From the NCBI RefSeq assembly GCF_003284895.1, contig NZ_QMDV01000002.1, forward strand, positions 310,001-374,000: 64,000 bases of DNA, given 5' to 3'. Source of the stretch: Pontibacter arcticus (GTDB lineage: Bacteria; Bacteroidota; Bacteroidia; Cytophagales; Hymenobacteraceae). The notes beneath the pieces are model-generated. The model worked only from the letters and a program-made list of their open reading frames with translations. It did not search any database and was not told where the DNA came from. Below are positions 1 through 64,000 of the stretch, one piece after another; position 1 is the stretch's first letter; every line of letters starts with the position of its first letter. The position numbers and the translations under genes were made by a program.

Positions 1-989
1 GCATCGTGATCGGGCAGGCCAAAGAAGACGATATGGATGATTACATGGACCTTCGGTTTCCGGCCTCCGATGTGCCTAAGCAGGCACGCGAACTATACTT
101 TAAAAACCCGTACCGCCTGATCCCGACGCGCAGTTACACACCGGTACGTTTGGTGCCGATTATCAACCCGAAAACACAACGCTTTACCGATCTTTCGGAT
201 TGCAGCCTCCGCAGCGTAGCCAATGTGCACCTGGAGTACCTGGCCAACATGAAAGTAGATGCTTCCATGTCGTTGCCTATTATTATCGATAACAAGCTTT
301 GGGGTTTGATCTCGTGCCACCATAAAACGGCCAAGTATACCAGCTACGAAATGCGCTCCGCTATGGAACTGGTATCAGGTATACTTTCGGCCCAACTGGA
401 AGCACGCCAGAAAGAAGAGAACATGGGCCTCCGGGTAAAGTTACGAAGTATACATGCCTCCTTAATGGAGCAATTGTACAGCAGTTCAAGCTTCGCGGAT
501 GGCCTTCTGGAAGGGAATGTAGACATACAGCAACTGCTGGATTTAAGCGGTGCCGCTGTTATGTTTGAAGGAAATATCTGGACGAGTGGCGATACCCCCA
601 CCGATCAGGAAATTAAGGAGCTTGTATCTTGGTTGCGGCGCAACAAAGCAAACGGGCAGTTTGCCACGGCATCGCTTCCAACGGTGTACCCGCACAGCAA
701 ACGCTACATGGATAAGGCAAGCGGCCTGATCGCGATGCCTATTAACGCCGAGCAGGGAGAATTTATACTTGGCTTCCGGCCGGAAGTGCAGCAGACGCTG
801 CAATGGGGGGGCGACCCGAATAACGCCATCCAAATGGAGCAGGACGGAAAAAGTTATCATCCGAGAAACTCCTTTGCCACTTACATCGAGACTGTGAAGT
901 ATACTTCTCTTCCCTGGCAGCAGGAAGAAGAGGATGCAGCCGAAACATTACGCAGCGCTGTCCTGGAAAAAATTATCAAGGAAAGATAA
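1..989 (+). CDS. Bacteriophytochrome photosensory module, C-terminal part (gene starts before the window)
   Basis: Red/far-red photoreceptor fragment. The frame is open to the left edge, so the N-terminal PAS domain and its likely bilin-binding Cys lie outside the window. Visible first is a phytochrome GAF domain: the PASDVP motif (family PASDIP), a conserved His in NVHLEYL, and LWGLISCHH. A PHY domain follows, with the tongue motifs WGGDP and PRNSF (family PRxSF). The protein stops about 35 residues after the tongue and has no histidine kinase or other output domain, whereas most bacteriophytochromes carry a kinase. The next gene, 40 bp downstream on the same strand, encodes a large CheB-CheR-PAS-kinase, so the light signal may be passed in trans; that partnership is inference. 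The GTG at position 6 is an internal codon, not the start. Confidence 0.9.
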   Translation, partial: IVIGQAKEDDMDDYMDLRFPASDVPKQARELYFKNPYRLIPTRSYTPVRLVPIINPKTQRFTDLSDCSLRSVANVHLEYLANMKVDASMSLPIIIDNKLWGLISCHHKTAKYTSYEMRSAMELVSGILSAQLEARQKEENMGLRVKLRSIHASLMEQLYSSSSFADGLLEGNVDIQQLLDLSGAAVMFEGNIWTSGDTPTDQEIKELVSWLRRNKANGQFATASLPTVYPHSKRYMDKASGLIAMPINAEQGEFILGFRPEVQQTLQWGGDPNNAIQMEQDGKSYHPRNSFATYIETVKYTSLPWQQEEEDAAETLRSAVLEKIIKER

Positions 990-1029
990 CAGCAGGTATA
1001 ACCCGCTAGGTTAACGCAGCCATTGCCGT

Positions 1030-4000
1030 ATGAATACAGAACAGGAATTAGTACAGATGCCAAAAGATTCTCCTTCGGAAACTGAAAAAATAAAGCCCAC
1101 CGATCATTATTTAGTTGGGATCGGGGCTTCTGCAGGTGGTTTGGAGGCGATCCATATGTTGTTCGACCACTTCCCGAATAACTCCACTTTTTCATTTGTT
1201 ATCATCCAGCACCTTTCTCCGGACCATAAAAGCCTGATGGCCGAGCTGCTTTCGAAACATACCAGCATGCAGGTGCTGGAAGCGGAAGATAAAATGTTTA
1301 CCCGGCCCAACTGTGTGTATGTTATGCCAAGCGGCAAACAGCTTACCATAGAACATGGCCGCCTGCGCTTAGCCGATAAAACCCGGAACCGCGAACCTAA
1401 TTTTGCGATCGACCTGTTTTTTGAGTCGATGGCTAGAAGCAGGGGAAGGTATGCCATTGGTGTGGTACTTTCCGGAACCGGAACAGATGGCACCAGAGGA
1501 ACGATGGCCATAAAACGGGCAGGCGGCATGGTAGTGGTGCAAGACCCCGAAACAGCTAAGTTTGACGGGATGCCCCGGAGCGCCATTAATGCAGGTTACG
1601 CAGATTATATACTTGCGCCGGAGCTGATGCCCGATGAAATAATTGAGTTTACGCGTAAGATTCCGTTGGTAAAATCTTTAATAGAGCAAAGCAAGGAGCT
1701 GGAAGAAGACCTTATTTTGAAAGATATCCTGGATCTGGTTTGTACCCACACCCAAACGGATTTTACAGACTATAAAAAAGCCACGATCAACCGCAGGATC
1801 AGGAAACGAATAGATTTTCTGCTACTGAACGACCTGGGTGATTACCTGAACTACCTTCATGAGAACCCTGCAGAAATAAAGATCCTTTGCCAGGAGTTTT
1901 TCATTAACGTTACCAACTTTTTCAGGGACCCCGATGCCTTTGAATTGCTGGAAACGAAGGTGGTACCCGAACTGATCGAGGAAAAAACGGACAAGGATAC
2001 CATAAAAGTATGGGTAGCTGCCTGCAGCACCGGCGAGGAAGTATATTCTATTGCCATGTTGTTTTGCGAGGCTTACGAGCGCAATGGCCTGCAACCCAAT
2101 GTAAAGCTGTTTGCAACCGATATCGATCAGCAGGCCATTACACAGGCATCCAAAGCGAGTTACCCGCTTACCATCACAAAAGATGTTTCGGCAGATCGGT
2201 TAAACCGTTTTTTTATATTGAAGGGAAACCGGTATCATATTAAAGAAGACCTCCGGAAGCTGGTGGTTTTTGCCCAGCACGACCTTCAGAAAGACCCGCC
2301 TTACAGCCGCATCGACCTGATTACGTGCCGTAACATGCTCATCTACCTGAACGCTGAGCTGCAGAACAAAGTAATCTCCTTATTCCCGTACGCGCTTAAT
2401 ATGGGTGGCTACCTGATGCTGGGCCCAAGCGAACATATAGGAGATTTTAAGTCCTTTTTTTTAGAGGAAAACCGCAAATGGAAATTGTTCCGGAAAATAA
2501 AAGAGGGAAGAGGCATCAGCAGGCAGCAGATGTACGGTATTTCTGATTTAAGTATTAGCCTGAACCAGTTAAGCCAGTCTACGATCCAGAAAAACTTCTC
2601 GCTTAGCAAGTATAACGAGTCGTTTATGGATGCGATGGCCGAAGATTATAAGGTTACCGCCCTGTATGTGGATGAACAATACCAGTTGCTGCACGGAATC
2701 GGTGATATTAACCGTTACCTTAAATTTCCGGATAAGCGCCTGCACTTTAATCTGATTAAGATGGTGCCCGAAGAACTGGCTGTAACCCTGAGTGTAGGCA
2801 TCCGGAAAGCAGTGAAGCAGAACCGCAAAGTAGTGGCCAGGCAGGTAACTGTTAAACTGGGTAAAAAAGATAAGCTGGTACACGTTTCCATCAGGCCCAT
2901 AACCCTCGATAAAGGGCAGGAGAAAGTTATCCTGATCCTGTTCCAGGAAATGGGCGAAGTAACGCCTTTGCCAAAATTATCAGACCTGTCGTACGTATCG
3001 GACTCTGATTACTACCAGCAGCTGACAGCCCTGGAGATGGAGCTGAAAGATGCCCGTGAAAGCCTGCATTTAACTGTACAGGACCTGAGCACCTCCAACG
3101 AAGAACTGCAGTCGAGTAACGAAGAGCTGATGTCGTCTAATGAGGAGTTGCAGAGCTCAAACGAAGAAATGCAATCCCTGAACGAGGAGCTGCACACCGT
3201 AAATACAGAGCATCAGCTTAAGATAAAAGAACTGCAGGAACTGAACGAGGACCTGGATAATTACATCCGGAGCTCTAACATCGGGCAGTTGTTCATCGAT
3301 CATAACCTGTCTATCCGCAAGTATACGCCAGCTATCAAAGGGCTTATTAATATTATTGAAAGCGATATGGGTAGGCCTATTCACCATTTATCGCACAACA
3401 TCATTTACAATTCGCTGATTGAAGACATCAAACTTGTAAACAACACGTCGGCTGATATTGAGAAAGAAGTTGAAACGCTGGAAGGTAAATTTTACCTGAT
3501 GCGCATTATTCCATACCTCAAGCACAACGGCAACAAAGACGGCGTTGTGATCAGTTTTGTAGAAGTAACTACCCTTAAAACCTTAAGCAATGTAGTGCAG
3601 GGCGTTCTCAATAGCTCCCTTAACTGCATTATGGCTTTTAAAACTGTTCGCGATAAAAAACACGAGATTGTAGACTTTGCCTGGACACTGGTAAACAAAA
3701 AAACAGAGGCTATACTGGGCAGTACGGAAGCAGAATTATTAGACACCAGTGTTTTACAGGAAATGCCTTTCATGAAGAAAAGCGGTATTTTCAGGAAGCT
3801 GGTTAAAGTAGTGGAAGATGGGGAGCCTTTCCATATCGAGCAGCAGTTAGAACTGAAAGGCAATAAGGCCTGGTACGAAATAGCCGCTGTAAAAATGGGG
3901 GATGGCGTGACCATTACCATGGATGACATCACCGAGAAAAAGAACAGCGACGACCGGGTACTGATGGCCTACGAAGAGCTCAAAGTTGTGGAAGAAGACC

Positions 4001-5163
4001 TGATCAAACTTAACAACGAGCTTGAAAAGAGGGTTTCGGAACGTACGCAGGCGCTTGCTGCCAGCGAAGAACGGTTCAGGTTAGTTTCGATGGCGACAAA
4101 CGATGTGATCTGGGACCTGGACCTGGTTACAAATGAGATATGGTGGAGCGATAGTCTGCGGGCAATGCTCAACTATAACCTCGAGGATATGGGCAAGGGC
4201 ATAAACGGCTGGGCAGACCTGATACACCCCGATGAAAAAGAGCAAATTCTGGATGGCCTGAACAAAGCGATCAACTTCGGGAAAGACCAGTGGACAGCGG
4301 AGTACAGGTTACGAAGAAAAGACGGCACCTATGCTTACGTATCCAACCGGGCCTACATCATGCACAACGAGTACCAGATGCCGTACCGAGTGCTGGGCTC
4401 TTTTATCGACCTGACGGCTTTAAAGCAAACGCAGGAAAAACTGCTTGAAACAAACGAACACCTGCTGCGCGTGATCGAGGACCTGGATACCTTTGTTTAT
4501 ACGGCTTCCCACGACCTTAAATCTCCGATCGGAAACATTGAAGGGTTAACGCTGTTGCTGGAAGACCAGATAGCAGGAGCCGGGCCAATACCGGGAGAGC
4601 CGACCGAGCCTGTTTTTGAAATGATAAAAGGCGCGATCGGCCGCTTTAAAAGCGTGATCCAGGATTTAACGGATATTGCCAAAGTGCAGCGCAACATCGA
4701 CGGGGAAGCCGAATATGTGAACGTGCAGGAAGTATTTGATGAAGTCAAGAACAACAACCAGGAGCTGATCACAAACGGCAACACAACCATTACCGTTGAT
4801 TTTAAGGACGCGCCACTGGTTAGTTTCTCAAAGAAAAACCTGTATAGTATACTTTATAACCTTGTCAGCAATGCCATTAAGTATAAAGCTCTAGACCGGG
4901 AACCCGTTATTTCACTTAAAACCAGGAAAGGGGATGGGTATGTAATCTTAACGATTGCAGACAATGGCCTTGGCATCAGCGAAGACAACCAGGCCAAGCT
5001 TTATACTTTGTTTAAGCGTTTCCATACGCACGTAGATGGTACTGGCATGGGGCTTTACATTGTGAAGCGCCTGATTGATAATGCCAATGGTTTAATTGAA
5101 GTGCAGAGCGAACTGGGCAAAGGAACTACATTTGAATTATACTTTAAAGAACCAGAAAATTAA
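1030..5163 (+). CDS. CheB-CheR-PAS hybrid sensor histidine kinase
   Basis: A 1377-residue cytoplasmic signalling protein. The CheB methylesterase domain (about 25-215) has the catalytic set Ser34 (GASAGG), His61 and Asp153 (GTGTDGT) but no receiver domain. A CheR methyltransferase domain (about 230-490) carries the SAM-binding ACSTGEE motif. A coiled coil of repeated SNEEL heptads (about 685-735) follows, then a PAS_10-type domain, a second PAS region and a PAS_3-like domain (about 1050-1150). A HisKA domain with His1161 (SHDLKSP) and a HATPase with N box (NAIKY), DNGLGI and GTGMGLYIV complete it. Such CheB/CheR fusions are common in Bacteroidota and usually lack CheA or MCP partners, as here. 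The kinase core closely resembles that of the GAF kinase at 30889. It lies 40 bp after the phytochrome and is probably co-transcribed with it. The gene ends at a strong hairpin. Confidence 0.93.
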   Translation: MNTEQELVQMPKDSPSETEKIKPTDHYLVGIGASAGGLEAIHMLFDHFPNNSTFSFVIIQHLSPDHKSLMAELLSKHTSMQVLEAEDKMFTRPNCVYVMPSGKQLTIEHGRLRLADKTRNREPNFAIDLFFESMARSRGRYAIGVVLSGTGTDGTRGTMAIKRAGGMVVVQDPETAKFDGMPRSAINAGYADYILAPELMPDEIIEFTRKIPLVKSLIEQSKELEEDLILKDILDLVCTHTQTDFTDYKKATINRRIRKRIDFLLLNDLGDYLNYLHENPAEIKILCQEFFINVTNFFRDPDAFELLETKVVPELIEEKTDKDTIKVWVAACSTGEEVYSIAMLFCEAYERNGLQPNVKLFATDIDQQAITQASKASYPLTITKDVSADRLNRFFILKGNRYHIKEDLRKLVVFAQHDLQKDPPYSRIDLITCRNMLIYLNAELQNKVISLFPYALNMGGYLMLGPSEHIGDFKSFFLEENRKWKLFRKIKEGRGISRQQMYGISDLSISLNQLSQSTIQKNFSLSKYNESFMDAMAEDYKVTALYVDEQYQLLHGIGDINRYLKFPDKRLHFNLIKMVPEELAVTLSVGIRKAVKQNRKVVARQVTVKLGKKDKLVHVSIRPITLDKGQEKVILILFQEMGEVTPLPKLSDLSYVSDSDYYQQLTALEMELKDARESLHLTVQDLSTSNEELQSSNEELMSSNEELQSSNEEMQSLNEELHTVNTEHQLKIKELQELNEDLDNYIRSSNIGQLFIDHNLSIRKYTPAIKGLINIIESDMGRPIHHLSHNIIYNSLIEDIKLVNNTSADIEKEVETLEGKFYLMRIIPYLKHNGNKDGVVISFVEVTTLKTLSNVVQGVLNSSLNCIMAFKTVRDKKHEIVDFAWTLVNKKTEAILGSTEAELLDTSVLQEMPFMKKSGIFRKLVKVVEDGEPFHIEQQLELKGNKAWYEIAAVKMGDGVTITMDDITEKKNSDDRVLMAYEELKVVEEDLIKLNNELEKRVSERTQALAASEERFRLVSMATNDVIWDLDLVTNEIWWSDSLRAMLNYNLEDMGKGINGWADLIHPDEKEQILDGLNKAINFGKDQWTAEYRLRRKDGTYAYVSNRAYIMHNEYQMPYRVLGSFIDLTALKQTQEKLLETNEHLLRVIEDLDTFVYTASHDLKSPIGNIEGLTLLLEDQIAGAGPIPGEPTEPVFEMIKGAIGRFKSVIQDLTDIAKVQRNIDGEAEYVNVQEVFDEVKNNNQELITNGNTTITVDFKDAPLVSFSKKNLYSILYNLVSNAIKYKALDREPVISLKTRKGDGYVILTIADNGLGISEDNQAKLYTLFKRFHTHVDGTGMGLYIVKRLIDNANGLIEVQSELGKGTTFELYFKEPEN

Positions 5164-5176
5164 AGGTTGTACATAA

Positions 5177-5230
5177 AAAGAAGCGATTCCCCGGTCATAC
5201 TTTATAAAGGCCGGGGAATCGCTTTTTTGT
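5177..5230. terminator. Bidirectional intrinsic terminator
   Basis: A perfect 14-bp stem (5181-5194 with 5211-5224) is flanked by an A run on the left and a T run on the right, so it can stop transcription from both convergent neighbours. The 16-nt loop contains ATACTTTATA, a variant of the iterated window motif. Confidence 0.9.
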
Positions 5231-5258
5231 TTTAAGATAAAGCAGATGGCTTTATACC

Positions 5259-6323
5259 TTACAGCTTCCGGAAGTATATTTTGTCTTCGTTTTCCCAGAC
5301 GCACAGTGTTGCTTTGTCGGCCAGTTCTACGGTTTCTATGTAGCTGCCTTTGCCAAGTGTGGTTTCTTTGCCAGTGTTCAGAAATTTTACTTTAAGCATT
5401 TTGTTATTGTCCCGCCAGGCAATTACCGGATTTTTGGTTCCGCTAAGCCGGCAGTTTCGGCCTTGCCCGATTTCGGTTTCCGTTGCCCCAGGAGTTACGT
5501 GGTAAATTTTACCATCGCGCTGCCACACGGTCTGTATTTTATTATGCTGATCGATGGTCAGGCCGCCGCCATCCATGGGGCAGCCTTTTAGTTGCCAGGT
5601 TCCTTTTCCGAGTTTTTGGGCCTTCGAAAAAGTTTTGCCACCGTCTTTTGATGTTGTCAGGTAAAAATCTCTGCTGCCATCTATCCAGTTCCGGAACATC
5701 AGCGTAACCTGTTTTCCCTGTACCGTTATACTTGGTTTGCAGCATTCGCACACGGTTTCGTCCGGTGACTGGTACACTACTTTATTATCAGACCAGCTGG
5801 CCGCATTTTTTGAAGCAGAAGCCAGTACGATCTTGTTTTGCTTGGTATCCCGCACATCAAGCCAGACTGCGTAAAACGTGTCTTTCTCATCGGCAGCGAG
5901 GCTCATCAGCCCTTCCGGAGCAGAGCCTGTTACATTGTTTACCGTAGCTGCTTTTGTCCATTTATTTGTTTTATGCTGCAGGCTGTAGGAGTGAATATTT
6001 CCGCCTTTATCAATCGCTGTCACTACTGAGTATAGCGCAGAACTGGCAATTTGCGGCCCCATCGACATGCCAAGGTATAAACCGCTTAGGTGGGCTACCA
6101 GCACAGGTTCGGAAAAAGTATGGCCGTTATCAGTAGAGGTAGCACAGTAAATATTTTCGGACTGGCCGTACACAATTCGTATCGTTCCGGCTATGTCTGT
6201 GGCTACCTGGGGTTGCCGGCCCGCAGCAAGCAAAGTTGGGGCGGCAATAGGATCAGCTACTGCAACTGTCAGGCAAAAAGCTGCAAGTATAGAAAGTATA
6301 AATCGTTGTAAAACAGTGCGCAT
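5259..6323 (-). CDS. Secreted sialidase-like (BNR repeat) beta-propeller protein
   Basis: A 354-residue exported protein with a signal peptide (about 1-23). It contains at least two Asp-box/BNR motifs, STDNGHTF (63-70) and SKDGGKTF (225-232), which are typical of six-bladed sialidase-fold propellers. There is no convincing FRIP motif or arginine triad, so enzymatic sialidase activity is not supported. A Cys cluster CECC (192-195) plus single Cys residues at 248 (GCPMDGG) and 291 (GRNCRLSG) is unusual for a plain propeller and could be structural disulfides or a metal site. It is monocistronic, convergent with the CheB-CheR kinase and separated from it by a hairpin terminator. The fold assignment is firm; the substrate is unknown. 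Confidence 0.8.
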   Translation of the reverse strand: MRTVLQRFILSILAAFCLTVAVADPIAAPTLLAAGRQPQVATDIAGTIRIVYGQSENIYCATSTDNGHTFSEPVLVAHLSGLYLGMSMGPQIASSALYSVVTAIDKGGNIHSYSLQHKTNKWTKAATVNNVTGSAPEGLMSLAADEKDTFYAVWLDVRDTKQNKIVLASASKNAASWSDNKVVYQSPDETVCECCKPSITVQGKQVTLMFRNWIDGSRDFYLTTSKDGGKTFSKAQKLGKGTWQLKGCPMDGGGLTIDQHNKIQTVWQRDGKIYHVTPGATETEIGQGRNCRLSGTKNPVIAWRDNNKMLKVKFLNTGKETTLGKGSYIETVELADKATLCVWENEDKIYFRKL

Positions 6324-6478
6324 AGCCAGGCTAATTGGTTTTCCTTAAATCTGTGCCGAAGGTACTTGTAAAAGCTGAGTTCTCTGCCTGAAAACAGGAA
6401 TTCATACACTGGGAAAAATGCTTGCAGTAACCAATTACCGGAAACTACAGTTAGTAAACCTTTATCAGATTTATTACT

Positions 6479-7072
6479 ATGGATACGACAAGTTTAATTG
6501 AATGGGGCGGTTTCCTTTTAATCGTTATACTGATATTTGCCGAAACAGGCTTGTTAATAGGGTTAGTTGTGCCGGGCGGCGAAACGCTGGTTTTTACGGC
6601 AGGGCTTTTGGTGAGTACTGGCACGCTGAAGATTCCGTTGGCAGTACTGTTGGTTGCTCTGATCATAGCCAGTATAATCGGAGATAGTTCGGGTTATTAT
6701 ATCGGCAAGAAATTCGGGAAGAAACTGTATAATAAAGAAGATACTTGGTATTTCAAGAAAAAGTACCTGCACCTGGCTACAGATTATTTTAGCAAACACA
6801 GCAAAGCGGCTATCATTTTCGGTAAGTTTCTGCCTATCATCAGGCCATTCAGCCCGGTAGTTTCAGGTACCACGGACATAAAGTTTACTAACTTTATGTT
6901 CCTGACAGTTACCGCCAGTATACTTTATATGTGCACCTTTGCTTTAGCAGGTTATTTGTTGGGCAGCCAGTTTCCGGCTATTAAAGATTACCTGGGCTGG
7001 ATCCTCCCGATCAGTATCATAGTAGCCTTGATTCCGGTAATAAAACAGGTAAGAAAAGCGAAAGACGAATAG
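6479..7072 (+). CDS. DedA family inner-membrane protein
   Basis: A 197-residue integral membrane protein of the DedA/VTT family, whose members are implicated in flipping phospholipids or undecaprenyl phosphate and in membrane homeostasis. Visible are hydrophobic segments near 10-30, 38-66, 132-160 and 168-188. The family signatures are GDSSGYYIGKKFGK (68-81) and FGKFLPIIRPFSP (114-126), the latter corresponding to the conserved arginine-containing re-entrant motif. The length is normal for the family. The ATG at 6479 follows an AT-rich leader. It is a single gene that ends at a bidirectional hairpin shared with the convergent DUF808 gene. Confidence 0.9.
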   Translation: MDTTSLIEWGGFLLIVILIFAETGLLIGLVVPGGETLVFTAGLLVSTGTLKIPLAVLLVALIIASIIGDSSGYYIGKKFGKKLYNKEDTWYFKKKYLHLATDYFSKHSKAAIIFGKFLPIIRPFSPVVSGTTDIKFTNFMFLTVTASILYMCTFALAGYLLGSQFPAIKDYLGWILPISIIVALIPVIKQVRKAKDE

Positions 7073-7110
7073 CTTTTAAAAGTATAGCCAGCTTCACAGA
7101 TCAGCATAAA

Positions 7111-7150
7111 AAAAGCCTTCCCTGGGTTTATACTTCCAGGGAAGGCTTTT
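7111..7150. terminator. Bidirectional intrinsic terminator with TATACTT in the loop
   Basis: A perfect 15-bp stem (7111-7125 with 7136-7150) begins with AAAA and ends with TTTT, and lies between the convergent DedA and DUF808 genes. The 10-nt loop is GTTTATACTT and so carries the iterated window motif. Confidence 0.92.
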
Positions 7151-7182
7151 TAAGTTTAGTTGTATTTTGAATATGAAAGGCT

Positions 7183-8121
7183 TTACTCCGTAACCGCTTT
7201 CTTTTTAAATAACGGACGTACCAACGTTACAATCTTATCGATTACAAAGCCCAAGAGCAAGCCGCCGATCATGCACGAAAAGGCTTTTGCAAACCAGGCA
7301 AGCGCCGGTATATCAGCCAGGGCATGTTCCAGGTTGTGCAGCAAATGGCTTGTAAACGGAATGTTGTGAGCAATTATTTCGGCACCTACCCATAGCATAG
7401 CTGCCGTACCAATATAACCAAGCCACTTCAGGAAATGCGGCATGAATTTCACAATTCCCCTGCCTATACCCTGTACGTTACGATGAAACCTATCTTTAGC
7501 CAGGTGTACACCAAAATCATCCGCCTTCACGATCAGGCCGACAAAACCGTAAACAGCAACCGTAATAAAAATTGCCACACTGATCATTACCGCAATCTGG
7601 GTTAACAGTGGCTGGTCGGCTACAGTGGAGTAGGTGATGGCTACAATTTCAGCAGACAGGATCATATCTGTGCGAACGGCACCTTGAATCCTTTCTTTTT
7701 CAAGCTCCTCCGGTGTAATAATTTTTATGCCTTCCCCGCTTTCCGGATCTGCTACATCATGCGACTTGCTGAACATTGAATGTACTTTTTCATACCCTTC
7801 GAAGCATAAATAAGCGCCACCCAGCATCAGAATAGGCGGAATGGCCCAGGGCGCAAAAAAACCAAGTATAAGCGCTGCCGGACTTAAAATAAGTAACTTG
7901 TTGAGCGCTGACTTTTTAGCGATCTGAAAAATAATAGAAAGCTCCCGCGATGGATCGAGGCCTACAACATACTTAGGCGTAACGGCTGTATCATCAATCA
8001 CGATACCTGAAACCTTGCCTGTCGTTTTCGCTACTTGTGCCGGAACATCGTCCAGGCTTGCCGCACTTACTTTTACAAGTGCCGCCACATCATCCAATAA
8101 AGCCAGTAATCCTGAAGCCAT
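7183..8121 (-). CDS. DUF808 (YedI-like) inner-membrane protein
   Basis: A 312-residue membrane protein. The N-terminal block (MASGLLALLDDVAALVK and the following VAKTTGKVSGIVIDD) and the FAPWAIPPILMLGGAYLCFEGYEK segment (about 108-130) are characteristic of the DUF808/YedI family, which has no established function. Several further hydrophobic stretches lie in the C-terminal half, including one near residues 275-300, and the tail is basic (LFKKK). It has its own promoter region, an adjacent 318-bp gap rich in TATACTT, and a shared terminator downstream. Confidence 0.9.
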   Translation of the reverse strand: MASGLLALLDDVAALVKVSAASLDDVPAQVAKTTGKVSGIVIDDTAVTPKYVVGLDPSRELSIIFQIAKKSALNKLLILSPAALILGFFAPWAIPPILMLGGAYLCFEGYEKVHSMFSKSHDVADPESGEGIKIITPEELEKERIQGAVRTDMILSAEIVAITYSTVADQPLLTQIAVMISVAIFITVAVYGFVGLIVKADDFGVHLAKDRFHRNVQGIGRGIVKFMPHFLKWLGYIGTAAMLWVGAEIIAHNIPFTSHLLHNLEHALADIPALAWFAKAFSCMIGGLLLGFVIDKIVTLVRPLFKKKAVTE

Positions 8122-8439
8122 TTAGTTTGCTATTGTATAAGTATGAATTCGTTTTTAAGGCAGCAGGCGGCGTTACTTTGGAAAGTAAAATGCAGAGCCA
8201 CCGCTTGCTTTGGTAAATAACGCGAAAACCAGTGTATCAAAGCAAATCTATAAAGAGAATGCGCTGCTTCTTTTTACATAAATGCTTCGGTTTATACTTT
8301 CTGTTTTTGATAAAGGCAGTAACGTATACTTTTTGCCGCAGTTCATCACTTCAAAGGCTACTTCCGTCACAAATAGTTTTGCATGTAAGCCCGCCGCTTT
8401 ATACTTGCGCTACCTAAAAGTTTGAAACTAAGATAAGCT
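8122..8439. other. Intergenic gap dense in TATACTT
   Basis: A 318-bp gap between the DUF808 gene (leftward) and a small possible ORF. I see no convincing gene. TATACTT occurs at least three times (near 8291, 8326 and 8400). The gap must hold the promoter for the DUF808 gene, but I could not place one with confidence. Confidence 0.5.
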
Positions 8440-8670
8440 ATGTATAAACAAAACCAGGCTTCCGGGCCAGAGAGCAACCGGACCCAACGTACAAAGTATA
8501 CTTTCCGGAAAAGTAAGTGGCTGCTGCTGGTAGTAAGTATGGCTTTTGGCTGCCAGCCTTATGCAAGTACAGATTTTCAGAAAGAACAAAAAACTACAGA
8601 ATCTGAAATGCCAGCCACCGCGTTTTTCAAAAGTATAGGTAACCTGATAGATGCCTTTGCAGGGTTATAA
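8440..8670 (+). CDS. Small possible lipoprotein, unknown function
   Basis: A 76-residue reading frame. After a charged, Arg/Lys-rich N terminus of about 28 residues there is a short hydrophobic stretch ending in a Cys ([12 protein letters not shown]), which resembles a lipobox. The signal region would be unusually late if the first ATG is used. The tail is hydrophilic and then ends in a short amphipathic segment. It is not recognised as a family. The sequence includes a perfect AAAGTATACTTT palindrome at 8493-8504, within the coding frame. It could be non-coding. Confidence 0.35.
8493..8504. repeat. Perfect 12-bp copy of the iterated palindrome
   Basis: AAAGTATACTTT, identical to its own reverse complement. 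It is one of three perfect 12-mers seen in the window (also 32409 and 54958), where far fewer than one is expected by chance. Confidence 0.8.
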
Positions 8671-8720
8671 ACACCAACTGCAAATACATTGTAAGCGCCT
8701 AATTATTAAAGTATAGCTAA

Positions 8721-9743
8721 CTAGCGCATCAGGAATTTAAACTTATCGATGTTTTTCAGGGCTACACCTGTACCCTTGATCACAGCCAGTAAAGGGCCCT
8801 CTACCACATGCACCGGCAACCTGGTTTTAGCAGCCAGCCTGTTATCGAGTCCGCGCAGCAGTGCACCGCCACCGGTTAAGTAAATGCCCGATTGGTGAAT
8901 ATCTGATGAAAGTTCGGGTGGCGTTAACTCCAGCGTGACCAGAATGGCGTCTTCAATTTTAGTTATGGACTTATCGAGGCAGGAAGCTATATCTTGATAA
9001 GTGACCGTTACTTGTTTAGGCAACCCCGTCATCAGGTCCCGTCCCTTTACGGCATAGGGCTCAGGCGCTTCCGGCAGATCGTAAACAGCAGCGCCAACCT
9101 CAAGCTTAATTTTTTCGGCTGTACTTTGCCCGATCAGGATGTTGTGTTGCTTGCGCATGTACTGCATGATATCGTCATCAAAAACATTACCTGCCACACG
9201 TACTGTTTGTTTGCATACAATACCACTCAGAGCAATTACGGCAATCTCGGTAATACCGCTTCCGATGTCGATGATCATGTGCCCGTTTGGTTCCTGCACG
9301 TCCAGGCCAATGCCAATGGCGGCTGCAACCGGCTCGTGTATCAGGTATACTTCTTTGGCGCCCGCTATAACGGCAGAATCGCGGATAGCTCTTTTCTCAA
9401 CTTCGGTAATACCAGCCGGCACACACACCACCATGCGGTAAGAAGGAGAGAAGCCACGTCGCTCCGGAAATGCTAATTTCAGCATACCCTTGATCATGTG
9501 CTCTGCCGCATGGAAATCTGCGATCACGCCATTCTTAAGGGGGCGGATGGTGCGGATGTTTTCGTGCTCTTTGCCTTCCATCTGTTCGGCTTTGCTGCCC
9601 ACAGCCAGTACCTGGCCGGTGGCACGGTTAAAAGCGATGATAGAAGGTTCGTCCAGTATTATTTTACCATCCTGTAGCACCAGGAAATTTGCCGTTCCTA
9701 TGTCTATTGCGATGCCTTGTGTCAGGAAGTTAAAGAGACCCAT
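8721..9743 (-). CDS. mreB: MreB/Mbl family actin-like rod-shape protein
   Basis: A 340-residue bacterial actin homologue that polymerises under the inner membrane and guides cell-wall synthesis. The ATPase motifs are visible: phosphate-1 near residues 12-20 (IDIGTANFLV), phosphate-2 near 157-168 (IDIGSGITEIAV), the VCVPAGITEVEKRA stretch, and the adenosine-binding GGGALLRGLD near the C terminus. Length is typical. It is not followed by mreC, mreD, a penicillin-binding protein or rodA, so it is probably an additional, stand-alone paralogue rather than the mreBCD operon copy. It is transcribed alone. Confidence 0.9.
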   Translation of the reverse strand: MGLFNFLTQGIAIDIGTANFLVLQDGKIILDEPSIIAFNRATGQVLAVGSKAEQMEGKEHENIRTIRPLKNGVIADFHAAEHMIKGMLKLAFPERRGFSPSYRMVVCVPAGITEVEKRAIRDSAVIAGAKEVYLIHEPVAAAIGIGLDVQEPNGHMIIDIGSGITEIAVIALSGIVCKQTVRVAGNVFDDDIMQYMRKQHNILIGQSTAEKIKLEVGAAVYDLPEAPEPYAVKGRDLMTGLPKQVTVTYQDIASCLDKSITKIEDAILVTLELTPPELSSDIHQSGIYLTGGGALLRGLDNRLAAKTRLPVHVVEGPLLAVIKGTGVALKNIDKFKFLMR

Positions 9744-10306
9744 AGTAAAAAGTATATTGGTGAATAGCTGCTGTTTAAAACAGCATGGTTTGTAAATGTA
9801 TCTGAAATTAAGAACTGAAGAAGTTACCAGAACTGTAAAGTGCTTTACCTGGCTTTCGTACTACAGGTTTAAAGCTAAAAGCAAACTGTGGTAATAATTG
9901 TGTGGTGAGTTGCCGGTTGTACGGCTTACCTGTTAAAGGCTTTCGGTACCGATAGAAAGTACAGGCGGTAACCTGTAAGTTCATCGCAGAGCGTAACATG
10001 GTGAGATGATGCTACAAAACCAGTAACCGGCTTTAAACAAGAAAAAGGAAGTATAGCTGGTGGCAACAAGGTAATTTATAATGTTAAGTTGTAAAGTTCG
10101 TGAATAGGGGCCTGAATAGCAACCTAAAGTATAAACCACGGCCTATGCTGGCATTATCAGGCACGTTTTATACATTGCTAAGATCTCTCCCAGATGGATT
10201 ATTTACTGATCAGGAAAACTTTTATACTAAATTATATGTATATACATTAAATGTACATACATTTGTAATATTATCACGAATCATTAAAACGTTAACATAA
10301 AAAATC
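9744..10306. other. 563-bp divergent intergenic region
   Basis: The region separates mreB (leftward) from the yceI operon (rightward). Two short frames in it (63 and 66 codons) have no signal, family or composition supporting translation. The part near yceI is AT-rich and holds the palindromes at 10236-10262. Confidence 0.6.
10236..10262. promoter_or_regulatory. Tandem palindromic candidate operator upstream of the yceI-mhqO-mhqD operon
   Basis: ATGTATATACAT (10236-10247) is a perfect 12-bp palindrome. A close second copy, ATGTACATACAT, lies at 10251-10262, so the centres are about 15 bp apart. The pair sits 45-70 bp before the yceI ATG, where a repressor of MarR or TetR type would bind. No regulator is encoded next door. 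The operator role is inferred from symmetry and position. Confidence 0.5.
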
Positions 10307-10843
10307 ATGGCAACAATTAACTGGGCAGTAGACCCAACCCACAGCGAAGTTCAGTTTAAAGTAAAGCACCTGATGATCACGACCGTGACGGGGTATTTCA
10401 AAAATTTTAATATTGAGGCTGTTACCGCGGACGAAGATTTTACCAAAGCAGAGCGCGTTGTTTTTACGGCTGATGTAAACTCGATCAGCACCAACAACGA
10501 GCAACGTGATACGCACCTTAAATCGCCGGACTTTTTCGATGCAGAAAAGTATAGCGAAGTTCGTTTTGAAGCGTCGCGTTATGAGGCAGCAGGTGGTAAC
10601 GATTATAAGCTGCACGGCAACCTGACAATCCGGGATGTGACCAAGCCTGTAACCGTGAATGTAGAATTTGGCGGTATTGTAGTAGACCCTTATGGGCAGA
10701 CCAAAGCAGGTTTTACCGTTAATACAAAGATCAGTCGCAAAGAATTTGGCCTTACCTGGAACGCCGTGACCGAGGCGGGCAGCGTAGTAGTAAGCGACGA
10801 AATAAAGCTGCAGGCAGAAATACAGTTAGTAAAACAAGCCTGA
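10307..10843 (+). CDS. YceI family lipocalin-like protein
   Basis: A 178-residue protein of the YceI family, a lipocalin-like barrel that binds polyprenoid or lipidic ligands. Family features are the opening W-x-VDPTHSEVQFKVKH, the LKSPDFFDAEKY block and the VEFGG...TKAGF block. There is no signal peptide, so this copy is predicted to be cytoplasmic, unlike E. coli YceI. It is the first gene of a probable three-gene operon (58 bp to the dioxygenase, then 51 bp to the esterase) preceded by a tandem palindrome. Related genes are found with quinone or oxidative stress operons. Confidence 0.9.
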   Translation: MATINWAVDPTHSEVQFKVKHLMITTVTGYFKNFNIEAVTADEDFTKAERVVFTADVNSISTNNEQRDTHLKSPDFFDAEKYSEVRFEASRYEAAGGNDYKLHGNLTIRDVTKPVTVNVEFGGIVVDPYGQTKAGFTVNTKISRKEFGLTWNAVTEAGSVVVSDEIKLQAEIQLVKQA

Positions 10844-10901
10844 GGTAGCTGCGGTCCCGGTTTCGAAGTATAAACTGGTAACGGATATAGCAATATAAAG
10901 T

Positions 10902-11846
10902 ATGATCAATATGGAAAACAGAATAGAAGGCTTGCACCACATCACTGCCATTGCAAGTATGGCCAAGCGCAATCTCGATTTTTATACCAAAATACTAGGC
11001 CTGCGCCTGCTTAAAAAAACGGTAAACTTTGATGATCCGGGCACATACCATTTATACTTTGGGGATGAGCGCGGAAGTGCCGGCACCATCCTGACCTTTT
11101 TCCCATACGAAGGTGCACGCAGAGGCAGCTCGGGAACCGGTATGGTTACCAATATTGCTTATTCGGTGCCGGAAGGCAGCTTTGATTTCTGGATAGAGCG
11201 GTTCGAAAAGCATAACGTGATTTACAACAAGCCTTCCGAAAAATTCGGCGAAAAGTTCCTGACCTTTCTGGACCCGGATGGGTTGAAGCTGGAGTTAGTT
11301 ATACCGAAGAACGGCGATAGCAGAACTCCCTGGGAAACCGAAGAAGTAAAAGCAGCAGTGGCTACCAAAGGCTTTCATGGCGTTACCTTAACCCTGCAAA
11401 ACCAGAAAGAAACAGCCCGCATTTTAACAGATATTTTTGGCTATACCCTGGAGGAGCAAAGCGGAAACCGTTACCGTTATGTTACAGAAGCGGTAACTTC
11501 TGCTAATATCGTAGACCTGGTGGAATTACCAAACGAGGCGCGTGGCATAGGCGGTGCCGGTACCAACCACCACATTGCTTTCCGGGTGAAGAACGAAGAG
11601 GTACTGATGCAGTTTCATGATAAGATTGCGAGCCTTGGCTACAACATCACCAACAAAATAGACCGCAATTATTTTTATTCGCTCTATTTCCGGGAGCCGG
11701 GCGGTGTGCTGTTCGAGATCGCTACCGATAATCCTGGTTTTGGAATTGATGAGCCATGGGATAAGTTGGGCTCAAGCTTGCTGCTGCCACCTCAGTACGA
11801 ATCGCGCAGAGCACAAATAGAAGCTGTGTTGCCCAAAGTAGACTAA
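10902..11846 (+). CDS. MhqO-like ring-cleaving dioxygenase (glyoxalase/VOC superfamily)
   Basis: A 314-residue enzyme with two vicinal-oxygen-chelate repeats (about 8-130 and 155-280). It resembles B. subtilis MhqO and related hydroquinone/ring-cleaving dioxygenases. Candidate Fe/Mn ligands are the His pair near 12-13 (GLHHIT), His223/His224 (NHHIAF) and Glu272 (LFEIATDNPGF). ATG codons at 10902 and 10911 are both possible starts. It lies between yceI and an MhqD-like esterase, the same pairing seen in quinone-detoxifying mhq operons, so a role in degrading quinone-type electrophiles is likely. Confidence 0.87.
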   Translation: MINMENRIEGLHHITAIASMAKRNLDFYTKILGLRLLKKTVNFDDPGTYHLYFGDERGSAGTILTFFPYEGARRGSSGTGMVTNIAYSVPEGSFDFWIERFEKHNVIYNKPSEKFGEKFLTFLDPDGLKLELVIPKNGDSRTPWETEEVKAAVATKGFHGVTLTLQNQKETARILTDIFGYTLEEQSGNRYRYVTEAVTSANIVDLVELPNEARGIGGAGTNHHIAFRVKNEEVLMQFHDKIASLGYNITNKIDRNYFYSLYFREPGGVLFEIATDNPGFGIDEPWDKLGSSLLLPPQYESRRAQIEAVLPKVD

Positions 11847-11897
11847 GCAATTATAAAACCTGAGGCATACATTTTATACTTTTATAATTACCGATAA

Positions 11898-12518
11898 ATG
11901 TATACGCATACTACAAACGTGATAAGCAGCGGTAAACCGTTAGCAGAAACAGGAAAAGCCCTTATTCTGGTACATGGTCGCGGCGCTTCGGCGCAAAGTA
12001 TACTCGACCTGGCCAATTACCTGCCTGTTCAGGACTATACTTTGTTTGCACCGCAGGCTACGACAAACAGCTGGTACCCCTACAGTTTTATGGCGCCGGA
12101 AGTACAAAACCAACCGGCACTGGATTCGGCGCTGGAGCAGCTGGATGCCTTGGTTAAAAGTATACTTGACCAAGGCGTTAAAACTGAGAATTTATACTTA
12201 GGCGGGTTCTCGCAAGGGGCTTGTCTTACTTCAGAATATGCTGCTCGTAATGCCACTAAATATGGCGGACTGCTGCTATTTACCGGCGGTCTTATTGGGG
12301 AGCAGCTGGTCGCAACCAGGTATAAAGGCGACTTTGCCGGAACGCCCGTACTTATCACCACCGGCGATCCGGATGCGCATGTGCCGGTTAGCAGGGTAGA
12401 AGAAACTGTAGCGGTCATGGAAAAGCTCGGCGCTGTCGTTACTAAAAAGATATACCCTGGCAGGCCGCATACCATTTTGCAGGAAGAACTCGATCTGGCC
12501 AGTAAGCTCTTTCAGTAA
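11898..12518 (+). CDS. MhqD-like phospholipase/carboxylesterase
   Basis: A 206-residue alpha/beta hydrolase. The oxyanion region LVHGRGAS is near residue 24, the nucleophile elbow GFSQG places Ser105, the probable acid is Asp159 in GDPDAHVP, and His191 lies in GRPHTI. No signal peptide is present. The short length and motif order fit the phospholipase/carboxylesterase family that includes MhqD. It is the last gene of the yceI-dioxygenase-esterase operon and is followed by a 25-bp hairpin. The gene itself carries four copies of the AAGTATA/TATACTT motif, including AAGTATACTT at 12158. Confidence 0.88.
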   Translation: MYTHTTNVISSGKPLAETGKALILVHGRGASAQSILDLANYLPVQDYTLFAPQATTNSWYPYSFMAPEVQNQPALDSALEQLDALVKSILDQGVKTENLYLGGFSQGACLTSEYAARNATKYGGLLLFTGGLIGEQLVATRYKGDFAGTPVLITTGDPDAHVPVSRVEETVAVMEKLGAVVTKKIYPGRPHTILQEELDLASKLFQ

Positions 12519-12575
12519 ATTAATACCAGCTAATTTATTGTTTTGCTATCGGCAAAGAAAAGAGTAGTGGAAACA

Positions 12576-12632
12576 ATCAGATCATAAAAAAGGCATCTAT
12601 CGTGTTTATAGATGCCTTTTTTATGATCTGAT
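12576..12632. terminator. Exceptionally long perfect terminator hairpin
   Basis: Arms 12576-12600 and 12608-12632 are perfect reverse complements over 25 bp with a 7-nt loop (CGTGTTT). The stem contains an A6 run on the left and a T6 run on the right, so it can act in both directions. It ends the yceI-dioxygenase-esterase operon. Confidence 0.9.
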
Positions 12633-12847
12633 CAGCAAATTGGTTTGTGCAGCCTTTATCTGAAATTGCTGAGGCTTGTTTGTGGCAGCTATTTCTATAC
12701 TTTGTTTATAAAAATCGAGGTAATTTCAGATGATAACTTATCACCTAGTATTGTACTTACTGCGTGATATACGTAAGCTTTGTTACAAATCCGTAAATAA
12801 TTGTATAAACCCGGTAATTACAAATGCTGCGCTACATAATTAAAACC

Positions 12848-12864
12848 AACTATCGTACATAGTT
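12848..12864. promoter_or_regulatory. Small inverted repeat upstream of the NarL-type regulator
   Basis: AACTAT and ATAGTT arms are separated by 5 nt (CGTAC), about 195 bp before the response regulator ATG. It may be an operator; the evidence is symmetry alone. Confidence 0.25.
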
Positions 12865-12920
12865 AGACAATACTTTTTATGGAATGCAGCTCGTAGAAGG
12901 TATTTCATTACCCAACTGGT

Positions 12921-12966
12921 ACGAGCGGAACCTCCCTTATTAGGTGCTGAGGATGGTTCCGCTCGT
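12921..12966. other. Stem-loop in the leader of the response-regulator gene
   Basis: A perfect 12-bp GC-rich stem (12921-12932 with 12955-12966) encloses a 22-nt loop and is followed by only a short T run (TTTGG). It lies about 90 bp upstream of the NarL-type regulator. It could be the terminator of a short transcript or leader RNA, or a protein-binding hairpin. The 539-bp gap around it holds no convincing gene. Confidence 0.5.
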
Positions 12967-13057
12967 TTTGGTGCTTACTGGTTTCTCAGTTAGTTTTTAT
13001 ACTTTGAAAGTTAGTTGTCATTGAATCATATTAAAATCATCAGCTCAGAAAATACAA

Positions 13058-13732
13058 ATGGAAGAAATCAAACACGTTAGGGTTATCATTACAGAGGATC
13101 ATATGATCTTACGGCAAGGCCTTAGAATGTTGCTTTCCGAAGACAGCGAGATTGATGTAGTAGGGGAGGCCGGCAATGGTGTTGAGTTACTGGAGCTGCT
13201 TGCCCAGACACCTGCCGATGTGGTACTGATGGATATTAATATGCCGGAAATGGATGGTTTTGAAGCTACAACGCGCGTGGTGTCAGCATTCCCGGATACA
13301 AGGGTTATTGCACTCTCGATGCTGAACAGTTTGCCTTATGTGCAAAAAATCATGCAGTGCGGCGCTTCGGGTTATCTCCTCAAAACAACGGGCAAAGATG
13401 AGTTGCGCTCTGCCATAAAACTGGTTGCCGGCGGCACCACCTACATCTGCAGCGAACTAGCTGTAAATATGCTGTCTAACGCGATGGCACCGGCACAGCC
13501 GGCTAACGATTCGATAACACATGTGGGGTTATCGAAGCGCGAAGTGGAAGTTTTAGCATTGATTGCCGAAGGCTACACAAATGCCCAGATAGCAGACAAG
13601 CTTTTCAACAGCAAACGAACCATCGAAACCCACCGCCAGAATATTCTGGAAAAAACTGGCGCAAAAAATACAGCCAATCTTATCAAATATGCCATCCGCC
13701 ATAAGATTATTGATCTGGGCGCATCAGACTAA
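13058..13732 (+). CDS. NarL/FixJ (LuxR-type) response regulator
   Basis: A 224-residue two-component regulator. The receiver domain (about 6-125) has the phospho-acceptor Asp59 (LMDINMPEMDG) with the acidic pair near 13-14 (TEDH). A LuxR-type helix-turn-helix (about 154-215) shows LSKREVEVLALIAEG, IADKLFNSKRTIETHR and the following helix. The natural partner is a HisKA_3 kinase, and one lies just downstream on the opposite strand (14302-18291). The pairing is inference from domain class and proximity. It ends 6 bp from the convergent small gene at 13739. Confidence 0.93.
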   Translation: MEEIKHVRVIITEDHMILRQGLRMLLSEDSEIDVVGEAGNGVELLELLAQTPADVVLMDINMPEMDGFEATTRVVSAFPDTRVIALSMLNSLPYVQKIMQCGASGYLLKTTGKDELRSAIKLVAGGTTYICSELAVNMLSNAMAPAQPANDSITHVGLSKREVEVLALIAEGYTNAQIADKLFNSKRTIETHRQNILEKTGAKNTANLIKYAIRHKIIDLGASD

Positions 13733-13738
13733 AAGCGC

Positions 13739-14035
13739 TTATTCCTGCGTCTTGTTTTGTGCCATACGCTCCAGCGTTCCCTGTGTATTCAGTAAGCTTT
13801 TCAAGGTAAGGTATTCGGGTGAGTTGTGTACAATAACCTTGGTATCGGAGAGGAATATTTCAAAGGTCAAAAGTAACTCAGTACTTAAATCTATACGTTG
13901 GGAAGCTGATGCAAGACCGGGTTCCGGCTTAATATGCAGGCTATCAGTAAAAATCTGAACTGTAAAGGTTTCAATCTCACCTGCTTCCTGCTTTTGCTCA
14001 AATTCCTGAAGCAACAGCTGCACTTTTTCTATCAT
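13739..14035 (-). CDS. Conserved-looking small protein of unknown function
   Basis: A 98-residue soluble protein, rich in Glu and Gln, with no signal peptide or membrane segment. The N terminus looks helical (MIEKVQLLLQEFEQKQE) and the middle alternates polar and hydrophobic residues as in beta strands (FTVQIFTDSLHI, LLTFEIFLSDTKVIV). I do not recognise the family. It sits between a NarL-type regulator and a HisKA_3 CheB-CheR kinase, reads in the same direction as the kinase and starts 266 bp beyond the kinase stop, so it might be co-transcribed with it. The compact position filling the gap supports a real gene. Confidence 0.6.
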   Translation of the reverse strand: MIEKVQLLLQEFEQKQEAGEIETFTVQIFTDSLHIKPEPGLASASQRIDLSTELLLTFEIFLSDTKVIVHNSPEYLTLKSLLNTQGTLERMAQNKTQE

Positions 14036-14301
14036 CTAATCCCTTTTATATAGTTTGCCTGAAATTGGCGGTTACTTTGCCTATATAAAAGTACGGAGAT
14101 TGAATAGCATTTTCAAGCGTAACAATACGTAAATAAGCTAAGTATAAACAGCAAGTTAACTATTCTGGATTTTGCATACAGAAAGCTCTTTGCCTGTATG
14201 CCGGCCAGGTTAAGAAAGCAGGCAGAGCCAGGTCGTAACAGCTGGAATAAAGGAAGCTACTGCCCGGATCAGATAACGTATAACCGAGCAGTAATTTGTT
14301 T

Positions 14302-17300
14302 TTATTTTATAGCGAGGCTCGGGTTAAACGAGATCTCTATTCTGCAGCCTTTACCTGGGGCTGTCTGGATGTCAAACTTTCCATCCAGCAGGTTTACCCG
14401 GTTCTTTATACTTTTTAGACCGACACCGTCTTGCTTCTGAAGGTCATCCTCGGCTATGCCTTTACCGTTATCCTGTACTCTCAGAAGTATATTTTCGCTT
14501 TCCTGAGTTAGTGCTATTGTTGCTCTGGTGGCACCCGAATGCTTTACAACATTGTTAAGCAACTCCTGTATGATCCGGTACAAGGAGAGGGATGTATTAT
14601 AGTTTAGCGTCGCTTCAGGAATCGCGAAAGAGGACGTAATTTTCAGGTGCGGGTTCTTGAAGCGGGCGAATATTTCTTCCAGCGCTACTTTCAATCCAAA
14701 TTCCTTCAGTACGGAGGGTGTGAGCTCAAAAGAAATATTACGGGTAATCTGGATGCCTTCTTTCAGGAATTGGTCCACGCTTTCTTTTACCTTTTTCTGC
14801 TGAACTGTAGCTGGTGCCAGGTTATCGAGCCTGAGCTTTGCTGCATACAATATCTGGCCCAGGCCGTTGTGCAGCGCCTCAGATATCCTGCTCCGCTCTT
14901 CTTCCTGTGTCTGAAGTATGGTATTAAGGGTGCCGCGCTGCTGCGATAGGTTAAGTCTTATAGTAGCCTGTTCTGCGTCTTTCTGATCCTGTATGTCTGT
15001 AGCCGTCCCGATCCAGAGGGTTATTTCACCGTTATCATTCTTTACAGGTACATCTTTTATCAAATGCAGGCGGTACTTGTTATCAGCTTTACGAAGGAGG
15101 CGCGCCTGTGCATTGTGTACTTTACCGGTTGCAAGGCAATGTTTGAAATCAGGCATAATTTTTTTCAGATCATCTGGGTGAAAAACCTTCTGCCAGCCCC
15201 AGCCTTCCGACTCTTTTTCCGAAAGGCCCGTGTAATCATACCATAATTTATTAAAGGAATTGTTCTCACCGTTGGGTTTATTTGTCCAGGTAATATGCGG
15301 TACAGCTTCCAGTAATTCTTTAAACCTGTCAGCGCTTTCACGCAGCTCTTCCTGTTGTGTCAGTAAAGCCTGTTCATTCAGCTTACGATCGGTTATATCC
15401 TGCAGGGTAAGCACCAGGCCATCGCCAAACTTAACGGCCGTTACATGTAACCATACCTGCTTCTGGTTTATCTCCTGCAACATTTCCAGATCAATAGCCT
15501 TTCCAGAGTTTACAACCTCTACCATCTCCTCAAACATGCCTTGTTCCATTAACTTAGGGTAGGTATTCCAGAGGGTGCGGTCATTCAGTTTACTTTGGGG
15601 TTTATCAAACAGGTCTTGTGCTTTCTGATTTACCGTACTGATGCCGAAATCTATCACCTGGTTAATAGCAGACCTGACCGATTTTAACGCAAGTATGGCA
15701 TTGGGCGAGCTCTGAAAGATACCGGCATGCAGCAGGTGCATGGTCTTAAGTTCGTTTATCTGAACAAAAATGATGATGGCTCCGTCAATTTTACGATCCT
15801 GGGTAATATAGGGCAGCATGCGCATCTGGTACCAGACGCCGTTCTTATCCTGCAGTTCTCTTTCTATTACCTGGTTGTTGTTTATAACCAGCTTTATATC
15901 ATCCGTTAATTTGTCGTAACGCAGGTTGTTGGATATATGGTCGATTGAACGCCCTATGTCGCTTTCTATCAGGTTGATGAGACGTGTGGCGGAAGGAGTG
16001 TACTTTCGGATAATCAGTCTGCGGTCAACAAAAATCTGCCCGATATCGGTACTCCTGAAATAATTGTTCAGGTCATCATCGAGCTCAATCAGCGCTTTAA
16101 TTTTGTACTGATGCTCGGTGTTGATGGTGTGCAGTTCCTCGTTCAGCGACTGTAGTTCTTCGTTGGTACTTTGCAGCTCTTCGTTCGAGGAAAGCAGTTC
16201 TTCGTTAGTACTTTGCAGTTCCTCGTTTGATGTTTCAAGTTCTTCCACTACAGCTTGCAGGTCGTCTTTGGTATACTGCAGTTCCTGCTCCAGCTCATCC
16301 ACGCGGCTCTTGTACTGGCCTTCGCTCACGATCACGACCTGTTCCGGCTTCAGCGGAATGCGTGGTTGCTCTTCCGAAAACAAAACAAGTATATAACGCT
16401 GCAACTGCTTTTTCTCTACCAGATACGGCTTCACCACCACATTTATATACCGGAGTTGATTTTCCTGGTGCACCTGAATGTTATGCGCTACTACTTTTTC
16501 TTTTTCGGTGATGGCTTTGCGCAGCATGGCACCCAGGCTAACGGCCAGGTCCTGGGGTACAAGTTTCAGGAGGTTAAAGGTAAAGCTCTGTTCAGGCAGG
16601 TCCAGAAATTTTTTGAACTTGCCGGCAGCGTGCAGCACATCAAAGCTCTCATCTACATAAACAGCCGCATAGCCATACTCTTCCAGCACCGTTTCGCTTA
16701 GCAGTTCGTTAAAACTATGCTGTAAGATCTGCTTCGCCGTCAGGTCCCTGGATTGAGAAGGAAGTGATGTTACAAGCGGCCGCTTGCTCAGGTTACCGGT
16801 AAACGATTCTGAAAGCCCCAACGACCGTGCAGGTTCAGCGCTCCGGAAGACCTTCCATTTCTTGTTTACTTCTTCAAAGCTTTTCAGGTCGCCCACACTT
16901 TCGCTGGAACCCAGGAAAAGGTAACCATGCAGCGATAAGGCGTAATGGAATTTCCCGATCACTCTTTTCTGTAGCATCGGATTGAGGTAGATGAGCATGT
17001 TGCGGCAGCTTACCAGGTCAATTCTGCTGAAAGGTGGATCGTTGGTAACATTGTGCGGCGAGAATATCACCAAGCGGCGCACGCGCTGTGCAACTCTGTA
17101 CTTGCCTTCTTCTCTCACAAAATAATCATGGAGCCTGTCTTCCGAAACATCTGTTAAACTGCTTTTGGTGTATAAACCTTTACTGGCAAAGTCCAGCGCT
17201 TCGCGGTCTATGTCGGAGGCAAATATCTTAACTTCGAGCTCCTTTTTTACTTTATCCATATACTCCCGCACCAATATGGCAATAGAGTATGCTTCCTCGC

Positions 17301-18291
17301 CGGTAGAGCAGCCGGCCACCCAAATGCGCAACTGGTCGTTGGCCCGTTTGCGGTCGATAAGGTCCGGTAAAATAGTGCTGTCCAGAAAGGAGTAGGCTTC
17401 CTCATCCCTGAAAAATTTGGTAACCCCGATCAGAAATTCCTTGCCAAGCGTTTCCACTTCTTCGGCGTTCATGTTCAGATAATCCAGGTAATCGCTGAAA
17501 TTATTGATGCCTTTAATGTTCATGCGCCGGCTGATGCGCCGTATAATAGTAGGTTGTTTGTAGTTGCTGAAATCAATGCCGGTCTGCCCGTTAACCAGGT
17601 CCAGAATCTGGAAAAAAGTAGCTTCGGCTTCGCTGTCTGCCAGTTCTATTAGTTTGCCGTTAAAAGGGCCTAGTTTTATGTAATCCAATATTTCTGCGGA
17701 CATCAGTTCTGGTGGGAGAATATAATCGACATAACCCGAGTTGATGGCACTGCGTGGCATCCCATCGAACCGGGCTGTGGTAGGGTCTTGCACAAGCACA
17801 AGGCCTCCTTCTTTTTTAATGGCTTCAATGCCTTTTGTGCCATCGGTACCGGTACCCGAAAGTATAACACCAATAGCACGCTGCTTTTTATCCTGTGCCA
17901 GCGACATAAAAAAAGTATCGACCGTCTGGGTGCGGTTCAGGTTTGTTTTATCCTTTAAACTGAACCGGTTATTTTCGATGGTAAGTTCTTTTGTGCTTGG
18001 AATAACGTAAACGCGATTTGGTAAAAGGGGCGCATCGTGTTCTGCTTCCTGTACTTTCAGGGCCGAGTATTGTTCCAGTATTTCCGTTAACAGACTGCGG
18101 TATTCCGAGGAAATATGCTGTACGATAACGTAGGCTACATTATCCTGCGGAATAGTACTAAACATGGCTTCGAGGGCTTGCAAGCCGCCGGCAGAGGCTC
18201 CGATGCCGATCACGTATAATCTATTATCCCTACTTTTTGCCTCCTGTTTTTCCGAACCTCTATCGTTCGTTTTTTTAGTTGCTTTTGCCAT
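14302..18291 (-). CDS. CheB-CheR-PAS hybrid kinase with HisKA_3 transmitter
   Basis: A 1329-residue cytoplasmic protein. CheB domain (about 24-210): Ser33 (GASAGG), His59, Asp150 (GTGTDGT). CheR domain (about 225-485): SAM motif [12 protein letters not shown] coiled coil of SNEEL/TNEEL repeats (about 680-730) follows, then a PAS_10-like domain, another PAS and a PAS_3-like domain near 1000-1100. The transmitter is HisKA_3 type with His1141 (EALHNGLGQ), followed by a HATPase with NNVVKHSG and DNGKGI. This differs from the HisKA transmitter of the kinase at 1030, although the front two thirds are homologous. HisKA_3 kinases typically phosphorylate NarL-type regulators, and one is encoded at 13058. 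It is divergent from a stand-alone CheB gene across 200 bp. Confidence 0.93.
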
Positions 18292-18491
18292 GCCCTGCCT
18301 TTAACCCAATTACATTTTATAGCTGCCAATTTACCAAATTATACTATACAAAAATGGGCGGGCCACCAGGTAGCTGAAGTACTTTACGGATTAATACGTA
18401 GCCATTTTGGTTTAACACTTCATTTTAAAGCCCGTACACTAGTGAACTTTCCACTAAACTGGTGCTGCTACAGGTAAACTAATAGCGAAGT

Positions 18492-19532
18492 ATGAAAGAA
18501 CACAAACCAAAGATTATTGTTGTAGGAACATCAGCGGGAGGGATGCAGGCTTTACTTAAGTTATTTGCTCCATTACCCCAAAACCTGCCTGCTTCCATTT
18601 TTATAGTGCAGCACATCAGTTTAGATTCATCTGCTCCATTTCTGGTAGATCGCCTGAACAAACACACAAAGCTTACCTGCAAAGTGGCTGTGCATGAAGA
18701 AGAGTTCGAGCCGGGCACCGTTTACTTTGCACCTCCAGATAAGCATCTGTTGCTAAACGGTACCAGGATGCTGGTTGTAAAAGGGCCACGAGAGAACCAG
18801 TTCAGGCCTGCTATCGATCCTTTATTCCGTTCTGCGGCGGCACACCACGGGGCCAATGTAATGGGCATTATTTTAACGGGCTTTATGAGTGATGGCGTAA
18901 TTGGGATGGAATGTGTGAAGAGGTGTGGCGGCCTGACCATAGTACAGCACCCCGACGATGCCGAGTTTCCTGTATTGCCTGAAAATGTGATCCGGCAGGT
19001 AGAACTGGACTATGTAGTGCCCGTAAGCGAAATGGGAATAATAGTGGAAGAATTGGCAAGCCAGCCTTTACAGGAATCGTTAACAGTGCCGGCAGATATA
19101 CGGCAGGAGGCTTTAATTGCAGAACGAGTTATGAGCAGCGCAACACAAACCAGCATAGAAGATTTAGATAAAGCAGGAAGCCGCACAGCCTACAGTTGCC
19201 CTGATTGTGGGGGCGGTTTGTGGGAGCTATCCCAGGAAGGTACTATTGTGCGGTACAGATGCCACTCCGGCCACGCTTATTCCCAGGAATCCCTGTTAAC
19301 GGGTATGTCTAATTCGTTGGAAGAAACGCTTTGGGTTGCCTTAAGAACCCTGGAAGAGCGACGGAATATTTTACAGAAAATGAGCCAGAATGAATTTCTG
19401 AAAAATAACCAACGATGGAGTGCGATGCAGGACGAACGCATTGATGAAATGAAGGTGCACATTGAGCGCTTACGGCAACTGCTTTCCAGGTCTGCTGAAG
19501 AAGATGAAGAACATCTGACTGAGCTGGGCTAA
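18492..19532 (+). CDS. Stand-alone CheB-type methylesterase with C-terminal zinc-ribbon-like domain
   Basis: A 346-residue protein. The CheB domain has Ser14 (GTSAGG), His41 and Asp134 (GFMSDG) but no receiver domain. The C-terminal part has CPDC (236-239) and RCHSGH (Cys257, His261), a probable zinc-binding pair seen in this CheB subfamily, followed by a helical SLEETLWVALRTLEERR segment. No MCP, CheA or CheW genes lie nearby, so it probably acts in a non-chemotaxis pathway with the divergent CheB-CheR kinase. It shares a 200-bp promoter region with that kinase. Confidence 0.9.
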   Translation: MKEHKPKIIVVGTSAGGMQALLKLFAPLPQNLPASIFIVQHISLDSSAPFLVDRLNKHTKLTCKVAVHEEEFEPGTVYFAPPDKHLLLNGTRMLVVKGPRENQFRPAIDPLFRSAAAHHGANVMGIILTGFMSDGVIGMECVKRCGGLTIVQHPDDAEFPVLPENVIRQVELDYVVPVSEMGIIVEELASQPLQESLTVPADIRQEALIAERVMSSATQTSIEDLDKAGSRTAYSCPDCGGGLWELSQEGTIVRYRCHSGHAYSQESLLTGMSNSLEETLWVALRTLEERRNILQKMSQNEFLKNNQRWSAMQDERIDEMKVHIERLRQLLSRSAEEDEEHLTELG

Positions 19533-19760
19533 ATAGTATAAAAGTAAAAATGACAAACTATATAAGTTGCCAGGTACTACGTATTTTTTTCAGGGAAGAA
19601 GTAGTAATACGTGTTTAATGCGTAAAACCCTCAAATCTGCGTTTTATGTGGGTATTTATAAACCGTAGGTTGGTTGAGAAGTATAGCTGTGCGTATATCA
19701 TAAAGCATTGCATCAGGCGAAGTATAATTTTGGCAGAAGGGAAATATATAAAATATTTTC

Positions 19761-20177
19761 ATGCCGGAATCTGAAGCTGTTCATGCAAATGGAATTTATT
19801 CCAAAACGCCATATAACGGTAATTATAGCTACATCATGGATACCTGCCGCACCCAGCTTTTAAAGGAGTTGCACCAATTGTCTCTAGCATTTTGTGATAA
19901 CAACACACTTTTGCTTAAAAAAACTGAGGGCGTGTTACACTGCCAGTTTTTGTATCATGGGCTTGCAAATACAACCGTCACGGTTAAATCAAGTGTGCTG
20001 GCTCAGGCACTCTGGCATATCAGCAGCCTTGGTATTATTGAAGGTGCCGACTATCTTGTTGTTAAAAACGGATTCAGTAAATTTTGCCTGCATGTTAAAA
20101 CGCTGCAGCTTTACGCAGAACTTAGCTCTCATCATCCTGCTCTTACACTTGCACCACAAAACCTGCTGGTAGCATAA
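19761..20177 (+). CDS. Hypothetical soluble protein
   Basis: A 138-residue protein with no signal peptide, membrane span or motif that I recognise. The alternating pattern in the middle (GVLHCQFLYHGL, NTTVTVKSSVLAQAL) suggests a mixed alpha/beta fold. A second in-frame ATG (MDTCRTQL, about residue 26) is a possible alternative start. It is convergent with kaiB and downstream of the stand-alone CheB gene with a separate leader. It may be lineage-specific. Confidence 0.5.
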   Translation: MPESEAVHANGIYSKTPYNGNYSYIMDTCRTQLLKELHQLSLAFCDNNTLLLKKTEGVLHCQFLYHGLANTTVTVKSSVLAQALWHISSLGIIEGADYLVVKNGFSKFCLHVKTLQLYAELSSHHPALTLAPQNLLVA

Positions 20178-20215
20178 GGATTTATACTTAACTAGTTAGA
20201 TTTGGCCAGCGAAAG

Positions 20216-20260
20216 TAAAAAGGTTGCCTCCATCAGGAAACAACCTTCTCATATTTTTTA
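20216..20260. terminator. Weak hairpin between convergent genes
   Basis: AAGGTTG (20220-20226) pairs with CAACCTT (20241-20247), with A-rich sequence to the left and a T-rich stretch to the right. It is short for a terminator but in the right place, between the hypothetical gene and kaiB. Confidence 0.4.
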
Positions 20261-20278
20261 AATTACGCACGCTTATTT

Positions 20279-20560
20279 TTACTTGTGCATACTAGAGATA
20301 CCCAGACCTGCCAACACACGGCTTCTTACATTTAAAGCACCTATAATACGGTTAACAGGGGTAGGCATCATTCTGATCAAGGTAGGAATAGCTATAATTC
20401 CAGCTTCTTCGGCTTTTTCCGGATATTCTTGTATATCAATGATTTCCAGGTCATAATTGTCATTTAAATTTTCTTTACAGATCTTAAGTAGGGTGTCCAC
20501 GGCCTCAACAGAATTGGGGGTGTGTCCGTTTATAAAGAGCTGAAATACATGCATGCTCAT
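20279..20560 (-). CDS. kaiB: KaiB-like circadian-clock-type protein
   Basis: A 93-residue thioredoxin-fold protein that matches cyanobacterial KaiB motif for motif: GHTPNS (family GNTPNS), a central IPTL, the PVNRIIG block (family PVRRIIG) and VLAGLGI. In cyanobacteria the fold-switched form of KaiB binds the KaiC CI ring and sequesters KaiA. The length is slightly shorter than the cyanobacterial protein because the acidic C-terminal tail is absent. It lies 63 bp downstream of kaiC on the same strand, so the two are probably co-transcribed. No kaiA is present. A second ATG two codons in is also a possible start. Confidence 0.93.
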   Translation of the reverse strand: MSMHVFQLFINGHTPNSVEAVDTLLKICKENLNDNYDLEIIDIQEYPEKAEEAGIIAIPTLIRMMPTPVNRIIGALNVRSRVLAGLGISSMHK

Positions 20561-20623
20561 TTTTTGTTTTGGCTAATAGTGCCGGCACCTGCCGGAAAGT
20601 TTAAGGATGAGCTAAAAGGAATA

Positions 20624-22087
20624 TTATTCAAGTTTAATGAGCATCGGGTTGCCTGTCAGGATGCCGCTGATACCTTCAAATTGGTTGCCGATTTCGGCGC
20701 CGCTATCTGTAATACAAAATTTACGGATCGAGGTATCGTGTTTGGAGCCGCGCATTTTAAGTACGGCTATACTTCGCTGCATTTCCCCGGACATTTCTAC
20801 ATAACGCAGCAAAATGATGGTATCCGTGATGGGAGAGATGTTGCCTTCCGTATCCGAAGTTCCGCCTGCCAACAACGGCGTATTTGAAGTAAACATGCCT
20901 GTAATCTGCTGGTGTTTTAAGTAGGCGGTAAAGGCAATAATAAACTCCCGGAAACCTTTATCAGACGATGTGCGCGATAAAGCAGAAAGGCTGTCGATGG
21001 CAATTCTGTCCGGCTTAAAGGTTTTGACAATGTCTTGTATATTGATAAAATGATCTTCTAAAGAGGAAACTTCCGGGTACACGCAAATAACCTTCAGCAG
21101 TCCTTCATCTTCCAGTTGCTTGAAATCGATGCCCCAGCCGGCTGCGTTGCGGAATAATTGCTCGCTGCTTTCCTCGAAGGCCATAAGCAGGCAGCGTTCA
21201 TTATTCTCGCGGATACCGTTTACAAAGTTGGCAACCATCAGCGTTTTACCAGCGCCTATGGCTCCTGATACCAAGTTAATAGAACCTTTAAAGAAACCGC
21301 CATTTATCATCTTATTAAGTGCAGCAATGCCGGAAGTTACACGCTCATCAGATGATGTATGCTTCAGGTTCATGGCTGACAATGGGATGATAACGATAGC
21401 TTTTTCCACGTTGATTGAGAATGGGTTTTCGCCTTTCTCGTGGTTGCTTCCTCTGAACTTTAATATCTCGATGGTTCTGCGGCGCTTTTCGTTATGCAGC
21501 ACATTCCGAAGTAAAACCACGTTGTCGGTTAAAAATTCTTCTACCCCAAAACGTGTTATTTTGCCATACTCTTCCAGTCTTTCGGCCGTGATAATAGAAG
21601 TGGCGCCTAATCGCGACAAAGTTAAGGCAACCTGGATCAGTTCGCGGCGGATAGTGTGTATCTCTTCATGAAACTGCGTAAAGATGCTGCCGATCGAGTC
21701 GATCACAACCCGCTGCGCATTGCATCGTTTCACGGCTCTCTCCAGTCGTATCCTGAAAGCGCTCAGATCAAAATCGCCTACTGCTATAATAATTTCTTCT
21801 TTGGGAGCTGCATCCAAGAATATCCATTTCCCTTCTTTTTCCCAGGTATCGATATCCCAGTTAAAGCTTTTCAGGTTTTTACGGATATCATCTACCTGTT
21901 CTTCAAATGTTACAAAAACACCTGCCTGCCCGAACAGTTCTATGCCCATTGCCAGAAACTGTGCTGCAAATAAAGTTTTAGCGCTACCAGAGCTACCAGC
22001 CACCAGCGTGGTTCGGCCTAAAGGTAATCCGCCATGCGAGATATGATCGAATGATGTATTTCCGGTTTCTAGTTTTTGAATGGTCAT
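20624..22087 (-). CDS. kaiC: KaiC-like double RecA-domain ATPase
   Basis: A 487-residue protein with two KaiC/RecA domains. The first has a Walker A variant GSSGSAKT and the catalytic pair FEE; the second has GAIGAGKT and FEESSEQL, followed by IAIDSLSAL. In cyanobacterial KaiC the CII loop carries Thr426, Ser431 and Thr432. The aligned loop here keeps Thr413 and Ser418, but the residue matching Thr432 is Pro419 (ISPITD versus ISTITD; codon 20831-20833). The protein also stops about 20 residues after the KMRGSKHD region's end helix and so lacks the C-terminal tail that binds KaiA. It is transcribed with kaiB. ATP hydrolysis is likely, but a full two-site phosphorylation cycle is not. Confidence 0.93.
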   Translation of the reverse strand: MTIQKLETGNTSFDHISHGGLPLGRTTLVAGSSGSAKTLFAAQFLAMGIELFGQAGVFVTFEEQVDDIRKNLKSFNWDIDTWEKEGKWIFLDAAPKEEIIIAVGDFDLSAFRIRLERAVKRCNAQRVVIDSIGSIFTQFHEEIHTIRRELIQVALTLSRLGATSIITAERLEEYGKITRFGVEEFLTDNVVLLRNVLHNEKRRRTIEILKFRGSNHEKGENPFSINVEKAIVIIPLSAMNLKHTSSDERVTSGIAALNKMINGGFFKGSINLVSGAIGAGKTLMVANFVNGIRENNERCLLMAFEESSEQLFRNAAGWGIDFKQLEDEGLLKVICVYPEVSSLEDHFINIQDIVKTFKPDRIAIDSLSALSRTSSDKGFREFIIAFTAYLKHQQITGMFTSNTPLLAGGTSDTEGNISPITDTIILLRYVEMSGEMQRSIAVLKMRGSKHDTSIRKFCITDSGAEIGNQFEGISGILTGNPMLIKLE

Positions 22088-22380
22088 AGGTATTGGTAAG
22101 CTGTTTTTTTAAGGAAAGATAGTGGACCGGGAGTTCATGTCGGGTTGTTATTAAGCCAGGCGTTACGAGTCGATATAAAACTTCCGGTTCAAACCTGGCC
22201 TGACCGTTATTCGCTATAATTGCTACCCTTGCAGGAAATAGAAATGTATAGAATTTCAGAAGTTGAATATAAAGTATACGTCTGCGTTAAACGCTCATTG
22301 TAATGGGCTTAAAGAACGCACAAAGGTGGTAAGTATAAAGTAGGGAATCTTTATAGACTTAATCAGGTATGTTGCAAATG

Positions 22381-22947
22381 TTACAGGTTTTCGAGCACGC
22401 CTTCGTGTTTCTCTTTTAAGTGCCTGTAAAAAGACGGCGATATACCTGTTACCTTTTTAAACTGACTGGATAAATGCGAAACACTACTATAGTGAAGCTG
22501 ATCGGCAATAGCGGTCAGCGAAAGTTCATCGTAAAATAAGAGCTCTTTGGCTTTCTCTATTTTATGAATGATGATGAATTGCTGTATGGTGATGCCTTTC
22601 ACTTCTGAAAAAATGCTGGCCAGGTAATTATAATTATAGCCCAGTTTTTCGCTGATGTAAACAGAATAATTTACTTTTGGCTGCTCTTCTGAGGAGCGAA
22701 TCAGGTCTGTGATAAGCTTTTTGATTTTTTCGATCAGCTGGCGCTTGCTGTCATCCAGCATTTCGAGGCCGGTCTTGCTGAGGTTCTCTTTTAGCTGCTC
22801 TAACTGTAGATCGGTTATCTCTTTGTGCAGTTCCACTACGCCGAGGTCTACTACCACATACTCTGCCTGCAATCCCAGCCGGATCAGTTCCTGCTGGACA
22901 AGTGCTTTGCAGCGATTACTGACCATGTATTTAATGTATAATTTCAT
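22381..22947 (-). CDS. AraC family transcriptional regulator
   Basis: A 188-residue regulator. The C-terminal half (about 85-180) holds an AraC double helix-turn-helix: LGYNYNYLASIFSEVKGI, IEKAKELL, LSLTAIADQLHYSSVSHLSSQFKK and GISPSFYR. The N-terminal 75 residues form a small alpha/beta region (KYMVSNRCKALVQQEL...) and not a cupin, so a ligand pocket of the usual AraC type is absent. This short type is common in Bacteroidota. It is divergent from nhaA across 512 bp and upstream of kaiC on the same strand with a 293-bp gap. The target genes are unknown. Confidence 0.88.
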   Translation of the reverse strand: MKLYIKYMVSNRCKALVQQELIRLGLQAEYVVVDLGVVELHKEITDLQLEQLKENLSKTGLEMLDDSKRQLIEKIKKLITDLIRSSEEQPKVNYSVYISEKLGYNYNYLASIFSEVKGITIQQFIIIHKIEKAKELLFYDELSLTAIADQLHYSSVSHLSSQFKKVTGISPSFYRHLKEKHEGVLENL

Positions 22948-23459
22948 GTAGCGGAATTAATGTATACTCAGAACCGGAAGAATGAAAGGGCATTGCTGCC
23001 AAAAAAAGAACCGGTAAAAGGCGTGTGCAGAGAATTAAGTTGCTTAAGTAAAATAAGCTGTTGTATAGATAACTGAAAGACTATAGTTGGCTTGGAATGG
23101 TTCAGCTTGTTAAGCAGAGCAATTCCAATAGTTAAAAGGAACCTGCTTAAAAAAACCGGTTTTCTATTTACTCTAATTTACTACTAAAAAATGGTCTTCT
23201 CTGTAAATACAACTAATGTTTATATCATAACAAAGAATCAGGCTGTAATCGTACAGTTATAAAGTTAAATTATACTTTCTCAACCAATTCCGAGCACCTT
23301 AAGAGATGATATTAAAAGCTGAAAACATTTCCCGAAAAGAGTAATTTTATTTCATTTATCCTTTCAGCAGCCGCCTTATCTTTCTTTTTTAAAAGTATAA
23401 ATCGGTTAGTTTATCACATTCCATTCTGTAGACTTTAAATAAATTTTGTAGTTTTAAGC
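22948..23459. other. 512-bp divergent intergenic region
   Basis: An AT-rich gap between the AraC-type regulator and nhaA that must hold both promoters. I see no gene, no strong hairpin and no clear operator. A TATACTT occurs near 23271. Confidence 0.5.
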
Positions 23460-24647
23460 ATGCTACAGAAAATTAACATCGCAACGTTTAAAGATTTCTT
23501 CAGGTCCGGCTCAGCTGGCGGGATTATCTTAATGGCCTGTTTACTTATCTCTTTGCTGATCGCAAACTCTCCTTTAGGCCCCGGATTCGAGAACTTACTG
23601 GCCCAGCAGGTTGGCTACGAATCTGACTTTTTGCAACTCCGCTATTCCGTACTTTTATGGATAAACGACGGTTTGATGGCGATTTTCTTTTTGCTTGTCG
23701 GGCTCGAAATTAAACGTGAGCTGGTAGAAGGGGAGCTGTCTTCGTTTAAACAGGCAGCACTACCGGTTTTCGCTGCAATAGGGGGTATGCTGGTTCCGGC
23801 ACTGGTATATGTCCTCTTTAACCAGGGAACGCCTACAGCAGGCGGCTGGGGTATTCCGATGGCAACAGATATTGCTTTTGCCATTGCCGTAATTTCTTTG
23901 TTAGGGAAAAAAGTACCACTGTCACTTAAAATTTTCCTGACGGCCCTGGCCATTGTAGATGACCTGGGCGCTATACTGGTCATTGCTTTTTTTTACTCAG
24001 CAGAACTGCACCTGAATTACCTGCTTTATGCGGGCGGTGTTTTTGCTTTCCTTATACTTTTAAACCGCTTAGGTGTTAAACAGATCTGGGCGTACCTGAT
24101 ACCGGGTGTTTTTATCTGGTATTTTATACATCACTCGGGTATACACGCTACCATTGCCGGCGTGCTTACAGCCTTAACGTTGCCAACCACACCAGACGAA
24201 AAAGAATCGCCGCTGGAAAAACTGGAGCACATGTTAACCAAACCTGTCAATTTCCTGATCATGCCTATTTTTGCGCTGGCCAACACCAATATAAGATTTG
24301 AAGCCGGTATGGTGGATGGACTTACAAGCAGCCTGGGGTTAGGGATTATTTTCGGCTTACTGTTAGGCAAGCCAATCGGTATCGTTTTCTTTTCGTGGTT
24401 ATCGGTTAAGCTCGGCATCAGCTCCTTGCCCATCGGTACCAGATGGATACAAGTAGTAGGGCTGGGCTTGATTGCAGGTATTGGCTTTACAATGTCTATC
24501 TTTATCTCCTTGCTTTCTTTTGAGGATGCTGCTTTTCAGACGCAGGCTAAGTTTGCCATCCTGGTAGTTTCGCTTGTAGCTGGTTTAGCAGGCTTTGTTT
24601 TCCTGAGAACAGTGGCAAAAGCTAAGCTGCCCGAGAACGAACTTTAA
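23460..24647 (+). CDS. nhaA: Na+/H+ antiporter NhaA
   Basis: A 395-residue inner-membrane antiporter that exports Na+ (or Li+) in exchange for H+. The diagnostic motifs are present: GLEIKREL after the second span, MATDIAFA with Asp137, and LAIVDDLGA with Asp167-Asp168. These correspond to E. coli Asp133, Asp163 and Asp164, which bind the ion. About twelve hydrophobic segments can be traced, and the length is normal. The ATG at 23460 precedes a short cytoplasmic N terminus. It is monocistronic and ended by a hairpin. It suits the halotolerance theme of the window. Confidence 0.96.
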   Translation: MLQKINIATFKDFFRSGSAGGIILMACLLISLLIANSPLGPGFENLLAQQVGYESDFLQLRYSVLLWINDGLMAIFFLLVGLEIKRELVEGELSSFKQAALPVFAAIGGMLVPALVYVLFNQGTPTAGGWGIPMATDIAFAIAVISLLGKKVPLSLKIFLTALAIVDDLGAILVIAFFYSAELHLNYLLYAGGVFAFLILLNRLGVKQIWAYLIPGVFIWYFIHHSGIHATIAGVLTALTLPTTPDEKESPLEKLEHMLTKPVNFLIMPIFALANTNIRFEAGMVDGLTSSLGLGIIFGLLLGKPIGIVFFSWLSVKLGISSLPIGTRWIQVVGLGLIAGIGFTMSIFISLLSFEDAAFQTQAKFAILVVSLVAGLAGFVFLRTVAKAKLPENEL

Positions 24648-24663
24648 AACTTTATACATAATA

Positions 24664-24706
24664 AGAACGCCTGCTTAAAACTTTTTAGGCAGGCGTTTTC
24701 TTTTTT
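24664..24706 (+). terminator. Intrinsic terminator after nhaA
   Basis: AACGCCTGC (24666-24674) pairs with GCAGGCGTT (24689-24697). The stem can extend inward through TTAAAA/TTTTTAG with one wobble pair, and a T-rich tail (TTCTTTTTT) follows. Confidence 0.85.
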
Positions 24707-24995
24707 GGGGTACAGGCAAAGTATGGCTCACCATTAAAAATACCTTAAAGTTGATTGGTAGAAGAGATTTAAACCCTATTTCCTTGAGCGTTTCACTCGT
24801 AAGAAGAGGATACTTGCAATTTCGGTCTGATCAATACTATGCTTTTGAAACCGATGCGTTTTAAAATGATTCCGAAAGGTAGTTTTGCCTTAGATCTCCG
24901 GAACAAATTCTTGTTACGACCATAATATTACAAATCCTGTCGCCTTTCTGAAGATTACAGATTGGTTACAGATTTGGTTTATAGCTTTAGACCCT
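24707..24995. other. Gene-free leader of the OmpR-type two-component operon
   Basis: About 290 bp between the nhaA terminator and the response-regulator ATG (348 bp without a gene in all). There is no gene or clear repeat. It presumably holds the promoter of the regulator-kinase operon. Confidence 0.5.
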
Positions 24996-25673
24996 ATGAA
25001 GATCTTGGTGATAGAAGATGAACCCGATATGCTGGATAACATGGTCCGCTCGCTGGAAGAGGAAAAATATGTGGTTGAAGTAGCAACCACGTTTGAAACT
25101 GCTTCTGAAAAGATACACCTCTACCAGTATGATTGCATCCTGCTGGATATCGGCCTGCCCGATGGCAATGGCTTAACGATTCTGGAAGAGCTTAAGGTTT
25201 TGGATGCGACACAAGGCGTAATCATCGTATCGGCCAGGAACGCGGTGGATGACAGAGTGGCCGGGCTTAACCTGGGGGCTGATGATTACCTGCCCAAACC
25301 TTTCCATATGGCAGAACTGCATGCCCGCGTAAAATCGGTGCTGCGGCGCCGTAAGTTTGCCGGAAATCAGCATATAGAACTGGGTAACCTTAAGATCAAC
25401 CCCGAAGAAAGAAATGTTTTTATTGACGACGAACTGATCACGCTGAACCGCAAAGAGTACGATATACTTTTATACTTTATTTCGAACAAAAACAGGTTAG
25501 TCAGCAAAACAGCCCTCGGCGAACATGTGTGGGGAGACCAGGTAGACGAAGCCGATAGCTTTGATTTTATTTATTCGCAGATCAAAAATTTACGCAAAAA
25601 ACTAAAAGAACACGGCTCCCAACTCGAGATTCAGGCCATTTATGGCATCGGTTATAAACTGGTACAGGCATGA
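24996..25673 (+). CDS. OmpR/PhoB family response regulator
   Basis: A 225-residue DNA-binding regulator. The receiver domain (1-120) has the acidic pair in VIEDEPD, phospho-acceptor Asp51 (LLDIGLPDGNG) and the conserved Lys in LPKPFH. A winged-helix trans_reg_C domain (about 130-222) shows LTRKEYDILLYF-like and YSQIKNLRKKL-like blocks ending in GIGYKL. The stop overlaps the start of the sensor kinase by 4 bp (ATGA), so the two are translationally coupled. Confidence 0.95.
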   Translation: MKILVIEDEPDMLDNMVRSLEEEKYVVEVATTFETASEKIHLYQYDCILLDIGLPDGNGLTILEELKVLDATQGVIIVSARNAVDDRVAGLNLGADDYLPKPFHMAELHARVKSVLRRRKFAGNQHIELGNLKINPEERNVFIDDELITLNRKEYDILLYFISNKNRLVSKTALGEHVWGDQVDEADSFDFIYSQIKNLRKKLKEHGSQLEIQAIYGIGYKLVQA

Positions 25674-26953
25674 AACTGCTAAACCATACCATTTCGTACC
25701 TGGCAGCCATCCTTTTTGTGGTGATAACCGGGTGGGCTGCGCTGCTCTATTATAACCTGCTTGATGAGATCTACGATAGCCTGGATGACGGATTAGGCAA
25801 CTACAAAATGCTGATCATACAACGCCTGGAACAGGACAGCACCTTGCTGGATAGACAGGGCTTTGGTGAACACAATTATGCCATTAAACCAATTAAAGCA
25901 CCGCTGGCACTTGCCCAGAAAGATGTGTATGCCGACACGCTCATGTTCATGGAAAACGAGCAGGAACTGGAACCGGTACGCATGCTCCGGACGACGTTCA
26001 GGGTGGCAGATGATTTTTATGAGTTGCGGGTCATCAATACCATGATCGAAACAGACGATCTGATCGCCGATCTGCTGTATTCTATACTTTGGTTATACCT
26101 AGGTTTGCTGGCCAGCATCCTGGTGCTCAATAATATCCTGCTTAAAAATACCTGGCGTCCGTTTTACCGGCTCGTAGAGCAGCTCAAAAACTTCAGGCTG
26201 GAGCGGCAGGAACCTATCACATACGAGAAAACGGCTGTTGTAGAATTTAAGGCCCTGAACCAGGCCGTAGCACGGCTCATTAAAAACAGCACCGACGCTT
26301 ACCTCAGCCAGAAACAGTTTATCGAGAATGCAGCCCACGAACTACAAACACCACTCGCCATCAGCCTGAACAAACTGGAATTACTGGTAGAAGAAAATAA
26401 CCTGACCGGAGAACAATTACGCTTGTTGTCGGGCGCTATCAATAACCTCGAGCGGATGGCCCGTCTTAACAAATCGTTGCTGTTGCTATCCAAGATCGAA
26501 AACAAACAGTTCAGCGACGAAGAAAAGGTTAATATCAATGCGTTGACCAAACAGCTAACAGAAGATTTTGAAGAGCAGCTTACCTACAAAGAACTGCAGA
26601 TAACCTTGCAGGAAGAAGGACAGTGCGAAGTACGTATGAATCCCGGATTGGCCAACATACTATTAACAAACCTGATCAAGAATGCGCTTATACATAACCG
26701 GCAGGGGGGCTTTGTAAACATAACCATCACACCGGACCAGTTGCTGGTAGCCAATAGCGGAAGCAATAAAACGCTGCATCAGGAGCAAATGTTTTTACGC
26801 TTTAAGCACGAAAGTGCAAACAGAAACTCTACCGGGCTTGGCTTACCTATTGTAAAGGCCATCGCGGATCTGTATGATTTTAAAGTGCGGTATTCGTTCG
26901 AGGAGCAGCACCATTTTACGGTAGTATTCAACCCTGCATCCACAGAAAAATAA
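25670..26953 (+). CDS. Membrane sensor histidine kinase, partner of the OmpR-type regulator
   Basis: A 427-residue kinase. One transmembrane segment lies near 8-28 and a second near 132-155, bracketing a periplasmic sensor region of about 100 residues with no domain I recognise. The HisKA domain has His223 (AAHELQTPL), followed by a HATPase with an N box (TNLIKNALIHN) and a late GLGLPIV motif. The D box is degenerate (VANSGSNK in place of a canonical DNGxG). It overlaps the regulator gene by 4 bp. The PepSY-like gene 99 bp downstream is a frequent companion of such systems in Bacteroidota. Confidence 0.93.
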   Translation: MKLLNHTISYLAAILFVVITGWAALLYYNLLDEIYDSLDDGLGNYKMLIIQRLEQDSTLLDRQGFGEHNYAIKPIKAPLALAQKDVYADTLMFMENEQELEPVRMLRTTFRVADDFYELRVINTMIETDDLIADLLYSILWLYLGLLASILVLNNILLKNTWRPFYRLVEQLKNFRLERQEPITYEKTAVVEFKALNQAVARLIKNSTDAYLSQKQFIENAAHELQTPLAISLNKLELLVEENNLTGEQLRLLSGAINNLERMARLNKSLLLLSKIENKQFSDEEKVNINALTKQLTEDFEEQLTYKELQITLQEEGQCEVRMNPGLANILLTNLIKNALIHNRQGGFVNITITPDQLLVANSGSNKTLHQEQMFLRFKHESANRNSTGLGLPIVKAIADLYDFKVRYSFEEQHHFTVVFNPASTEK

Positions 26954-27052
26954 TTTCAAATTTTGTTGCTGAACCACTTGATTCCCATTTCTTTCCAGAA
27001 TCGGACTATACCTTCGTGTTATAAATTAACTATAACACTAACCTAAAAGCTT

Positions 27053-27502
27053 ATGAAATTATTGGCATTATCAGTAATCGCAGCTTCCACATTTTCATTT
27101 TTAAATTTTGGTGATCAGGATATACCGCAAAACGAAGTTCCATCCGTTGTTCTGAATGCGTTTACCCAGGCTCACCCTAATGCCGCCCAGGTAGAATGGG
27201 AAAAGCAGCATGATATGTTTGAAGCAGAGTTTGAGAAGGATTCTATAGACTATACAGTACAGTTAAACGCTGCAGGAGAGGTATTGCAAACCAAACATGA
27301 TGTAACTGAAACCGAGCTTCCGCAGCAGATCAGAAAGATGATAGCTGAGTCGTATGCAAAGTATAAAATTGATGATGTAGAGCTGGTTGAGAAGAAAGGC
27401 ACCCTGTATTACCAGATAGAACTGGACGGCACACTGCAGGACAAACAACTGGTGCTGGATGCAAACGGTAAAGAACAGAAAACTGTGAGCTACTGGGACT
27501 AA
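27053..27502 (+). CDS. Exported PepSY-like domain protein
   Basis: A 149-residue secreted or periplasmic protein with a short hydrophobic N terminus (about 1-18). Two PepSY-like (DUF2874-type) repeats are visible: AFTQAHPNAAQVEWEK...YEAEFEKD-like strands with LNAAGEVLQTK, and a second set with YYQIELDG...LVLDANGK. Proteins of this type lie beside OmpR-type two-component systems in Bacteroidota and are often strongly regulated by them; here the kinase gene ends 99 bp upstream. The molecular role is unknown. Confidence 0.85.
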   Translation: MKLLALSVIAASTFSFLNFGDQDIPQNEVPSVVLNAFTQAHPNAAQVEWEKQHDMFEAEFEKDSIDYTVQLNAAGEVLQTKHDVTETELPQQIRKMIAESYAKYKIDDVELVEKKGTLYYQIELDGTLQDKQLVLDANGKEQKTVSYWD

Positions 27503-27576
27503 CTTTCTTGTCTGAAAAACGAATATAGCTTACCACTGCAAAAACAACCGAAACAAAACCTGAAATAAATAAAGCT

Positions 27577-28437
27577 ATGAAAAAAAGACTCATCACGAGC
27601 TATACGTTGGGGCTGCTGAGTGCTGGCATCCTACTGTTAGGGACAAGTGAAAGCGAAGCCAAAAGCAGCACCGGAGAACTTACCAAACCCACCGCCCAGT
27701 GGACACTTCCAGCCGAACTGCGCGAAGTATCGGGCATCGCCTGGCTTGGCAACAACCTGATGGCCTGTGTGCAGGATGAGGAAGGGGTGATTTTTATTTA
27801 TGACCTGGAGAAAAAAGCGATCAAAGAAAAAATTTCTTTTGCAGGCCCCGGTGATTACGAAGGCATCGTTGTAAACGGAAATACAGCTTATATACTGAGA
27901 AGCGATGGCGCCATTCTGGAAGTGGAAGATTACATGAACCAGAAAAAGGTGAGTGTACATGCAACTGTGCTAGCATCCACGCAAAATACGGAAGGGCTGG
28001 CATTCGATAAGAAGAACTACCGCCTGCTGATTGCCTGCAAAGGGTATGATGAGGCCTTAGGCGATACCAAAGGTATTTACGCTTTTTCCCTGGATAACAA
28101 AACGATGCAGGAAAAACCAGTTATTTCCATTCCGTTGGCGCAACAGCAGCTTACTGCAACAGAGAAGAAGAAAAAATCGAAGTATGATGTGTTGCAGCCT
28201 TCCTCTCTCGAAGTGCATCCGAAAACAGGTGAGTTATACTTGCTGGATGCTGTAAATAATAAGCTTCTAATATTGGACGAACAGGGTAAAATTGGGAAAG
28301 CGACAAGCTTGGACAAAAGCATCTTTAAGCAGGCAGAAGGCCTGAGCTTCGGGGATGATGGCGCTTTGTACATAGCCAGCGAAGGAGGTAAAAAAGGGAA
28401 CGGCGTACTGGTTAAATATGACCAGGGATTAAAATAA
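27577..28437 (+). CDS. SdiA-regulated family exported protein
   Basis: A 286-residue protein with a signal peptide (about 1-28). The rest is beta-propeller-like: WTLPAELREVSGIAW, GDYEGIVVNGNTAYILRSDG, NTEGLAFDKKNYRLLIACKG, SLEVHPKTGELYLLDA and AEGLSFGDDGALYIASEGG. These match the SdiA-regulated domain family, which resembles esterase-like phytase propellers. The Glu in the EG motifs recurs at each blade. It follows the PepSY-like gene by 74 bp and may share its operon. The substrate is unknown. Confidence 0.85.
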   Translation: MKKRLITSYTLGLLSAGILLLGTSESEAKSSTGELTKPTAQWTLPAELREVSGIAWLGNNLMACVQDEEGVIFIYDLEKKAIKEKISFAGPGDYEGIVVNGNTAYILRSDGAILEVEDYMNQKKVSVHATVLASTQNTEGLAFDKKNYRLLIACKGYDEALGDTKGIYAFSLDNKTMQEKPVISIPLAQQQLTATEKKKKSKYDVLQPSSLEVHPKTGELYLLDAVNNKLLILDEQGKIGKATSLDKSIFKQAEGLSFGDDGALYIASEGGKKGNGVLVKYDQGLK

Positions 28438-28497
28438 AGCAATATAAGCAGCTTTTGGATTATACTTATTTGGTAACTTCCGTGTTATCAGGAAAGT

Positions 28498-28585
28498 AAA
28501 AATACCATCTTGTAGCAATGCCATTTTCTGGTTTGGGTTTATACTTCAACAGAAATGACGTTTCTATGAGATGGTATTTTTTTTC
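28498..28585 (+). terminator. Long-loop hairpin after the SdiA-regulated gene
   Basis: The 13-bp arms at 28498-28510 and 28569-28581 are perfect reverse complements, with a T8 run at the right arm. The 58-nt loop is long for a classic terminator and contains TTTATACTT near 28549. It may act as a terminator or a structured 3' end. Confidence 0.5.
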
Positions 28586-28689
28586 GTTAAATTTAAATTG
28601 TGTACGTACAAGGAAATAATACCTACATCAAAGTACACGATCAGCCGTCATCTGCTGCTTCATAGGCAGGTATCTATCAGAATTTTGAA

Positions 28690-29190
28690 ATGAACTACTT
28701 TATAAATACCAATATTATTCCTGAAAATGATTCGGGTCGGATAGCTAAATTACAAAGCTTGCATGTACTTAATACCCACGAGGAGAATGGTACTTTTAAG
28801 CACATCGCGGCGATGGCTTCCCATATGTTTGATGTGCCGATAGCGCTCGTTAATTTTGTTGACAAAGATTTTGTGATCACGAAAGCGCAGATTGGTTTAG
28901 ATAACAACCCGGTAATAGACAGGGGCATTAGTTTGTGTTCGCTTGCTATTCTTCGTTCTGATGTAACCGTTTTCGAGAATGCGCGCGAAGAGCCGTGCCT
29001 GTTGTCTAACCCGATGGTGGCCGGCGGATTTGGTCTTCAGTTTTACGCGGCAGCTCCGCTTGTTACAAAAGATGGTTATAACATAGGTGCTGTTTGTATA
29101 GTTGATAAAAAGCCCCGTACTTTTTCGGAAGCAGACCAGAAGATGCTGGAAAACCTGGCTACCATTGTGATGGACGACATAGAAAAGTAA
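28690..29190 (+). CDS. Stand-alone GAF domain protein
   Basis: A 166-residue cytoplasmic protein that is almost entirely one GAF domain (about 22-160). It shows the arrangement seen in Bacteroidota GAF sensors: ALVNFVDKDFVITKAQIGLD, an ISLCSLAI segment containing Cys, and LVTKDGYNIGAVCIVDKKPRTFSE. No output domain is attached, so it probably signals through a partner. It heads a run of three small same-strand genes, the next two being STAS-like, which suggests a signalling module. The GAF kinase at 30889 has a similar domain. Confidence 0.88.
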   Translation: MNYFINTNIIPENDSGRIAKLQSLHVLNTHEENGTFKHIAAMASHMFDVPIALVNFVDKDFVITKAQIGLDNNPVIDRGISLCSLAILRSDVTVFENAREEPCLLSNPMVAGGFGLQFYAAAPLVTKDGYNIGAVCIVDKKPRTFSEADQKMLENLATIVMDDIEK

Positions 29191-29262
29191 AATTTGGTAC
29201 TACATCTAACGTATAAATCACTAATTTAAAGTTGATTTTATAGTGACATTAAAATTCATCCC

Positions 29263-29664
29263 GTGCTAGAAAGAGTCCTTTACCTACAGCCCTATATTAC
29301 AATTTCTTACGATTTTTTAAATGATGTGATCATCGCTTACTGGAAAGGTGAGCAAACCCTCGAAACTGTAAAGGAAGGATGCGAGCGCATTTTATACCAT
29401 CTGCAGGACCAGCTCTCCAGTAAAATTTTAAATGATAATTCTGAAGTGGTCAGTGTTTGGGATGATGCTTCGGAATGGGTAGCAAAGGATTGGTTTCCGC
29501 GCTTACGTGTGGCCGGTTGCCGCTTGTTTGCCTGGGTAGAATCGCCGGATGTGTTCAGCCAGCTCTCCAAAGAAAAGACGTTAGATTTCGGCGTGCGCCA
29601 GATCATTGTAACATCTTTCCAGAACAAGGAGCCCGCTATGGCCTGGCTAAAGGCTATGCGTTAA
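29263..29664 (+). CDS. STAS/SpoIIAA-like small protein (first of a tandem pair)
   Basis: A 133-residue soluble protein with the pattern of small STAS/SpoIIAA-like proteins found in Bacteroidota: YDFLNDVIIAYWKGEQTLE, a central VVSVWDD, WVAKDWFPRLRVAGC and a terminal PAMAWLKAMR helix. No ATG lies upstream in frame, so GTG at 29263 is the best start. It is 72 bp from the GAF gene and 60 bp from a paralogue. The assignment to the STAS fold is by pattern and is less certain than the relationship between the two paralogues. I see no catalytic motif. Confidence 0.65.
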   Translation: MLERVLYLQPYITISYDFLNDVIIAYWKGEQTLETVKEGCERILYHLQDQLSSKILNDNSEVVSVWDDASEWVAKDWFPRLRVAGCRLFAWVESPDVFSQLSKEKTLDFGVRQIIVTSFQNKEPAMAWLKAMR

Positions 29665-29724
29665 AAGGATATGCTTTTATATGATAGGTATAAAGATTAT
29701 TAAACCCTATGCACCTATTGCGCT

Positions 29725-30135
29725 ATGAAAAAAAAGCAGACTTTGGTTGATAACGATTGTGTTACAATCTCATTAAATGAAGAAAAGAATCTCATAGAAA
29801 CCACCTGGCTCAGGCAACCGACCAGTGCTGAATTCAGAAAGTATATCTCTTTAATAGTAGCCATAGCCATCGAGCACAAATTACCAAGTTTACTGTTTGA
29901 TATTAGAAAGCGTAATTACATTGGGTTTGCAGATCAGAACTGGTTAATAGATGATATTTTTCCTCAACTGACCGGGACGCTTAAAAAAGTTGCTTACCTG
30001 ACGGAGGTCGAAAGTTTTAAGCTATTTGACACGATGCGGCTCCAGGAGGTAATGGCCTCTAATTTTGAGTCAAATAGCTTTTTGATCGATCATTTTTTAG
30101 ACGAAAAGCAGGCATTCGACTGGCTGCTAAGCTGA
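29725..30135 (+). CDS. STAS/SpoIIAA-like small protein (second of the pair)
   Basis: A 136-residue protein paralogous in layout to its upstream neighbour: an N-terminal strand followed by NLIETTWLRQPTSAEF, then LLFDIRKRNYIGFADQNWLIDDIFPQL, KKVAYLTEVESF, and a C-terminal EKQAFDWLLS helix. The central aspartate in LLFDIR sits where STAS domains carry a regulatory residue. It is the last gene of the GAF-STAS-STAS run and is followed by 753 bp with no gene. The function is unknown; a partner-switch or sensory role is inference. Confidence 0.65.
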   Translation: MKKKQTLVDNDCVTISLNEEKNLIETTWLRQPTSAEFRKYISLIVAIAIEHKLPSLLFDIRKRNYIGFADQNWLIDDIFPQLTGTLKKVAYLTEVESFKLFDTMRLQEVMASNFESNSFLIDHFLDEKQAFDWLLS

Positions 30136-30888
30136 CGTTTAATAAAAAAGCTTAGAACCGAATTTCCTGCCCGGTTTATACTTTGTTAACTCCCTGTACA
30201 AAATGGAAGTATAGCTGTAAATAACCGGAGCAAGGGTTTTACCACCCATCCCGATAGCAACGGCAGCAGGTGCCGGAGTAGAATACACCTACCTCAAAAA
30301 GATAAGTATGGTCACAGTGCCCGGGGGAGCTTTGCCCTGATCCATGCTTCTCTCTAAAGCCAGCATTGTTACGCATCCCATCCCAGCTTAGAACCAAAGC
30401 ACCTGTTTATTTAAAGTCTACGCCCATACCTGGTTTTACAAGGGGCACATTTGTATTGATAGTTGTAAATGTTCAGGTATACATAGCAGCTAAGGGTCTG
30501 GGGTTTGCGCATTTAACATCCTTTGTTACCAGACAGAACAGTTCGTTTTAGCACCTGTTATGAGCACGTTGCTAAAGTTGGCAATCCGGTTTCCTGTTAA
30601 AGCGCGAAACAGCCTTAAAGATTCAAGCGGTTGGGTTAACTCCTGTTAGTAAGTATAAAGCTTTGTCTCGGTTATTTAAGCTGCAACAATTTGCTTTTAA
30701 ACTTGAACACAGCTGCAAGAAAACGGATAATTTTAATTAAAGATTTACCTTAAATATTTTCACTTTTCAATTAAAGAACCCTCTGGCAGATTTCAGGAAA
30801 TCAAAAATTTAAATTAAATTTAAATTTTAAATTAAATGCCCGTCTTAATAAGTGCCCTTCGTCCGTCTCTTGTTATAGAAAACCGTTC
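30136..30888. other. 753-bp gene-free region
   Basis: The longest gap in the window. A 61-codon frame at 30366-30551 is not convincing. GC content in the first part resembles coding DNA, and one open stretch around 30243-30344 is free of stops in one frame, which may be a remnant. The right end is very AT-rich. Confidence 0.5.
30805..30837. promoter_or_regulatory. AT-only palindromic block upstream of the GAF kinase
   Basis: A 33-bp run of only A and T with repeated TTTAAATT/AATTTAAA units, ending about 50 bp before the kinase ATG. It could be a promoter UP-like element or a nucleoid-protein site. The role is inferred from composition and position. Confidence 0.35.
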
Positions 30889-32100
30889 ATGATCAACATT
30901 GCAAACAAATTATCAAAAGAAATAGAAGCAGTAAAGCAAATCCCGATGGTGCCCCACATGCTTCATATGCTCTGCCAGACTACCGGTATGGGTTTTTCAG
31001 CAGTAGCCCGGGTAACAGAAGATAAATGGATAGCCTGCAGCGTGCACGACCAGGTGCAGTTTGGCCTGGAAGCAGGGGGAGAATTGCCTATCGAAACCAC
31101 GCTTTGCAATGAAATAAGAGACCATCGCCAGCCTGTAATTATTGATAACGTAGCCGAAGATCCAATTTATAAATACCACCATACACCCCGGATCTACGGC
31201 CTGCAAAGTTATATATCGTTTCCGATTATACTGCGGGATGGTTCGTTTTTCGGGACACTCTGCGCCATTGATACGGAAACAGCTAAAGTAAACAATCCAA
31301 ACACCATTGCCTTGTTTAAAATGTTTGCCGATCTGCTGGCGTTTCATCTGGAGAGCCTCGACCTGCTGGACCAGAGTGAAAAGCTGCAGGCGAAACTGCT
31401 CAACCAAAACAAGAACCTGGCAAACGCTAATTTTAACCTCGATAATTTCGTTTACACTGCTTCCCATGATCTGAAATCTCCGGTAAACAACCTGCAGGGC
31501 TTACTGGATGTACTGTCCGAGTCTTTTTCGAGAAATGAGATTAACCGGGATGAGATACGGGAAATTATACAGATGATGCAAAGTTCACTGGCTCGTTTCT
31601 CGCATACCGTTCAGGACCTGACCACCATTATTATGGTAGAGAAAGATATGGAAGACCACGGCCAGGAACTGAATGTGCTGGAAGTAGTGGATGATGTAAA
31701 GCAGGAAATCTCGCATCTGATTGACGAAGCAGCAGCCGTTGTGGAAGTGAAGTATACCGAGGAAATTGTCATCAACTTTTCAAAGAACAACTTTAAAAGT
31801 ATACTTACCAACCTGCTGACCAATGCCCTGAAGTACCGCTCCTCCGAAAGGCAGCCTAAAGTGGTCGTGAACCTGGAAAAAGTAGCTGAAAAAGTACAGC
31901 TTTCAGTTACAGATAACGGCTTAGGTATACCACCCGATAAACAGGATAAAGTTTTTTCTATTTTTAAGCGTTTCCATACGCACATAGAAGGTACCGGGGT
32001 CGGTCTCTACATCGTGAAAAGAATTATGGATAATGTAGGCGGAGAAATCCAGTTGGACAGTGAAGTTGACAAAGGCACTACCTTTACCCTGGTTTTTTAG
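30889..32100 (+). CDS. GAF domain sensor histidine kinase
   Basis: A 403-residue cytoplasmic kinase. The GAF domain (about 20-160) includes CNEIRDHRQPVIIDNVAEDP and YISFPIILRDGSFFGTLCAID. A short coiled coil links to HisKA with His193 (TASHDLKSP), and the HATPase has TNALKYRSS, DNGLGIP and GTGVGLYIVKR. The kinase core is very similar to the C terminus of the CheB-CheR kinase at 1030 (same TASHDLKSP and KRFHTH signatures), so the two may share a regulator. No response regulator is adjacent. Confidence 0.93.
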   Translation: MINIANKLSKEIEAVKQIPMVPHMLHMLCQTTGMGFSAVARVTEDKWIACSVHDQVQFGLEAGGELPIETTLCNEIRDHRQPVIIDNVAEDPIYKYHHTPRIYGLQSYISFPIILRDGSFFGTLCAIDTETAKVNNPNTIALFKMFADLLAFHLESLDLLDQSEKLQAKLLNQNKNLANANFNLDNFVYTASHDLKSPVNNLQGLLDVLSESFSRNEINRDEIREIIQMMQSSLARFSHTVQDLTTIIMVEKDMEDHGQELNVLEVVDDVKQEISHLIDEAAAVVEVKYTEEIVINFSKNNFKSILTNLLTNALKYRSSERQPKVVVNLEKVAEKVQLSVTDNGLGIPPDKQDKVFSIFKRFHTHIEGTGVGLYIVKRIMDNVGGEIQLDSEVDKGTTFTLVF

Positions 32101-32211
32101 TTTGATTAGCCAGAAGTATAACGCACAGCTTTTTTTAAAGATGAACTCATAGCTGTATCCTTTGGCCATGCCGCAGTTGCTGGTGTTTGCACTGGCAACT
32201 TTACTTATCAG

Positions 32212-32246
32212 AAAGCCCGCTTATTTTCCGGAATAAGCGGGCTTTT
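32212..32246. terminator. Bidirectional-looking terminator hairpin
   Basis: A perfect 14-bp stem (32212-32225 with 32232-32245) with loop TTCCGG ends in TTTT. It is about 110 bp after the GAF kinase. The rest of the 362-bp gap up to the amidohydrolase (32101-32462) shows no gene and contains AAAGTATACTTT at 32409. Confidence 0.75.
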
Positions 32247-32408
32247 AAGTTTTCAGGGAAAGCATAAATTCACCTGTTTTATACTTTTTAACTTAGATAA
32301 AAGCAGGTGGTATATAAGTTGATTAACAGCCGCGTACTTCAATAATATTAGCTATTTGAAAGTATAAAATCTGCCGTTACTTAAAATAAAAGCTGTACTT
32401 TAAAGTGA

Positions 32409-32420
32409 AAAGTATACTTT
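32409..32420. repeat. Perfect 12-bp copy of the iterated palindrome
   Basis: AAAGTATACTTT in the leader of the amidohydrolase gene, 42 bp before its ATG. It is identical to the copies at 8493 and 54958. Confidence 0.8.
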
Positions 32421-32462
32421 CTTAAAACTTCAGGAATCGGATAATCCTTTACAAACTAAACT

Positions 32463-33734
32463 ATGCGCAAACCTTTGATCCTGCTTTGTACTTTACTTTT
32501 ACTTGCACAACATATGCTGGCGCAGGTAAGCCCTCCGGAAGTATACCTGCTGCTAAAACCTGACAGGGTATTTGATGGGGAAAAACTACACGACAACTGG
32601 CAGGTACTGATTAAAAACAATAAAATAGAAGCGGTTGGTATGCAGCTTCAGGTACCTGCCTCGGCCCAAATTGTAGAACTTAAAGGCACTACTTTATTGC
32701 CCGGGCTTATAGAAGGGCACAGTCACTTGTTTTTACATCCTTATAACGAAACTTCCTGGAACGACCAGGTACTGAAAGAATCGCGGGTGGAGCGCGTAGC
32801 TCGGGCAACGGTACATGCCAGAAATACCCTGCTGGCTGGTTTTACAACCGTACGAGACCTGGGTACAGAAGGAGCTGGTTACGATGATGTGGGGCTGAAA
32901 GAGGCGATCCATAAAAAAATAATCCCAGGCCCGCGCATGCTGATTGCAACCGAAGCTATTGTAGCCACCGGCAGTTACGGCCCTAAAGAGCTGACCTACG
33001 ATATCCAAACGCCCCTTGGTGCCGCAGCCGCCGATGGTATTGAAGGCTTAACAAAGGAAGTGCGCAAGCAGATAGGCAAAGGAGCCGATATAATTAAAGT
33101 ATACGCGGATTACCGTTGGGGCCTTAACAGATCCGCAGCACCAACATTTACAGAAGCAGAACTGAGAACCGTTGTGGAGGTGGCAGCCAGTGCAGGCAGA
33201 CCAGTTGTTGCGCATGCATCTACGGAAGAAGGCATGCGACGCGCGATTATGGCCGGGGTAAGTACCATAGAGCACGGAGATGGCGGTACGCCTGCTATTT
33301 TTAAGCTTATGAAAAAAAACAATGTAGCACTGTGCCCTACGGTAGCAGCAGGCGATGCCATTGCGCAATACAGTGGTTGGCAGAAAGGCGCACAACCAGA
33401 ACCGGAGCGTTTGCAGAATAAACGCAAGAGTTTAAAAGCAGCCCTTGCAGCAGGCGTTACCATTAGCATGGGAGGCGATGCAGGCGTGTATGCGCACGGC
33501 GATAATGCCCGCGAAATGGAGTTGTTGGTTGACTATGGTATGAAACCGATTGATGTTTTAAAAGCTGCGACTTCCGTTAACGCAGATGTCTTTAAAATTA
33601 ACAACGAAGTGGGCCGTATTAAAACAGGTTTGTTAGCCGATCTAATAGCGGTAGAAGGAAACCCACTGGAAAATATAGCGCAGGTCAGGAAAGTAAAGCT
33701 GGTCATGAAGGATGGTGTTATTTATAAGCCATAG
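32463..33734 (+). CDS. Secreted metal-dependent amidohydrolase
   Basis: A 423-residue enzyme with a signal peptide (about 1-21, ending LAQ). The amidohydrolase signature LPGLIEGHSH (HxH metal ligands) is near residue 80, further His residues occur in VAHASTEEG and STIEHGDGG, and the catalytic Asp is in MGGDAGVYAHGDN. The C terminus returns to a small beta domain (LADLIAVEGNPL). It belongs to the imidazolonepropionase-like/prolidase-related group acting on cyclic amides or dipeptides; the substrate is not predictable. Monocistronic. Confidence 0.88.
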   Translation: MRKPLILLCTLLLLAQHMLAQVSPPEVYLLLKPDRVFDGEKLHDNWQVLIKNNKIEAVGMQLQVPASAQIVELKGTTLLPGLIEGHSHLFLHPYNETSWNDQVLKESRVERVARATVHARNTLLAGFTTVRDLGTEGAGYDDVGLKEAIHKKIIPGPRMLIATEAIVATGSYGPKELTYDIQTPLGAAAADGIEGLTKEVRKQIGKGADIIKVYADYRWGLNRSAAPTFTEAELRTVVEVAASAGRPVVAHASTEEGMRRAIMAGVSTIEHGDGGTPAIFKLMKKNNVALCPTVAAGDAIAQYSGWQKGAQPEPERLQNKRKSLKAALAAGVTISMGGDAGVYAHGDNAREMELLVDYGMKPIDVLKAATSVNADVFKINNEVGRIKTGLLADLIAVEGNPLENIAQVRKVKLVMKDGVIYKP

Positions 33735-33945
33735 CCTCCTGTTTTTAAGCCGGTATCTAGATTTATAAAGTATAATTACATGGATGTTAGCTGATTATAC
33801 TTTCATGAAACGCTTCTGTAAAGGTTATTTGCATCCAAGTGAAGTGGCCTGCCGTTATACTCTGTAATTAGCAGTAAAGCTATGAAGGTAGGCTAATCGG
33901 AAAAGATCTGTTAAGCTACCATATACTTCCTAAAATCAATGGCTT

Positions 33946-34845
33946 ATGAAATGGCAAGGCAGAAGAAAAAGCACTAACATAGAAGACCGCAGGGGGCAAT
34001 CGGCAGGTGGTTTCGGAGGCAGCGGAGGTATCAGCCCGATGCTGCTTATTCCTTTGTTCCGGCTTCTTTTCTCGAAAGTGGGCTTAGTAATTGTAGCCAT
34101 ATTGGTCGTGCTGATGCTTGTAACAGGTATTAACCCGATTGCTTTTATACAGCAGTTTGTGGGGGGCGAGCCGCAGTATGCACAATCCACTACCTACCAG
34201 CCCAGCCCCGAAGAACAAAAGCTGGCCGACCAAACAGCTGTAGTGCTGGCCGACACAGAAGATGTCTGGCAAAATATGATACAAGGGTACCGCGAACCTA
34301 CACTGGTGCTTTTCTCGGGGCAGGTTAGCTCGGCTTGTGGTTCGGCTACGGCTGCATCCGGCCCTTTTTACTGTCCGGGAGACGAAAAACTTTACATCGA
34401 TCTCAGCTTTTTCGGAGACATGGAACGCAAGTTAGGTGCTGGCGGCGATTTTGCCCAAGCCTATGTGGTAGGCCACGAAGTAGGGCATCATATACAGAAC
34501 ATAACCGGCACCATGGAGCAGGTAAATGCCATGCGGGGTAAATTATCCGAAGTTGAATTTAACAAACTGATGGTGCGTGTAGAACTGCAGGCTGATTTTT
34601 ACGCCGGCGTGTGGGCACATCATACCCAAAGGGCAAAAAACATCATGGAACCCGGCGACCTGGAAGAAGCCCTGAATGCGGCCAGTGCCATCGGCGACGA
34701 CCGCCTTCAAAAGCAAGCCACCGGCAGGGTAGTACCAGACTCTTTCACGCACGGCACATCAGCCCAACGGGTGCGCTGGTTTAAAAGAGGCTTCGAAACC
34801 GGCGATATGGCCCAGGGCGATACTTTCAATGCTACGCAGTTATAA
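33946..34845 (+). CDS. YpfJ-type neutral zinc metallopeptidase
   Basis: A 299-residue membrane-anchored protein. The short basic, Gly-rich N terminus (about 1-30) precedes a transmembrane segment (about 45-65). The zinc motif HEVGHH has His177, Glu178 and His181. Other family features are CGSATAASGPFYCPGDEKLYID and ELQADFYAGVWAHH, where a Glu or Asp may be the third ligand. This is the putative neutral zinc metallopeptidase family (YpfJ), thought to face the periplasm. Substrate unknown. It is followed by a hairpin. Confidence 0.92.
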   Translation: MKWQGRRKSTNIEDRRGQSAGGFGGSGGISPMLLIPLFRLLFSKVGLVIVAILVVLMLVTGINPIAFIQQFVGGEPQYAQSTTYQPSPEEQKLADQTAVVLADTEDVWQNMIQGYREPTLVLFSGQVSSACGSATAASGPFYCPGDEKLYIDLSFFGDMERKLGAGGDFAQAYVVGHEVGHHIQNITGTMEQVNAMRGKLSEVEFNKLMVRVELQADFYAGVWAHHTQRAKNIMEPGDLEEALNAASAIGDDRLQKQATGRVVPDSFTHGTSAQRVRWFKRGFETGDMAQGDTFNATQL

Positions 34846-34866
34846 GGATATGAAATCAAAGTACAG

Positions 34867-34901
34867 GAAAGCCGCTTCAGAAATGGAGCGGCTTTCTTTT
34901 T
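34867..34901 (+). terminator. Intrinsic terminator after the ypfJ-like gene
   Basis: GAAAGCCGCT (34867-34876) pairs with AGCGGCTTTC (34887-34896), followed by TTTTT. The rest of the 310-bp gap to 35155 has no gene. Confidence 0.85.
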
Positions 34902-35155
34902 AAATTTACATTATACAAAGTTTTATCACCGGGGAAGTATAAATCATACTTCCAGAAAGTAAGTCAACTTAAAAGTATAAAATTTAGCTTAAAGAGAAAC
35001 TTATAATCTTTTGACTGGTTGAAGATTTAGGGTCTTTCAGTTTTAGAATTATTCAGTATTTATAAAAGATGCTGCCATTTGGCTGGCAGGTATAACCAGG
35101 ACCTGTAACATACTCAAATCAACTACATGCTCTCATTAAAAGTAAACGCGTAACT

Positions 35156-36163
35156 ATGAAAAATGAAAACTTGCTTACCAGAAGAAAAGTAATTACCGGA
35201 ATCGGGGCGGGGCTGGCGGTAGCAGCTATCGCGCCGGTGCTGTCGGTGCAGGGTGCAGGAGGCGCTCCAGAACAAGCATCGGCTCAGTTGCAGGACCCCA
35301 CCAGTAAGTATCCGAAACCTCCTTTTAAAGGGCAGTCGCAGCCGTGGCCGGGCCTCGCCAGTAAAATGGACCCGAAACCGGACCACGGTGAAAAAAGCTA
35401 CAAAGGATCAGGAAGGTTAAAGGGCAGAAAAGCATTGATTACGGGCGGGGATTCCGGCATGGGCCGTGCGGCCGCCATTGCCTATGCCCGTGAAGGCGCG
35501 GATGTAGCCATTAATTATCTGGCCGCAGAGGAAGAAGATGCCAAAGAAGTGATCGCTCTGATCAGAGCAGAAGGCCGAAAGGCCATTGCCATACCCGGCG
35601 ATCTGAGGGAGGAGGCATTTTGCCAGAAACTGGTAGCCGAAGCTGTGCGCGGTCTAGGAGGATTGGATATATTGGTAAATAATGCTGCTCGGCAGCAAAC
35701 CAGGCCTACCATTACGGAAATATCCTCAGAAGACTTCGACAGTACTATGAAAACCAATGTGTATGCCCCTTTCTGGCTTACCAAAGCAGCACTTCCTCAC
35801 CTCAAGCCCGGTTCCGCCATCATCAGCACTACTTCCGAGCAGGCTTACGACCCCTCTGCCGAGCTGCATGATTATGCCCAGACCAAAGCGGCCAATATGA
35901 GCTACGTAAAGTCTTTAGCAAAGCAGCTGGGCCCTAAAGGCATCAGGGTAAATGGCGTGGCACCAGGCCCTATATGGACCCCGCTGCAAGTGAGTGGTGG
36001 CGCAACGCAGGAGAAATTAAAGCAGTTTGGTGGCGATACCCCTTTGGGGCGGCCGGGCCAACCGGTAGAGTTAGCTTCAATTTATGTACAACTTGCCGCC
36101 AGCGATGCCAGTTACGCAACAGGCCAGATCTATGGCGCTTCAGGCGGTAGCGGAAATCCGTAA
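35156..36163 (+). CDS. SDR family oxidoreductase with Tat-type signal
   Basis: A 335-residue short-chain dehydrogenase. The N terminus has a twin-arginine motif (TRRKVITG) followed by a hydrophobic stretch (about 18-32), so Tat export is predicted. The body resembles the YghA/glucose-ribitol dehydrogenase-like group with a YPKPPF...PWPG linker. The cofactor loop is TGGDSGMGRA, the NNAA motif follows, and the catalytic Ser-Tyr-Lys set is in STTSEQAYD and YAQTKAAN. NAD(P)-dependent enzymes rarely work outside the cytoplasm, so folded export with bound cofactor is the likely explanation. Ends at a strong hairpin. Confidence 0.87.
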   Translation: MKNENLLTRRKVITGIGAGLAVAAIAPVLSVQGAGGAPEQASAQLQDPTSKYPKPPFKGQSQPWPGLASKMDPKPDHGEKSYKGSGRLKGRKALITGGDSGMGRAAAIAYAREGADVAINYLAAEEEDAKEVIALIRAEGRKAIAIPGDLREEAFCQKLVAEAVRGLGGLDILVNNAARQQTRPTITEISSEDFDSTMKTNVYAPFWLTKAALPHLKPGSAIISTTSEQAYDPSAELHDYAQTKAANMSYVKSLAKQLGPKGIRVNGVAPGPIWTPLQVSGGATQEKLKQFGGDTPLGRPGQPVELASIYVQLAASDASYATGQIYGASGGSGNP

Positions 36164-36233
36164 GTATAACCTGAGCGCTAAATGTAAAAGTATAAAAAGT
36201 GTATTTATACTTTCATCCACATTAAACTGACAT

Positions 36234-36273
36234 AAAAAAGCGTGAATCTATACTTTAGATTCACGCTTTTTTT
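36234..36273. terminator. Bidirectional terminator with TATACTT at the loop
   Basis: A perfect 17-bp stem (36234-36250 with 36256-36272), A6 on the left and T7 on the right. The 5-nt loop and its closing bases read TATACTTTA, again the iterated motif. It lies between the convergent SDR and sugar dehydrogenase genes. Confidence 0.93.
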
Positions 36274-36283
36274 GATTAATATA

Positions 36284-37501
36284 TTACTGCTTCGAAACGC
36301 GGTAAATTACCCCATTCGTATCATCCGAAACCAGTAGTGAGCCATCTGCATGCACAGCCAAGCCAACCAAACGGCCAAAATGCGATTGGTTTCCGTTAAC
36401 CAGGAAACCTGTTAGAAAGTCATCAAACCGAACAGGCTGGCCGTTCTCGAAATGTAAACGTACCACCTTATAACCAACCGGCTTGCTTCTGTTCCAGGAC
36501 CCCCGCATCGCTACAAAGGCATCTCCCTGGTAATCGGCCGGAAACTGGTTGCCCGTATAAAACTCCATTTCCATGGGAGCAGCGTGCGCCTGGTAAGTAA
36601 GAACAGGCAAGGTTGTTTTTTGCAGGTATTGCTGGTATGTAGTATCGCCTTTAGGCCTGTCGCCTGGGTTATACTTGCCTTCGCCATAAATATACGGCCA
36701 GCCGTAATCAGCGCCTTCCACCAGTTTGTTTACTTCTTCTTTTTGCTCATCATCGCCCAACCAGTCAATGCCATGGTCCATGCCCCACATTTCGCCGGTT
36801 TGCGGGTGCCAGCCAAAACCAATTGTGTTGCGCAGTCCTTTGGCAAATACTTTCATATCCGAACCATCCGAATTAACCCGTACAATGGTAGCATTTAAGC
36901 GGTTAGGCTCCGGGCACGAATTGCAGGTACTTCCAATGGTGATATAGAGTTTCCCATCAGGGCCAAAAGCAAGGGTACGGTTAGGGTGCTGGCCTCCGTC
37001 GGGTAAGTCTTTTATAAGGAGCCGAGGCTGGCCCAGGGTACCATCCATGTTCATATCGGCAACATACACCTCACGAACAGTAGCAATATAGAGCCGGCCA
37101 TTTTGTATGGCAAGCCCGTGTGCCTGTTTTATGTTTGCTACCGTTTGCTTGTTGTCTGCAACGCCATCTCCGTTTGTATCCACAAGCAGCATCACGGTAC
37201 CAGCCTCCCGGTCAGTGGCGTATACCTGGCCTGTGCTGTTGGTTACCAGAATGCGGGGCTTGCCCAGGTCTTCGGCAAATTTAGTAACTGTAAAGCCTTC
37301 CGGTACTTTTAACTGGTTTACATTGGCATCCGAGGCGGGCATAAGCCCGGGCCTGAATATAAAGCCCTGAAACTGGGCTGAAGTTGGCGTATCGCCTTTT
37401 TCGGGTACGGTAGTATCCCACAGATCGTCGTCATCATCGCAACTAACCATGGCAGTTGCCATTACAGTTAAAAGTAAAATTGAAAGTAAGCTCTTTTTCA
37501 T
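36284..37501 (-). CDS. Lipoprotein sugar/sorbosone dehydrogenase-type beta-propeller
   Basis: A 405-residue exported lipoprotein. The lipobox ends at Cys21, followed by five Asp residues, an acidic sequence that in Bacteroidota favours display on the cell surface. The propeller resembles PQQ-dependent glucose/sorbosone dehydrogenases: VPEGFTVTKFAEDLGKPR, DTNGDGVAD, LAFGPDGKLYITIGSTCNSC and GFGWHPQTGEMWGMDHGIDWLGDD. The His/Asp pattern fits PQQ or Ca2+ binding, but substrate and cofactor are inferred from the family. It reads away from the GH13 genes. Confidence 0.87.
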   Translation of the reverse strand: MKKSLLSILLLTVMATAMVSCDDDDDLWDTTVPEKGDTPTSAQFQGFIFRPGLMPASDANVNQLKVPEGFTVTKFAEDLGKPRILVTNSTGQVYATDREAGTVMLLVDTNGDGVADNKQTVANIKQAHGLAIQNGRLYIATVREVYVADMNMDGTLGQPRLLIKDLPDGGQHPNRTLAFGPDGKLYITIGSTCNSCPEPNRLNATIVRVNSDGSDMKVFAKGLRNTIGFGWHPQTGEMWGMDHGIDWLGDDEQKEEVNKLVEGADYGWPYIYGEGKYNPGDRPKGDTTYQQYLQKTTLPVLTYQAHAAPMEMEFYTGNQFPADYQGDAFVAMRGSWNRSKPVGYKVVRLHFENGQPVRFDDFLTGFLVNGNQSHFGRLVGLAVHADGSLLVSDDTNGVIYRVSKQ

Positions 37502-37877
37502 AGTAGGGTTGTAGGTTTTATGATTTATACTTTACAAGAGATCATCCACTGCGTGAAATGTGATATTGCCATACTTTACCACTTCCGGTTTAGCAAGAAA
37601 GAAAGTAATCAGTTTGCTGTAAGCTTCAGTTGAGGCAGACGCTCTTACCAATGTAAATAGTTGCTTACGTATAAGTTTCGCTTTCAGGATAAGCAAAGTA
37701 TAAAATAACCTTAAACTAATGTGGTAAGGACCAGCTACTTGCCTTGAACTCTGAAACGTAGCTCATTTAGCGTGTACTTTATTTGTAACATTTCCAATAG
37801 TCTGATTACACGTGCCTCCGTAAAAGGAAATTTGTTTTAACCGTAACGTATAAAAACTTACCAAAAGCTGCGCCCAC
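37502..37877. other. 376-bp divergent intergenic region
   Basis: The gap between the sugar dehydrogenase and the trehalose-synthase-like gene must hold both promoters. I see no gene or strong hairpin; AAGTATA occurs near 37695. Confidence 0.45.
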
Positions 37878-39527
37878 ATGATAAATGAACTCTGGTATAA
37901 AAATGCTATTATCTACAGCCTCGACCTTGAAACATTTATGGATCTGAACGATGACGGCATCGGGGATTTCGAAGGGCTTTCGCGCCGCCTGGATTACCTG
38001 CATGCCCTTGGGGTTGATACCGTCTGGCTGGCTCCGTTCCATCCTTCGCCTAACAAAGACAATGGCTATGATATACAGGATTATTATGGCGTAGACCCCC
38101 GGCATGGCTCCAGCGGCAATTTTGTTGAGTTTATGCACCAGGCCTCGAAGCGTGGTATTAAAGTAATTATCGATCTGGTTGTAAACCACACTTCAGACCA
38201 GCATCCCTGGTTTCAGGATGCCCGCAGCAGCGAAAATGCCAAACACCGGGACTGGTATGCCTGGTCGGATAAAAAGCCGGACGACTGGAACGAGGGAATG
38301 GTTTTCCCGAATGTACAGGAGGCCACCTGGACCTACGATAAGAAAGCAAAAGCCTATTACTTTCACCGTTTTTATAAGTTTCAGCCGGATCTAAACATCG
38401 ATAACCCCGAAGTAAGGGCAGAAATTAAAAGGATCATCGGGTTTTGGCTGGAGCTGGGGGTTGCAGGTTTCCGGGTTGATGCGGTTCCTTTTATACTTGA
38501 AAAACAAGGCCCGAACATATCTGACCGGAAACTTAGATTTGAATACCTGCGGGAGATGCGCAGATTTTTACAGTGGAGGAGGGGCGATGCCATTCTGTTA
38601 GGCGAAGCCAATGTGCTGCCCAAGGAAACAGAAGAATATTTTGGCGAGGAAGGAGATGGCATCCACCTGATGTTTAATTTCTACGTGAACCAATACCTGT
38701 TCTACGCGCTTGCTACAGGCGATACCGAACCGCTGAAAGAGGCTTTGGAAGCTACCCGGATTAAATTTCCAACGTCGCAGTGGGCACATTTCCTGCGGAA
38801 CCACGACGAACTGGACCTGGCACGCCTCTCGGAAGAGCAGCGCGAAAAAGTGTTTGCCCGTTTCGGTCCGGAAAAGTCTATGCAATTGTATGACCGTGGT
38901 ATACGGCGACGGCTTTCTCCGATGTTAGGTAACCGCCAGCAAACCGAGCTTGCTTACAGCCTGATGTTTTCACTGCCTGGTACACCTGTGATACGGTACG
39001 GCGATGAGATTGGCATGGGTGAAGACCTGAGTCTGAAGGAGCGTGAAGCTGTCAGGACCCCCATGCAATGGACAGATGGCTTCCAGGCCGGGTTCTCTAA
39101 ATCTGAAAAGCTGGTTCATCCCATTATTTCGGAGGGGCCATACGCCTACAAACATGTAAATGTAGAAGCACAACGCCGCGAACCTCATTCGTTGTTAAAC
39201 TGGATGTCGACCCTGATCCGGCTGCGGCAGGAATGTGCCGAAATAGGCTGGGGCAACTGGCAACTGCTCGATACAGGCGTACCGCAGGTATTGGGCATGC
39301 ACTACAACTGGCAGGAGAGCTCCCTGGTTATACTACATAATTTTGACGAAAAGGCGCATGAAGTAAGCCTCAAACTAAAGCAAACACAGGAAACCACCTT
39401 AGTCGATCTGATGATCAATTCTGACAGTGTAACCGATACAAAAGGAGTTCATAAAATAACGATTTCGGCTTACGGTTACCGCTGGTTCCGGGCAGGCGAC
39501 CTGAGCCACCTGTTTCGCAAAAGCTGA
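37878..39527 (+). CDS. treS: GH13 alpha-amylase family, trehalose synthase (TreS)-like
   Basis: A 549-residue enzyme. It shares the TreS order of motifs: LDYLHALGVDTVWLAPFHPSP, DLVVNHTSDQHPWFQ, FRVDAVPF (nucleophile Asp), LLGEANV (acid/base Glu), FLRNHDELDL (third Asp) and PVIRYGDEIGMGED. TreS interconverts maltose and trehalose. The C-terminal maltokinase seen fused in some lineages is absent. It is cytoplasmic, with no signal peptide. With the following GH13 and MscS genes it fits handling of compatible solutes. A related GH13 subfamily with other specificity is possible. Confidence 0.85.
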   Translation: MINELWYKNAIIYSLDLETFMDLNDDGIGDFEGLSRRLDYLHALGVDTVWLAPFHPSPNKDNGYDIQDYYGVDPRHGSSGNFVEFMHQASKRGIKVIIDLVVNHTSDQHPWFQDARSSENAKHRDWYAWSDKKPDDWNEGMVFPNVQEATWTYDKKAKAYYFHRFYKFQPDLNIDNPEVRAEIKRIIGFWLELGVAGFRVDAVPFILEKQGPNISDRKLRFEYLREMRRFLQWRRGDAILLGEANVLPKETEEYFGEEGDGIHLMFNFYVNQYLFYALATGDTEPLKEALEATRIKFPTSQWAHFLRNHDELDLARLSEEQREKVFARFGPEKSMQLYDRGIRRRLSPMLGNRQQTELAYSLMFSLPGTPVIRYGDEIGMGEDLSLKEREAVRTPMQWTDGFQAGFSKSEKLVHPIISEGPYAYKHVNVEAQRREPHSLLNWMSTLIRLRQECAEIGWGNWQLLDTGVPQVLGMHYNWQESSLVILHNFDEKAHEVSLKLKQTQETTLVDLMINSDSVTDTKGVHKITISAYGYRWFRAGDLSHLFRKS

Positions 39528-39818
39528 GCTGTAAATTTTGTAGAAGGCGCTCATTAACTCCCTAGCTGGTTAACGTTTTAATTAAAAAAGTTTAGGCTGA
39601 ACTGCTTTGTTCTTCACTGCCAAACGTAGGTTGGCAAAGTTTAATTATGGGTTAAATAACCACTAACGTCGGTTTTTTTGACACTTAAGTCTGAAAAACT
39701 GCACAGCTTTAAAGTATAAACAGAAGACAGCTACCAAGTAAGTGTCGTAAAGTATAATAAAAAAACGGGCCCAGTTTTCCGGAAACGTAACGGCCCAAAA
39801 TAAGACTCTAAATTGCTT

Positions 39819-41429
39819 ATGAAAGAAAATCAGAACCAGTTCATCTGGTGGCAAAAAGGAATAATTTATCAGGTATATCCCAGATCCTACCAGGATAGTA
39901 ATAATGATGGAGTTGGCGATTTAAAGGGCATCACCTCCAGGCTCGATTACCTGAAATGGCTGGGCGTAGAAGCGCTCTGGATTTCCCCGATCTTTCCGTC
40001 GCCAATGGCAGATTTTGGGTACGATATAGCGGATTATTGCGATATACACCCACTTTTTGGTACCATGCAGGATTTTGACAAACTGCTGCAGGAAGTACAT
40101 GCCAGAGAGATGAAACTGATCCTGGATTTGGTGCCCAATCATACTTCTGACCAGCATCCCTGGTTTCTGGAAGCACGCTCGTCCCGCGATAACCCAAAAC
40201 GCGATTGGTACATCTGGCACGATGCGAAACCCGATGGAGCTGAGCCCAACAACTGGCTGGCCATGTTTGGCGGCAGTGCCTGGGAGTGGGATGAGAAAAC
40301 GGAGCAGTATTATTACCACGCCTTCCTGAAAGAGCAACCCGACCTGAACTGGAGAAACCCCGAAGTACAGGAGGCTATGTTTAACGTGATGCGTTTCTGG
40401 CTGGATAAGGGCGTGGATGGCTTCAGGGTAGATGTGATGTGGCATATGATCAAAGATGAGCAGCTGCGCAACAACCCGAAAAATCCCGATTACAAACCAC
40501 ACATGGCTACTTACGAGCAACTTATACCTGCTTATTCCACCGACCAGCCAGAGGTGCATGCTATCGTGCAGATGATGCGACAGGTAACTGACAGCTACGA
40601 GGAGCGGTTGTTAATTGGTGAAATTTACCTCCCGATAGAAAAACTGGTTACCTATTATGGTACCGAGCAGCAGGAAGCACACCTGCCTTTTAACTTTCAG
40701 TTGCTTACTTTACCCTGGGATGCTACTGAAATTGCAGCAGCCATTGATACGTATGAAGGTACATTGCCTCCGGACGGCTGGCCAAACTGGGTACTCGGCA
40801 ACCATGATCAGCCACGCCTCGCCAGCCGTATTGGGCCAGAACAAGCTAGGGTTGCGGCTATGTTATTACTCTCTTTGCGTGGTACGCCCACCATCTATTA
40901 TGGCGAAGAAATTGGCATGTGCAATGTAACCATTCCAAAAGAAGAAGTGCAGGACCCGCAAGGCTTGAATATGCCGGACCTTGATTTATCGCGCGACCCA
41001 TCGCGTACGCCTATGCAATGGGATACAAGTATAAATGCTGGTTTCTCAGACGGTAAGCCCTGGCTCCGGCTAGCTTCCGATCATAAAGAGGTTAATGTAG
41101 CACTACAACAGGATGATCCTAAGTCGTTGCTTTCGTTATACAAACGTCTTATAAAACTACGCCAGCAGGAGCCTGCTTTACATATCGGAAAGTATGCGCC
41201 GATCCATGCGGACAAGCAAGTACTGGCCTATGTTCGGGAGGCAGCAGAAGGGCAACGGTTCCTGGTAGTACTGAATATGTCGGCTGAGCCGTGTAAGTTC
41301 GAGTCAGCACATTTCGAGTTTAATGGCACAATAGAAATTGCCTGCGATCCAGAAAAAGAGCGAGTTGCAGTTAGTAACGCTATAAACCTGGAACGTAATG
41401 AAGGCCTGATCATCAGGCTTACTGCATAA
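39819..41429 (+). CDS. GH13 alpha-glucosidase
   Basis: A 536-residue cytoplasmic glycoside hydrolase, probably acting on alpha-glucosides such as maltose, isomaltose or trehalose-6-phosphate-type substrates. Motifs: YQVYPRSYQDSNNDGVGDL, DLVPNHTSDQHPWF, GFRVDVMWHM (nucleophile Asp), LIGEIYLP (Glu), VLGNHDQPR (Asp) and GTPTIYYGEEIGM. An upstream in-frame TTG (39813) gives only two extra residues; the ATG at 39819 is preferred. It follows the TreS-like gene on the same strand after 291 bp and is probably separately expressed. Confidence 0.9.
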   Translation: MKENQNQFIWWQKGIIYQVYPRSYQDSNNDGVGDLKGITSRLDYLKWLGVEALWISPIFPSPMADFGYDIADYCDIHPLFGTMQDFDKLLQEVHAREMKLILDLVPNHTSDQHPWFLEARSSRDNPKRDWYIWHDAKPDGAEPNNWLAMFGGSAWEWDEKTEQYYYHAFLKEQPDLNWRNPEVQEAMFNVMRFWLDKGVDGFRVDVMWHMIKDEQLRNNPKNPDYKPHMATYEQLIPAYSTDQPEVHAIVQMMRQVTDSYEERLLIGEIYLPIEKLVTYYGTEQQEAHLPFNFQLLTLPWDATEIAAAIDTYEGTLPPDGWPNWVLGNHDQPRLASRIGPEQARVAAMLLLSLRGTPTIYYGEEIGMCNVTIPKEEVQDPQGLNMPDLDLSRDPSRTPMQWDTSINAGFSDGKPWLRLASDHKEVNVALQQDDPKSLLSLYKRLIKLRQQEPALHIGKYAPIHADKQVLAYVREAAEGQRFLVVLNMSAEPCKFESAHFEFNGTIEIACDPEKERVAVSNAINLERNEGLIIRLTA

Positions 41430-41639
41430 GAACTTATACTTTAATTAACGGATTTTTGAGCGGCAGATATTAACCTGATACGTAAAAAAGTTAACTGCTT
41501 CCGGATGTTGAACAGCCTGCTAATTATAAAACGGGTTATTGATGAAACGAAGAAGCCTTGTTTCCTTTATATGCCGGTATTAATCAGCGTAGAGTTAATG
41601 GCGCGCAAAATACAACCTCGATTAGAAGCTAACTGCAGC

Positions 41640-43313
41640 ATGTTATACAAGAAACTGACTCTTTTTTCCCCAAGATCGCTCACCTACAGGTATAAAGTTG
41701 TGGCTATACTTATACTTGTTTTATGTTGGCATACACCTCAGCTACATGCGCAGGAGGCGCCTGCTGATACGGCAGAGATTGTGGTGCCGGTTTGGCCTGA
41801 AGACTCGTTAGGACGACGCACGCCGCGCGGAACGGTACAGGGTTTTATATCAGCTGTGGCAGACCAGAATTATAACCGGGCAGCCCATTACCTGAACATG
41901 GATACTACCCTGGTTTCTGTGCGAAACGGGCCGGTGCTGGCAAAATCCTTACAGGAACTCATGGACCGGAGCGGAAAGCTGATGCCTTTCTCCTGGATGA
42001 ATAATACTTACAACGGCTTTGCAGAAGATAATCTGGGCCCCAACCTGGACCGGGTTGGCGCTATCTCGATCAACGCCGAAGAGATCGACCTGATGGTGGA
42101 GAGAACAGAAGGCCCTGAAGGAGGACCAATCTGGCTTTTTTCTTCCCAAACAGTACAACGTATCCCGCTTCCGGTAGAAGAAAACATAAAGAGTACCTTA
42201 GTAGAGAAAGTATCGCCGGAGGCACTCGAAGATAACAAATGGGGAGGTGTGCCCATCGGGCATTGGTTAAGTATCGTGTTATTGATTATAGTGGCCTACT
42301 TGCTGGCCAAAGGGATAACGGCACTCATACTCTTGCTGATTCCGAAGGTATGGGCCAAAGCCCGCCAGGAAACAACAGCCGGTATTATCCGTGCCTTTGC
42401 GCTTCCTGTACAGCTCTACCTGGCAATCTGGCTATTTGTTTTTGCCAGCCGCTACGTGGGTATTTCCATCATTGTGCGCATGCGCCTGAGCGAAATAACC
42501 GTTATTGTTGGCTTAATTGCCATGCTATTGCTTGTGTGGCAACTGCTTGATTTTCTGTCGAGGTTTTTTGAGCGGAGGCTGGCGCTTCGGGGTAACCAGG
42601 CAGGTGTATCGGCAGTGCTTTTTCTGAGGCGTGGTATTAAAGTGGCCTTGCTGGTACTCGGTATTATCTTAGCACTGGATACCTTCGGATTTGATGTGAC
42701 AGCCGGATTAGCAGCTTTAGGTATTGGAGGTATTGCCTTAGCCCTTGGTGCCCAGAAAACTGTGGAGAACTTTGTAGGGAGCGTTACGCTGATAGCTGAT
42801 CAGCCCATCAGGGTGGGTGATTTTTGTAAAGTAGGCAGTGTAAGCGGCACAGTAGAACAGATCGGGATGCGCTCTACCCGTATCAGAACCGCAGACCGCA
42901 CTATCGTTACCATCCCGAACGGGGAATTTTCTTCCCAGCAGATCGAAAACTTTGCTCCCAGAGACCAGTTCCTGCTCAGTTCCATACTTCGTTTGCGGTA
43001 TAGCACTACCCCCGACCAGATCCGTTATCTCCTGAAAGAGATCAGAGCAGCGCTTCTGGCCCACGAAAAAATTGACTCGAAGCAGGTACGTGTGCGCTTT
43101 ACGGAATTTGGCCAGGACTCCCTTAATTTGGAGATCTATACTTATATAAATGCAAAGGATTACAACAATTACCTGGAAATTAAGGAAGAATTATTTTTGC
43201 AGATAATGGACATCATACAAGCCAGCGGCACAAGTATTTCCCTGCCTTCCCAAATGTTGTACCTCGCCAAAGAGAATGATCAATCTGATGATACCGGGGA
43301 GAAAGAAGTATAA
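41640..43313 (+). CDS. MscS family mechanosensitive ion channel
   Basis: A 557-residue membrane protein. The ATG at 41640 opens a good signal peptide (KVVAILILVLCWHTPQLHAQ), so the earlier ATG at 41505 is less likely. A periplasmic N-terminal domain (about 25-190) precedes several transmembrane segments. The MscS core follows: pore helix AGLAALGIGGIALALGAQKTV, then GSVTLIADQPIRVGDFCKVG and the beta domain with RTADRTIVTIPNGEF. A cytoplasmic C-terminal domain ends the protein. MscS channels release solutes on hypo-osmotic shock. It is larger than E. coli MscS (286 residues). Confidence 0.92.
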   Translation: MLYKKLTLFSPRSLTYRYKVVAILILVLCWHTPQLHAQEAPADTAEIVVPVWPEDSLGRRTPRGTVQGFISAVADQNYNRAAHYLNMDTTLVSVRNGPVLAKSLQELMDRSGKLMPFSWMNNTYNGFAEDNLGPNLDRVGAISINAEEIDLMVERTEGPEGGPIWLFSSQTVQRIPLPVEENIKSTLVEKVSPEALEDNKWGGVPIGHWLSIVLLIIVAYLLAKGITALILLLIPKVWAKARQETTAGIIRAFALPVQLYLAIWLFVFASRYVGISIIVRMRLSEITVIVGLIAMLLLVWQLLDFLSRFFERRLALRGNQAGVSAVLFLRRGIKVALLVLGIILALDTFGFDVTAGLAALGIGGIALALGAQKTVENFVGSVTLIADQPIRVGDFCKVGSVSGTVEQIGMRSTRIRTADRTIVTIPNGEFSSQQIENFAPRDQFLLSSILRLRYSTTPDQIRYLLKEIRAALLAHEKIDSKQVRVRFTEFGQDSLNLEIYTYINAKDYNNYLEIKEELFLQIMDIIQASGTSISLPSQMLYLAKENDQSDDTGEKEV

Positions 43314-43444
43314 GTATGTGCCTATACTTAGAATGCGATGGAGAAGATAAGCATTAATTGAAATTTGCCACTTGGCTGCCAGCTCTTATAACTTTTTGCC
43401 TGAGCCTTGGTTTACAAAGTATAAATAGAGTCAAATCTAAACGT

Positions 43445-44389
43445 ATGAAAGCATTTGTAGTAAACAATCCGGGCAGTCCGGAAACCCTGGAATTAACCCA
43501 ACTCGACCAGCCCTTAATTAAAGCGGATGAAGTACTGGTGAAAGTTAAGGCCATCAGCATCAACCCTGTCGATACCAAAACCCGCGAAGGCAAAGCGTTT
43601 TATACTACTTTACAGGAAACGGCACCAGTTGTTATTGGCTGGGATATTTCGGGGGAAGTGGTGGAAACCGGAGCGCAGGTAACCGCTTTTAAGCCAGGCG
43701 ACGAAGTGTTTGGCATGGTAAATTTCCCGGGCCATGGCAAAGCCTACGCTGAATATGTAGCCGCACCCGAAGCACACCTGACCCACAAACCTGAAAACAT
43801 AAGCCATCACGAAGCAGCCGCAGCTACATTAGCTGCTTTAACAGCTTGGCAAGTGCTGGTGCATGAAGCTTCCATTAAACCGGGCCAGCGCGTGCTTATA
43901 CATGCGGCAGCAGGAGGGGTAGGGCATTTTGCAGTGCAGATCGCTAAACATTTTAAGGCATATGTTATAGGTACTGCTTCCAGAGAGAACCATGATTTTA
44001 TTCGGAGTCTGGGTGCCGACGTGCAGATAGATTACAAAGAACAAAAGGTAGAAGACGAAGCAAAAGATGTGGACATTGTATTGGACTCGCTTGGTGAGGA
44101 AAACGCATTACGTTCCTTAAACTGCCTGAAAGAGGGGGGCAAACTGGTATCTATACTGGGTGGCGCAAAAGAAGCCGTGCAGCAGGTAGCGCAGAAGCGT
44201 AACATCGAAGCCAAAAATTACCTGGTGCATTCCAGCGGCGAAGACATGGCAAAAATAGCCGGCCTGATGCGTCAGGGAATCATTAAGGCGCATGTGTCCC
44301 ATACTTTTAAATTCGAAGATATGGCCAAAGCACACGCGCAGGTTGAAACACATAAGACCCGCGGCAAGGTAGTGGTGCAGATAACCTGA
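43445..44389 (+). CDS. Zinc-independent MDR, quinone oxidoreductase-like
   Basis: A 314-residue NAD(P)H-dependent medium-chain dehydrogenase/reductase. ATG at 43445 starts the canonical MKAFVV; the upstream TTG (43358) would add a hydrophobic extension that does not fit the family. The catalytic-domain part shows INPVDTKTREG and GWDISGEV. The Rossmann motif is AAAGGVGHFAVQIAK, followed by DYKEQ. No structural-zinc Cys cluster is visible, so it belongs to the quinone oxidoreductase/enoyl reductase-like branch. Substrate unknown. Confidence 0.88.
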   Translation: MKAFVVNNPGSPETLELTQLDQPLIKADEVLVKVKAISINPVDTKTREGKAFYTTLQETAPVVIGWDISGEVVETGAQVTAFKPGDEVFGMVNFPGHGKAYAEYVAAPEAHLTHKPENISHHEAAAATLAALTAWQVLVHEASIKPGQRVLIHAAAGGVGHFAVQIAKHFKAYVIGTASRENHDFIRSLGADVQIDYKEQKVEDEAKDVDIVLDSLGEENALRSLNCLKEGGKLVSILGGAKEAVQQVAQKRNIEAKNYLVHSSGEDMAKIAGLMRQGIIKAHVSHTFKFEDMAKAHAQVETHKTRGKVVVQIT

Positions 44390-44546
44390 TCGTAAACGCT
44401 AATTTATACTTTGCCAGTTAGTTAAGACTTCGATGTGCGTTTAGCTGATGCCTTATATGGTTTGGACGATCAATTATAAAGTATAGTCTTAATTAGTACG
44501 CATCAAAGCCAGAAGAATACCAGATACTTTGTAAAAATGCAGCTTG

Positions 44547-44584
44547 TTTCACACCTAAAAGTCAACGGATTTTTAGGTGTGAAA
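44547..44584. terminator. Perfect 14-bp inverted repeat between two genes
   Basis: Arms 44547-44560 and 44571-44584 with a 10-nt loop, but no T run beyond the stem. It may be a processed 3' end of the MDR transcript or a regulatory hairpin before the small secreted gene. Confidence 0.5.
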
Positions 44585-44653
44585 ATAAATTCAGGGTAAA
44601 CGTGTACAAGTTTTATAGGAAGCATCTAATTTTGTGCTACAAAACAAAGACTT

Positions 44654-45019
44654 GTGAAGCGATTTTTATTTTTTCTGCTTATGCTTATTACCTGCTTTAA
44701 CCTGGCAGGTGGTTATGCTATTGCAGCATCTGTCATATCGCAGGCAAGCAGTAAGGGTTTAGCGATACAGCCTGGTAGCTCAAATCAACAGATCCTTAAA
44801 AAGTCGACGGTAGATCTGCAGGTAGTACAGGTAAACAAAGAAGATTCAGAAAATGATGAGTCGCTTTTTCCTGACCTGAGTCACCTGGCAAACTATCAGG
44901 TCTATAGTTATATCCCCGATTTTAAATTACTCAATAAGCACTTTCTGTTGCATTATGGTACATCCATAAAAGATAAAGAGCGTGCTGCCTATATCCTGCA
45001 TCAAAATTTCCGACTATAA
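44654..45019 (+). CDS. Small secreted protein of unknown function
   Basis: A 121-residue protein with a clear signal peptide (about 1-24), read from a GTG start at 44654. The mature part is polar and has no motif that I recognise (LQVVQVNKEDSENDESLF, LANYQVYSYIPDF). It is upstream of the RND operon on the same strand with a 344-bp gap, so co-regulation cannot be assumed. Confidence 0.55.
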   Translation: MKRFLFFLLMLITCFNLAGGYAIAASVISQASSKGLAIQPGSSNQQILKKSTVDLQVVQVNKEDSENDESLFPDLSHLANYQVYSYIPDFKLLNKHFLLHYGTSIKDKERAAYILHQNFRL

Positions 45020-45363
45020 TTTTTTTTTCCGGTTGCTACTCCTCCTCTAAGCCTGAACCAAGGCTAATGGCAACTATCCATTCCCGCTTTCTTAAGCGCT
45101 AAATTCAATTATCAGATTTTTTTTTAGTTAAGGGTTAACTACTTATCCGGGTAGTTAGTCGCACCATTTTTTATGCCTGAACTGGTAATTCCCAAAGGTA
45201 TAGCTGTTGCCCTGCAAAAGGTAGTCAAGGTTATTGATTTACACAATGCAGCCCCTCCTGTAAAGAAATCACATGTTATGCACCTTGCTGGTTAATGCAG
45301 CCGCCATGTGTGTTGCCATCTAATATCCCTTATAAGTTCAACACCTATCTTTTTTAATTTATT
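45020..45363. other. 344-bp leader before the RND operon
   Basis: There is no gene here. The inverted repeat TAACTAC (45136-45142) / GTAGTTA (45151-45157) with an 8-nt spacer is a weak candidate operator for the efflux operon. A T9 run at 45117-45125 is notable. Confidence 0.35.
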
Positions 45364-46452
45364 ATGAAGAGAATATTCATGCTGATGGGCCTTTGTGCCT
45401 TGTTGTGCCATACTGGTTGTACATTTTCAAACGGAGAAGAGAAAAAGGAAAAAGAAACTACGTTTTTGGTTAGCAGTCCGATGAAAATGGATACAACCAT
45501 TATGGAAGATTATGTGAGCCAGATCCAATCCATACGCCACATCGAGTTAAGAGCGCAGGAGAAAGGCTACCTGCAGAAAATTTTTGTAGACGAAGGGCAG
45601 CTTGTAAGAAAAGGGCAATTGCTGTTTCAGGTTATGCCGAACCTGTATGAAGCCGAGCTACAGAAAGCACAGGCAGAAGCCAACTTTGCTAAAATCGAAT
45701 ACCAAAATACGGCTTCGTTAGCCCAAAGAAACATCGTAGCTCCAAGTGAACTGGCTATGGCCAAAGCTAAACTTGATAAGGCAAAAGCGGAAGTTTCACT
45801 GGCAAAAGTTCATTTGCAGTTTACCGAGATCAGAGCACCTTTTGATGGTATAATTAATCGTTTTCATGTTAGGCTTGGCAGCCTGGTTGAAGAAGGCGAG
45901 TTACTTACTGAGTTATCCGATAACAGTAAAATGTGGGTGTACTACAATGTTCCGGAAGCCAATTACCTGGATTATAAAACTTCGGCAAATAAAGAGGAAA
46001 TAACAAAGGTAAATCTGGTATTGGCAAATAATAAGCCATTTGATTATCCGGGAATAGTAGAAACTATTGAAGCCGATTTTAACAATGAAACCGGGAATAT
46101 TGCTTTCAGGGCTACATTTCCTAATCCCAAAGGGCTGTTAAGGCACGGCGAAACCGGTAATATACAAATGCGTGTGCCCCTGAAAGACGCCCTTATTATC
46201 CCACAGAAAGCCACCTTCGAAGTTTTGGATAAAAAGTATGTCTTTGTTGTAGGGAAAGACAATGTCTTACGATCGAGGGAAATTACGGTAGCAGCTGAAA
46301 TGCCGCACATTTATGTGGTAAAAAACGGGTTGGCTGAAAATGATAAGATTCTTCTGGAGGGCTTGCGCCTTGTAGGTGAAAACGAAAAAGTGCATACCAA
46401 GTACGTGGAGCCCGGCACGCTCATGTCTCAGCTGGATTTATATGCGGAGTAA
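45364..46452 (+). CDS. RND efflux periplasmic adaptor (membrane fusion protein), lipoprotein
   Basis: A 362-residue adaptor linking the inner-membrane pump to the outer-membrane channel. It has a lipobox ending at Cys19 (CHTGC). Next come a biotinyl-lipoyl-like half (EKGYLQKIFVDEGQLVRKGQLLF), an alpha-hairpin rich in Ala/Glu/Lys, the second lipoyl half (RAPFDGIINRFHVRLGSLVEEGELL) and a beta-barrel. It is the first gene of a compact operon, 25 bp before the pump gene. No TetR-type regulator is adjacent. Confidence 0.94.
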   Translation: MKRIFMLMGLCALLCHTGCTFSNGEEKKEKETTFLVSSPMKMDTTIMEDYVSQIQSIRHIELRAQEKGYLQKIFVDEGQLVRKGQLLFQVMPNLYEAELQKAQAEANFAKIEYQNTASLAQRNIVAPSELAMAKAKLDKAKAEVSLAKVHLQFTEIRAPFDGIINRFHVRLGSLVEEGELLTELSDNSKMWVYYNVPEANYLDYKTSANKEEITKVNLVLANNKPFDYPGIVETIEADFNNETGNIAFRATFPNPKGLLRHGETGNIQMRVPLKDALIIPQKATFEVLDKKYVFVVGKDNVLRSREITVAAEMPHIYVVKNGLAENDKILLEGLRLVGENEKVHTKYVEPGTLMSQLDLYAE

Positions 46453-46477
46453 TTTAAAATCTTAAAAAGCAGCAGAC

Positions 46478-49400
46478 ATGTTTAGTAAATTTATAAAAAG
46501 GCCCGTATTTGCTATTGTCATATCGGTCATGATTGTTTTTGTAGGGAGCCTGGCTATTAAAAAGTTACCTATCTCTCAGTTCCCTGAAATTGCTCCTACC
46601 ACTGTAAGTATATTTATTGCTTATCCCGGGTCCAGCGCTGATGTATTGGTGCAATCCACACTGATAACTTTAGAGCAGGCCATTAATGGCGTGGAAGGCA
46701 TGCGTTATATCGCTACAGATGCCACCAGTGCTGGCGAGGCTACCCTTAAAGTAATCTTTGAACCAGGCACAGATCCCAATGATGCCGTGATACGGGTTAA
46801 AACGCGGGTAGATCAGGTAATGCCACTTTTACCGGAACTGGTGCAGCGCGAAGGGGTTGTAATTACGCCTATTCAGCCCAGTATGCTGATGTACGTCAAC
46901 CTTTACTCTGAAAATAAGAGCATGGACGAAAAATTCCTGTTCAATTACGCCACTGTTAAGATGATCCCCGAAATACAACGGACCAAAGGGGTAGCCAGGG
47001 CGCAAATTTTAGGTAGCCGGAGATATGCCATGCGTATTTGGTTAAATCCGGATCGTATGCGCGCTTATAACCTCTCCGTTGAAGAAGTTATGAAAGCGTT
47101 AGGCGAGCAAAGTATCATAGGTCGTCCGGGCAGGTTGGGCCAAAGCTCAGGCATTGCTGCCCAGTCGCTTGAATATGTGCTTACTTACAAAGGCAGGTAC
47201 AACAAACCGGAAGAATATGAAAATATTATTGTTCGGGCTAATGAAGCAGGTGAAAGCATCCATCTGCGCGACATCGCTACGGTAGAACTGGGAAGTGAAT
47301 TTTTTGATATTTATTCTAACCTGGATGGTAAGCCTTCTGCAGCCATTGTTCTGAAGCAGAACTATGGCAGTAATGCCAGCGATGTAATTGCTGAAGTAAA
47401 AGCCAAACTGGAGGAGATGAAATCAACGTTCCCTCCGGGCATGGATTACAAAATCAGCTATGATGTATCGCAATTCCTGGATGCTTCTATTGAGCAGGTA
47501 CTCCATACTTTGCGCGATGCTTTTATACTTGTTGCTATCGTAGTTTTTATATTCTTAGGCGATTGGCGCTCTACGCTCATTCCGATCCTGGCCGTTCCGG
47601 TTTCTTTAGTGGGTGCGTTTTTTGTGATCCAGTTCTTTGGGCTTTCCATCAACTTGGTGACACTTTTTGCACTGGTGTTAGCCATAGGTATAGTAGTAGA
47701 TGATGCCATTGTAGTGGTGGAAGCTGTGCATGCCAAAATGGAAGAAGAACCACACCTTTCACCTTATAATGCAGTTAAAAAAGTATTAGGTGAGATTAGT
47801 GGTGCCATTATCGCCATAACCGCTGTGATGGTATCCGTATTTCTTCCGATCTCTTTTATGTCGGGTCCGGTTGGTACATTTTACCGGCAATTCTCTATTA
47901 CGATGGCCAGTTCCATTGTAATTTCTGCTGTGATAGCCCTTACACTTACTCCGGTGCTGTGTGCCATGTTGTTAAAGAACAATCATGGGAAACAGAAAAA
48001 GAAAAACCTGCTGGCCAAAGCTTTAGATAGCTTTAACAGTGGCTTTGATAAACTCACAGGAAAATACGTCGGGCTGTTAAAATTGATTGTGAGTAGAAGA
48101 TGGCTCACATTCGGCATACTTCTGGCCTTTGGGGCCGGGATATTTTACGAAAACCTGATCCTTCCTTCCGGATTTATACCTAATGAAGACCAGGGCACTA
48201 TCTATGCAATTATCCAGACCCCTCCGGGCTCTACCCTCGAAAAAACGAACCAGGTATCCCAAAAGCTTCAGAAAATCTGTGAAGAAATTGAAGGGGTAGA
48301 ATCAGTGTCTTCTTTGGCTGGATACGAAATCATGACCGAAGGCCGGGGATCTAATGCAGGTACATGCCTTATCAACCTAAAAAACTGGTCTGACCGTGAC
48401 CATACCGTGAAGGAAATCATGGAAGAACTGGAAGAAAAATCGCATGGGCTGGGAGCTGTCGTAGAATTTTTTGAGCCACCGGCTATTCCTGGGTTTGGTT
48501 CTTCGGGCGGATTCTCGATGCGTTTGCTGGATAAAAATACCGATACGGATTACCATGAGTTCGATAGAATTAACCAGGAGTTTATGGATAACCTGGCAAA
48601 GCGAAAAGAGCTAACGGGCCTGTTTACATTCTTCGCTGCTAATTATCCGCAGTATGAACTGGAAATAGACAATAGCCTGGCCATGCAAAAAGGAGTTTCT
48701 ATTGGGGCAGCCATGGAAAACCTCAATATTTTAATCGGTAGTACCTATGAACAAGGCTTTATCAAGTTTGGTCAGTTCTTCAAAGTATACGTGCAGTCTG
48801 ACCCTAAATTCAGAAGGTTGCCTTCCGATATTTTGAAGCTTTACGTCAAAAACGACCAAGGCGAAATGGTGCCTTATTCGGCTTTCATGAAGCTTAAGAA
48901 AACGCAAGGGCCAAACGAAATAACACGTTTCAACTTGTACAATTCGGCAGCCATTCAAGGTCTGCCGGCAAAGGGATATACCACAGCAGATGCCATCGAG
49001 GCTATAAAGGAAGTGGCAGCCACTACTTTGCCAAAAGGCTATGATATCGCTTGGGAAGGCCTTTCTTATGATGAATCTACCAGAGGCAATGAGTCGCTTT
49101 ATGTATTCCTGATTGTATTAGTGTTTGTATACTTTGTGTTAGCAGCCCAATACGAGAGTTTCATAATTCCATTGGCGGTGGTTTTCTCGTTGCCTGTTGG
49201 TGTCTTTGGTTCGTTTTTATTACTGAAGCTCATGGGGTTGGAGAACAATATCTATGCGCAGGTCGGACTCATTATGTTAATTGGTTTGCTGGGAAAAAAT
49301 GCTGTTTTGATTGTGGAGTTTGCCGTTATGAAGCGCCAGCAAGGTGCCTCTATTCTTGATGCCGCCATAGAAGGTGCCAGGGTGCGTTTCCGGCCTATTT

Positions 49401-49681
49401 TGATGACATCTTTTGCCTTTATTGCTGGTTTGATTCCGTTGATTATTGCTACGGGGGCAGGCGCCATTGGTAACCGTACAATCGGAGCTTCTGCTTTAGG
49501 AGGGATGTTATTCGGAACAATTTTCGGCGTAATCATCATCCCGGGGCTATACTATATCTTCGCCCATTTGGCAGATGGTCGCCACCTGATCAAAGATGAA
49601 GAGGAATCCCCTTTAACCGAAGATTATGTTCATGCCCTCGACAATTTTCCCCTTACAGTAGAAAGTGAAAACCATGTATAA
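46478..49681 (+). CDS. RND multidrug efflux pump (HAE1/AcrB type)
   Basis: A 1067-residue proton-driven trimeric exporter. The N terminus [12 protein letters not shown] is typical. Twelve membrane segments are expected, with two large periplasmic loops. The TM4 motif [16 protein letters not shown] has the Asp pair that carries protons. Typical motifs include [18 protein letters not shown]-like [24 protein letters not shown] and [15 protein letters not shown]. Its 3' end overlaps the outer-membrane gene by 8 bp. The specificity is unknown; drug and solvent export is usual for the family. Confidence 0.96.
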
Positions 49682-51107
49682 AAACAGCATATTCAATTGG
49701 TTGGGGATAGCTTGCATCGCCTTAACCTATACAGCCTGTAGTTTACCTGCTGTAGTTCAAAGATCGGCTAGTGCGGCTGTACCTGCAAGTTACAATCACT
49801 CTCAGGACACCACTAATGTGGCAAAGATTACCTGGAAAGCTTATTTTACCGATACGTACCTGACTAGCCTGATCGACTCCGCATTACAGCGCAACCAGGA
49901 ACTTAATATTACTTTACAGGAAATCCAGGTTGCACAAAGTGAGGTACGAGCCAGAAAGGGGGAGTACTTACCGTCTGTTGGCATCCAGGCCGGAGCTGGC
50001 CTTGACAAGGTAGCCAGATACACCAACATAGGTGCCATGGAAGCTACGACCAATATTGACCGCGAAAAAGAAATGCCGGAACCGCTTCCGGATTTTATGG
50101 TAGGAGCTTATGCTAAATGGGAAGTAGATATCTGGCACAAACTGCGCAATGCTAAAAAGGCTTCGGTATTACGGTATCTTTCTTCTGTAGAAGGCAAGAA
50201 TTTTATGGTGACAAACCTGGTTGCCGAAGTTGCTACATCTTATTACGAATTACTGGCACTCGATAACCAGTTGGAGATAGTAAAACAGAACATCGGTATA
50301 CAAACCAATGCGCTGGAAATAGTAAAGGCCCAAAAAAAAGCGACCCGGGTGAATGAGCTGGCGGTGCGCAGGTTCGAAGCCCAGGTACTTGGCACCAGAA
50401 GTTTACAGTATAACATTCAGCAAAGTATAGTCGAAACTGAGAACAAAATTAATTTCCTGTTGGGCAGATACCCGCAGCCTATCCCCAGAAATTCGCAGGC
50501 TTTCAATGATTTTGTTCCTGCAGCAACCCATGCCGGTATTCCGGCACAACTGTTAGAGAGCCGGCCAGATATTAAGCAGGCTGAACTGGATCTGGCTGCA
50601 GCTAAACTGGATGTAAAAGTGGCCAAAGCAAATTTCTATCCTTCACTGGGTATAACTGCAGGTTTAGGGATTCAAGCTTTTGATCCGTCTTATCTCCTGA
50701 AATCACCGGAATCGTTGCTTTATACGTTGGCCGGAGATCTGACAGCACCATTGCTTAACAGGAATGCGATCAAAGCAACGTATTATACTGCCAATGCAAA
50801 ACAGTTGCAGGCTGTATACAACTACGAACGTACCGTTTTAAAAGCATATTTAGAGGTAGCAAATCAGTTGGCTAATATAAATAACCTTGAGAGAAGTTAT
50901 GATCTGAAATCGAAGCAGGTGCAGGCGCTCACACAATCCATTACTATCTCAAATGAGTTGTTTAAATCAGCGCGGGCGGATTACATGGAAGTATTGCTGA
51001 CGCAACGAGAAGCACTCGAATCGAGGTTCGAACTTATCGAAACTAAAATGCAGCAACTAACTGCGCATGTGGCTATGTACCAGGTATTAGGTGGCGGTTG
51101 GAATTGA
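49674..51107 (+). CDS. RND outer-membrane efflux lipoprotein (NodT/OprM type)
   Basis: A 477-residue outer-membrane channel of the TolC/NodT group. ATG at 49674 is chosen over GTG at 49665 because it directly precedes a standard signal with lipobox Cys22 (TYTACS). The two OEP repeats are visible: an early [21 protein letters not shown] block and [30 protein letters not shown] in the second half. It overlaps the pump gene by 8 bp, indicating translational coupling. A long hairpin follows. Confidence 0.94.
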
Positions 51108-51150
51108 TTACATGCAAAGTTTAAGCTAGAAAGATGAACTCTTTATGAGT

Positions 51151-51198
51151 AGATCTAAAAAGCCATTTTACATTTTTGTAAAATGGCTTTTTAAATCT
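51151..51198. terminator. Terminator of the RND operon
   Basis: Arms 51151-51171 and 51178-51198 pair over 21 bp with one mismatch; the inner 15 bp (51157-51171 with 51178-51192) are perfect. The loop is ATTTTT and the inner stem begins with A5 and ends with T5. Confidence 0.9.
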
Positions 51199-51364
51199 TA
51201 AGGAATGCAAGTAGCCTGAAATAGCTTAAACTACAACATGCTTCATAAGCAACTGAGGGAAACTGCTAATCCGGAAATTTAGAAATTATAACTATTTTCA
51301 AGGCCTGTATGGGAAGTTATTATCTTGAAATCCACTTCTGCAAATACATCCTTCTGTCTGGAAT

Positions 51365-52288
51365 ATGCTAAAAATGAAACAAAGCCTCACCTATTATATC
51401 ACCCTTTCAATCCTTAAGCTGAAAGGTATTAAGAATGACTTTAGTAAAGATCCTATAGATTTCGGAAAAATTAGAAAAGCGGATGTTAAACATCCTACAG
51501 GTAAAATTTTAAAACAAAACCAGGTTCGGACATTTCAAATAGCAACTACTCTCATCACAGAACTAAAACAAAAGAATACTTCAGGGGAGTTACTGTTATT
51601 TATTCCTGGAGGAGCTTTTATAAGCGGACCTGCAAACCATCATTGGGATACCTTGCACCAAATAATAAAGCAGACCAACCACACCGGTTGGATGTGTGAT
51701 TATCCAAAAGCGCCTGAACATAAGATTCTAGAAATATCACATAACATCGATTTGGTTTACGAGGCTGCACTAAAAATATACCCATCAAAACAGATTACTT
51801 TGATTGGTGATTCTGCAGGAGGAACTTTGATAGCGGCATTAACCCAACGATTAATTCGCGACAAGATAGCATTACCCAAACAACTTATACTTGTCTCCCC
51901 GGTAATGCACGCTACTATGTCTAATACCCAGATCAAAGAAATTGAACCAGTTGATCCTATGTTGTCCAGAACAGGAGTATTTAGCGCCAAGAAAATGTGC
52001 GCAGACAATGGAAATACAGAACACCCCATGATCTCGCCATTAAACTTGGGCTTTGATGGGTTTCCAAGAACAATACTTTTCCTTGCCGAAAACGACATCA
52101 CTTACCCCGACCAGTTATTATTCATTCAGAAATTACAGGAAGCGAAAGTGGAAGTTAAAACCTATATTGGTAGCAACATGCCTCATATTTGGCCATTACT
52201 TCCGGTAATGAAAGAAGCTAAAGTAGCATTAAGCAAATTAATAAATCACCTAAAGACGAACCTCGCCGAAACCCAATTGGCATTATAA
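51365..52288 (+). CDS. Alpha/beta hydrolase (acetyl esterase/lipase-like, GDSAGG type)
   Basis: A 307-residue hydrolase related to the hormone-sensitive-lipase-like esterases. The oxyanion region is IPGGAFISG (family HGGG), the nucleophile elbow is GDSAGG, the acid is the Asp in LAENDITYPDQ, and the likely His is in NMPHIWPL. No signal peptide is evident. Base composition is more AT-rich than neighbouring genes, which hints at a different history. A single gene with its own leader. Confidence 0.85.
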   Translation: MLKMKQSLTYYITLSILKLKGIKNDFSKDPIDFGKIRKADVKHPTGKILKQNQVRTFQIATTLITELKQKNTSGELLLFIPGGAFISGPANHHWDTLHQIIKQTNHTGWMCDYPKAPEHKILEISHNIDLVYEAALKIYPSKQITLIGDSAGGTLIAALTQRLIRDKIALPKQLILVSPVMHATMSNTQIKEIEPVDPMLSRTGVFSAKKMCADNGNTEHPMISPLNLGFDGFPRTILFLAENDITYPDQLLFIQKLQEAKVEVKTYIGSNMPHIWPLLPVMKEAKVALSKLINHLKTNLAETQLAL

Positions 52289-52692
52289 TACAGTGAAGTT
52301 GAGCCGTTACAAACTCTGTTATTATCCTTATTTCAAGATATGTTTATTTTATGATAAGACAAAAAATGGGTGTTTTGATCCGCCAGCTTAAGCTTGAAGT
52401 ATAGGTGAATGAAGAATAATTTATTAACTGGATCAGTAGTTTATAAACTTAAGTTTCCCATCAAAAAACTGATTTTGATAAAGGTTATTGAACTGCCGAA
52501 CAGAATAAGCATTATATTTTTATTATTTCTGCTTCTTTGCTCTTGTTATACTTTATGTAAGGGCATTGTTTGAATGCACTATTACTGATCAGAGCTGTCA
52601 GAATAGAATTTTTAAGTATAGGACCTCATCAGTTATTAAAAAAGCAACAAAAAGAAGTATAGTACTTTCTCTTTACCGTATCAGGAAGTATT
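52289..52692. other. 404-bp gene-free region
   Basis: AT-rich gap. A frame from 52566 runs into the M50 gene in another phase and is a shadow. There is no hairpin of note. Confidence 0.5.
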
Positions 52693-53373
52693 ATGTTTGG
52701 AGTAAACGACATACCGAAATTCTTTCTGGCCTTCTTCCTGGTGCTTCCGGTTATTTCGTTTATACACGAGGCTGGGCATGTCTTTTTCGCTTGGCTGATG
52801 GGTGGAAGGAGCATTAAAGTTACCGTAGGCAGCGGAGATGTACTGTTTAGAGCCGGAATGCTGGAGGTGCGCAAGTACTATTTCTGGTACGGCCAGTGTT
52901 CCTTCGATAACCTAAAGCGCAACCACCATTTGGCTAATATTCTCATCTTTTCAGGTGGCGCACTTTTCAATGCTATAACAACTGTAATTGTTATCTACCT
53001 GATAGAGAACCAGACCCTGGACCCTAATATGGCCACGTACCAGTTCACCTATTTCTCGCTTTATTATATGTTTTTCGCGCTTCTGCCAATGCCATACCCA
53101 GACGGAAGCTATAGCGACGGCAAAATTATACTTGACCTGATCCGAAACAAAAAACAATCAGGGGAGCAAACGTACCGCGTACAGTGGAACGAAGAACAGA
53201 AGCAGTGGTGTGTGCTAAACCATGATGGGGAACTGGTACAGACGTTTGAAGAGGAGGAAAAGGCGCTTGCCAAAGCACATGAAGTAGCCCAAAGCAACCG
53301 TCCCAGCCGCTTAGTCAACAGTAAAAATGATAAAGAAGTGGAGGTCCGGAACTATCCAAGAATTCCACTGTAA
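52693..53373 (+). CDS. M50-type membrane zinc protease with DUF2188-like tail
   Basis: A 226-residue protein. The N-terminal part has a membrane segment and HEAGH (His25, Glu26, His29), typical of site-2-protease-family zinc peptidases. Further hydrophobic segments lie near 80-105 and 112-130, and PYPDG(SYSDG) near 133-143 is where such proteins carry the third ligand. The last 65 residues (YRVQWNEEQKQWCVLNHDG, then EEKALAKAHEVAQSN) look like a small DUF2188-like strand-helix domain fused behind the protease. Compact fusion; the substrate is unknown. Confidence 0.75.
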   Translation: MFGVNDIPKFFLAFFLVLPVISFIHEAGHVFFAWLMGGRSIKVTVGSGDVLFRAGMLEVRKYYFWYGQCSFDNLKRNHHLANILIFSGGALFNAITTVIVIYLIENQTLDPNMATYQFTYFSLYYMFFALLPMPYPDGSYSDGKIILDLIRNKKQSGEQTYRVQWNEEQKQWCVLNHDGELVQTFEEEEKALAKAHEVAQSNRPSRLVNSKNDKEVEVRNYPRIPL

Positions 53374-53530
53374 TCCTTAACCTTAAAACCTGAAGTTAAG
53401 CTTAAGATGTAGTTTAAAATGCTAGCTTCCTGCCATACCGGCTTTGCTAATCCTAAACAAAATTACGCTTCTAAAAACTTATTTCCGTAAAGTTCTATAG
53501 AGACTAGATTACAAACTTATACTTCTGTTT

Positions 53531-54142
53531 ATGATTGCAGCTATTTTCAGTTTCCTGGTTATGCTGAACCCTTTTGCGCTTTTCCTATACCTCAAGCCTG
53601 TGATGAACGATCTGTCGGATGCAGATTTCCGGTCTGTATTTTTGAAAGCATCCATGATCTCATTCTTTATATTTCTGACTTTTTTGCTTTTTGGCGACAT
53701 CGTTTTCCAACAGGTGTTTCGCATTAACTTCGAGTCCTTTCGGATCTTTGGCGGAATCGTACTCTTTTCTTTTGCCTATATTTTTATTGTGCAGGGTAAA
53801 AAAGGTTTTATTCAGATCAAAGGCGACCTGCATGATCTGGCGTCGGAGATTGCCTTGCCGTTTATGGTGGGTGCAGGCACGATATCGCTTACTGTGCTCA
53901 TGGCGGAGCAGCTGGTGCTATGGGAAGGTATACTGTCGCTGGCAATCATCATGCTCATTAACGTTGCTATTATCATGGGCATGAAAAACATACGCCGCGG
54001 CATGCGTTCCAAAAAGCTACAGATCGCTTTTGACAAGAATATGGAACTCCTGCTGCGCATCAACGGCTTTTTTCTGGGAGCAATAGGTGTAGACATGGTG
54101 GTGACAGGAATAGGAAATCTGGTGTCAGCGGGGGTGGTATAA
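53531..54142 (+). CDS. MarC family integral membrane protein
   Basis: A 203-residue protein with about six hydrophobic segments. The family block LPFMVGAGTISLTVLM (about residues 117-132) and the N-terminal NPFALFLYL motif support MarC. Members were once linked to multiple antibiotic resistance, but that role was not upheld and their function is unknown. It is convergent with the UspA gene, with 53 bp between and no clear terminator. Confidence 0.9.
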   Translation: MIAAIFSFLVMLNPFALFLYLKPVMNDLSDADFRSVFLKASMISFFIFLTFLLFGDIVFQQVFRINFESFRIFGGIVLFSFAYIFIVQGKKGFIQIKGDLHDLASEIALPFMVGAGTISLTVLMAEQLVLWEGILSLAIIMLINVAIIMGMKNIRRGMRSKKLQIAFDKNMELLLRINGFFLGAIGVDMVVTGIGNLVSAGVV

Positions 54143-54195
54143 GAGCACTTGACTGTCCTGCTTTTTTCTAATTCCTGTCACAGCTTTGGTTTAAC

Positions 54196-55071
54196 TTATT
54201 GAATGGCATCCTCTGAGTACACCAGCCAAAGCGGTACATGGATATCGGTGTTATACAATTCGGTCGGGACACTGCCTAGGCTAAGCGTTGGCAACGGGTT
54301 GTTCCCCTTCAGGCCCAGTACCAGCAGGTCGTGATTGCCTTTTTCCAGGTGCAGGATTATACGCTCTGCTATACTCTTATTGGCAGCCCTTACCAAAGTA
54401 TAAGGAACACTACTCATCTCCTGGTGTCGTTTTTGCAGTTCGGCAAACTTGCTTTTTACCACTTCTTCCGCTTTTTTAACGGCTTTCTCTTGCGATATCA
54501 ACGGGAAAAACTGCCTTGGCAAGCGATACACATGCATAATCTCCAGCTGAAGCCTTAGTTGGTCCGACAGATTTTTACTTAGCCTGAGCGCATGCTCTGA
54601 GGTATCCGAAAAGTCTATCGGCACCAGCACTTTTTGTATGTTGAAACGGGCTGTTTCAGGGAACACAAGCACGCTGCACGGCAGAATACGTAATAATTTT
54701 GTACCTAGAGCACCCGTACTTTTGTCGCTCATCTTCTTGCCAAGCACAGTAAGTTTGATTTTGTAGCGCTTTACCAGGTCGGCCAGTATAACTTCTGTGT
54801 TCGGCTCTTCGCTAACAAGGATTTCATGCTCGCATCCACCTTCAAAGTGTTCGGCTACAATGTCCTGTATATTGCCCTCAATTTCGCTGGCAAGGTCCAC
54901 ATCTCCGAACCATTCTTTAAAGTCATCGCTCAGCTCGTATACTTTGATGTTGTGTACAAAGTATACTTTCCGTATTTCCATGCGGTCACAGATAGAGCGT
55001 GCAAAGGCAACCAGTTTTTCGTCTATGTCGCTAAGGTCAAGGCAGACCATCATGGCATCAATCTTAATCAT
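54196..55071 (-). CDS. Tandem universal stress protein (UspA x2)
   Basis: A 291-residue cytoplasmic protein with two UspA domains (about 1-140 and 145-288). The second carries an ATP-binding-like G-x2-G-x9-G(S) pattern in LGLKGNNPLPTLSLGSV. The first has VLGKKMSDKSTGALGTKLL. Its start overlaps the BCCT transporter stop by 4 bp (ATGA), so it is the last, translationally coupled gene of the porin-BCCT-UspA operon and may regulate the transporter or sense stress. That regulatory link is inference. A perfect AAAGTATACTTT lies in the gene at 54958. Confidence 0.92.
   Translation of the reverse strand: MIKIDAMMVCLDLSDIDEKLVAFARSICDRMEIRKVYFVHNIKVYELSDDFKEWFGDVDLASEIEGNIQDIVAEHFEGGCEHEILVSEEPNTEVILADLVKRYKIKLTVLGKKMSDKSTGALGTKLLRILPCSVLVFPETARFNIQKVLVPIDFSDTSEHALRLSKNLSDQLRLQLEIMHVYRLPRQFFPLISQEKAVKKAEEVVKSKFAELQKRHQEMSSVPYTLVRAANKSIAERIILHLEKGNHDLLVLGLKGNNPLPTLSLGSVPTELYNTDIHVPLWLVYSEDAIQ
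54958..54969. repeat. Perfect 12-bp copy of the iterated palindrome
   Basis: AAAGTATACTTT inside the UspA coding sequence. It is the third perfect 12-mer in the window. Confidence 0.8.
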
Positions 55072-56732
55072 AGTGCATCAGGGTTAGGGGATGTAGAGTT
55101 ATCTTTTCTTGCTCCGGTAGTTCCAGTGTCCTGTTTCATGGCACGCTTGGCGAGCATTTCACCAACAAGCTGCTGATATGCTTTCCGTTGTTGTGCTTTG
55201 CCTAGTTTTGATTCTTCTGCGGCTTCCTCGTCAAGGCCCCGGTACAGGCTGTAACACATCAGCAAAAGTATGATGGCAAAAGGAAGCCCCGTGATGATAA
55301 CAGCCGTTTGTAATGCTTGCAAGCCCCCGCCAAGAAGGAGCACAGCAGCAACAGCGCCACCTGCCAATGCCCAGAAAACGCGTAGGCCTACTGATGGGTT
55401 GGGGTTACCGCCAGAGGTAAGGCTTACGACAACCAATGAGCCGGAGTCGGAGGAGGTCACAAAAAAACCTGCTACTAAAATTACCCCGACCACGGAAAGT
55501 ACAGTAGAGAAGGGCAGTTGTTCGAAGAAGACAAACAGGGCAGTAGACATATCCGCAGCTACAGCATTGGCTATTGTTGCATCACCTGCCAGTGTTTCGC
55601 GAAGCGCTGTGCTGCCGAAGGCGGTCATCCAAAGGAAGGAGAGAAGCGTCGGGGCGATCAACACGCCAAGTACAAACTCTTTAATGGTCCTGCCTTTGGA
55701 AACCCGGGCAATGAAAATACCTACAAACGGAGCCCATGAGATCCACCAGGCCCAGTAGAAAACTGTCCAGGAGCCCTGCCAGTTGTTAGATGAGTAAGCC
55801 TCGTTCCAGAAGGAGAGCTGCATGAAGTTACCGATATAGGAGCCGGTGTTCTGCACATAGGAACCAAGTATAAATACCGTCGGCCCCAGCACCAGCACCG
55901 CCACCAGTACAAACAGGGCAATGCGAATGTTCCACTCGCTCAAAATGCGTACGCCTTTATCTACACCAGTTACCACTGAGATCGTGGCGATACCCGTGAT
56001 AACGGCTATAAGTATGATCTGCGTAGTGATATTATTTACGATAGCGGGGAATACGTGATGTAGCCCGGCCGCCACCTGCTGCACCCCAAGTCCCAGCGAG
56101 GTAGCCAGACCGAAAAGCGTGGCAATTACAGCCAAGGTATCGATCACGTGCCCAATTACGCCATGAATCCGCTCGCCCAAAAAAGGGTAAAACGCCGAGC
56201 GCACAGTTAAAGGCAGCTGACGGTTATATGTAAAGAAAGCCAGCGCCAGCGCCACCAGCGCATAAATAGCCCAGGCGTGCAATCCCCAATGCAGGAATGT
56301 GAAGTTCATGGCTTGCCTTGCCGCGGCGGGTGTGCCAGGCTCCCCGAGCGGGGGTGTTTGAAAGTGGTTGATGGGCTCAGCAATACTCCAGAAAAGCAGG
56401 CCTATCCCCATACCTGCACTGAAAAGCATGGCAAACCAGGCCGAGGTGGTGAATTCTGGCTTAGCGTCCTTGCCTCCCAAACGAATCGTGCCAAATCTGC
56501 TGAAGGCTATGTACAGGCAGAAAGCCACAAAGAGGTTTACGCTAAGTATAAATAGCCAGCCCATACTTGAAGTTACGGCTACTTGCACCTCACTGAAAAA
56601 TACTTCGGCACTCTCCCGGAAAATAAGTACCAATGCGATGCTGATCACCAGAAATGTAATAGACGACCAAAATACAGGACCATTTACCTCCAGTCCCAAC
56701 GATTTGTGTGTGTTACTTCTTACTTTACTCAT
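55068..56732 (-). CDS. BCCT family betaine/choline/carnitine transporter
   Basis: A 554-residue inner-membrane transporter with twelve expected spans. Family features: MGIGLLFWSIAEPINHF, the aromatic-rich FYWAWWISWAPFVGIFIARVSKGRT signature, and FFVTSSDSGSLVV. It imports quaternary ammonium osmolytes such as glycine betaine, driven by Na+ or H+. It is the middle gene of a three-gene operon: 18 bp after the porin-like gene and overlapping the UspA gene by 4 bp. Confidence 0.96.
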   Translation of the reverse strand: MSKVRSNTHKSLGLEVNGPVFWSSITFLVISIALVLIFRESAEVFFSEVQVAVTSSMGWLFILSVNLFVAFCLYIAFSRFGTIRLGGKDAKPEFTTSAWFAMLFSAGMGIGLLFWSIAEPINHFQTPPLGEPGTPAAARQAMNFTFLHWGLHAWAIYALVALALAFFTYNRQLPLTVRSAFYPFLGERIHGVIGHVIDTLAVIATLFGLATSLGLGVQQVAAGLHHVFPAIVNNITTQIILIAVITGIATISVVTGVDKGVRILSEWNIRIALFVLVAVLVLGPTVFILGSYVQNTGSYIGNFMQLSFWNEAYSSNNWQGSWTVFYWAWWISWAPFVGIFIARVSKGRTIKEFVLGVLIAPTLLSFLWMTAFGSTALRETLAGDATIANAVAADMSTALFVFFEQLPFSTVLSVVGVILVAGFFVTSSDSGSLVVVSLTSGGNPNPSVGLRVFWALAGGAVAAVLLLGGGLQALQTAVIITGLPFAIILLLMCYSLYRGLDEEAAEESKLGKAQQRKAYQQLVGEMLAKRAMKQDTGTTGARKDNSTSPNPDAL

Positions 56733-56750
56733 ATATATTGTGTTAAAGAA

Positions 56751-57899
56751 TCAGAAATAGTATCCCATGTTTATATTAAAACGCATGTGCCAGTCTGTGT
56801 CCCCGGTTGTGCCTGATGCAAGTGCGTTTGCCCACTCGGGGCCAAGCCAGGGTTGGTTGTAGCCAAAAGCCGCATCGGTGTAGATGTACATGGGCCCGGC
56901 GGTCCAAAGTGCACCCAGTACATTCATATGCGTGTTCTCAAAACCGCTGACACGCTTGTTGTAGTAGCCATAGTTGTTATAGAAGGTGATCCCCTGCAGC
57001 AGGCGCGTGTCGATTGGGACGTGATAGGCTATGTTGGCGGTATACATCTCGCCTCTGTTGGCCACATTGTAATTTGCACCGTAGGCTCCCATCTCCACAA
57101 AGTCCAGTTCTGCCCCGGCAGCATATTCAGGATTTATATTGTAGAGCATAGCCTGCAACTTCACGTTCCAGGGGCTGTGGGTAGGTTTATACTCATAGTG
57201 TATGGCAGCGGCGTACCTGGTGCCATTACGCTCCGTATCCAGGTTGTAAAGCAGCCCGCCCTGAAGGGAAGCGCCGAGCTCATGGGCAAGGCTATCGTCC
57301 AGACGACGAACCAGCTTAAAGTTTAGTTGATTGTTTTCTTTGTTGCGCCCGGTAATATCGTAGGAGTAGCGGTTGGGGCTGGCCTCTTCTGAACTGAACA
57401 CAAACTCCTCGGCACTTTTATAGTAGGCGGCCTGCCATTGCCATTGACCGCTGTCGTGTATGTACTTTACCCCCATGTCATGGTCATCTTCGAAACCAGC
57501 ATAATAAGTGATGTTAAAAAACCAGTTGTTGGAGTTGTACTGCTGTATACCGAAGGGCACCTGGTTCAGACCAACCTGTAGCTGCGACCTTTCCGAGAAA
57601 TCGTACTGGAACCAGCCCTGCTTCAGGAAACCGCCACCAAAAGCCTGCGAATACTGCCTGAATTCGGCAATCAGTTTAATGCCCTTGTACGCCGACTCCA
57701 CATTAAGCCGGAACATATCATAGCCAAAGTCGCCGCCCCGCTCCACCTGATCATCTTTCCAGGTGGATAGGTTATAGTTAAAGCGCAAGGCCCCGCCTAT
57801 CTTCAAGGTCGGTTTCTCTTCGGGCTTTTCTTCCGGGTATTGTGCGTAACATAAGGTGCTGATGAAACAGGCAATGAACAGTAAAAGTGTTCTTATCAT
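56751..57899 (-). CDS. Outer-membrane beta-barrel porin-like protein
   Basis: A 382-residue exported protein. The ATG at 57899 (MIRTLLLF) gives a clean signal peptide ending CYAQ; the earlier ATG would add seven polar residues. The sequence alternates aromatic and polar residues throughout, and the C-terminal residue is Phe (MGYYF), the recognition signal for outer-membrane assembly. It resembles phosphate-selective-porin-like proteins in pattern. Lying first in an operon with a BCCT transporter, it may admit betaine or choline across the outer membrane. Confidence 0.85.
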   Translation of the reverse strand: MIRTLLLFIACFISTLCYAQYPEEKPEEKPTLKIGGALRFNYNLSTWKDDQVERGGDFGYDMFRLNVESAYKGIKLIAEFRQYSQAFGGGFLKQGWFQYDFSERSQLQVGLNQVPFGIQQYNSNNWFFNITYYAGFEDDHDMGVKYIHDSGQWQWQAAYYKSAEEFVFSSEEASPNRYSYDITGRNKENNQLNFKLVRRLDDSLAHELGASLQGGLLYNLDTERNGTRYAAAIHYEYKPTHSPWNVKLQAMLYNINPEYAAGAELDFVEMGAYGANYNVANRGEMYTANIAYHVPIDTRLLQGITFYNNYGYYNKRVSGFENTHMNVLGALWTAGPMYIYTDAAFGYNQPWLGPEWANALASGTTGDTDWHMRFNINMGYYF

Positions 57900-58151
57900 G
57901 TAAATAACGTGGTAACACATCTGGAATCCTTCATAAGTTGGACGGGTTTAAAACTGAAATGTTGCCCAGAGGAAGCATTTCGCTTTTTACTTACATCCAC
58001 TGGGAGGTAATTTTTTGAGCAAGGTGTAATCCAGGTAGAAAAACCCTTCGCGCTTATAAAGAAATTATCATCAGGCTGTTTTGCATTTAGCTCTTAGGAA
58101 CAAAATGCCGTACCTATAAGCTTTAAATGAATTTAAACAAGTAGTTAAAGT

Positions 58152-59219
58152 ATGAACAGAATAGCTTTAGTAGTAGGTGTAAGCGGGATAACGGGCAGCA
58201 ACCTTGCAGAAGAGCTTGTTAAAGAAGGATGGATTACCTATGGGCTGGCCAGAAACCCTAACATTAGCTTGGAAGGTTTACAGCCAGTTGCCGCAGATCT
58301 GCTCCGCCCAGAAAGCTTGTCTGTCGCCCTTGCCGATGTTGCTCCTACGCATGTGTTTTTCACCAGCTGGATGCGCATGGAAACGGAAGCAGAAAACATT
58401 AAAGTGAATGCGGCAATGGTTCGCAACCTGCTGGATGCTTTGGCTCCGAAGCAATCGGTGCAGCACGTGGCACTTGTAACAGGACTCAAGCATTACCTGG
58501 GGCCTTTCGAGGCATATGCCAAAGAAGGGTTTCTGCCTGAAACGCCTCTGCGTGAGGAGCAGCCCCGGCTGGATATAGAGAATTTTTATTATGCACAGGA
58601 AGATGAAGTGTACGCCGCTGCCGCCCGTGATGGCTTCACCTGGAGTATTCACCGACCGCACACAGTGATTGGAAAGGCTGTAGGCAACCAAATGAATTTG
58701 GGCACTACCCTGGCCGTCTACGCTACTATTTGCAAGGAGACGGATCGTCCTTTTAAGTTTCCAGGGTCTGAGGCACAGTGGAACGGGCTGTCGGATGTGA
58801 CCGACGTAAGGGTGCTGGCCAAGCACCTGGTGTGGGCAGCAACCACGCAAGAAGCTAAAAACAAGGCTTTCAATGTTGTTAACGGTGAATTCTTTCGATG
58901 GAAGTGGCTTTGGCAACGATTGGCCGATTGGTTCAACGTTGAGCCTGTGGGCTTTGATGGCACCATTCATCCTCTTGAAGGCGAAATGGCGCAGGACGGT
59001 ACTTTGTGGCGTGAGATTGCTGAGCGTTACAAGCTGGTTGAGCCGGACCTGAGCCGACTCGCTTCGCCCTGGCACACTGATCTTGATTTGGGACGGCCTA
59101 TTGAGGTAATGACCGACATGTCTAAGAGTCGCAAGTTAGGATTCCTGGTTTACCAAAACACCGAAGAGTCATTCTTCGACCTGTTCACGCAACTGCGCCA
59201 TGATCAGTTGATCCCCTGA
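58152..59219 (+). CDS. PRISE-type SDR (progesterone 5-beta-reductase/iridoid synthase-like)
   Basis: A 355-residue extended short-chain dehydrogenase. The NADP(H)-binding motif GVSGITGSNLAEEL is at residues 9-22, and ARNPN follows where the specificity arginine lies. Characteristic blocks of this family are LVTGLKHYLGP, REEQPRL...NFYYAQED (catalytic Tyr) and WSIHRPHTVIG. Such bacterial enzymes reduce activated C=C bonds of enones. The physiological substrate is unknown. It is divergent from the porin operon across 252 bp. Confidence 0.9.
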   Translation: MNRIALVVGVSGITGSNLAEELVKEGWITYGLARNPNISLEGLQPVAADLLRPESLSVALADVAPTHVFFTSWMRMETEAENIKVNAAMVRNLLDALAPKQSVQHVALVTGLKHYLGPFEAYAKEGFLPETPLREEQPRLDIENFYYAQEDEVYAAAARDGFTWSIHRPHTVIGKAVGNQMNLGTTLAVYATICKETDRPFKFPGSEAQWNGLSDVTDVRVLAKHLVWAATTQEAKNKAFNVVNGEFFRWKWLWQRLADWFNVEPVGFDGTIHPLEGEMAQDGTLWREIAERYKLVEPDLSRLASPWHTDLDLGRPIEVMTDMSKSRKLGFLVYQNTEESFFDLFTQLRHDQLIP

Positions 59220-59637
59220 CACTCTTTTATTACGTAATACTGGTATCAGCATCTAGAAAGAAGGTGGAAAGACTTTGTCCTGTTTTAAATATGGGAAATA
59301 GTATAGATTTTTTAGCTGTATTGCTGTAGCAAAGTACAAATAGACTCACAACCTTTATGATCCAACTAAAACCAAAAGAAATAAATTGAGTTTTATCGAA
59401 TTAAATAAGCCGTTCCATTTTACATGAAGCGGCTTTTTTTATGGAAGACAGAAGGATTGAATTGTCAAACTTTATTCACATTGATTTAACTACTTTGGGT
59501 GAGCATTTATAGTTGAGATATTAAAGATATTAAAGAAATAAATGATTGACTATGGGCTGGGCTATTGATAGAAGAAGCTGACCTAGGGGGCATTATAGTA
59601 AGTTGTTCTTTCAACTGCTTCTCAGTGGTTATTCTTG
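59220..59637. other. 418-bp region between convergent genes
   Basis: No gene; a frame at 59507-59731 overlaps the end of the NRAMP-like gene and has no support. It holds the hairpin at 59405-59441. Confidence 0.5.
59405..59441 (+). terminator. Intrinsic terminator after the PRISE gene
   Basis: AAGCCG (59407-59412) pairs with CGGCTT, and the stem continues with a wobble and one mismatch. A T7 run follows. The distance from the gene end (about 190 bp) is long. Confidence 0.6.
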
Positions 59638-60828
59638 TTATGAGAAAAGCGCCGGAAGCTGTTTTAACAATGTATAGCCCCCCATCCAGGCCATTAAGAG
59701 CACTACAAATACGCCGAAAATAGTAAGCCAAACCGGATGTTTGTAATCCCCGACAATTTTTGTTTTATGTGCCGCGATAAGAATGGTGCCCAATGTTATC
59801 GGTAAAATAAGCCCGTTTAACGAGCCAGCAAGTATAAGCAGCTGTACCGGCCGGCCTATGGTTACAAAGATGATCGTAGACAAAAATATAAAGGCTATGA
59901 TCACCCAGTTCTCATACCGATCAATATTTTTATTAAAAGACTTGATAAACGAAACCGAAGTATAAGCCGAGCCAATAACGGAGGTAACAGCAGCCGATAA
60001 CATCACAATGCCAAATAATTTATACCCTACCTTTCCAGCTGCCAATTGAAACACGGAAGCAGGTGGATTGCTTTCATCCAACAAAAGACCTTTCGAAATT
60101 ATGCCAAGCGCAGCCAGGAAAAGGAAGACCCGGATGATGGAAGCAACTGTGATACCTGATACCGCACTGGTAGTCACTTCTGGTAAAGCAGCTTTCCCTT
60201 TTATACCTGCATCGAGCAGGCGATGCCCTCCGGCAAAAGTTATGTAACCGCCTACAGTACCCCCAACTAAAGTAATGATGGCCATCACATCTATTTCTTC
60301 GGGTACAAAAGTGCGCAAAACAGCTTCTCCAATAGGAGGGGATGAGCTGATGGCCACATACACTATCAGCAGGATCATGAGCAGGCCCATCACCTGTACA
60401 AATCTATCCATCACCTTACCAGCCTCTTTTATCAGGAAAATGCCTACTGAAATACCAGCTGCCAGTATAGCACCAGCCTCAGCTGAAATGCCGAACAATA
60501 CATTAAAGCCCAGCCCGGCCCCGCCCACATTTCCAATATTAAATGCCAGTCCGCCTAAAACTATAAGTATAGCTATACTTAAACCAAGCCCCGGAAGTAC
60601 AGCATCGGCGATGTCCTGTGCCCGTTTTTCTGACACTGCAATTACACGCCACACATTTAACTGCACACCTATATCCAGTATAATAGAGATAAGTATAACA
60701 AAGCCAAAACTGGCAGCCAGCGTCTGCGTGAATACAGTAGTTTGTGTCAGGAAGCCGGGGCCAACGGCAGAAGTAGCCATCAAAAAAGCAGCACCTAACA
60801 GCACGCTCCGGTTTTTAATTTTTTTCAT
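59638..60828 (-). CDS. NRAMP-related membrane transporter in the 5-oxoprolinase operon (YcsG-like)
   Basis: A 396-residue integral membrane protein with about eleven spans and overall NRAMP similarity (GPGFLTQTTVFT, GGHRLLDAGIKGKA, LAGSLNGLILP). The metal-binding DPGN of TM1 and the Met-containing motif of TM6 seen in true Mn/Fe transporters are not visible; the matching positions read FTQT and GGHR. It is the last gene of pxpB-pxpC-pxpA and overlaps pxpA by a few bases, the same arrangement as B. subtilis ycsG near ycsF-kipI-kipA. Transport of 5-oxoproline or a related compound rather than a metal is plausible, but that is inference. Confidence 0.85.
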   Translation of the reverse strand: MKKIKNRSVLLGAAFLMATSAVGPGFLTQTTVFTQTLAASFGFVILISIILDIGVQLNVWRVIAVSEKRAQDIADAVLPGLGLSIAILIVLGGLAFNIGNVGGAGLGFNVLFGISAEAGAILAAGISVGIFLIKEAGKVMDRFVQVMGLLMILLIVYVAISSSPPIGEAVLRTFVPEEIDVMAIITLVGGTVGGYITFAGGHRLLDAGIKGKAALPEVTTSAVSGITVASIIRVFLFLAALGIISKGLLLDESNPPASVFQLAAGKVGYKLFGIVMLSAAVTSVIGSAYTSVSFIKSFNKNIDRYENWVIIAFIFLSTIIFVTIGRPVQLLILAGSLNGLILPITLGTILIAAHKTKIVGDYKHPVWLTIFGVFVVLLMAWMGGYTLLKQLPALFS

Positions 60829-61628
60829 CAGCTTTTGATTGGCTGTACGACTATACTTTCGTTTTCAAGTGTTTGCCGAATAAAGCGGGCAAATGCCAGG
60901 GCATGTGGCCCATCACCATGTATGCAAACAGTATCTGCCTGTATGGTAAACTCAGTACCTTGCTGCGAAAGCACTTTACCTTCCTTTACCATTCTGATCA
61001 CCTGTTTAACCGCCTCATTTTGATCTGTTATCAGTGCGTTGGGTAACCTGCGTGAGGTGAGGGTTCCATCTTGTTGATAGGTTCTGTCAGCAAATACCTC
61101 ATTGGCAGTTCTCAGTCCTACGTTTTTTCCCGCTTTGGTGAGTGCACTACCAGCCAGTCCATACAGCACAGCCTCGGGGCATACCTTATAAACTGCTTCT
61201 GCAATTGCTTCCGAAAGACCTGCACTTAATGCAGCCATATTATAAAGTGCCCCATGTGGTTTTACATGATGTAACTTTCCGCCTGCCGCTTTTACAAATC
61301 CATTGAGCGCACCTACCTGGTATACAACCATATCGAAAGCTTCCTGGTGCGTAATCGTCATTTCACGGCGGCCAAAGCCTACGAGGTCAGGTAACCCCGG
61401 ATGAGCACCAATGGCTACGTTCTTTGCCAAGGCAAGTGCTACCGTTTTTCGCATAATGGCAGGGTTGCCCGCATGGTAGCCACAGGCTATATTTGCTGAA
61501 GATACATGATCAAGTATAGCCTCGTCATTTCCTAAAGTATAAATGCCATAACTTTCACCCATATCGCAGTTAAGGTCTACGGTGAGGTGCCCGGTATCTA
61601 GTGGTTTATTTTGAATTGCAGTGCCCAT
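60828..61628 (-). CDS. pxpA: 5-oxoprolinase subunit PxpA (LamB/YcsF family)
   Basis: A 266-residue cytoplasmic subunit of ATP-dependent 5-oxoprolinase, which opens pyroglutamate to glutamate. The family motifs DLNCDMGES (near 18-26), [29 protein letters not shown] and CIHGDGPHA are all present, with the Asp and His residues in the active site. Length is typical. The gene starts inside the 3' end of pxpC and its stop touches the NRAMP-like start, so translation is coupled. Confidence 0.95.
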
Positions 61629-62605
61629 TTCAGCTGTTCTATTTTCTGTTCCTGTTCTATGAATAATTGTTGTGCCTTTTCCAGTGTTGTTTCCTCAAAT
61701 CGGATGAACTTACCCGGTTGTACTTGTGCCAGTTGAGATAGATCAGCTGTAATAACCTGCGCAATGCGCGGGTAGCCGCCGGTGGTCTGGTGATCAGCCA
61801 TCAGTATGATAAGTTGGCCTTGAGCAGGTACCTGTATTGTACCAAACGTAACAGCACTTGAGAGCATTTCTTTGTTTTCGGTAAGTGAAAGTGGCATGCC
61901 CTGCAAGCGGTAACCCATTCGGTCTGATGCTGTTGTTATCATAAACTTCTCGGTCCAGAGGTACTCCTGACTGCTACTGGGAAATAACTCATAGTCTGGG
62001 CCTTTTACCGCGCGTATAGTTGAGTTATGTTCATAAGTGGGGTAAAGTTCAGGAGATGGTGACCAGGTAGTTTGAGCATAATCACCAATACCTATAGTTT
62101 CCTGTAATTGCTCCCAATGGAGTTTCGGATTTCCTACTGGTTTGCAACATGTCAGTATATCGCCAGTCTGCAACGCTCTGCCTTTAAAACCGCCAATGCC
62201 AGCACGTAAATAAGTGGCATAACTTCCCATTATTTCCGGAACATCAAAACCTCCTCCTACTGCTATGTAGGCGCGGCAGCCGCGCACTGGGGCACCAAAG
62301 GCAAGAGTGCTGTTTCGCTTCACTAAAGTAGGCCGCCAAAGTTTTACAGGTTTTCCGTTTATACTCGGCGATAGATCAGCACCGGTAATGGCAATCAGGC
62401 AATCTGCTTCAAAATATAAGGTTGGTCCAAGTAGGGTAACTTCGAGAGCGGCTGCTTGCTGGTCATTTCCGATTAAAAGGTTAGCAATGCGAATGGCTAC
62501 TTCGTCCATGGCGCCACTTACCATAATGCCCTCTTTCTGGTAACCGTATCTGCCTGTGTCCTGGATGGTAGAGAGGAGGCCGGGCTTAAGCACTTTAATA
62601 CTCAT
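61598..62605 (-). CDS. pxpC: 5-oxoprolinase subunit PxpC (KipA family)
   Basis: A 335-residue subunit that works with PxpB in the ATP-dependent step of 5-oxoproline hydrolysis. ATG at 62605 (MSIKVLKPG) is used; the earlier ATG would add 16 residues read through pxpB. Motifs: [20 protein letters not shown]-like [32 protein letters not shown] and [16 protein letters not shown]. The start overlaps the pxpB end by 11 bp. Confidence 0.95.
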
Positions 62606-63329
62606 GTTGCTGCTCCTTTCGCTGTAGAAATTCTTTTGGAGTAATGGCTGCAAACTTTACCCTATCGCCGGCCTGTAGCAGGCTGGGTTGTTTAATGCTA
62701 GGGTTGAAGAGTAAAAGGGGCGTTCTTCCTATAAGTTGCCATCCTCCGGGAGTTTCTATAGAATAAATGCCGGTTTGCTTGCCGGCAATGCCTACTGAGC
62801 CTGCAGGAATAACTGCTCGTGGTGTTTCTTTACGAGGTGTTGCAATTTGTTCATCCAGGCCACCTAGGTAAGGGAAACCAGGCGCAAAACCAATCATATA
62901 TACCTGGTAGCTGCCACTTGTATGTACAGAGATAACTTCTTCCGGAGTTAGTTGATTATGCCTGGCAACAAACGCAAGGTCTGGGCCATAATCTCCTCCA
63001 TAACACACAGGTATTATTACTTCACGTGAAGTATAAGTCTGCGTAGCAACGCTGCAGAGAAGCAACGCATTTTGTAATATGATCAGGACATGTGCATACG
63101 GATCTTGCCTGCCCTGACGGGAGAGTGCTACAGGGTTGTAATAGATAGTTACCGTAGTATAAGCCGGTACATACTCTATTAACCCTGTAAAGGGATGGCA
63201 CTCCAGGTAATGTGCAAAATTTTGAACCCGAGTATAAGTCGCCAGGTTAATATCGTCTCCAAACTGTACTACAATAGCTGCATCACCGAGCGGGTAAATC
63301 TGCAGGTAGTCCAGGTTCAGGTCTTTCAT
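62595..63329 (-). CDS. pxpB: 5-oxoprolinase subunit PxpB (KipI family)
   Basis: A 244-residue subunit. It shows the KipI family order: YPLGDAAIVVQFGD, VCYGGDYGPDLAFVA, MIGFAPGFPYLGGLD, TPRKETPRAVIPAGSVGIAG and YSIETPGGWQLIGRTPL. B. subtilis KipI also inhibits KinA, but the PxpABC enzyme role is the more general one. It is the first gene of a four-gene operon (pxpB-pxpC-pxpA-transporter) running leftward from a 440-bp gap. Confidence 0.95.
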   Translation of the reverse strand: MKDLNLDYLQIYPLGDAAIVVQFGDDINLATYTRVQNFAHYLECHPFTGLIEYVPAYTTVTIYYNPVALSRQGRQDPYAHVLIILQNALLLCSVATQTYTSREVIIPVCYGGDYGPDLAFVARHNQLTPEEVISVHTSGSYQVYMIGFAPGFPYLGGLDEQIATPRKETPRAVIPAGSVGIAGKQTGIYSIETPGGWQLIGRTPLLLFNPSIKQPSLLQAGDRVKFAAITPKEFLQRKEQQHEY

Positions 63330-63769
63330 AGGTTAGGCTGGCTTATTCCCAAATCGTTAAGTATAGGCTTGTTTACCCTAACTTACTACATACTTCCTGT
63401 TAACCAAAATTTATTATTTATTGATTACAGAGCATTATTCCCAGTGCTCGGCTTAAAGTCTTTTCGGCCTGCTTTGCAACAAACTAATAGGTTGCAGTTT
63501 CATCAGCTAGAGGGAGAGAAGTACAATTAAAAGCCACATAAGCGTGATTTCTTCATGCTGCTTTTGTTTGAGAAAGGGAGCAGTTCCCTTACAATCGATT
63601 TTAAGAAATAGATGGAAAATAGATCAGCTATTATTTCAATGCTAAGTTAACTTGGAAGCATCATACTGGCAAAGGAGGGAGATTCTTTTATTTTTTTAAA
63701 TTATTTTTAGCTAAATTAGAACTAAAACTATCTTAAAACCATTTCCCTACTTAAACAACTTAACTACAG
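63330..63769. other. 440-bp divergent intergenic region
   Basis: The gap between the pxp operon and the last gene. There is no gene; a T-rich tract lies near 63686-63712. It must hold promoters in both directions. Confidence 0.5.
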
Positions 63770-64000
63770 ATGATGAGATTAAGAACATTTACAATGGCAC
63801 TGCTTTGCGGTGGAGTTACGTTCCTGACTGTTTCTTGTGAGAATGAGATGGAGCAAATGGACATGAAAGCAACGTCATCGCAGAACAAGGTGAGTCTGGC
63901 TACAGGCCATGATAAATTTGCCCTTAAGCTGCCAACGGATGCTGGTCCGATTAGCGAGAACCTCAGAAATGCCATTGTAGGCGAGGCTGTAGCTCCAAGC
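63770..64000 (+). CDS. Exported lipoprotein, partial (runs off the window)
   Basis: At least 77 codons, open to the end. The N terminus is a lipoprotein signal: MMRLRTFTMALLC... with the lipobox LTVSC giving Cys23, then an acidic ENEMEQMD stretch that favours surface exposure in Bacteroidota. The first ATG is at 63770, with a second one immediately after. The remainder (DKFALKLPTDAGPISENL) has no motif that I recognise. The family cannot be named from this fragment. Confidence 0.75.
   Translation, partial: MMRLRTFTMALLCGGVTFLTVSCENEMEQMDMKATSSQNKVSLATGHDKFALKLPTDAGPISENLRNAIVGEAVAPS

Follow-up and report, generated by a model that had tools for sequence, protein, structure and literature searches.

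A KaiC-KaiB pair with a single canonical phosphosite in Pontibacter arcticus

Results

Organisation of the locus

The window, i.e. the whole stretch of 64,000 nucleotides of Pontibacter arcticus (Hymenobacteraceae) that was analysed, carries kaiC followed after 63 bp by kaiB (Table 1), the only KaiB copy in this genome. The kaiC-kaiB order, with kaiB directly 3' of kaiC, is found in all 33 Hymenobacteraceae rows of our alignment. KaiC scores 568.1 bits against the NCBIfam family TIGR02655 'circadian clock protein KaiC' (cut-off 546.25) and 370.5 bits against PF06745 in two stretches, which represent the two KaiC P-loop domains. The AF2 model of KaiC (pLDDT 81.5, below 50 for the last 12 residues) predicts a fold close to the KaiC crystal structures (TM ~0.9).

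Table 1. Features of the kaiC-kaiB locus (positions in the window)
Feature	Position	Strand	Evidence
kaiC, 487 aa, two P-loop domains (CI, CII)	20624..22087	minus	PF06745, TIGR02655, AF2 model
Pro419 codon CCC, Thr432 position	20831..20833	minus	phmmer alignment, codon checked
Ser418 codon TCT, Ser431 position, remaining canonical phosphosite	20834..20836	minus	alignment, codon checked
Thr413 codon ACG, Thr426 position	20849..20851	minus	alignment, codon checked
CI Walker A GSSGSAKT	21974..21997	minus	sequence comparison
CI catalytic Glu-Glu (E77/E78 equivalents)	21899..21904	minus	alignment columns
CII Walker A GAIGAGKT	21242..21265	minus	sequence comparison
CII catalytic Glu-Glu (E318/E319 equivalents)	21170..21175	minus	alignment columns
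A-loop equivalent SGILTGNPMLI, then KLE and stop; KaiA-binding C-tail missing	20624..20668	minus	alignment
kaiB, 93 aa	20279..20560	minus	PF07689 84.6 bits
AraC-type regulator upstream of kaiC, same strand	22381..22947	minus	PF12833 64.6 bits

The original prediction held that both proteins match their cyanobacterial relatives motif for motif. This was true of the KaiC catalytic residues checked, but not of KaiC His429 and the A-loop, nor of KaiB. The equivalents of E77, E78, E318, E319, K294, T295, K457 and R459 are kept in 33/33 Hymenobacteraceae rows. The CI Walker A motif has Ala for Gly, as it does in 39 of the 43 KaiA3-bearing rows. The His429 position is occupied by Asn in the window KaiC, and His is lost there throughout the 33 family rows. 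KaiB clears the PF07689 cut-off of 27 bits but reaches neither of the NCBIfam cut-offs for circadian KaiB (76.9 versus 110 and 75.6 versus 145.3). Ala replaces the Asp of its GDLS motif, and of the three known fold-switching positions two are occupied by Gly; by column counts, other KaiB proteins mostly have Lys/Arg, Asp and Asp/Asn where this one has Gly54, Ala75 and Gly87. An AF2 model computed from 13 close relatives (pLDDT 74.6, with no ordinary KaiB run as a control) predicts the fold-switched topology, closest to fold-switch-stabilised KaiB.

Phosphosites and C-terminus of KaiC

In phmmer alignments to solved cyanobacterial-type KaiC, TEGNISPITD of the window lies over TESHISTITD, so that Pro419 corresponds to Thr432, Ser418 to Ser431 and Thr413 to Thr426. 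Together with the codons, this bears out the predicted loss of Thr432 and retention of the other two residues; the alignments, which could have placed a Thr at position 432, found Pro. Two adjacent phosphorylatable CII residues are thus not present, Ser418-Pro419 standing in their place. A chance mutation or a sequencing error at codon 419 was rejected, Pro being present in 17/17 Pontibacter rows of the clade, with the codons CCC (6), CCT (9) and CCG (2); all four Pro codons (CCC/CCT/CCG/CCA) are used at this position among the Hymenobacteraceae rows.

The window KaiC ends at a residue matching about Se-500, with the A-loop stretch present and the KaiA-gripping C-tail absent, as had been proposed. 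A missed downstream extension encoding the tail was rejected, for the stop codon comes straight after KLE. Past reference column 477 there are 11 residues in the window KaiC and 3-13 in the 33 Hymenobacteraceae rows; all 43 KaiA3-bearing rows have 21-36. The A-loop positions Glu487, Arg488, Thr495 and Arg496 are Ser, Gly, Met and Leu. Since KaiA3-linked KaiCs commonly show the changes at 487 and 488 as well, these two do not prove KaiA-independence.

Searches for KaiA and KaiA3

PF07688 (KaiA) gave no match in the P. arcticus genome (99.94% complete), the only genome searched with it. Because this profile misses most KaiA3 proteins (it detects 1 of 11), it would not by itself have excluded KaiA3. 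A KaiA3 profile likewise gave no match in the 204 family genomes, i.e. the P. arcticus genome and 203 relatives. In a control, this profile had matches in 6 of 9 genomes, the other three being KaiA3-less test cases, and it detects G103 and G182, which belong to the same phylum and lie outside the profile-building set. The proposed absence of a nearby kaiA therefore holds for the organism's own genome with both profiles, and a distant KaiA gene was rejected on the same grounds. Absence of KaiA and a single canonical phosphosite mean that the ordered two-site cycle cannot run, as originally predicted; this agrees with the reported arrhythmicity of the S. elongatus KaiC single-site mutants T432A and S431A (PMC2777353).

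Relatives and distribution of phosphosites

The kaiBC pair is patchy, being found in 34 of the 204 family genomes. Outside Hymenobacteraceae, the closest relatives are KaiCs whose genes follow kaiA3 and kaiB; the window KaiC has 49-59% identity with KaiA3-bearing rows and 50% with KaiC1, and at 23 of the 28 columns that tell these two apart and where it shares one state, it follows the KaiA3-bearing rows. Hymenobacteraceae KaiCs form one clade (100/100), within which two Ser-Thr rows branch deepest (92/94, 89/88) and the Ser-Pro rows form one clade of 23 (96/90). In the best careful tree the family groups with KaiA3-linked KaiC against KaiC1 (84/84), and the KaiA3-bearing rows L043 and L120 branch outside the remaining 22 (85/95). 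The backbone is in large part poorly supported, and a tree uniting all KaiA- or KaiA3-bearing rows in one clade with Hymenobacteraceae outside was not rejected by AU tests (p 0.19 careful tree, p 0.75 quick tree). Nesting of the family among kaiA3-linked KaiCs in the best tree favours reduction, that is, loss of KaiA3 and tail.

The 33 comparable Hymenobacteraceae KaiCs have the phosphosite pairs Ser-Pro (23), Ala-Thr (7), Ala-Ser (1) and Ser-Thr (2); the 43 KaiA3-bearing rows have Ser-Thr (42) or Ser-Ser (1), all with Thr426. Every one of the 23 Ser-Pro rows keeps both the Ser431 and the Thr426 equivalent. Among the 8 Ala rows, position 432 is Thr in 7 and Ser in 1, and Thr426 is kept in 7; the exception, L097, has lost both Ser431 and Thr426. 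To judge from these sequences, the phosphosites were lost in opposite directions, to Ser-Pro in one clade and to Ala-Thr/Ser in another, both already without tail and KaiA3, whose absence precedes the loss of Thr432. Other KaiA3-less lineages have Ser-Ala and Ser-Pro (L053/L056) or Ala-Ser (Kutzneria). However, absence of KaiA need not entail loss of a site, because the KaiA-lacking rows L054, L055, L150, P. ramchanderi and Adhaeribacter are still Ser-Thr. An independent-pairs test of KaiA absence against site loss yielded 2 pairs on supported branches and 6 on all branches, neither significant; the apparent link comes from few independent events. Nor is there a significant excess of broken conserved columns in the phosphosite loop (2/9 versus 11/169, p 0.13; p 0.13 to 0.38 over four groupings).

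Selection and neighbouring genes

Comparison of 17 Pontibacter genes in 136 pairs gave a median pN/pS of 0.077 for KaiC and 0.073 for KaiB, with synonymous sites near saturation. As judged from substitution patterns, Ser431 and the ATPase and kinase residues are under strong purifying selection in the clade of the window. In 17/17 Pontibacter loci of the Ser-Pro type the AraC-type gene occupies the same place; 16 copies are full length, and that of L030 is split between two frames. Across the remaining Hymenobacteraceae loci, retrieved with at most 6 kb of flanking sequence, it has no match. By its conserved position it is a candidate partner; as the sole conserved neighbour seen, it does not decide between the single-site timer and the stress switch first suggested. 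A link to the CheB and CheB-CheR-PAS-kinase genes at 14302-19532 was rejected: 4 of 62 other loci had ORFs matching the large gene, and the CheB gene is absent from the matches listed.

Discussion

We regard the pair, with about even confidence, as a one-site, KaiA-free KaiC/KaiB module that is most likely a clock of the kaiA3-kaiB-kaiC type in reduced form. KaiC would still assemble as a double-ring hexamer, and at high ATP its CII domain would place phosphate on Ser418 without any KaiA. pSer-Pro would be the only canonical phosphoform and would mimic the pS431/T432 'evening' form, which KaiB binds in cyanobacteria. The altered KaiB, presumably biased towards the fold that binds KaiC, would read the Ser418 phosphostate and the CI ATPase. 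The outcome would be a two-state switch or an hourglass governed by the ATP/ADP ratio rather than a self-sustained clock; in Pontibacter the adjacent AraC-type regulator may be the output. In R. sphaeroides, KaiBC is reported to function in the absence of KaiA, with resetting through the ATP/ADP ratio (PMC10076222). A Ser preceding Pro may, however, be unfit for phosphotransfer.

Alternatively, the pair could be a phosphorylation-independent ATPase device in which CI hydrolysis and KaiB binding act and the phosphosites are decaying relics, either of which can be lost. This possibility, which we hold to be real though clearly less probable, would explain why Ser431 or Thr432 was lost in different clades of one family, why L097 lacks both Ser431 and Thr426, and why His429 is gone from 33/33 rows; moreover, KaiB binding in R. 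sphaeroides reportedly accelerates the ATPase whatever the phosphostate (PMC10076222), and KaiC3 without KaiA3 is reported to keep little phosphate (PMC11372060). Relics would hardly be expected to retain a hydroxyl at the remaining site in 23/23 Ser-Pro and 8/8 Ala rows, nor Thr426 in 23/23 and 7/8. A shuttling of phosphate between Ser418 and Thr413, i.e. a rebuilt two-acceptor cycle, draws on the same conservation of Thr426 in the Ser-Pro rows and on crystals of S431A and S431A/T432E, in which Thr426 is phosphorylated, perhaps sharing phosphate with S431 (PMC2777353). We consider it improbable, given that according to the same report S431 and T426 cannot be phosphorylated simultaneously and T432A, despite T426, is arrhythmic in vivo.

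With regard to origin, Hymenobacteraceae KaiC may have split off before KaiA joined, so that the family never had KaiA or tail and lost a phosphosite only. The AU tests and the largely unsupported backbone leave room for such an old branch, but the 84/84 grouping with KaiA3-linked KaiC, the position of L043 and L120 (85/95) and the 23 of 28 informative columns siding with KaiA3-linked KaiC make it unlikely. That the pair is degenerate, without real function and heading for loss, is suggested by its patchy occurrence (34/204) and by L101, broken over two frames; it is very hard to reconcile with a pN/pS of about 0.08 over the 136 pairs at near-saturated synonymous sites, with catalytic residues intact in 33/33 rows and with kaiB directly downstream in as many, and we give it hardly any credence.

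Returning to the one-site module, the argument that pSer equals the evening form cannot cover the whole family, because the other site is the one retained in the sister clade. Tentatively, and with less than even confidence, we suggest that without KaiA input two phosphosites are unneeded and collapse to one either way: Hymenobacteraceae KaiCs would have stopped on the 'evening' (Ser-Pro) or the 'morning' (Ala-Thr) half of the cycle known from cyanobacteria, each maintained as a functioning one-bit switch whose KaiB is co-adapted and pre-switched, and a similar separate collapse may have occurred in the other KaiA3-less lineages (L053/L056, Kutzneria).

Of the known systems, KaiA3-KaiB3-KaiC3 of Synechocystis (PMC11372060) resembles the pair in its KaiB partner and catalytic sites, the closest KaiCs coming from kaiA3-kaiB-kaiC loci (Synechocystis KaiC3 itself lies outside our comparison and tree); the window pair differs in having no KaiA3, C-tail or Thr432 equivalent, in its kaiC-kaiB order and in its altered KaiB. 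Synechocystis KaiC3 in vitro is reported to be phosphorylated only when KaiA3 is present and dephosphorylated without it (PMC11372060), a dependence that counts against the explanation preferred here. The KaiBC hourglass reported from Rhodobacter sphaeroides and Rhodopseudomonas palustris (PMC10076222, PMC4794148) is similarly KaiA-free and keeps KaiB, and a response to ATP/ADP would be expected here too. A KaiC2-type hourglass was rejected, as Ser-Ser sites and the C-terminal coiled-coil extension are lacking: the KaiC2 rows L024-L028 are 34-37% identical and have Ser-Ser; their tail is mostly long, L024-L027 having 90-96 residues beyond the reference column and L028 having 23, whereas the window KaiC is Ser-Pro and tailless with 11. 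Synechococcus elongatus KaiABC shares the double P-loop KaiC fold (TM ~0.92, 52% identity), Ser431 and Thr426, but not the lack of KaiA and of the KaiA-binding tail or the single canonical phosphosite. Its engineered T432A KaiC (PMC2777353) also keeps Ser431 and Thr426 without Thr432; it is, however, laboratory-made and reported as arrhythmic, with KaiA, tail and Ala, while the window KaiC is natural and conserved and has Pro.

Among the matches listed in a literature search of titles and abstract beginnings, with few subscription journals, there was no paper on Hymenobacteraceae KaiC or on natural loss of Thr432. A 2017 survey (PMC5520375) is reported to single out a group in the same phylum with only KaiB2/KaiC2; to this phylum our data add a KaiC branch probably akin to kaiA3-linked KaiC. 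Why KaiC has two adjacent phosphosites that are used in a strict order is a central question of the test-tube clock. One-site KaiC mutants made in the laboratory are broken clocks; here evolution retained one site, in both directions, beside two-site relatives. Such a stripped-down clock relative is a natural test of why a clock needs two sites, and the link between KaiA, tail, second site and oscillation becomes testable with a few purified proteins.

Sequences used

Trees comprised 39 rows (clade tree) and 41 rows each (quick and careful AU trees). Before the counts for the independent-pairs test, we dropped repeat fetches of one genome (L005-L023, L068-L078, L104-L106, L108, L124, L029, L060, L038, L039, L040, L041), L110 as a near copy of L109, L101, whose broken kaiC has no readable site, the distant partial matches L062-L064 and the KaiC2 rows L026 and L027; L024, L025 and L028 served as outgroup only. 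The contig-edge fragments L112 and L061 were also dropped; L112 has Ser-Thr, a longer C-terminus and KaiA3 in its genome.

The kaiC-kaiB pair and its phosphosite

The kaiC-kaiB pair lies in a genome of 3.77 Mb (99.94% complete) that forms one genus with the Pontibacter roseus genome. Its KaiC is a member of the KaiC family, with two KaiC P-loop domains and 568.1 bits against NCBIfam circ_KaiC (cut-off 546.25). The best 50 structure matches listed for the predicted protein are all KaiC (TM 0.84-0.92, query length), and S. elongatus KaiC 2gbl gives TM 0.92 at 52% identity. Aligned by HMMER with KaiCs whose structures are solved, the protein shows no gap near the phosphosite, and Ser418-Pro419 fall on Ser431-Thr432 and Thr413 on Thr426; the predicted replacement of Thr432 by proline, with the other two residues kept, is thus borne out by alignment and codons alike. 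Conservation extends to the two Walker A lysines, the glutamate pairs E77/E78 and E318/E319, and the equivalents of K457/R459 and K224/R226. The least certain parts of the predicted monomer include loop 405-417 and the final 12 residues.

Pontibacter KaiCs of this clade share 88-90% identity. Over 136 pairs from 17 Pontibacter genes, KaiC has a median pN/pS of 0.077 and KaiB one of 0.073, while pS is near saturation (0.66-0.67); decay of the pair is therefore very unlikely. Pro419 is encoded by CCC (6), CCT (9) or CCG (2), while four codons are used for Ser418 and three for Thr413. Low pN/pS and varying synonymous codons rule out chance, and on this codon evidence Pro419 is maintained by selection on the protein.

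Coordinates of genes and loci in the window and in related kai loci (L-numbers)
Feature	Position	Strand	Remarks
kaiC	window 20624-22087	minus	487 aa
kaiB	window 20279-20560	minus	93 aa, 63 bp after kaiC
CheB-CheR-PAS-histidine kinase hybrid	window 14302-18291		1329 aa, divergent, near kai pair
CheB-type protein	window 18492-19532		adjoins kai pair
Open frame	window 19761-20177	opposite	138 aa, kaiB 3' side
MASE3-PAS gene	L044:1562-3535; L046:3694-5655		KaiA3-type C-terminal domain after MASE3 membrane sensor and two PAS domains; immediately 5' of kaiB-kaiC
KaiA3 variant gene	L043:4506-5681; L051:4374-5663; L047:1132-2118		KaiA-like domain preceded by receiver and PAS, or PAS alone
Hymenobacter-group locus L101	G571:C1:2028298-2041314		kaiC split across two frames (382 and 179 aa); kaiB open frame adjoins

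Absence of KaiA, KaiA3 and the C-terminal tail

KaiA binds the KaiC C-tail at residues 498-518 (PMC6549140). As the original prediction stated, this tail is absent from the window KaiC, which ends at about S. elongatus residue 500 with the A-loop segment present. In the A-loop, Glu487, Arg488, Thr495 and Arg496 are replaced by Ser, Gly, Met and Leu; the first two changes (Ser or Thr for Glu487, Gly for Arg488) are also usual among KaiA3-bearing KaiCs.

The predicted lack of kaiA held in a PF07688 search of the own genome and with a KaiA3 profile in all 204 family (Hymenobacteraceae) genomes, own included, neither of which gave a match. Among 14 control genomes PF07688 matched in S. elongatus only. 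The separate KaiA3 profile was built, from genes immediately 5' of kaiB in outside relatives, because PF07688 matches just 1 of 11 KaiA3 C-terminal domains. In a first check it matched 6 of 9 genomes (three donors of profile rows, one close kin of a donor and the non-donor Bacteroidota G103 and G182) and was silent in the test-case genomes of loci L053, L054 and L056; in a second set it matched 5 of 9 and was silent in those of L055, L058, L059 and L150.

Published KaiA3 is a receiver-domain chimera. The MASE3-PAS genes of L044 and L046, both rows within alignment A2, could encode a membrane sensor feeding directly into KaiC; that of L046 reaches just 16.5 bits against Pfam KaiA, below the cut-off.

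Distribution and phosphosite pattern

Among the 204 family genomes, 34 carry KaiC of the window's type. Phylum-wide draws gave it in 3 of 395 genomes (own counted), and a looser cut gave it in 24 of 99 nearer relatives (own genome and five KaiC2-like hits included). Outside relatives came from a scan of named genomes (36 loci) and from draws within the phyla of a Desulfobulbaceae genome (5/395) and a Chloroflexaceae genome (27/331), centre genomes counted. A kaiA3 match lies upstream within the locus in 42 of 43 KaiA3-bearing rows; L136 has a partial match on the same contig and further copies elsewhere in the genome.

The KaiA3-bearing rows have Ser-Thr at 431-432 in 42 of 43 cases and Ser-Ser in one (L047), or 45 and one of 46 with three KaiC1 rows whose KaiA is assumed present. 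One site is missing in 35 of 40 KaiA3-less rows (Ser-Pro 24, Ala-Thr 7, Ala-Ser 3, Ser-Ala 1). Ser-Thr is retained in the other five, and KaiA absence hence does not force site loss. For the seven KaiA3-less rows outside Hymenobacteraceae, absence is per genome and by the KaiA3 profile only; L053-L056 are metagenome assemblies and possibly incomplete. All 33 Hymenobacteraceae rows have 3-13 residues past alignment column 477, versus 21-36 in KaiA3-bearing rows, and kaiB downstream of kaiC, versus upstream. The KaiB-KaiC pairs of Kutzneria (L058, L059) have Ala-Ser at 431/432, and Asp replaces the first Glu of their CII catalytic pair (ALDES).

By rows the association of KaiA absence with site loss is strong, but it rests on few events. 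A quick tree of 86 rows gives three changes for site loss and six for KaiA absence, and an independent-pairs test had two pairs on supported branches and was not significant. Conserved columns of the phosphosite loop were not significantly more often broken than other conserved columns.

Order of events

In a careful 39-row tree, which excluded the phosphosite's own columns, Hymenobacteraceae form a single clade (100/100) containing a clade of eight in which residue 431 is Ala (99/97) and a Ser-Pro clade of 23 (96/90), the latter comprising 17 Pontibacter and six rows of another genus, two of them named Hymenobacter. Deepest are the Ser-Thr rows P. ramchanderi and Adhaeribacter (92/94, 89/88; not starred). 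Since these already lack the tail and KaiA3, the site losses came later than the tail-less, KaiA3-less state.

Whether KaiA3 and the tail were lost in Hymenobacteraceae, as opposed to never having been there, is less sure. Loss is favoured by the best careful tree of 41 rows, which groups Hymenobacteraceae with KaiA3-linked KaiC against KaiC1 (84/84) and nests them among the KaiA3-linked KaiCs; at columns fixed differently in the two types, the window follows the KaiA3-linked type at 23 and KaiC1 at five. A single clade of all KaiA/KaiA3-bearing rows was not rejected against either the careful (p 0.19) or the quick tree (p 0.75).

KaiB

All 34 Hymenobacteraceae KaiBs have Ala75 in place of the GDLS Asp; of 54 other KaiC3/KaiC1-linked KaiBs, 53 have the Asp and one has a gap. 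Position 54 is Gly in 33 of 34, versus 1 of 54 others (Lys 36, Arg 12), and position 87 is Gly in all 34, where the residues counted in the comparison set are Asp 23, Asn 16, Gly 6, Glu 5, Ser 2 and Gln 1, with one not listed. The fold-switch residues named in PMC6989803 are K57, G88 and D90, to which window positions 54, 85 and 87 would correspond by alignment. The predicted KaiB has a thioredoxin-like, fold-switched topology. KaiB structures fill the first nine places among its structure matches, most of them stabilised in the switched fold or bound to KaiC (Legionella KaiB 0.83, 5jwo 0.78, 5jwr 0.77), and ground-state 1wwj ranks 38th (0.43). Because the model has pLDDT 74.6 and 13 close sequences and is uncontrolled, it points weakly to the fold-switched state.

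Proposed working

Cyanobacterial KaiC is phosphorylated first at Thr432 and second at Ser431, and pSer431/Thr432 is the KaiB-binding form (PMC6378743, PMC2777353). With Pro at 432 the canonical sites allow the unphosphorylated and pSer forms only. The ordered four-state cycle is therefore impossible, in agreement with the claim that a two-site cycle cannot run. We infer each functional step of the following: the window KaiC would be a two-state, nucleotide-set switch, and KaiB would read its state. The ATP/ADP ratio resets the KaiBC pair of R. sphaeroides, which likewise lacks KaiA (PMC10076222). According to PMC11372060, Synechocystis KaiC3 is active as an autokinase without KaiA1 and is phosphorylated only after KaiA3 addition, so KaiA-independent phosphorylation is not to be assumed. 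The window system differs from KaiA3B3C3 in missing KaiA3 and the tail, and from the KaiC2-type hourglass in missing the long tail and Ser-Ser. The open-access literature yielded nothing on this KaiC branch or on natural Thr432 loss; novelty in print is not certain, because subscription papers mostly lay outside the search.

Genes around the pair

The window's CheB-type and CheB-CheR-PAS-histidine kinase genes are not conserved beside the kai pair in relatives, and other genes around it (13-30 kb) gave only scattered ORF matches, limited to three or four of the 62 loci. Neither Pfam nor NCBIfam assigned the 138-aa frame to a family. Each of the 17 Ser-Pro Pontibacter loci has an AraC-type gene upstream of kaiC in the same orientation, and in 16 of them this gene is full length. 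It may be an output regulator, which we take as a lead only because some of the loci also have related AraC genes at other places, among the matches listed. At the P. aydingkolensis locus (L030) the AraC-type gene is broken over two frames, and kaiC and kaiB are open.
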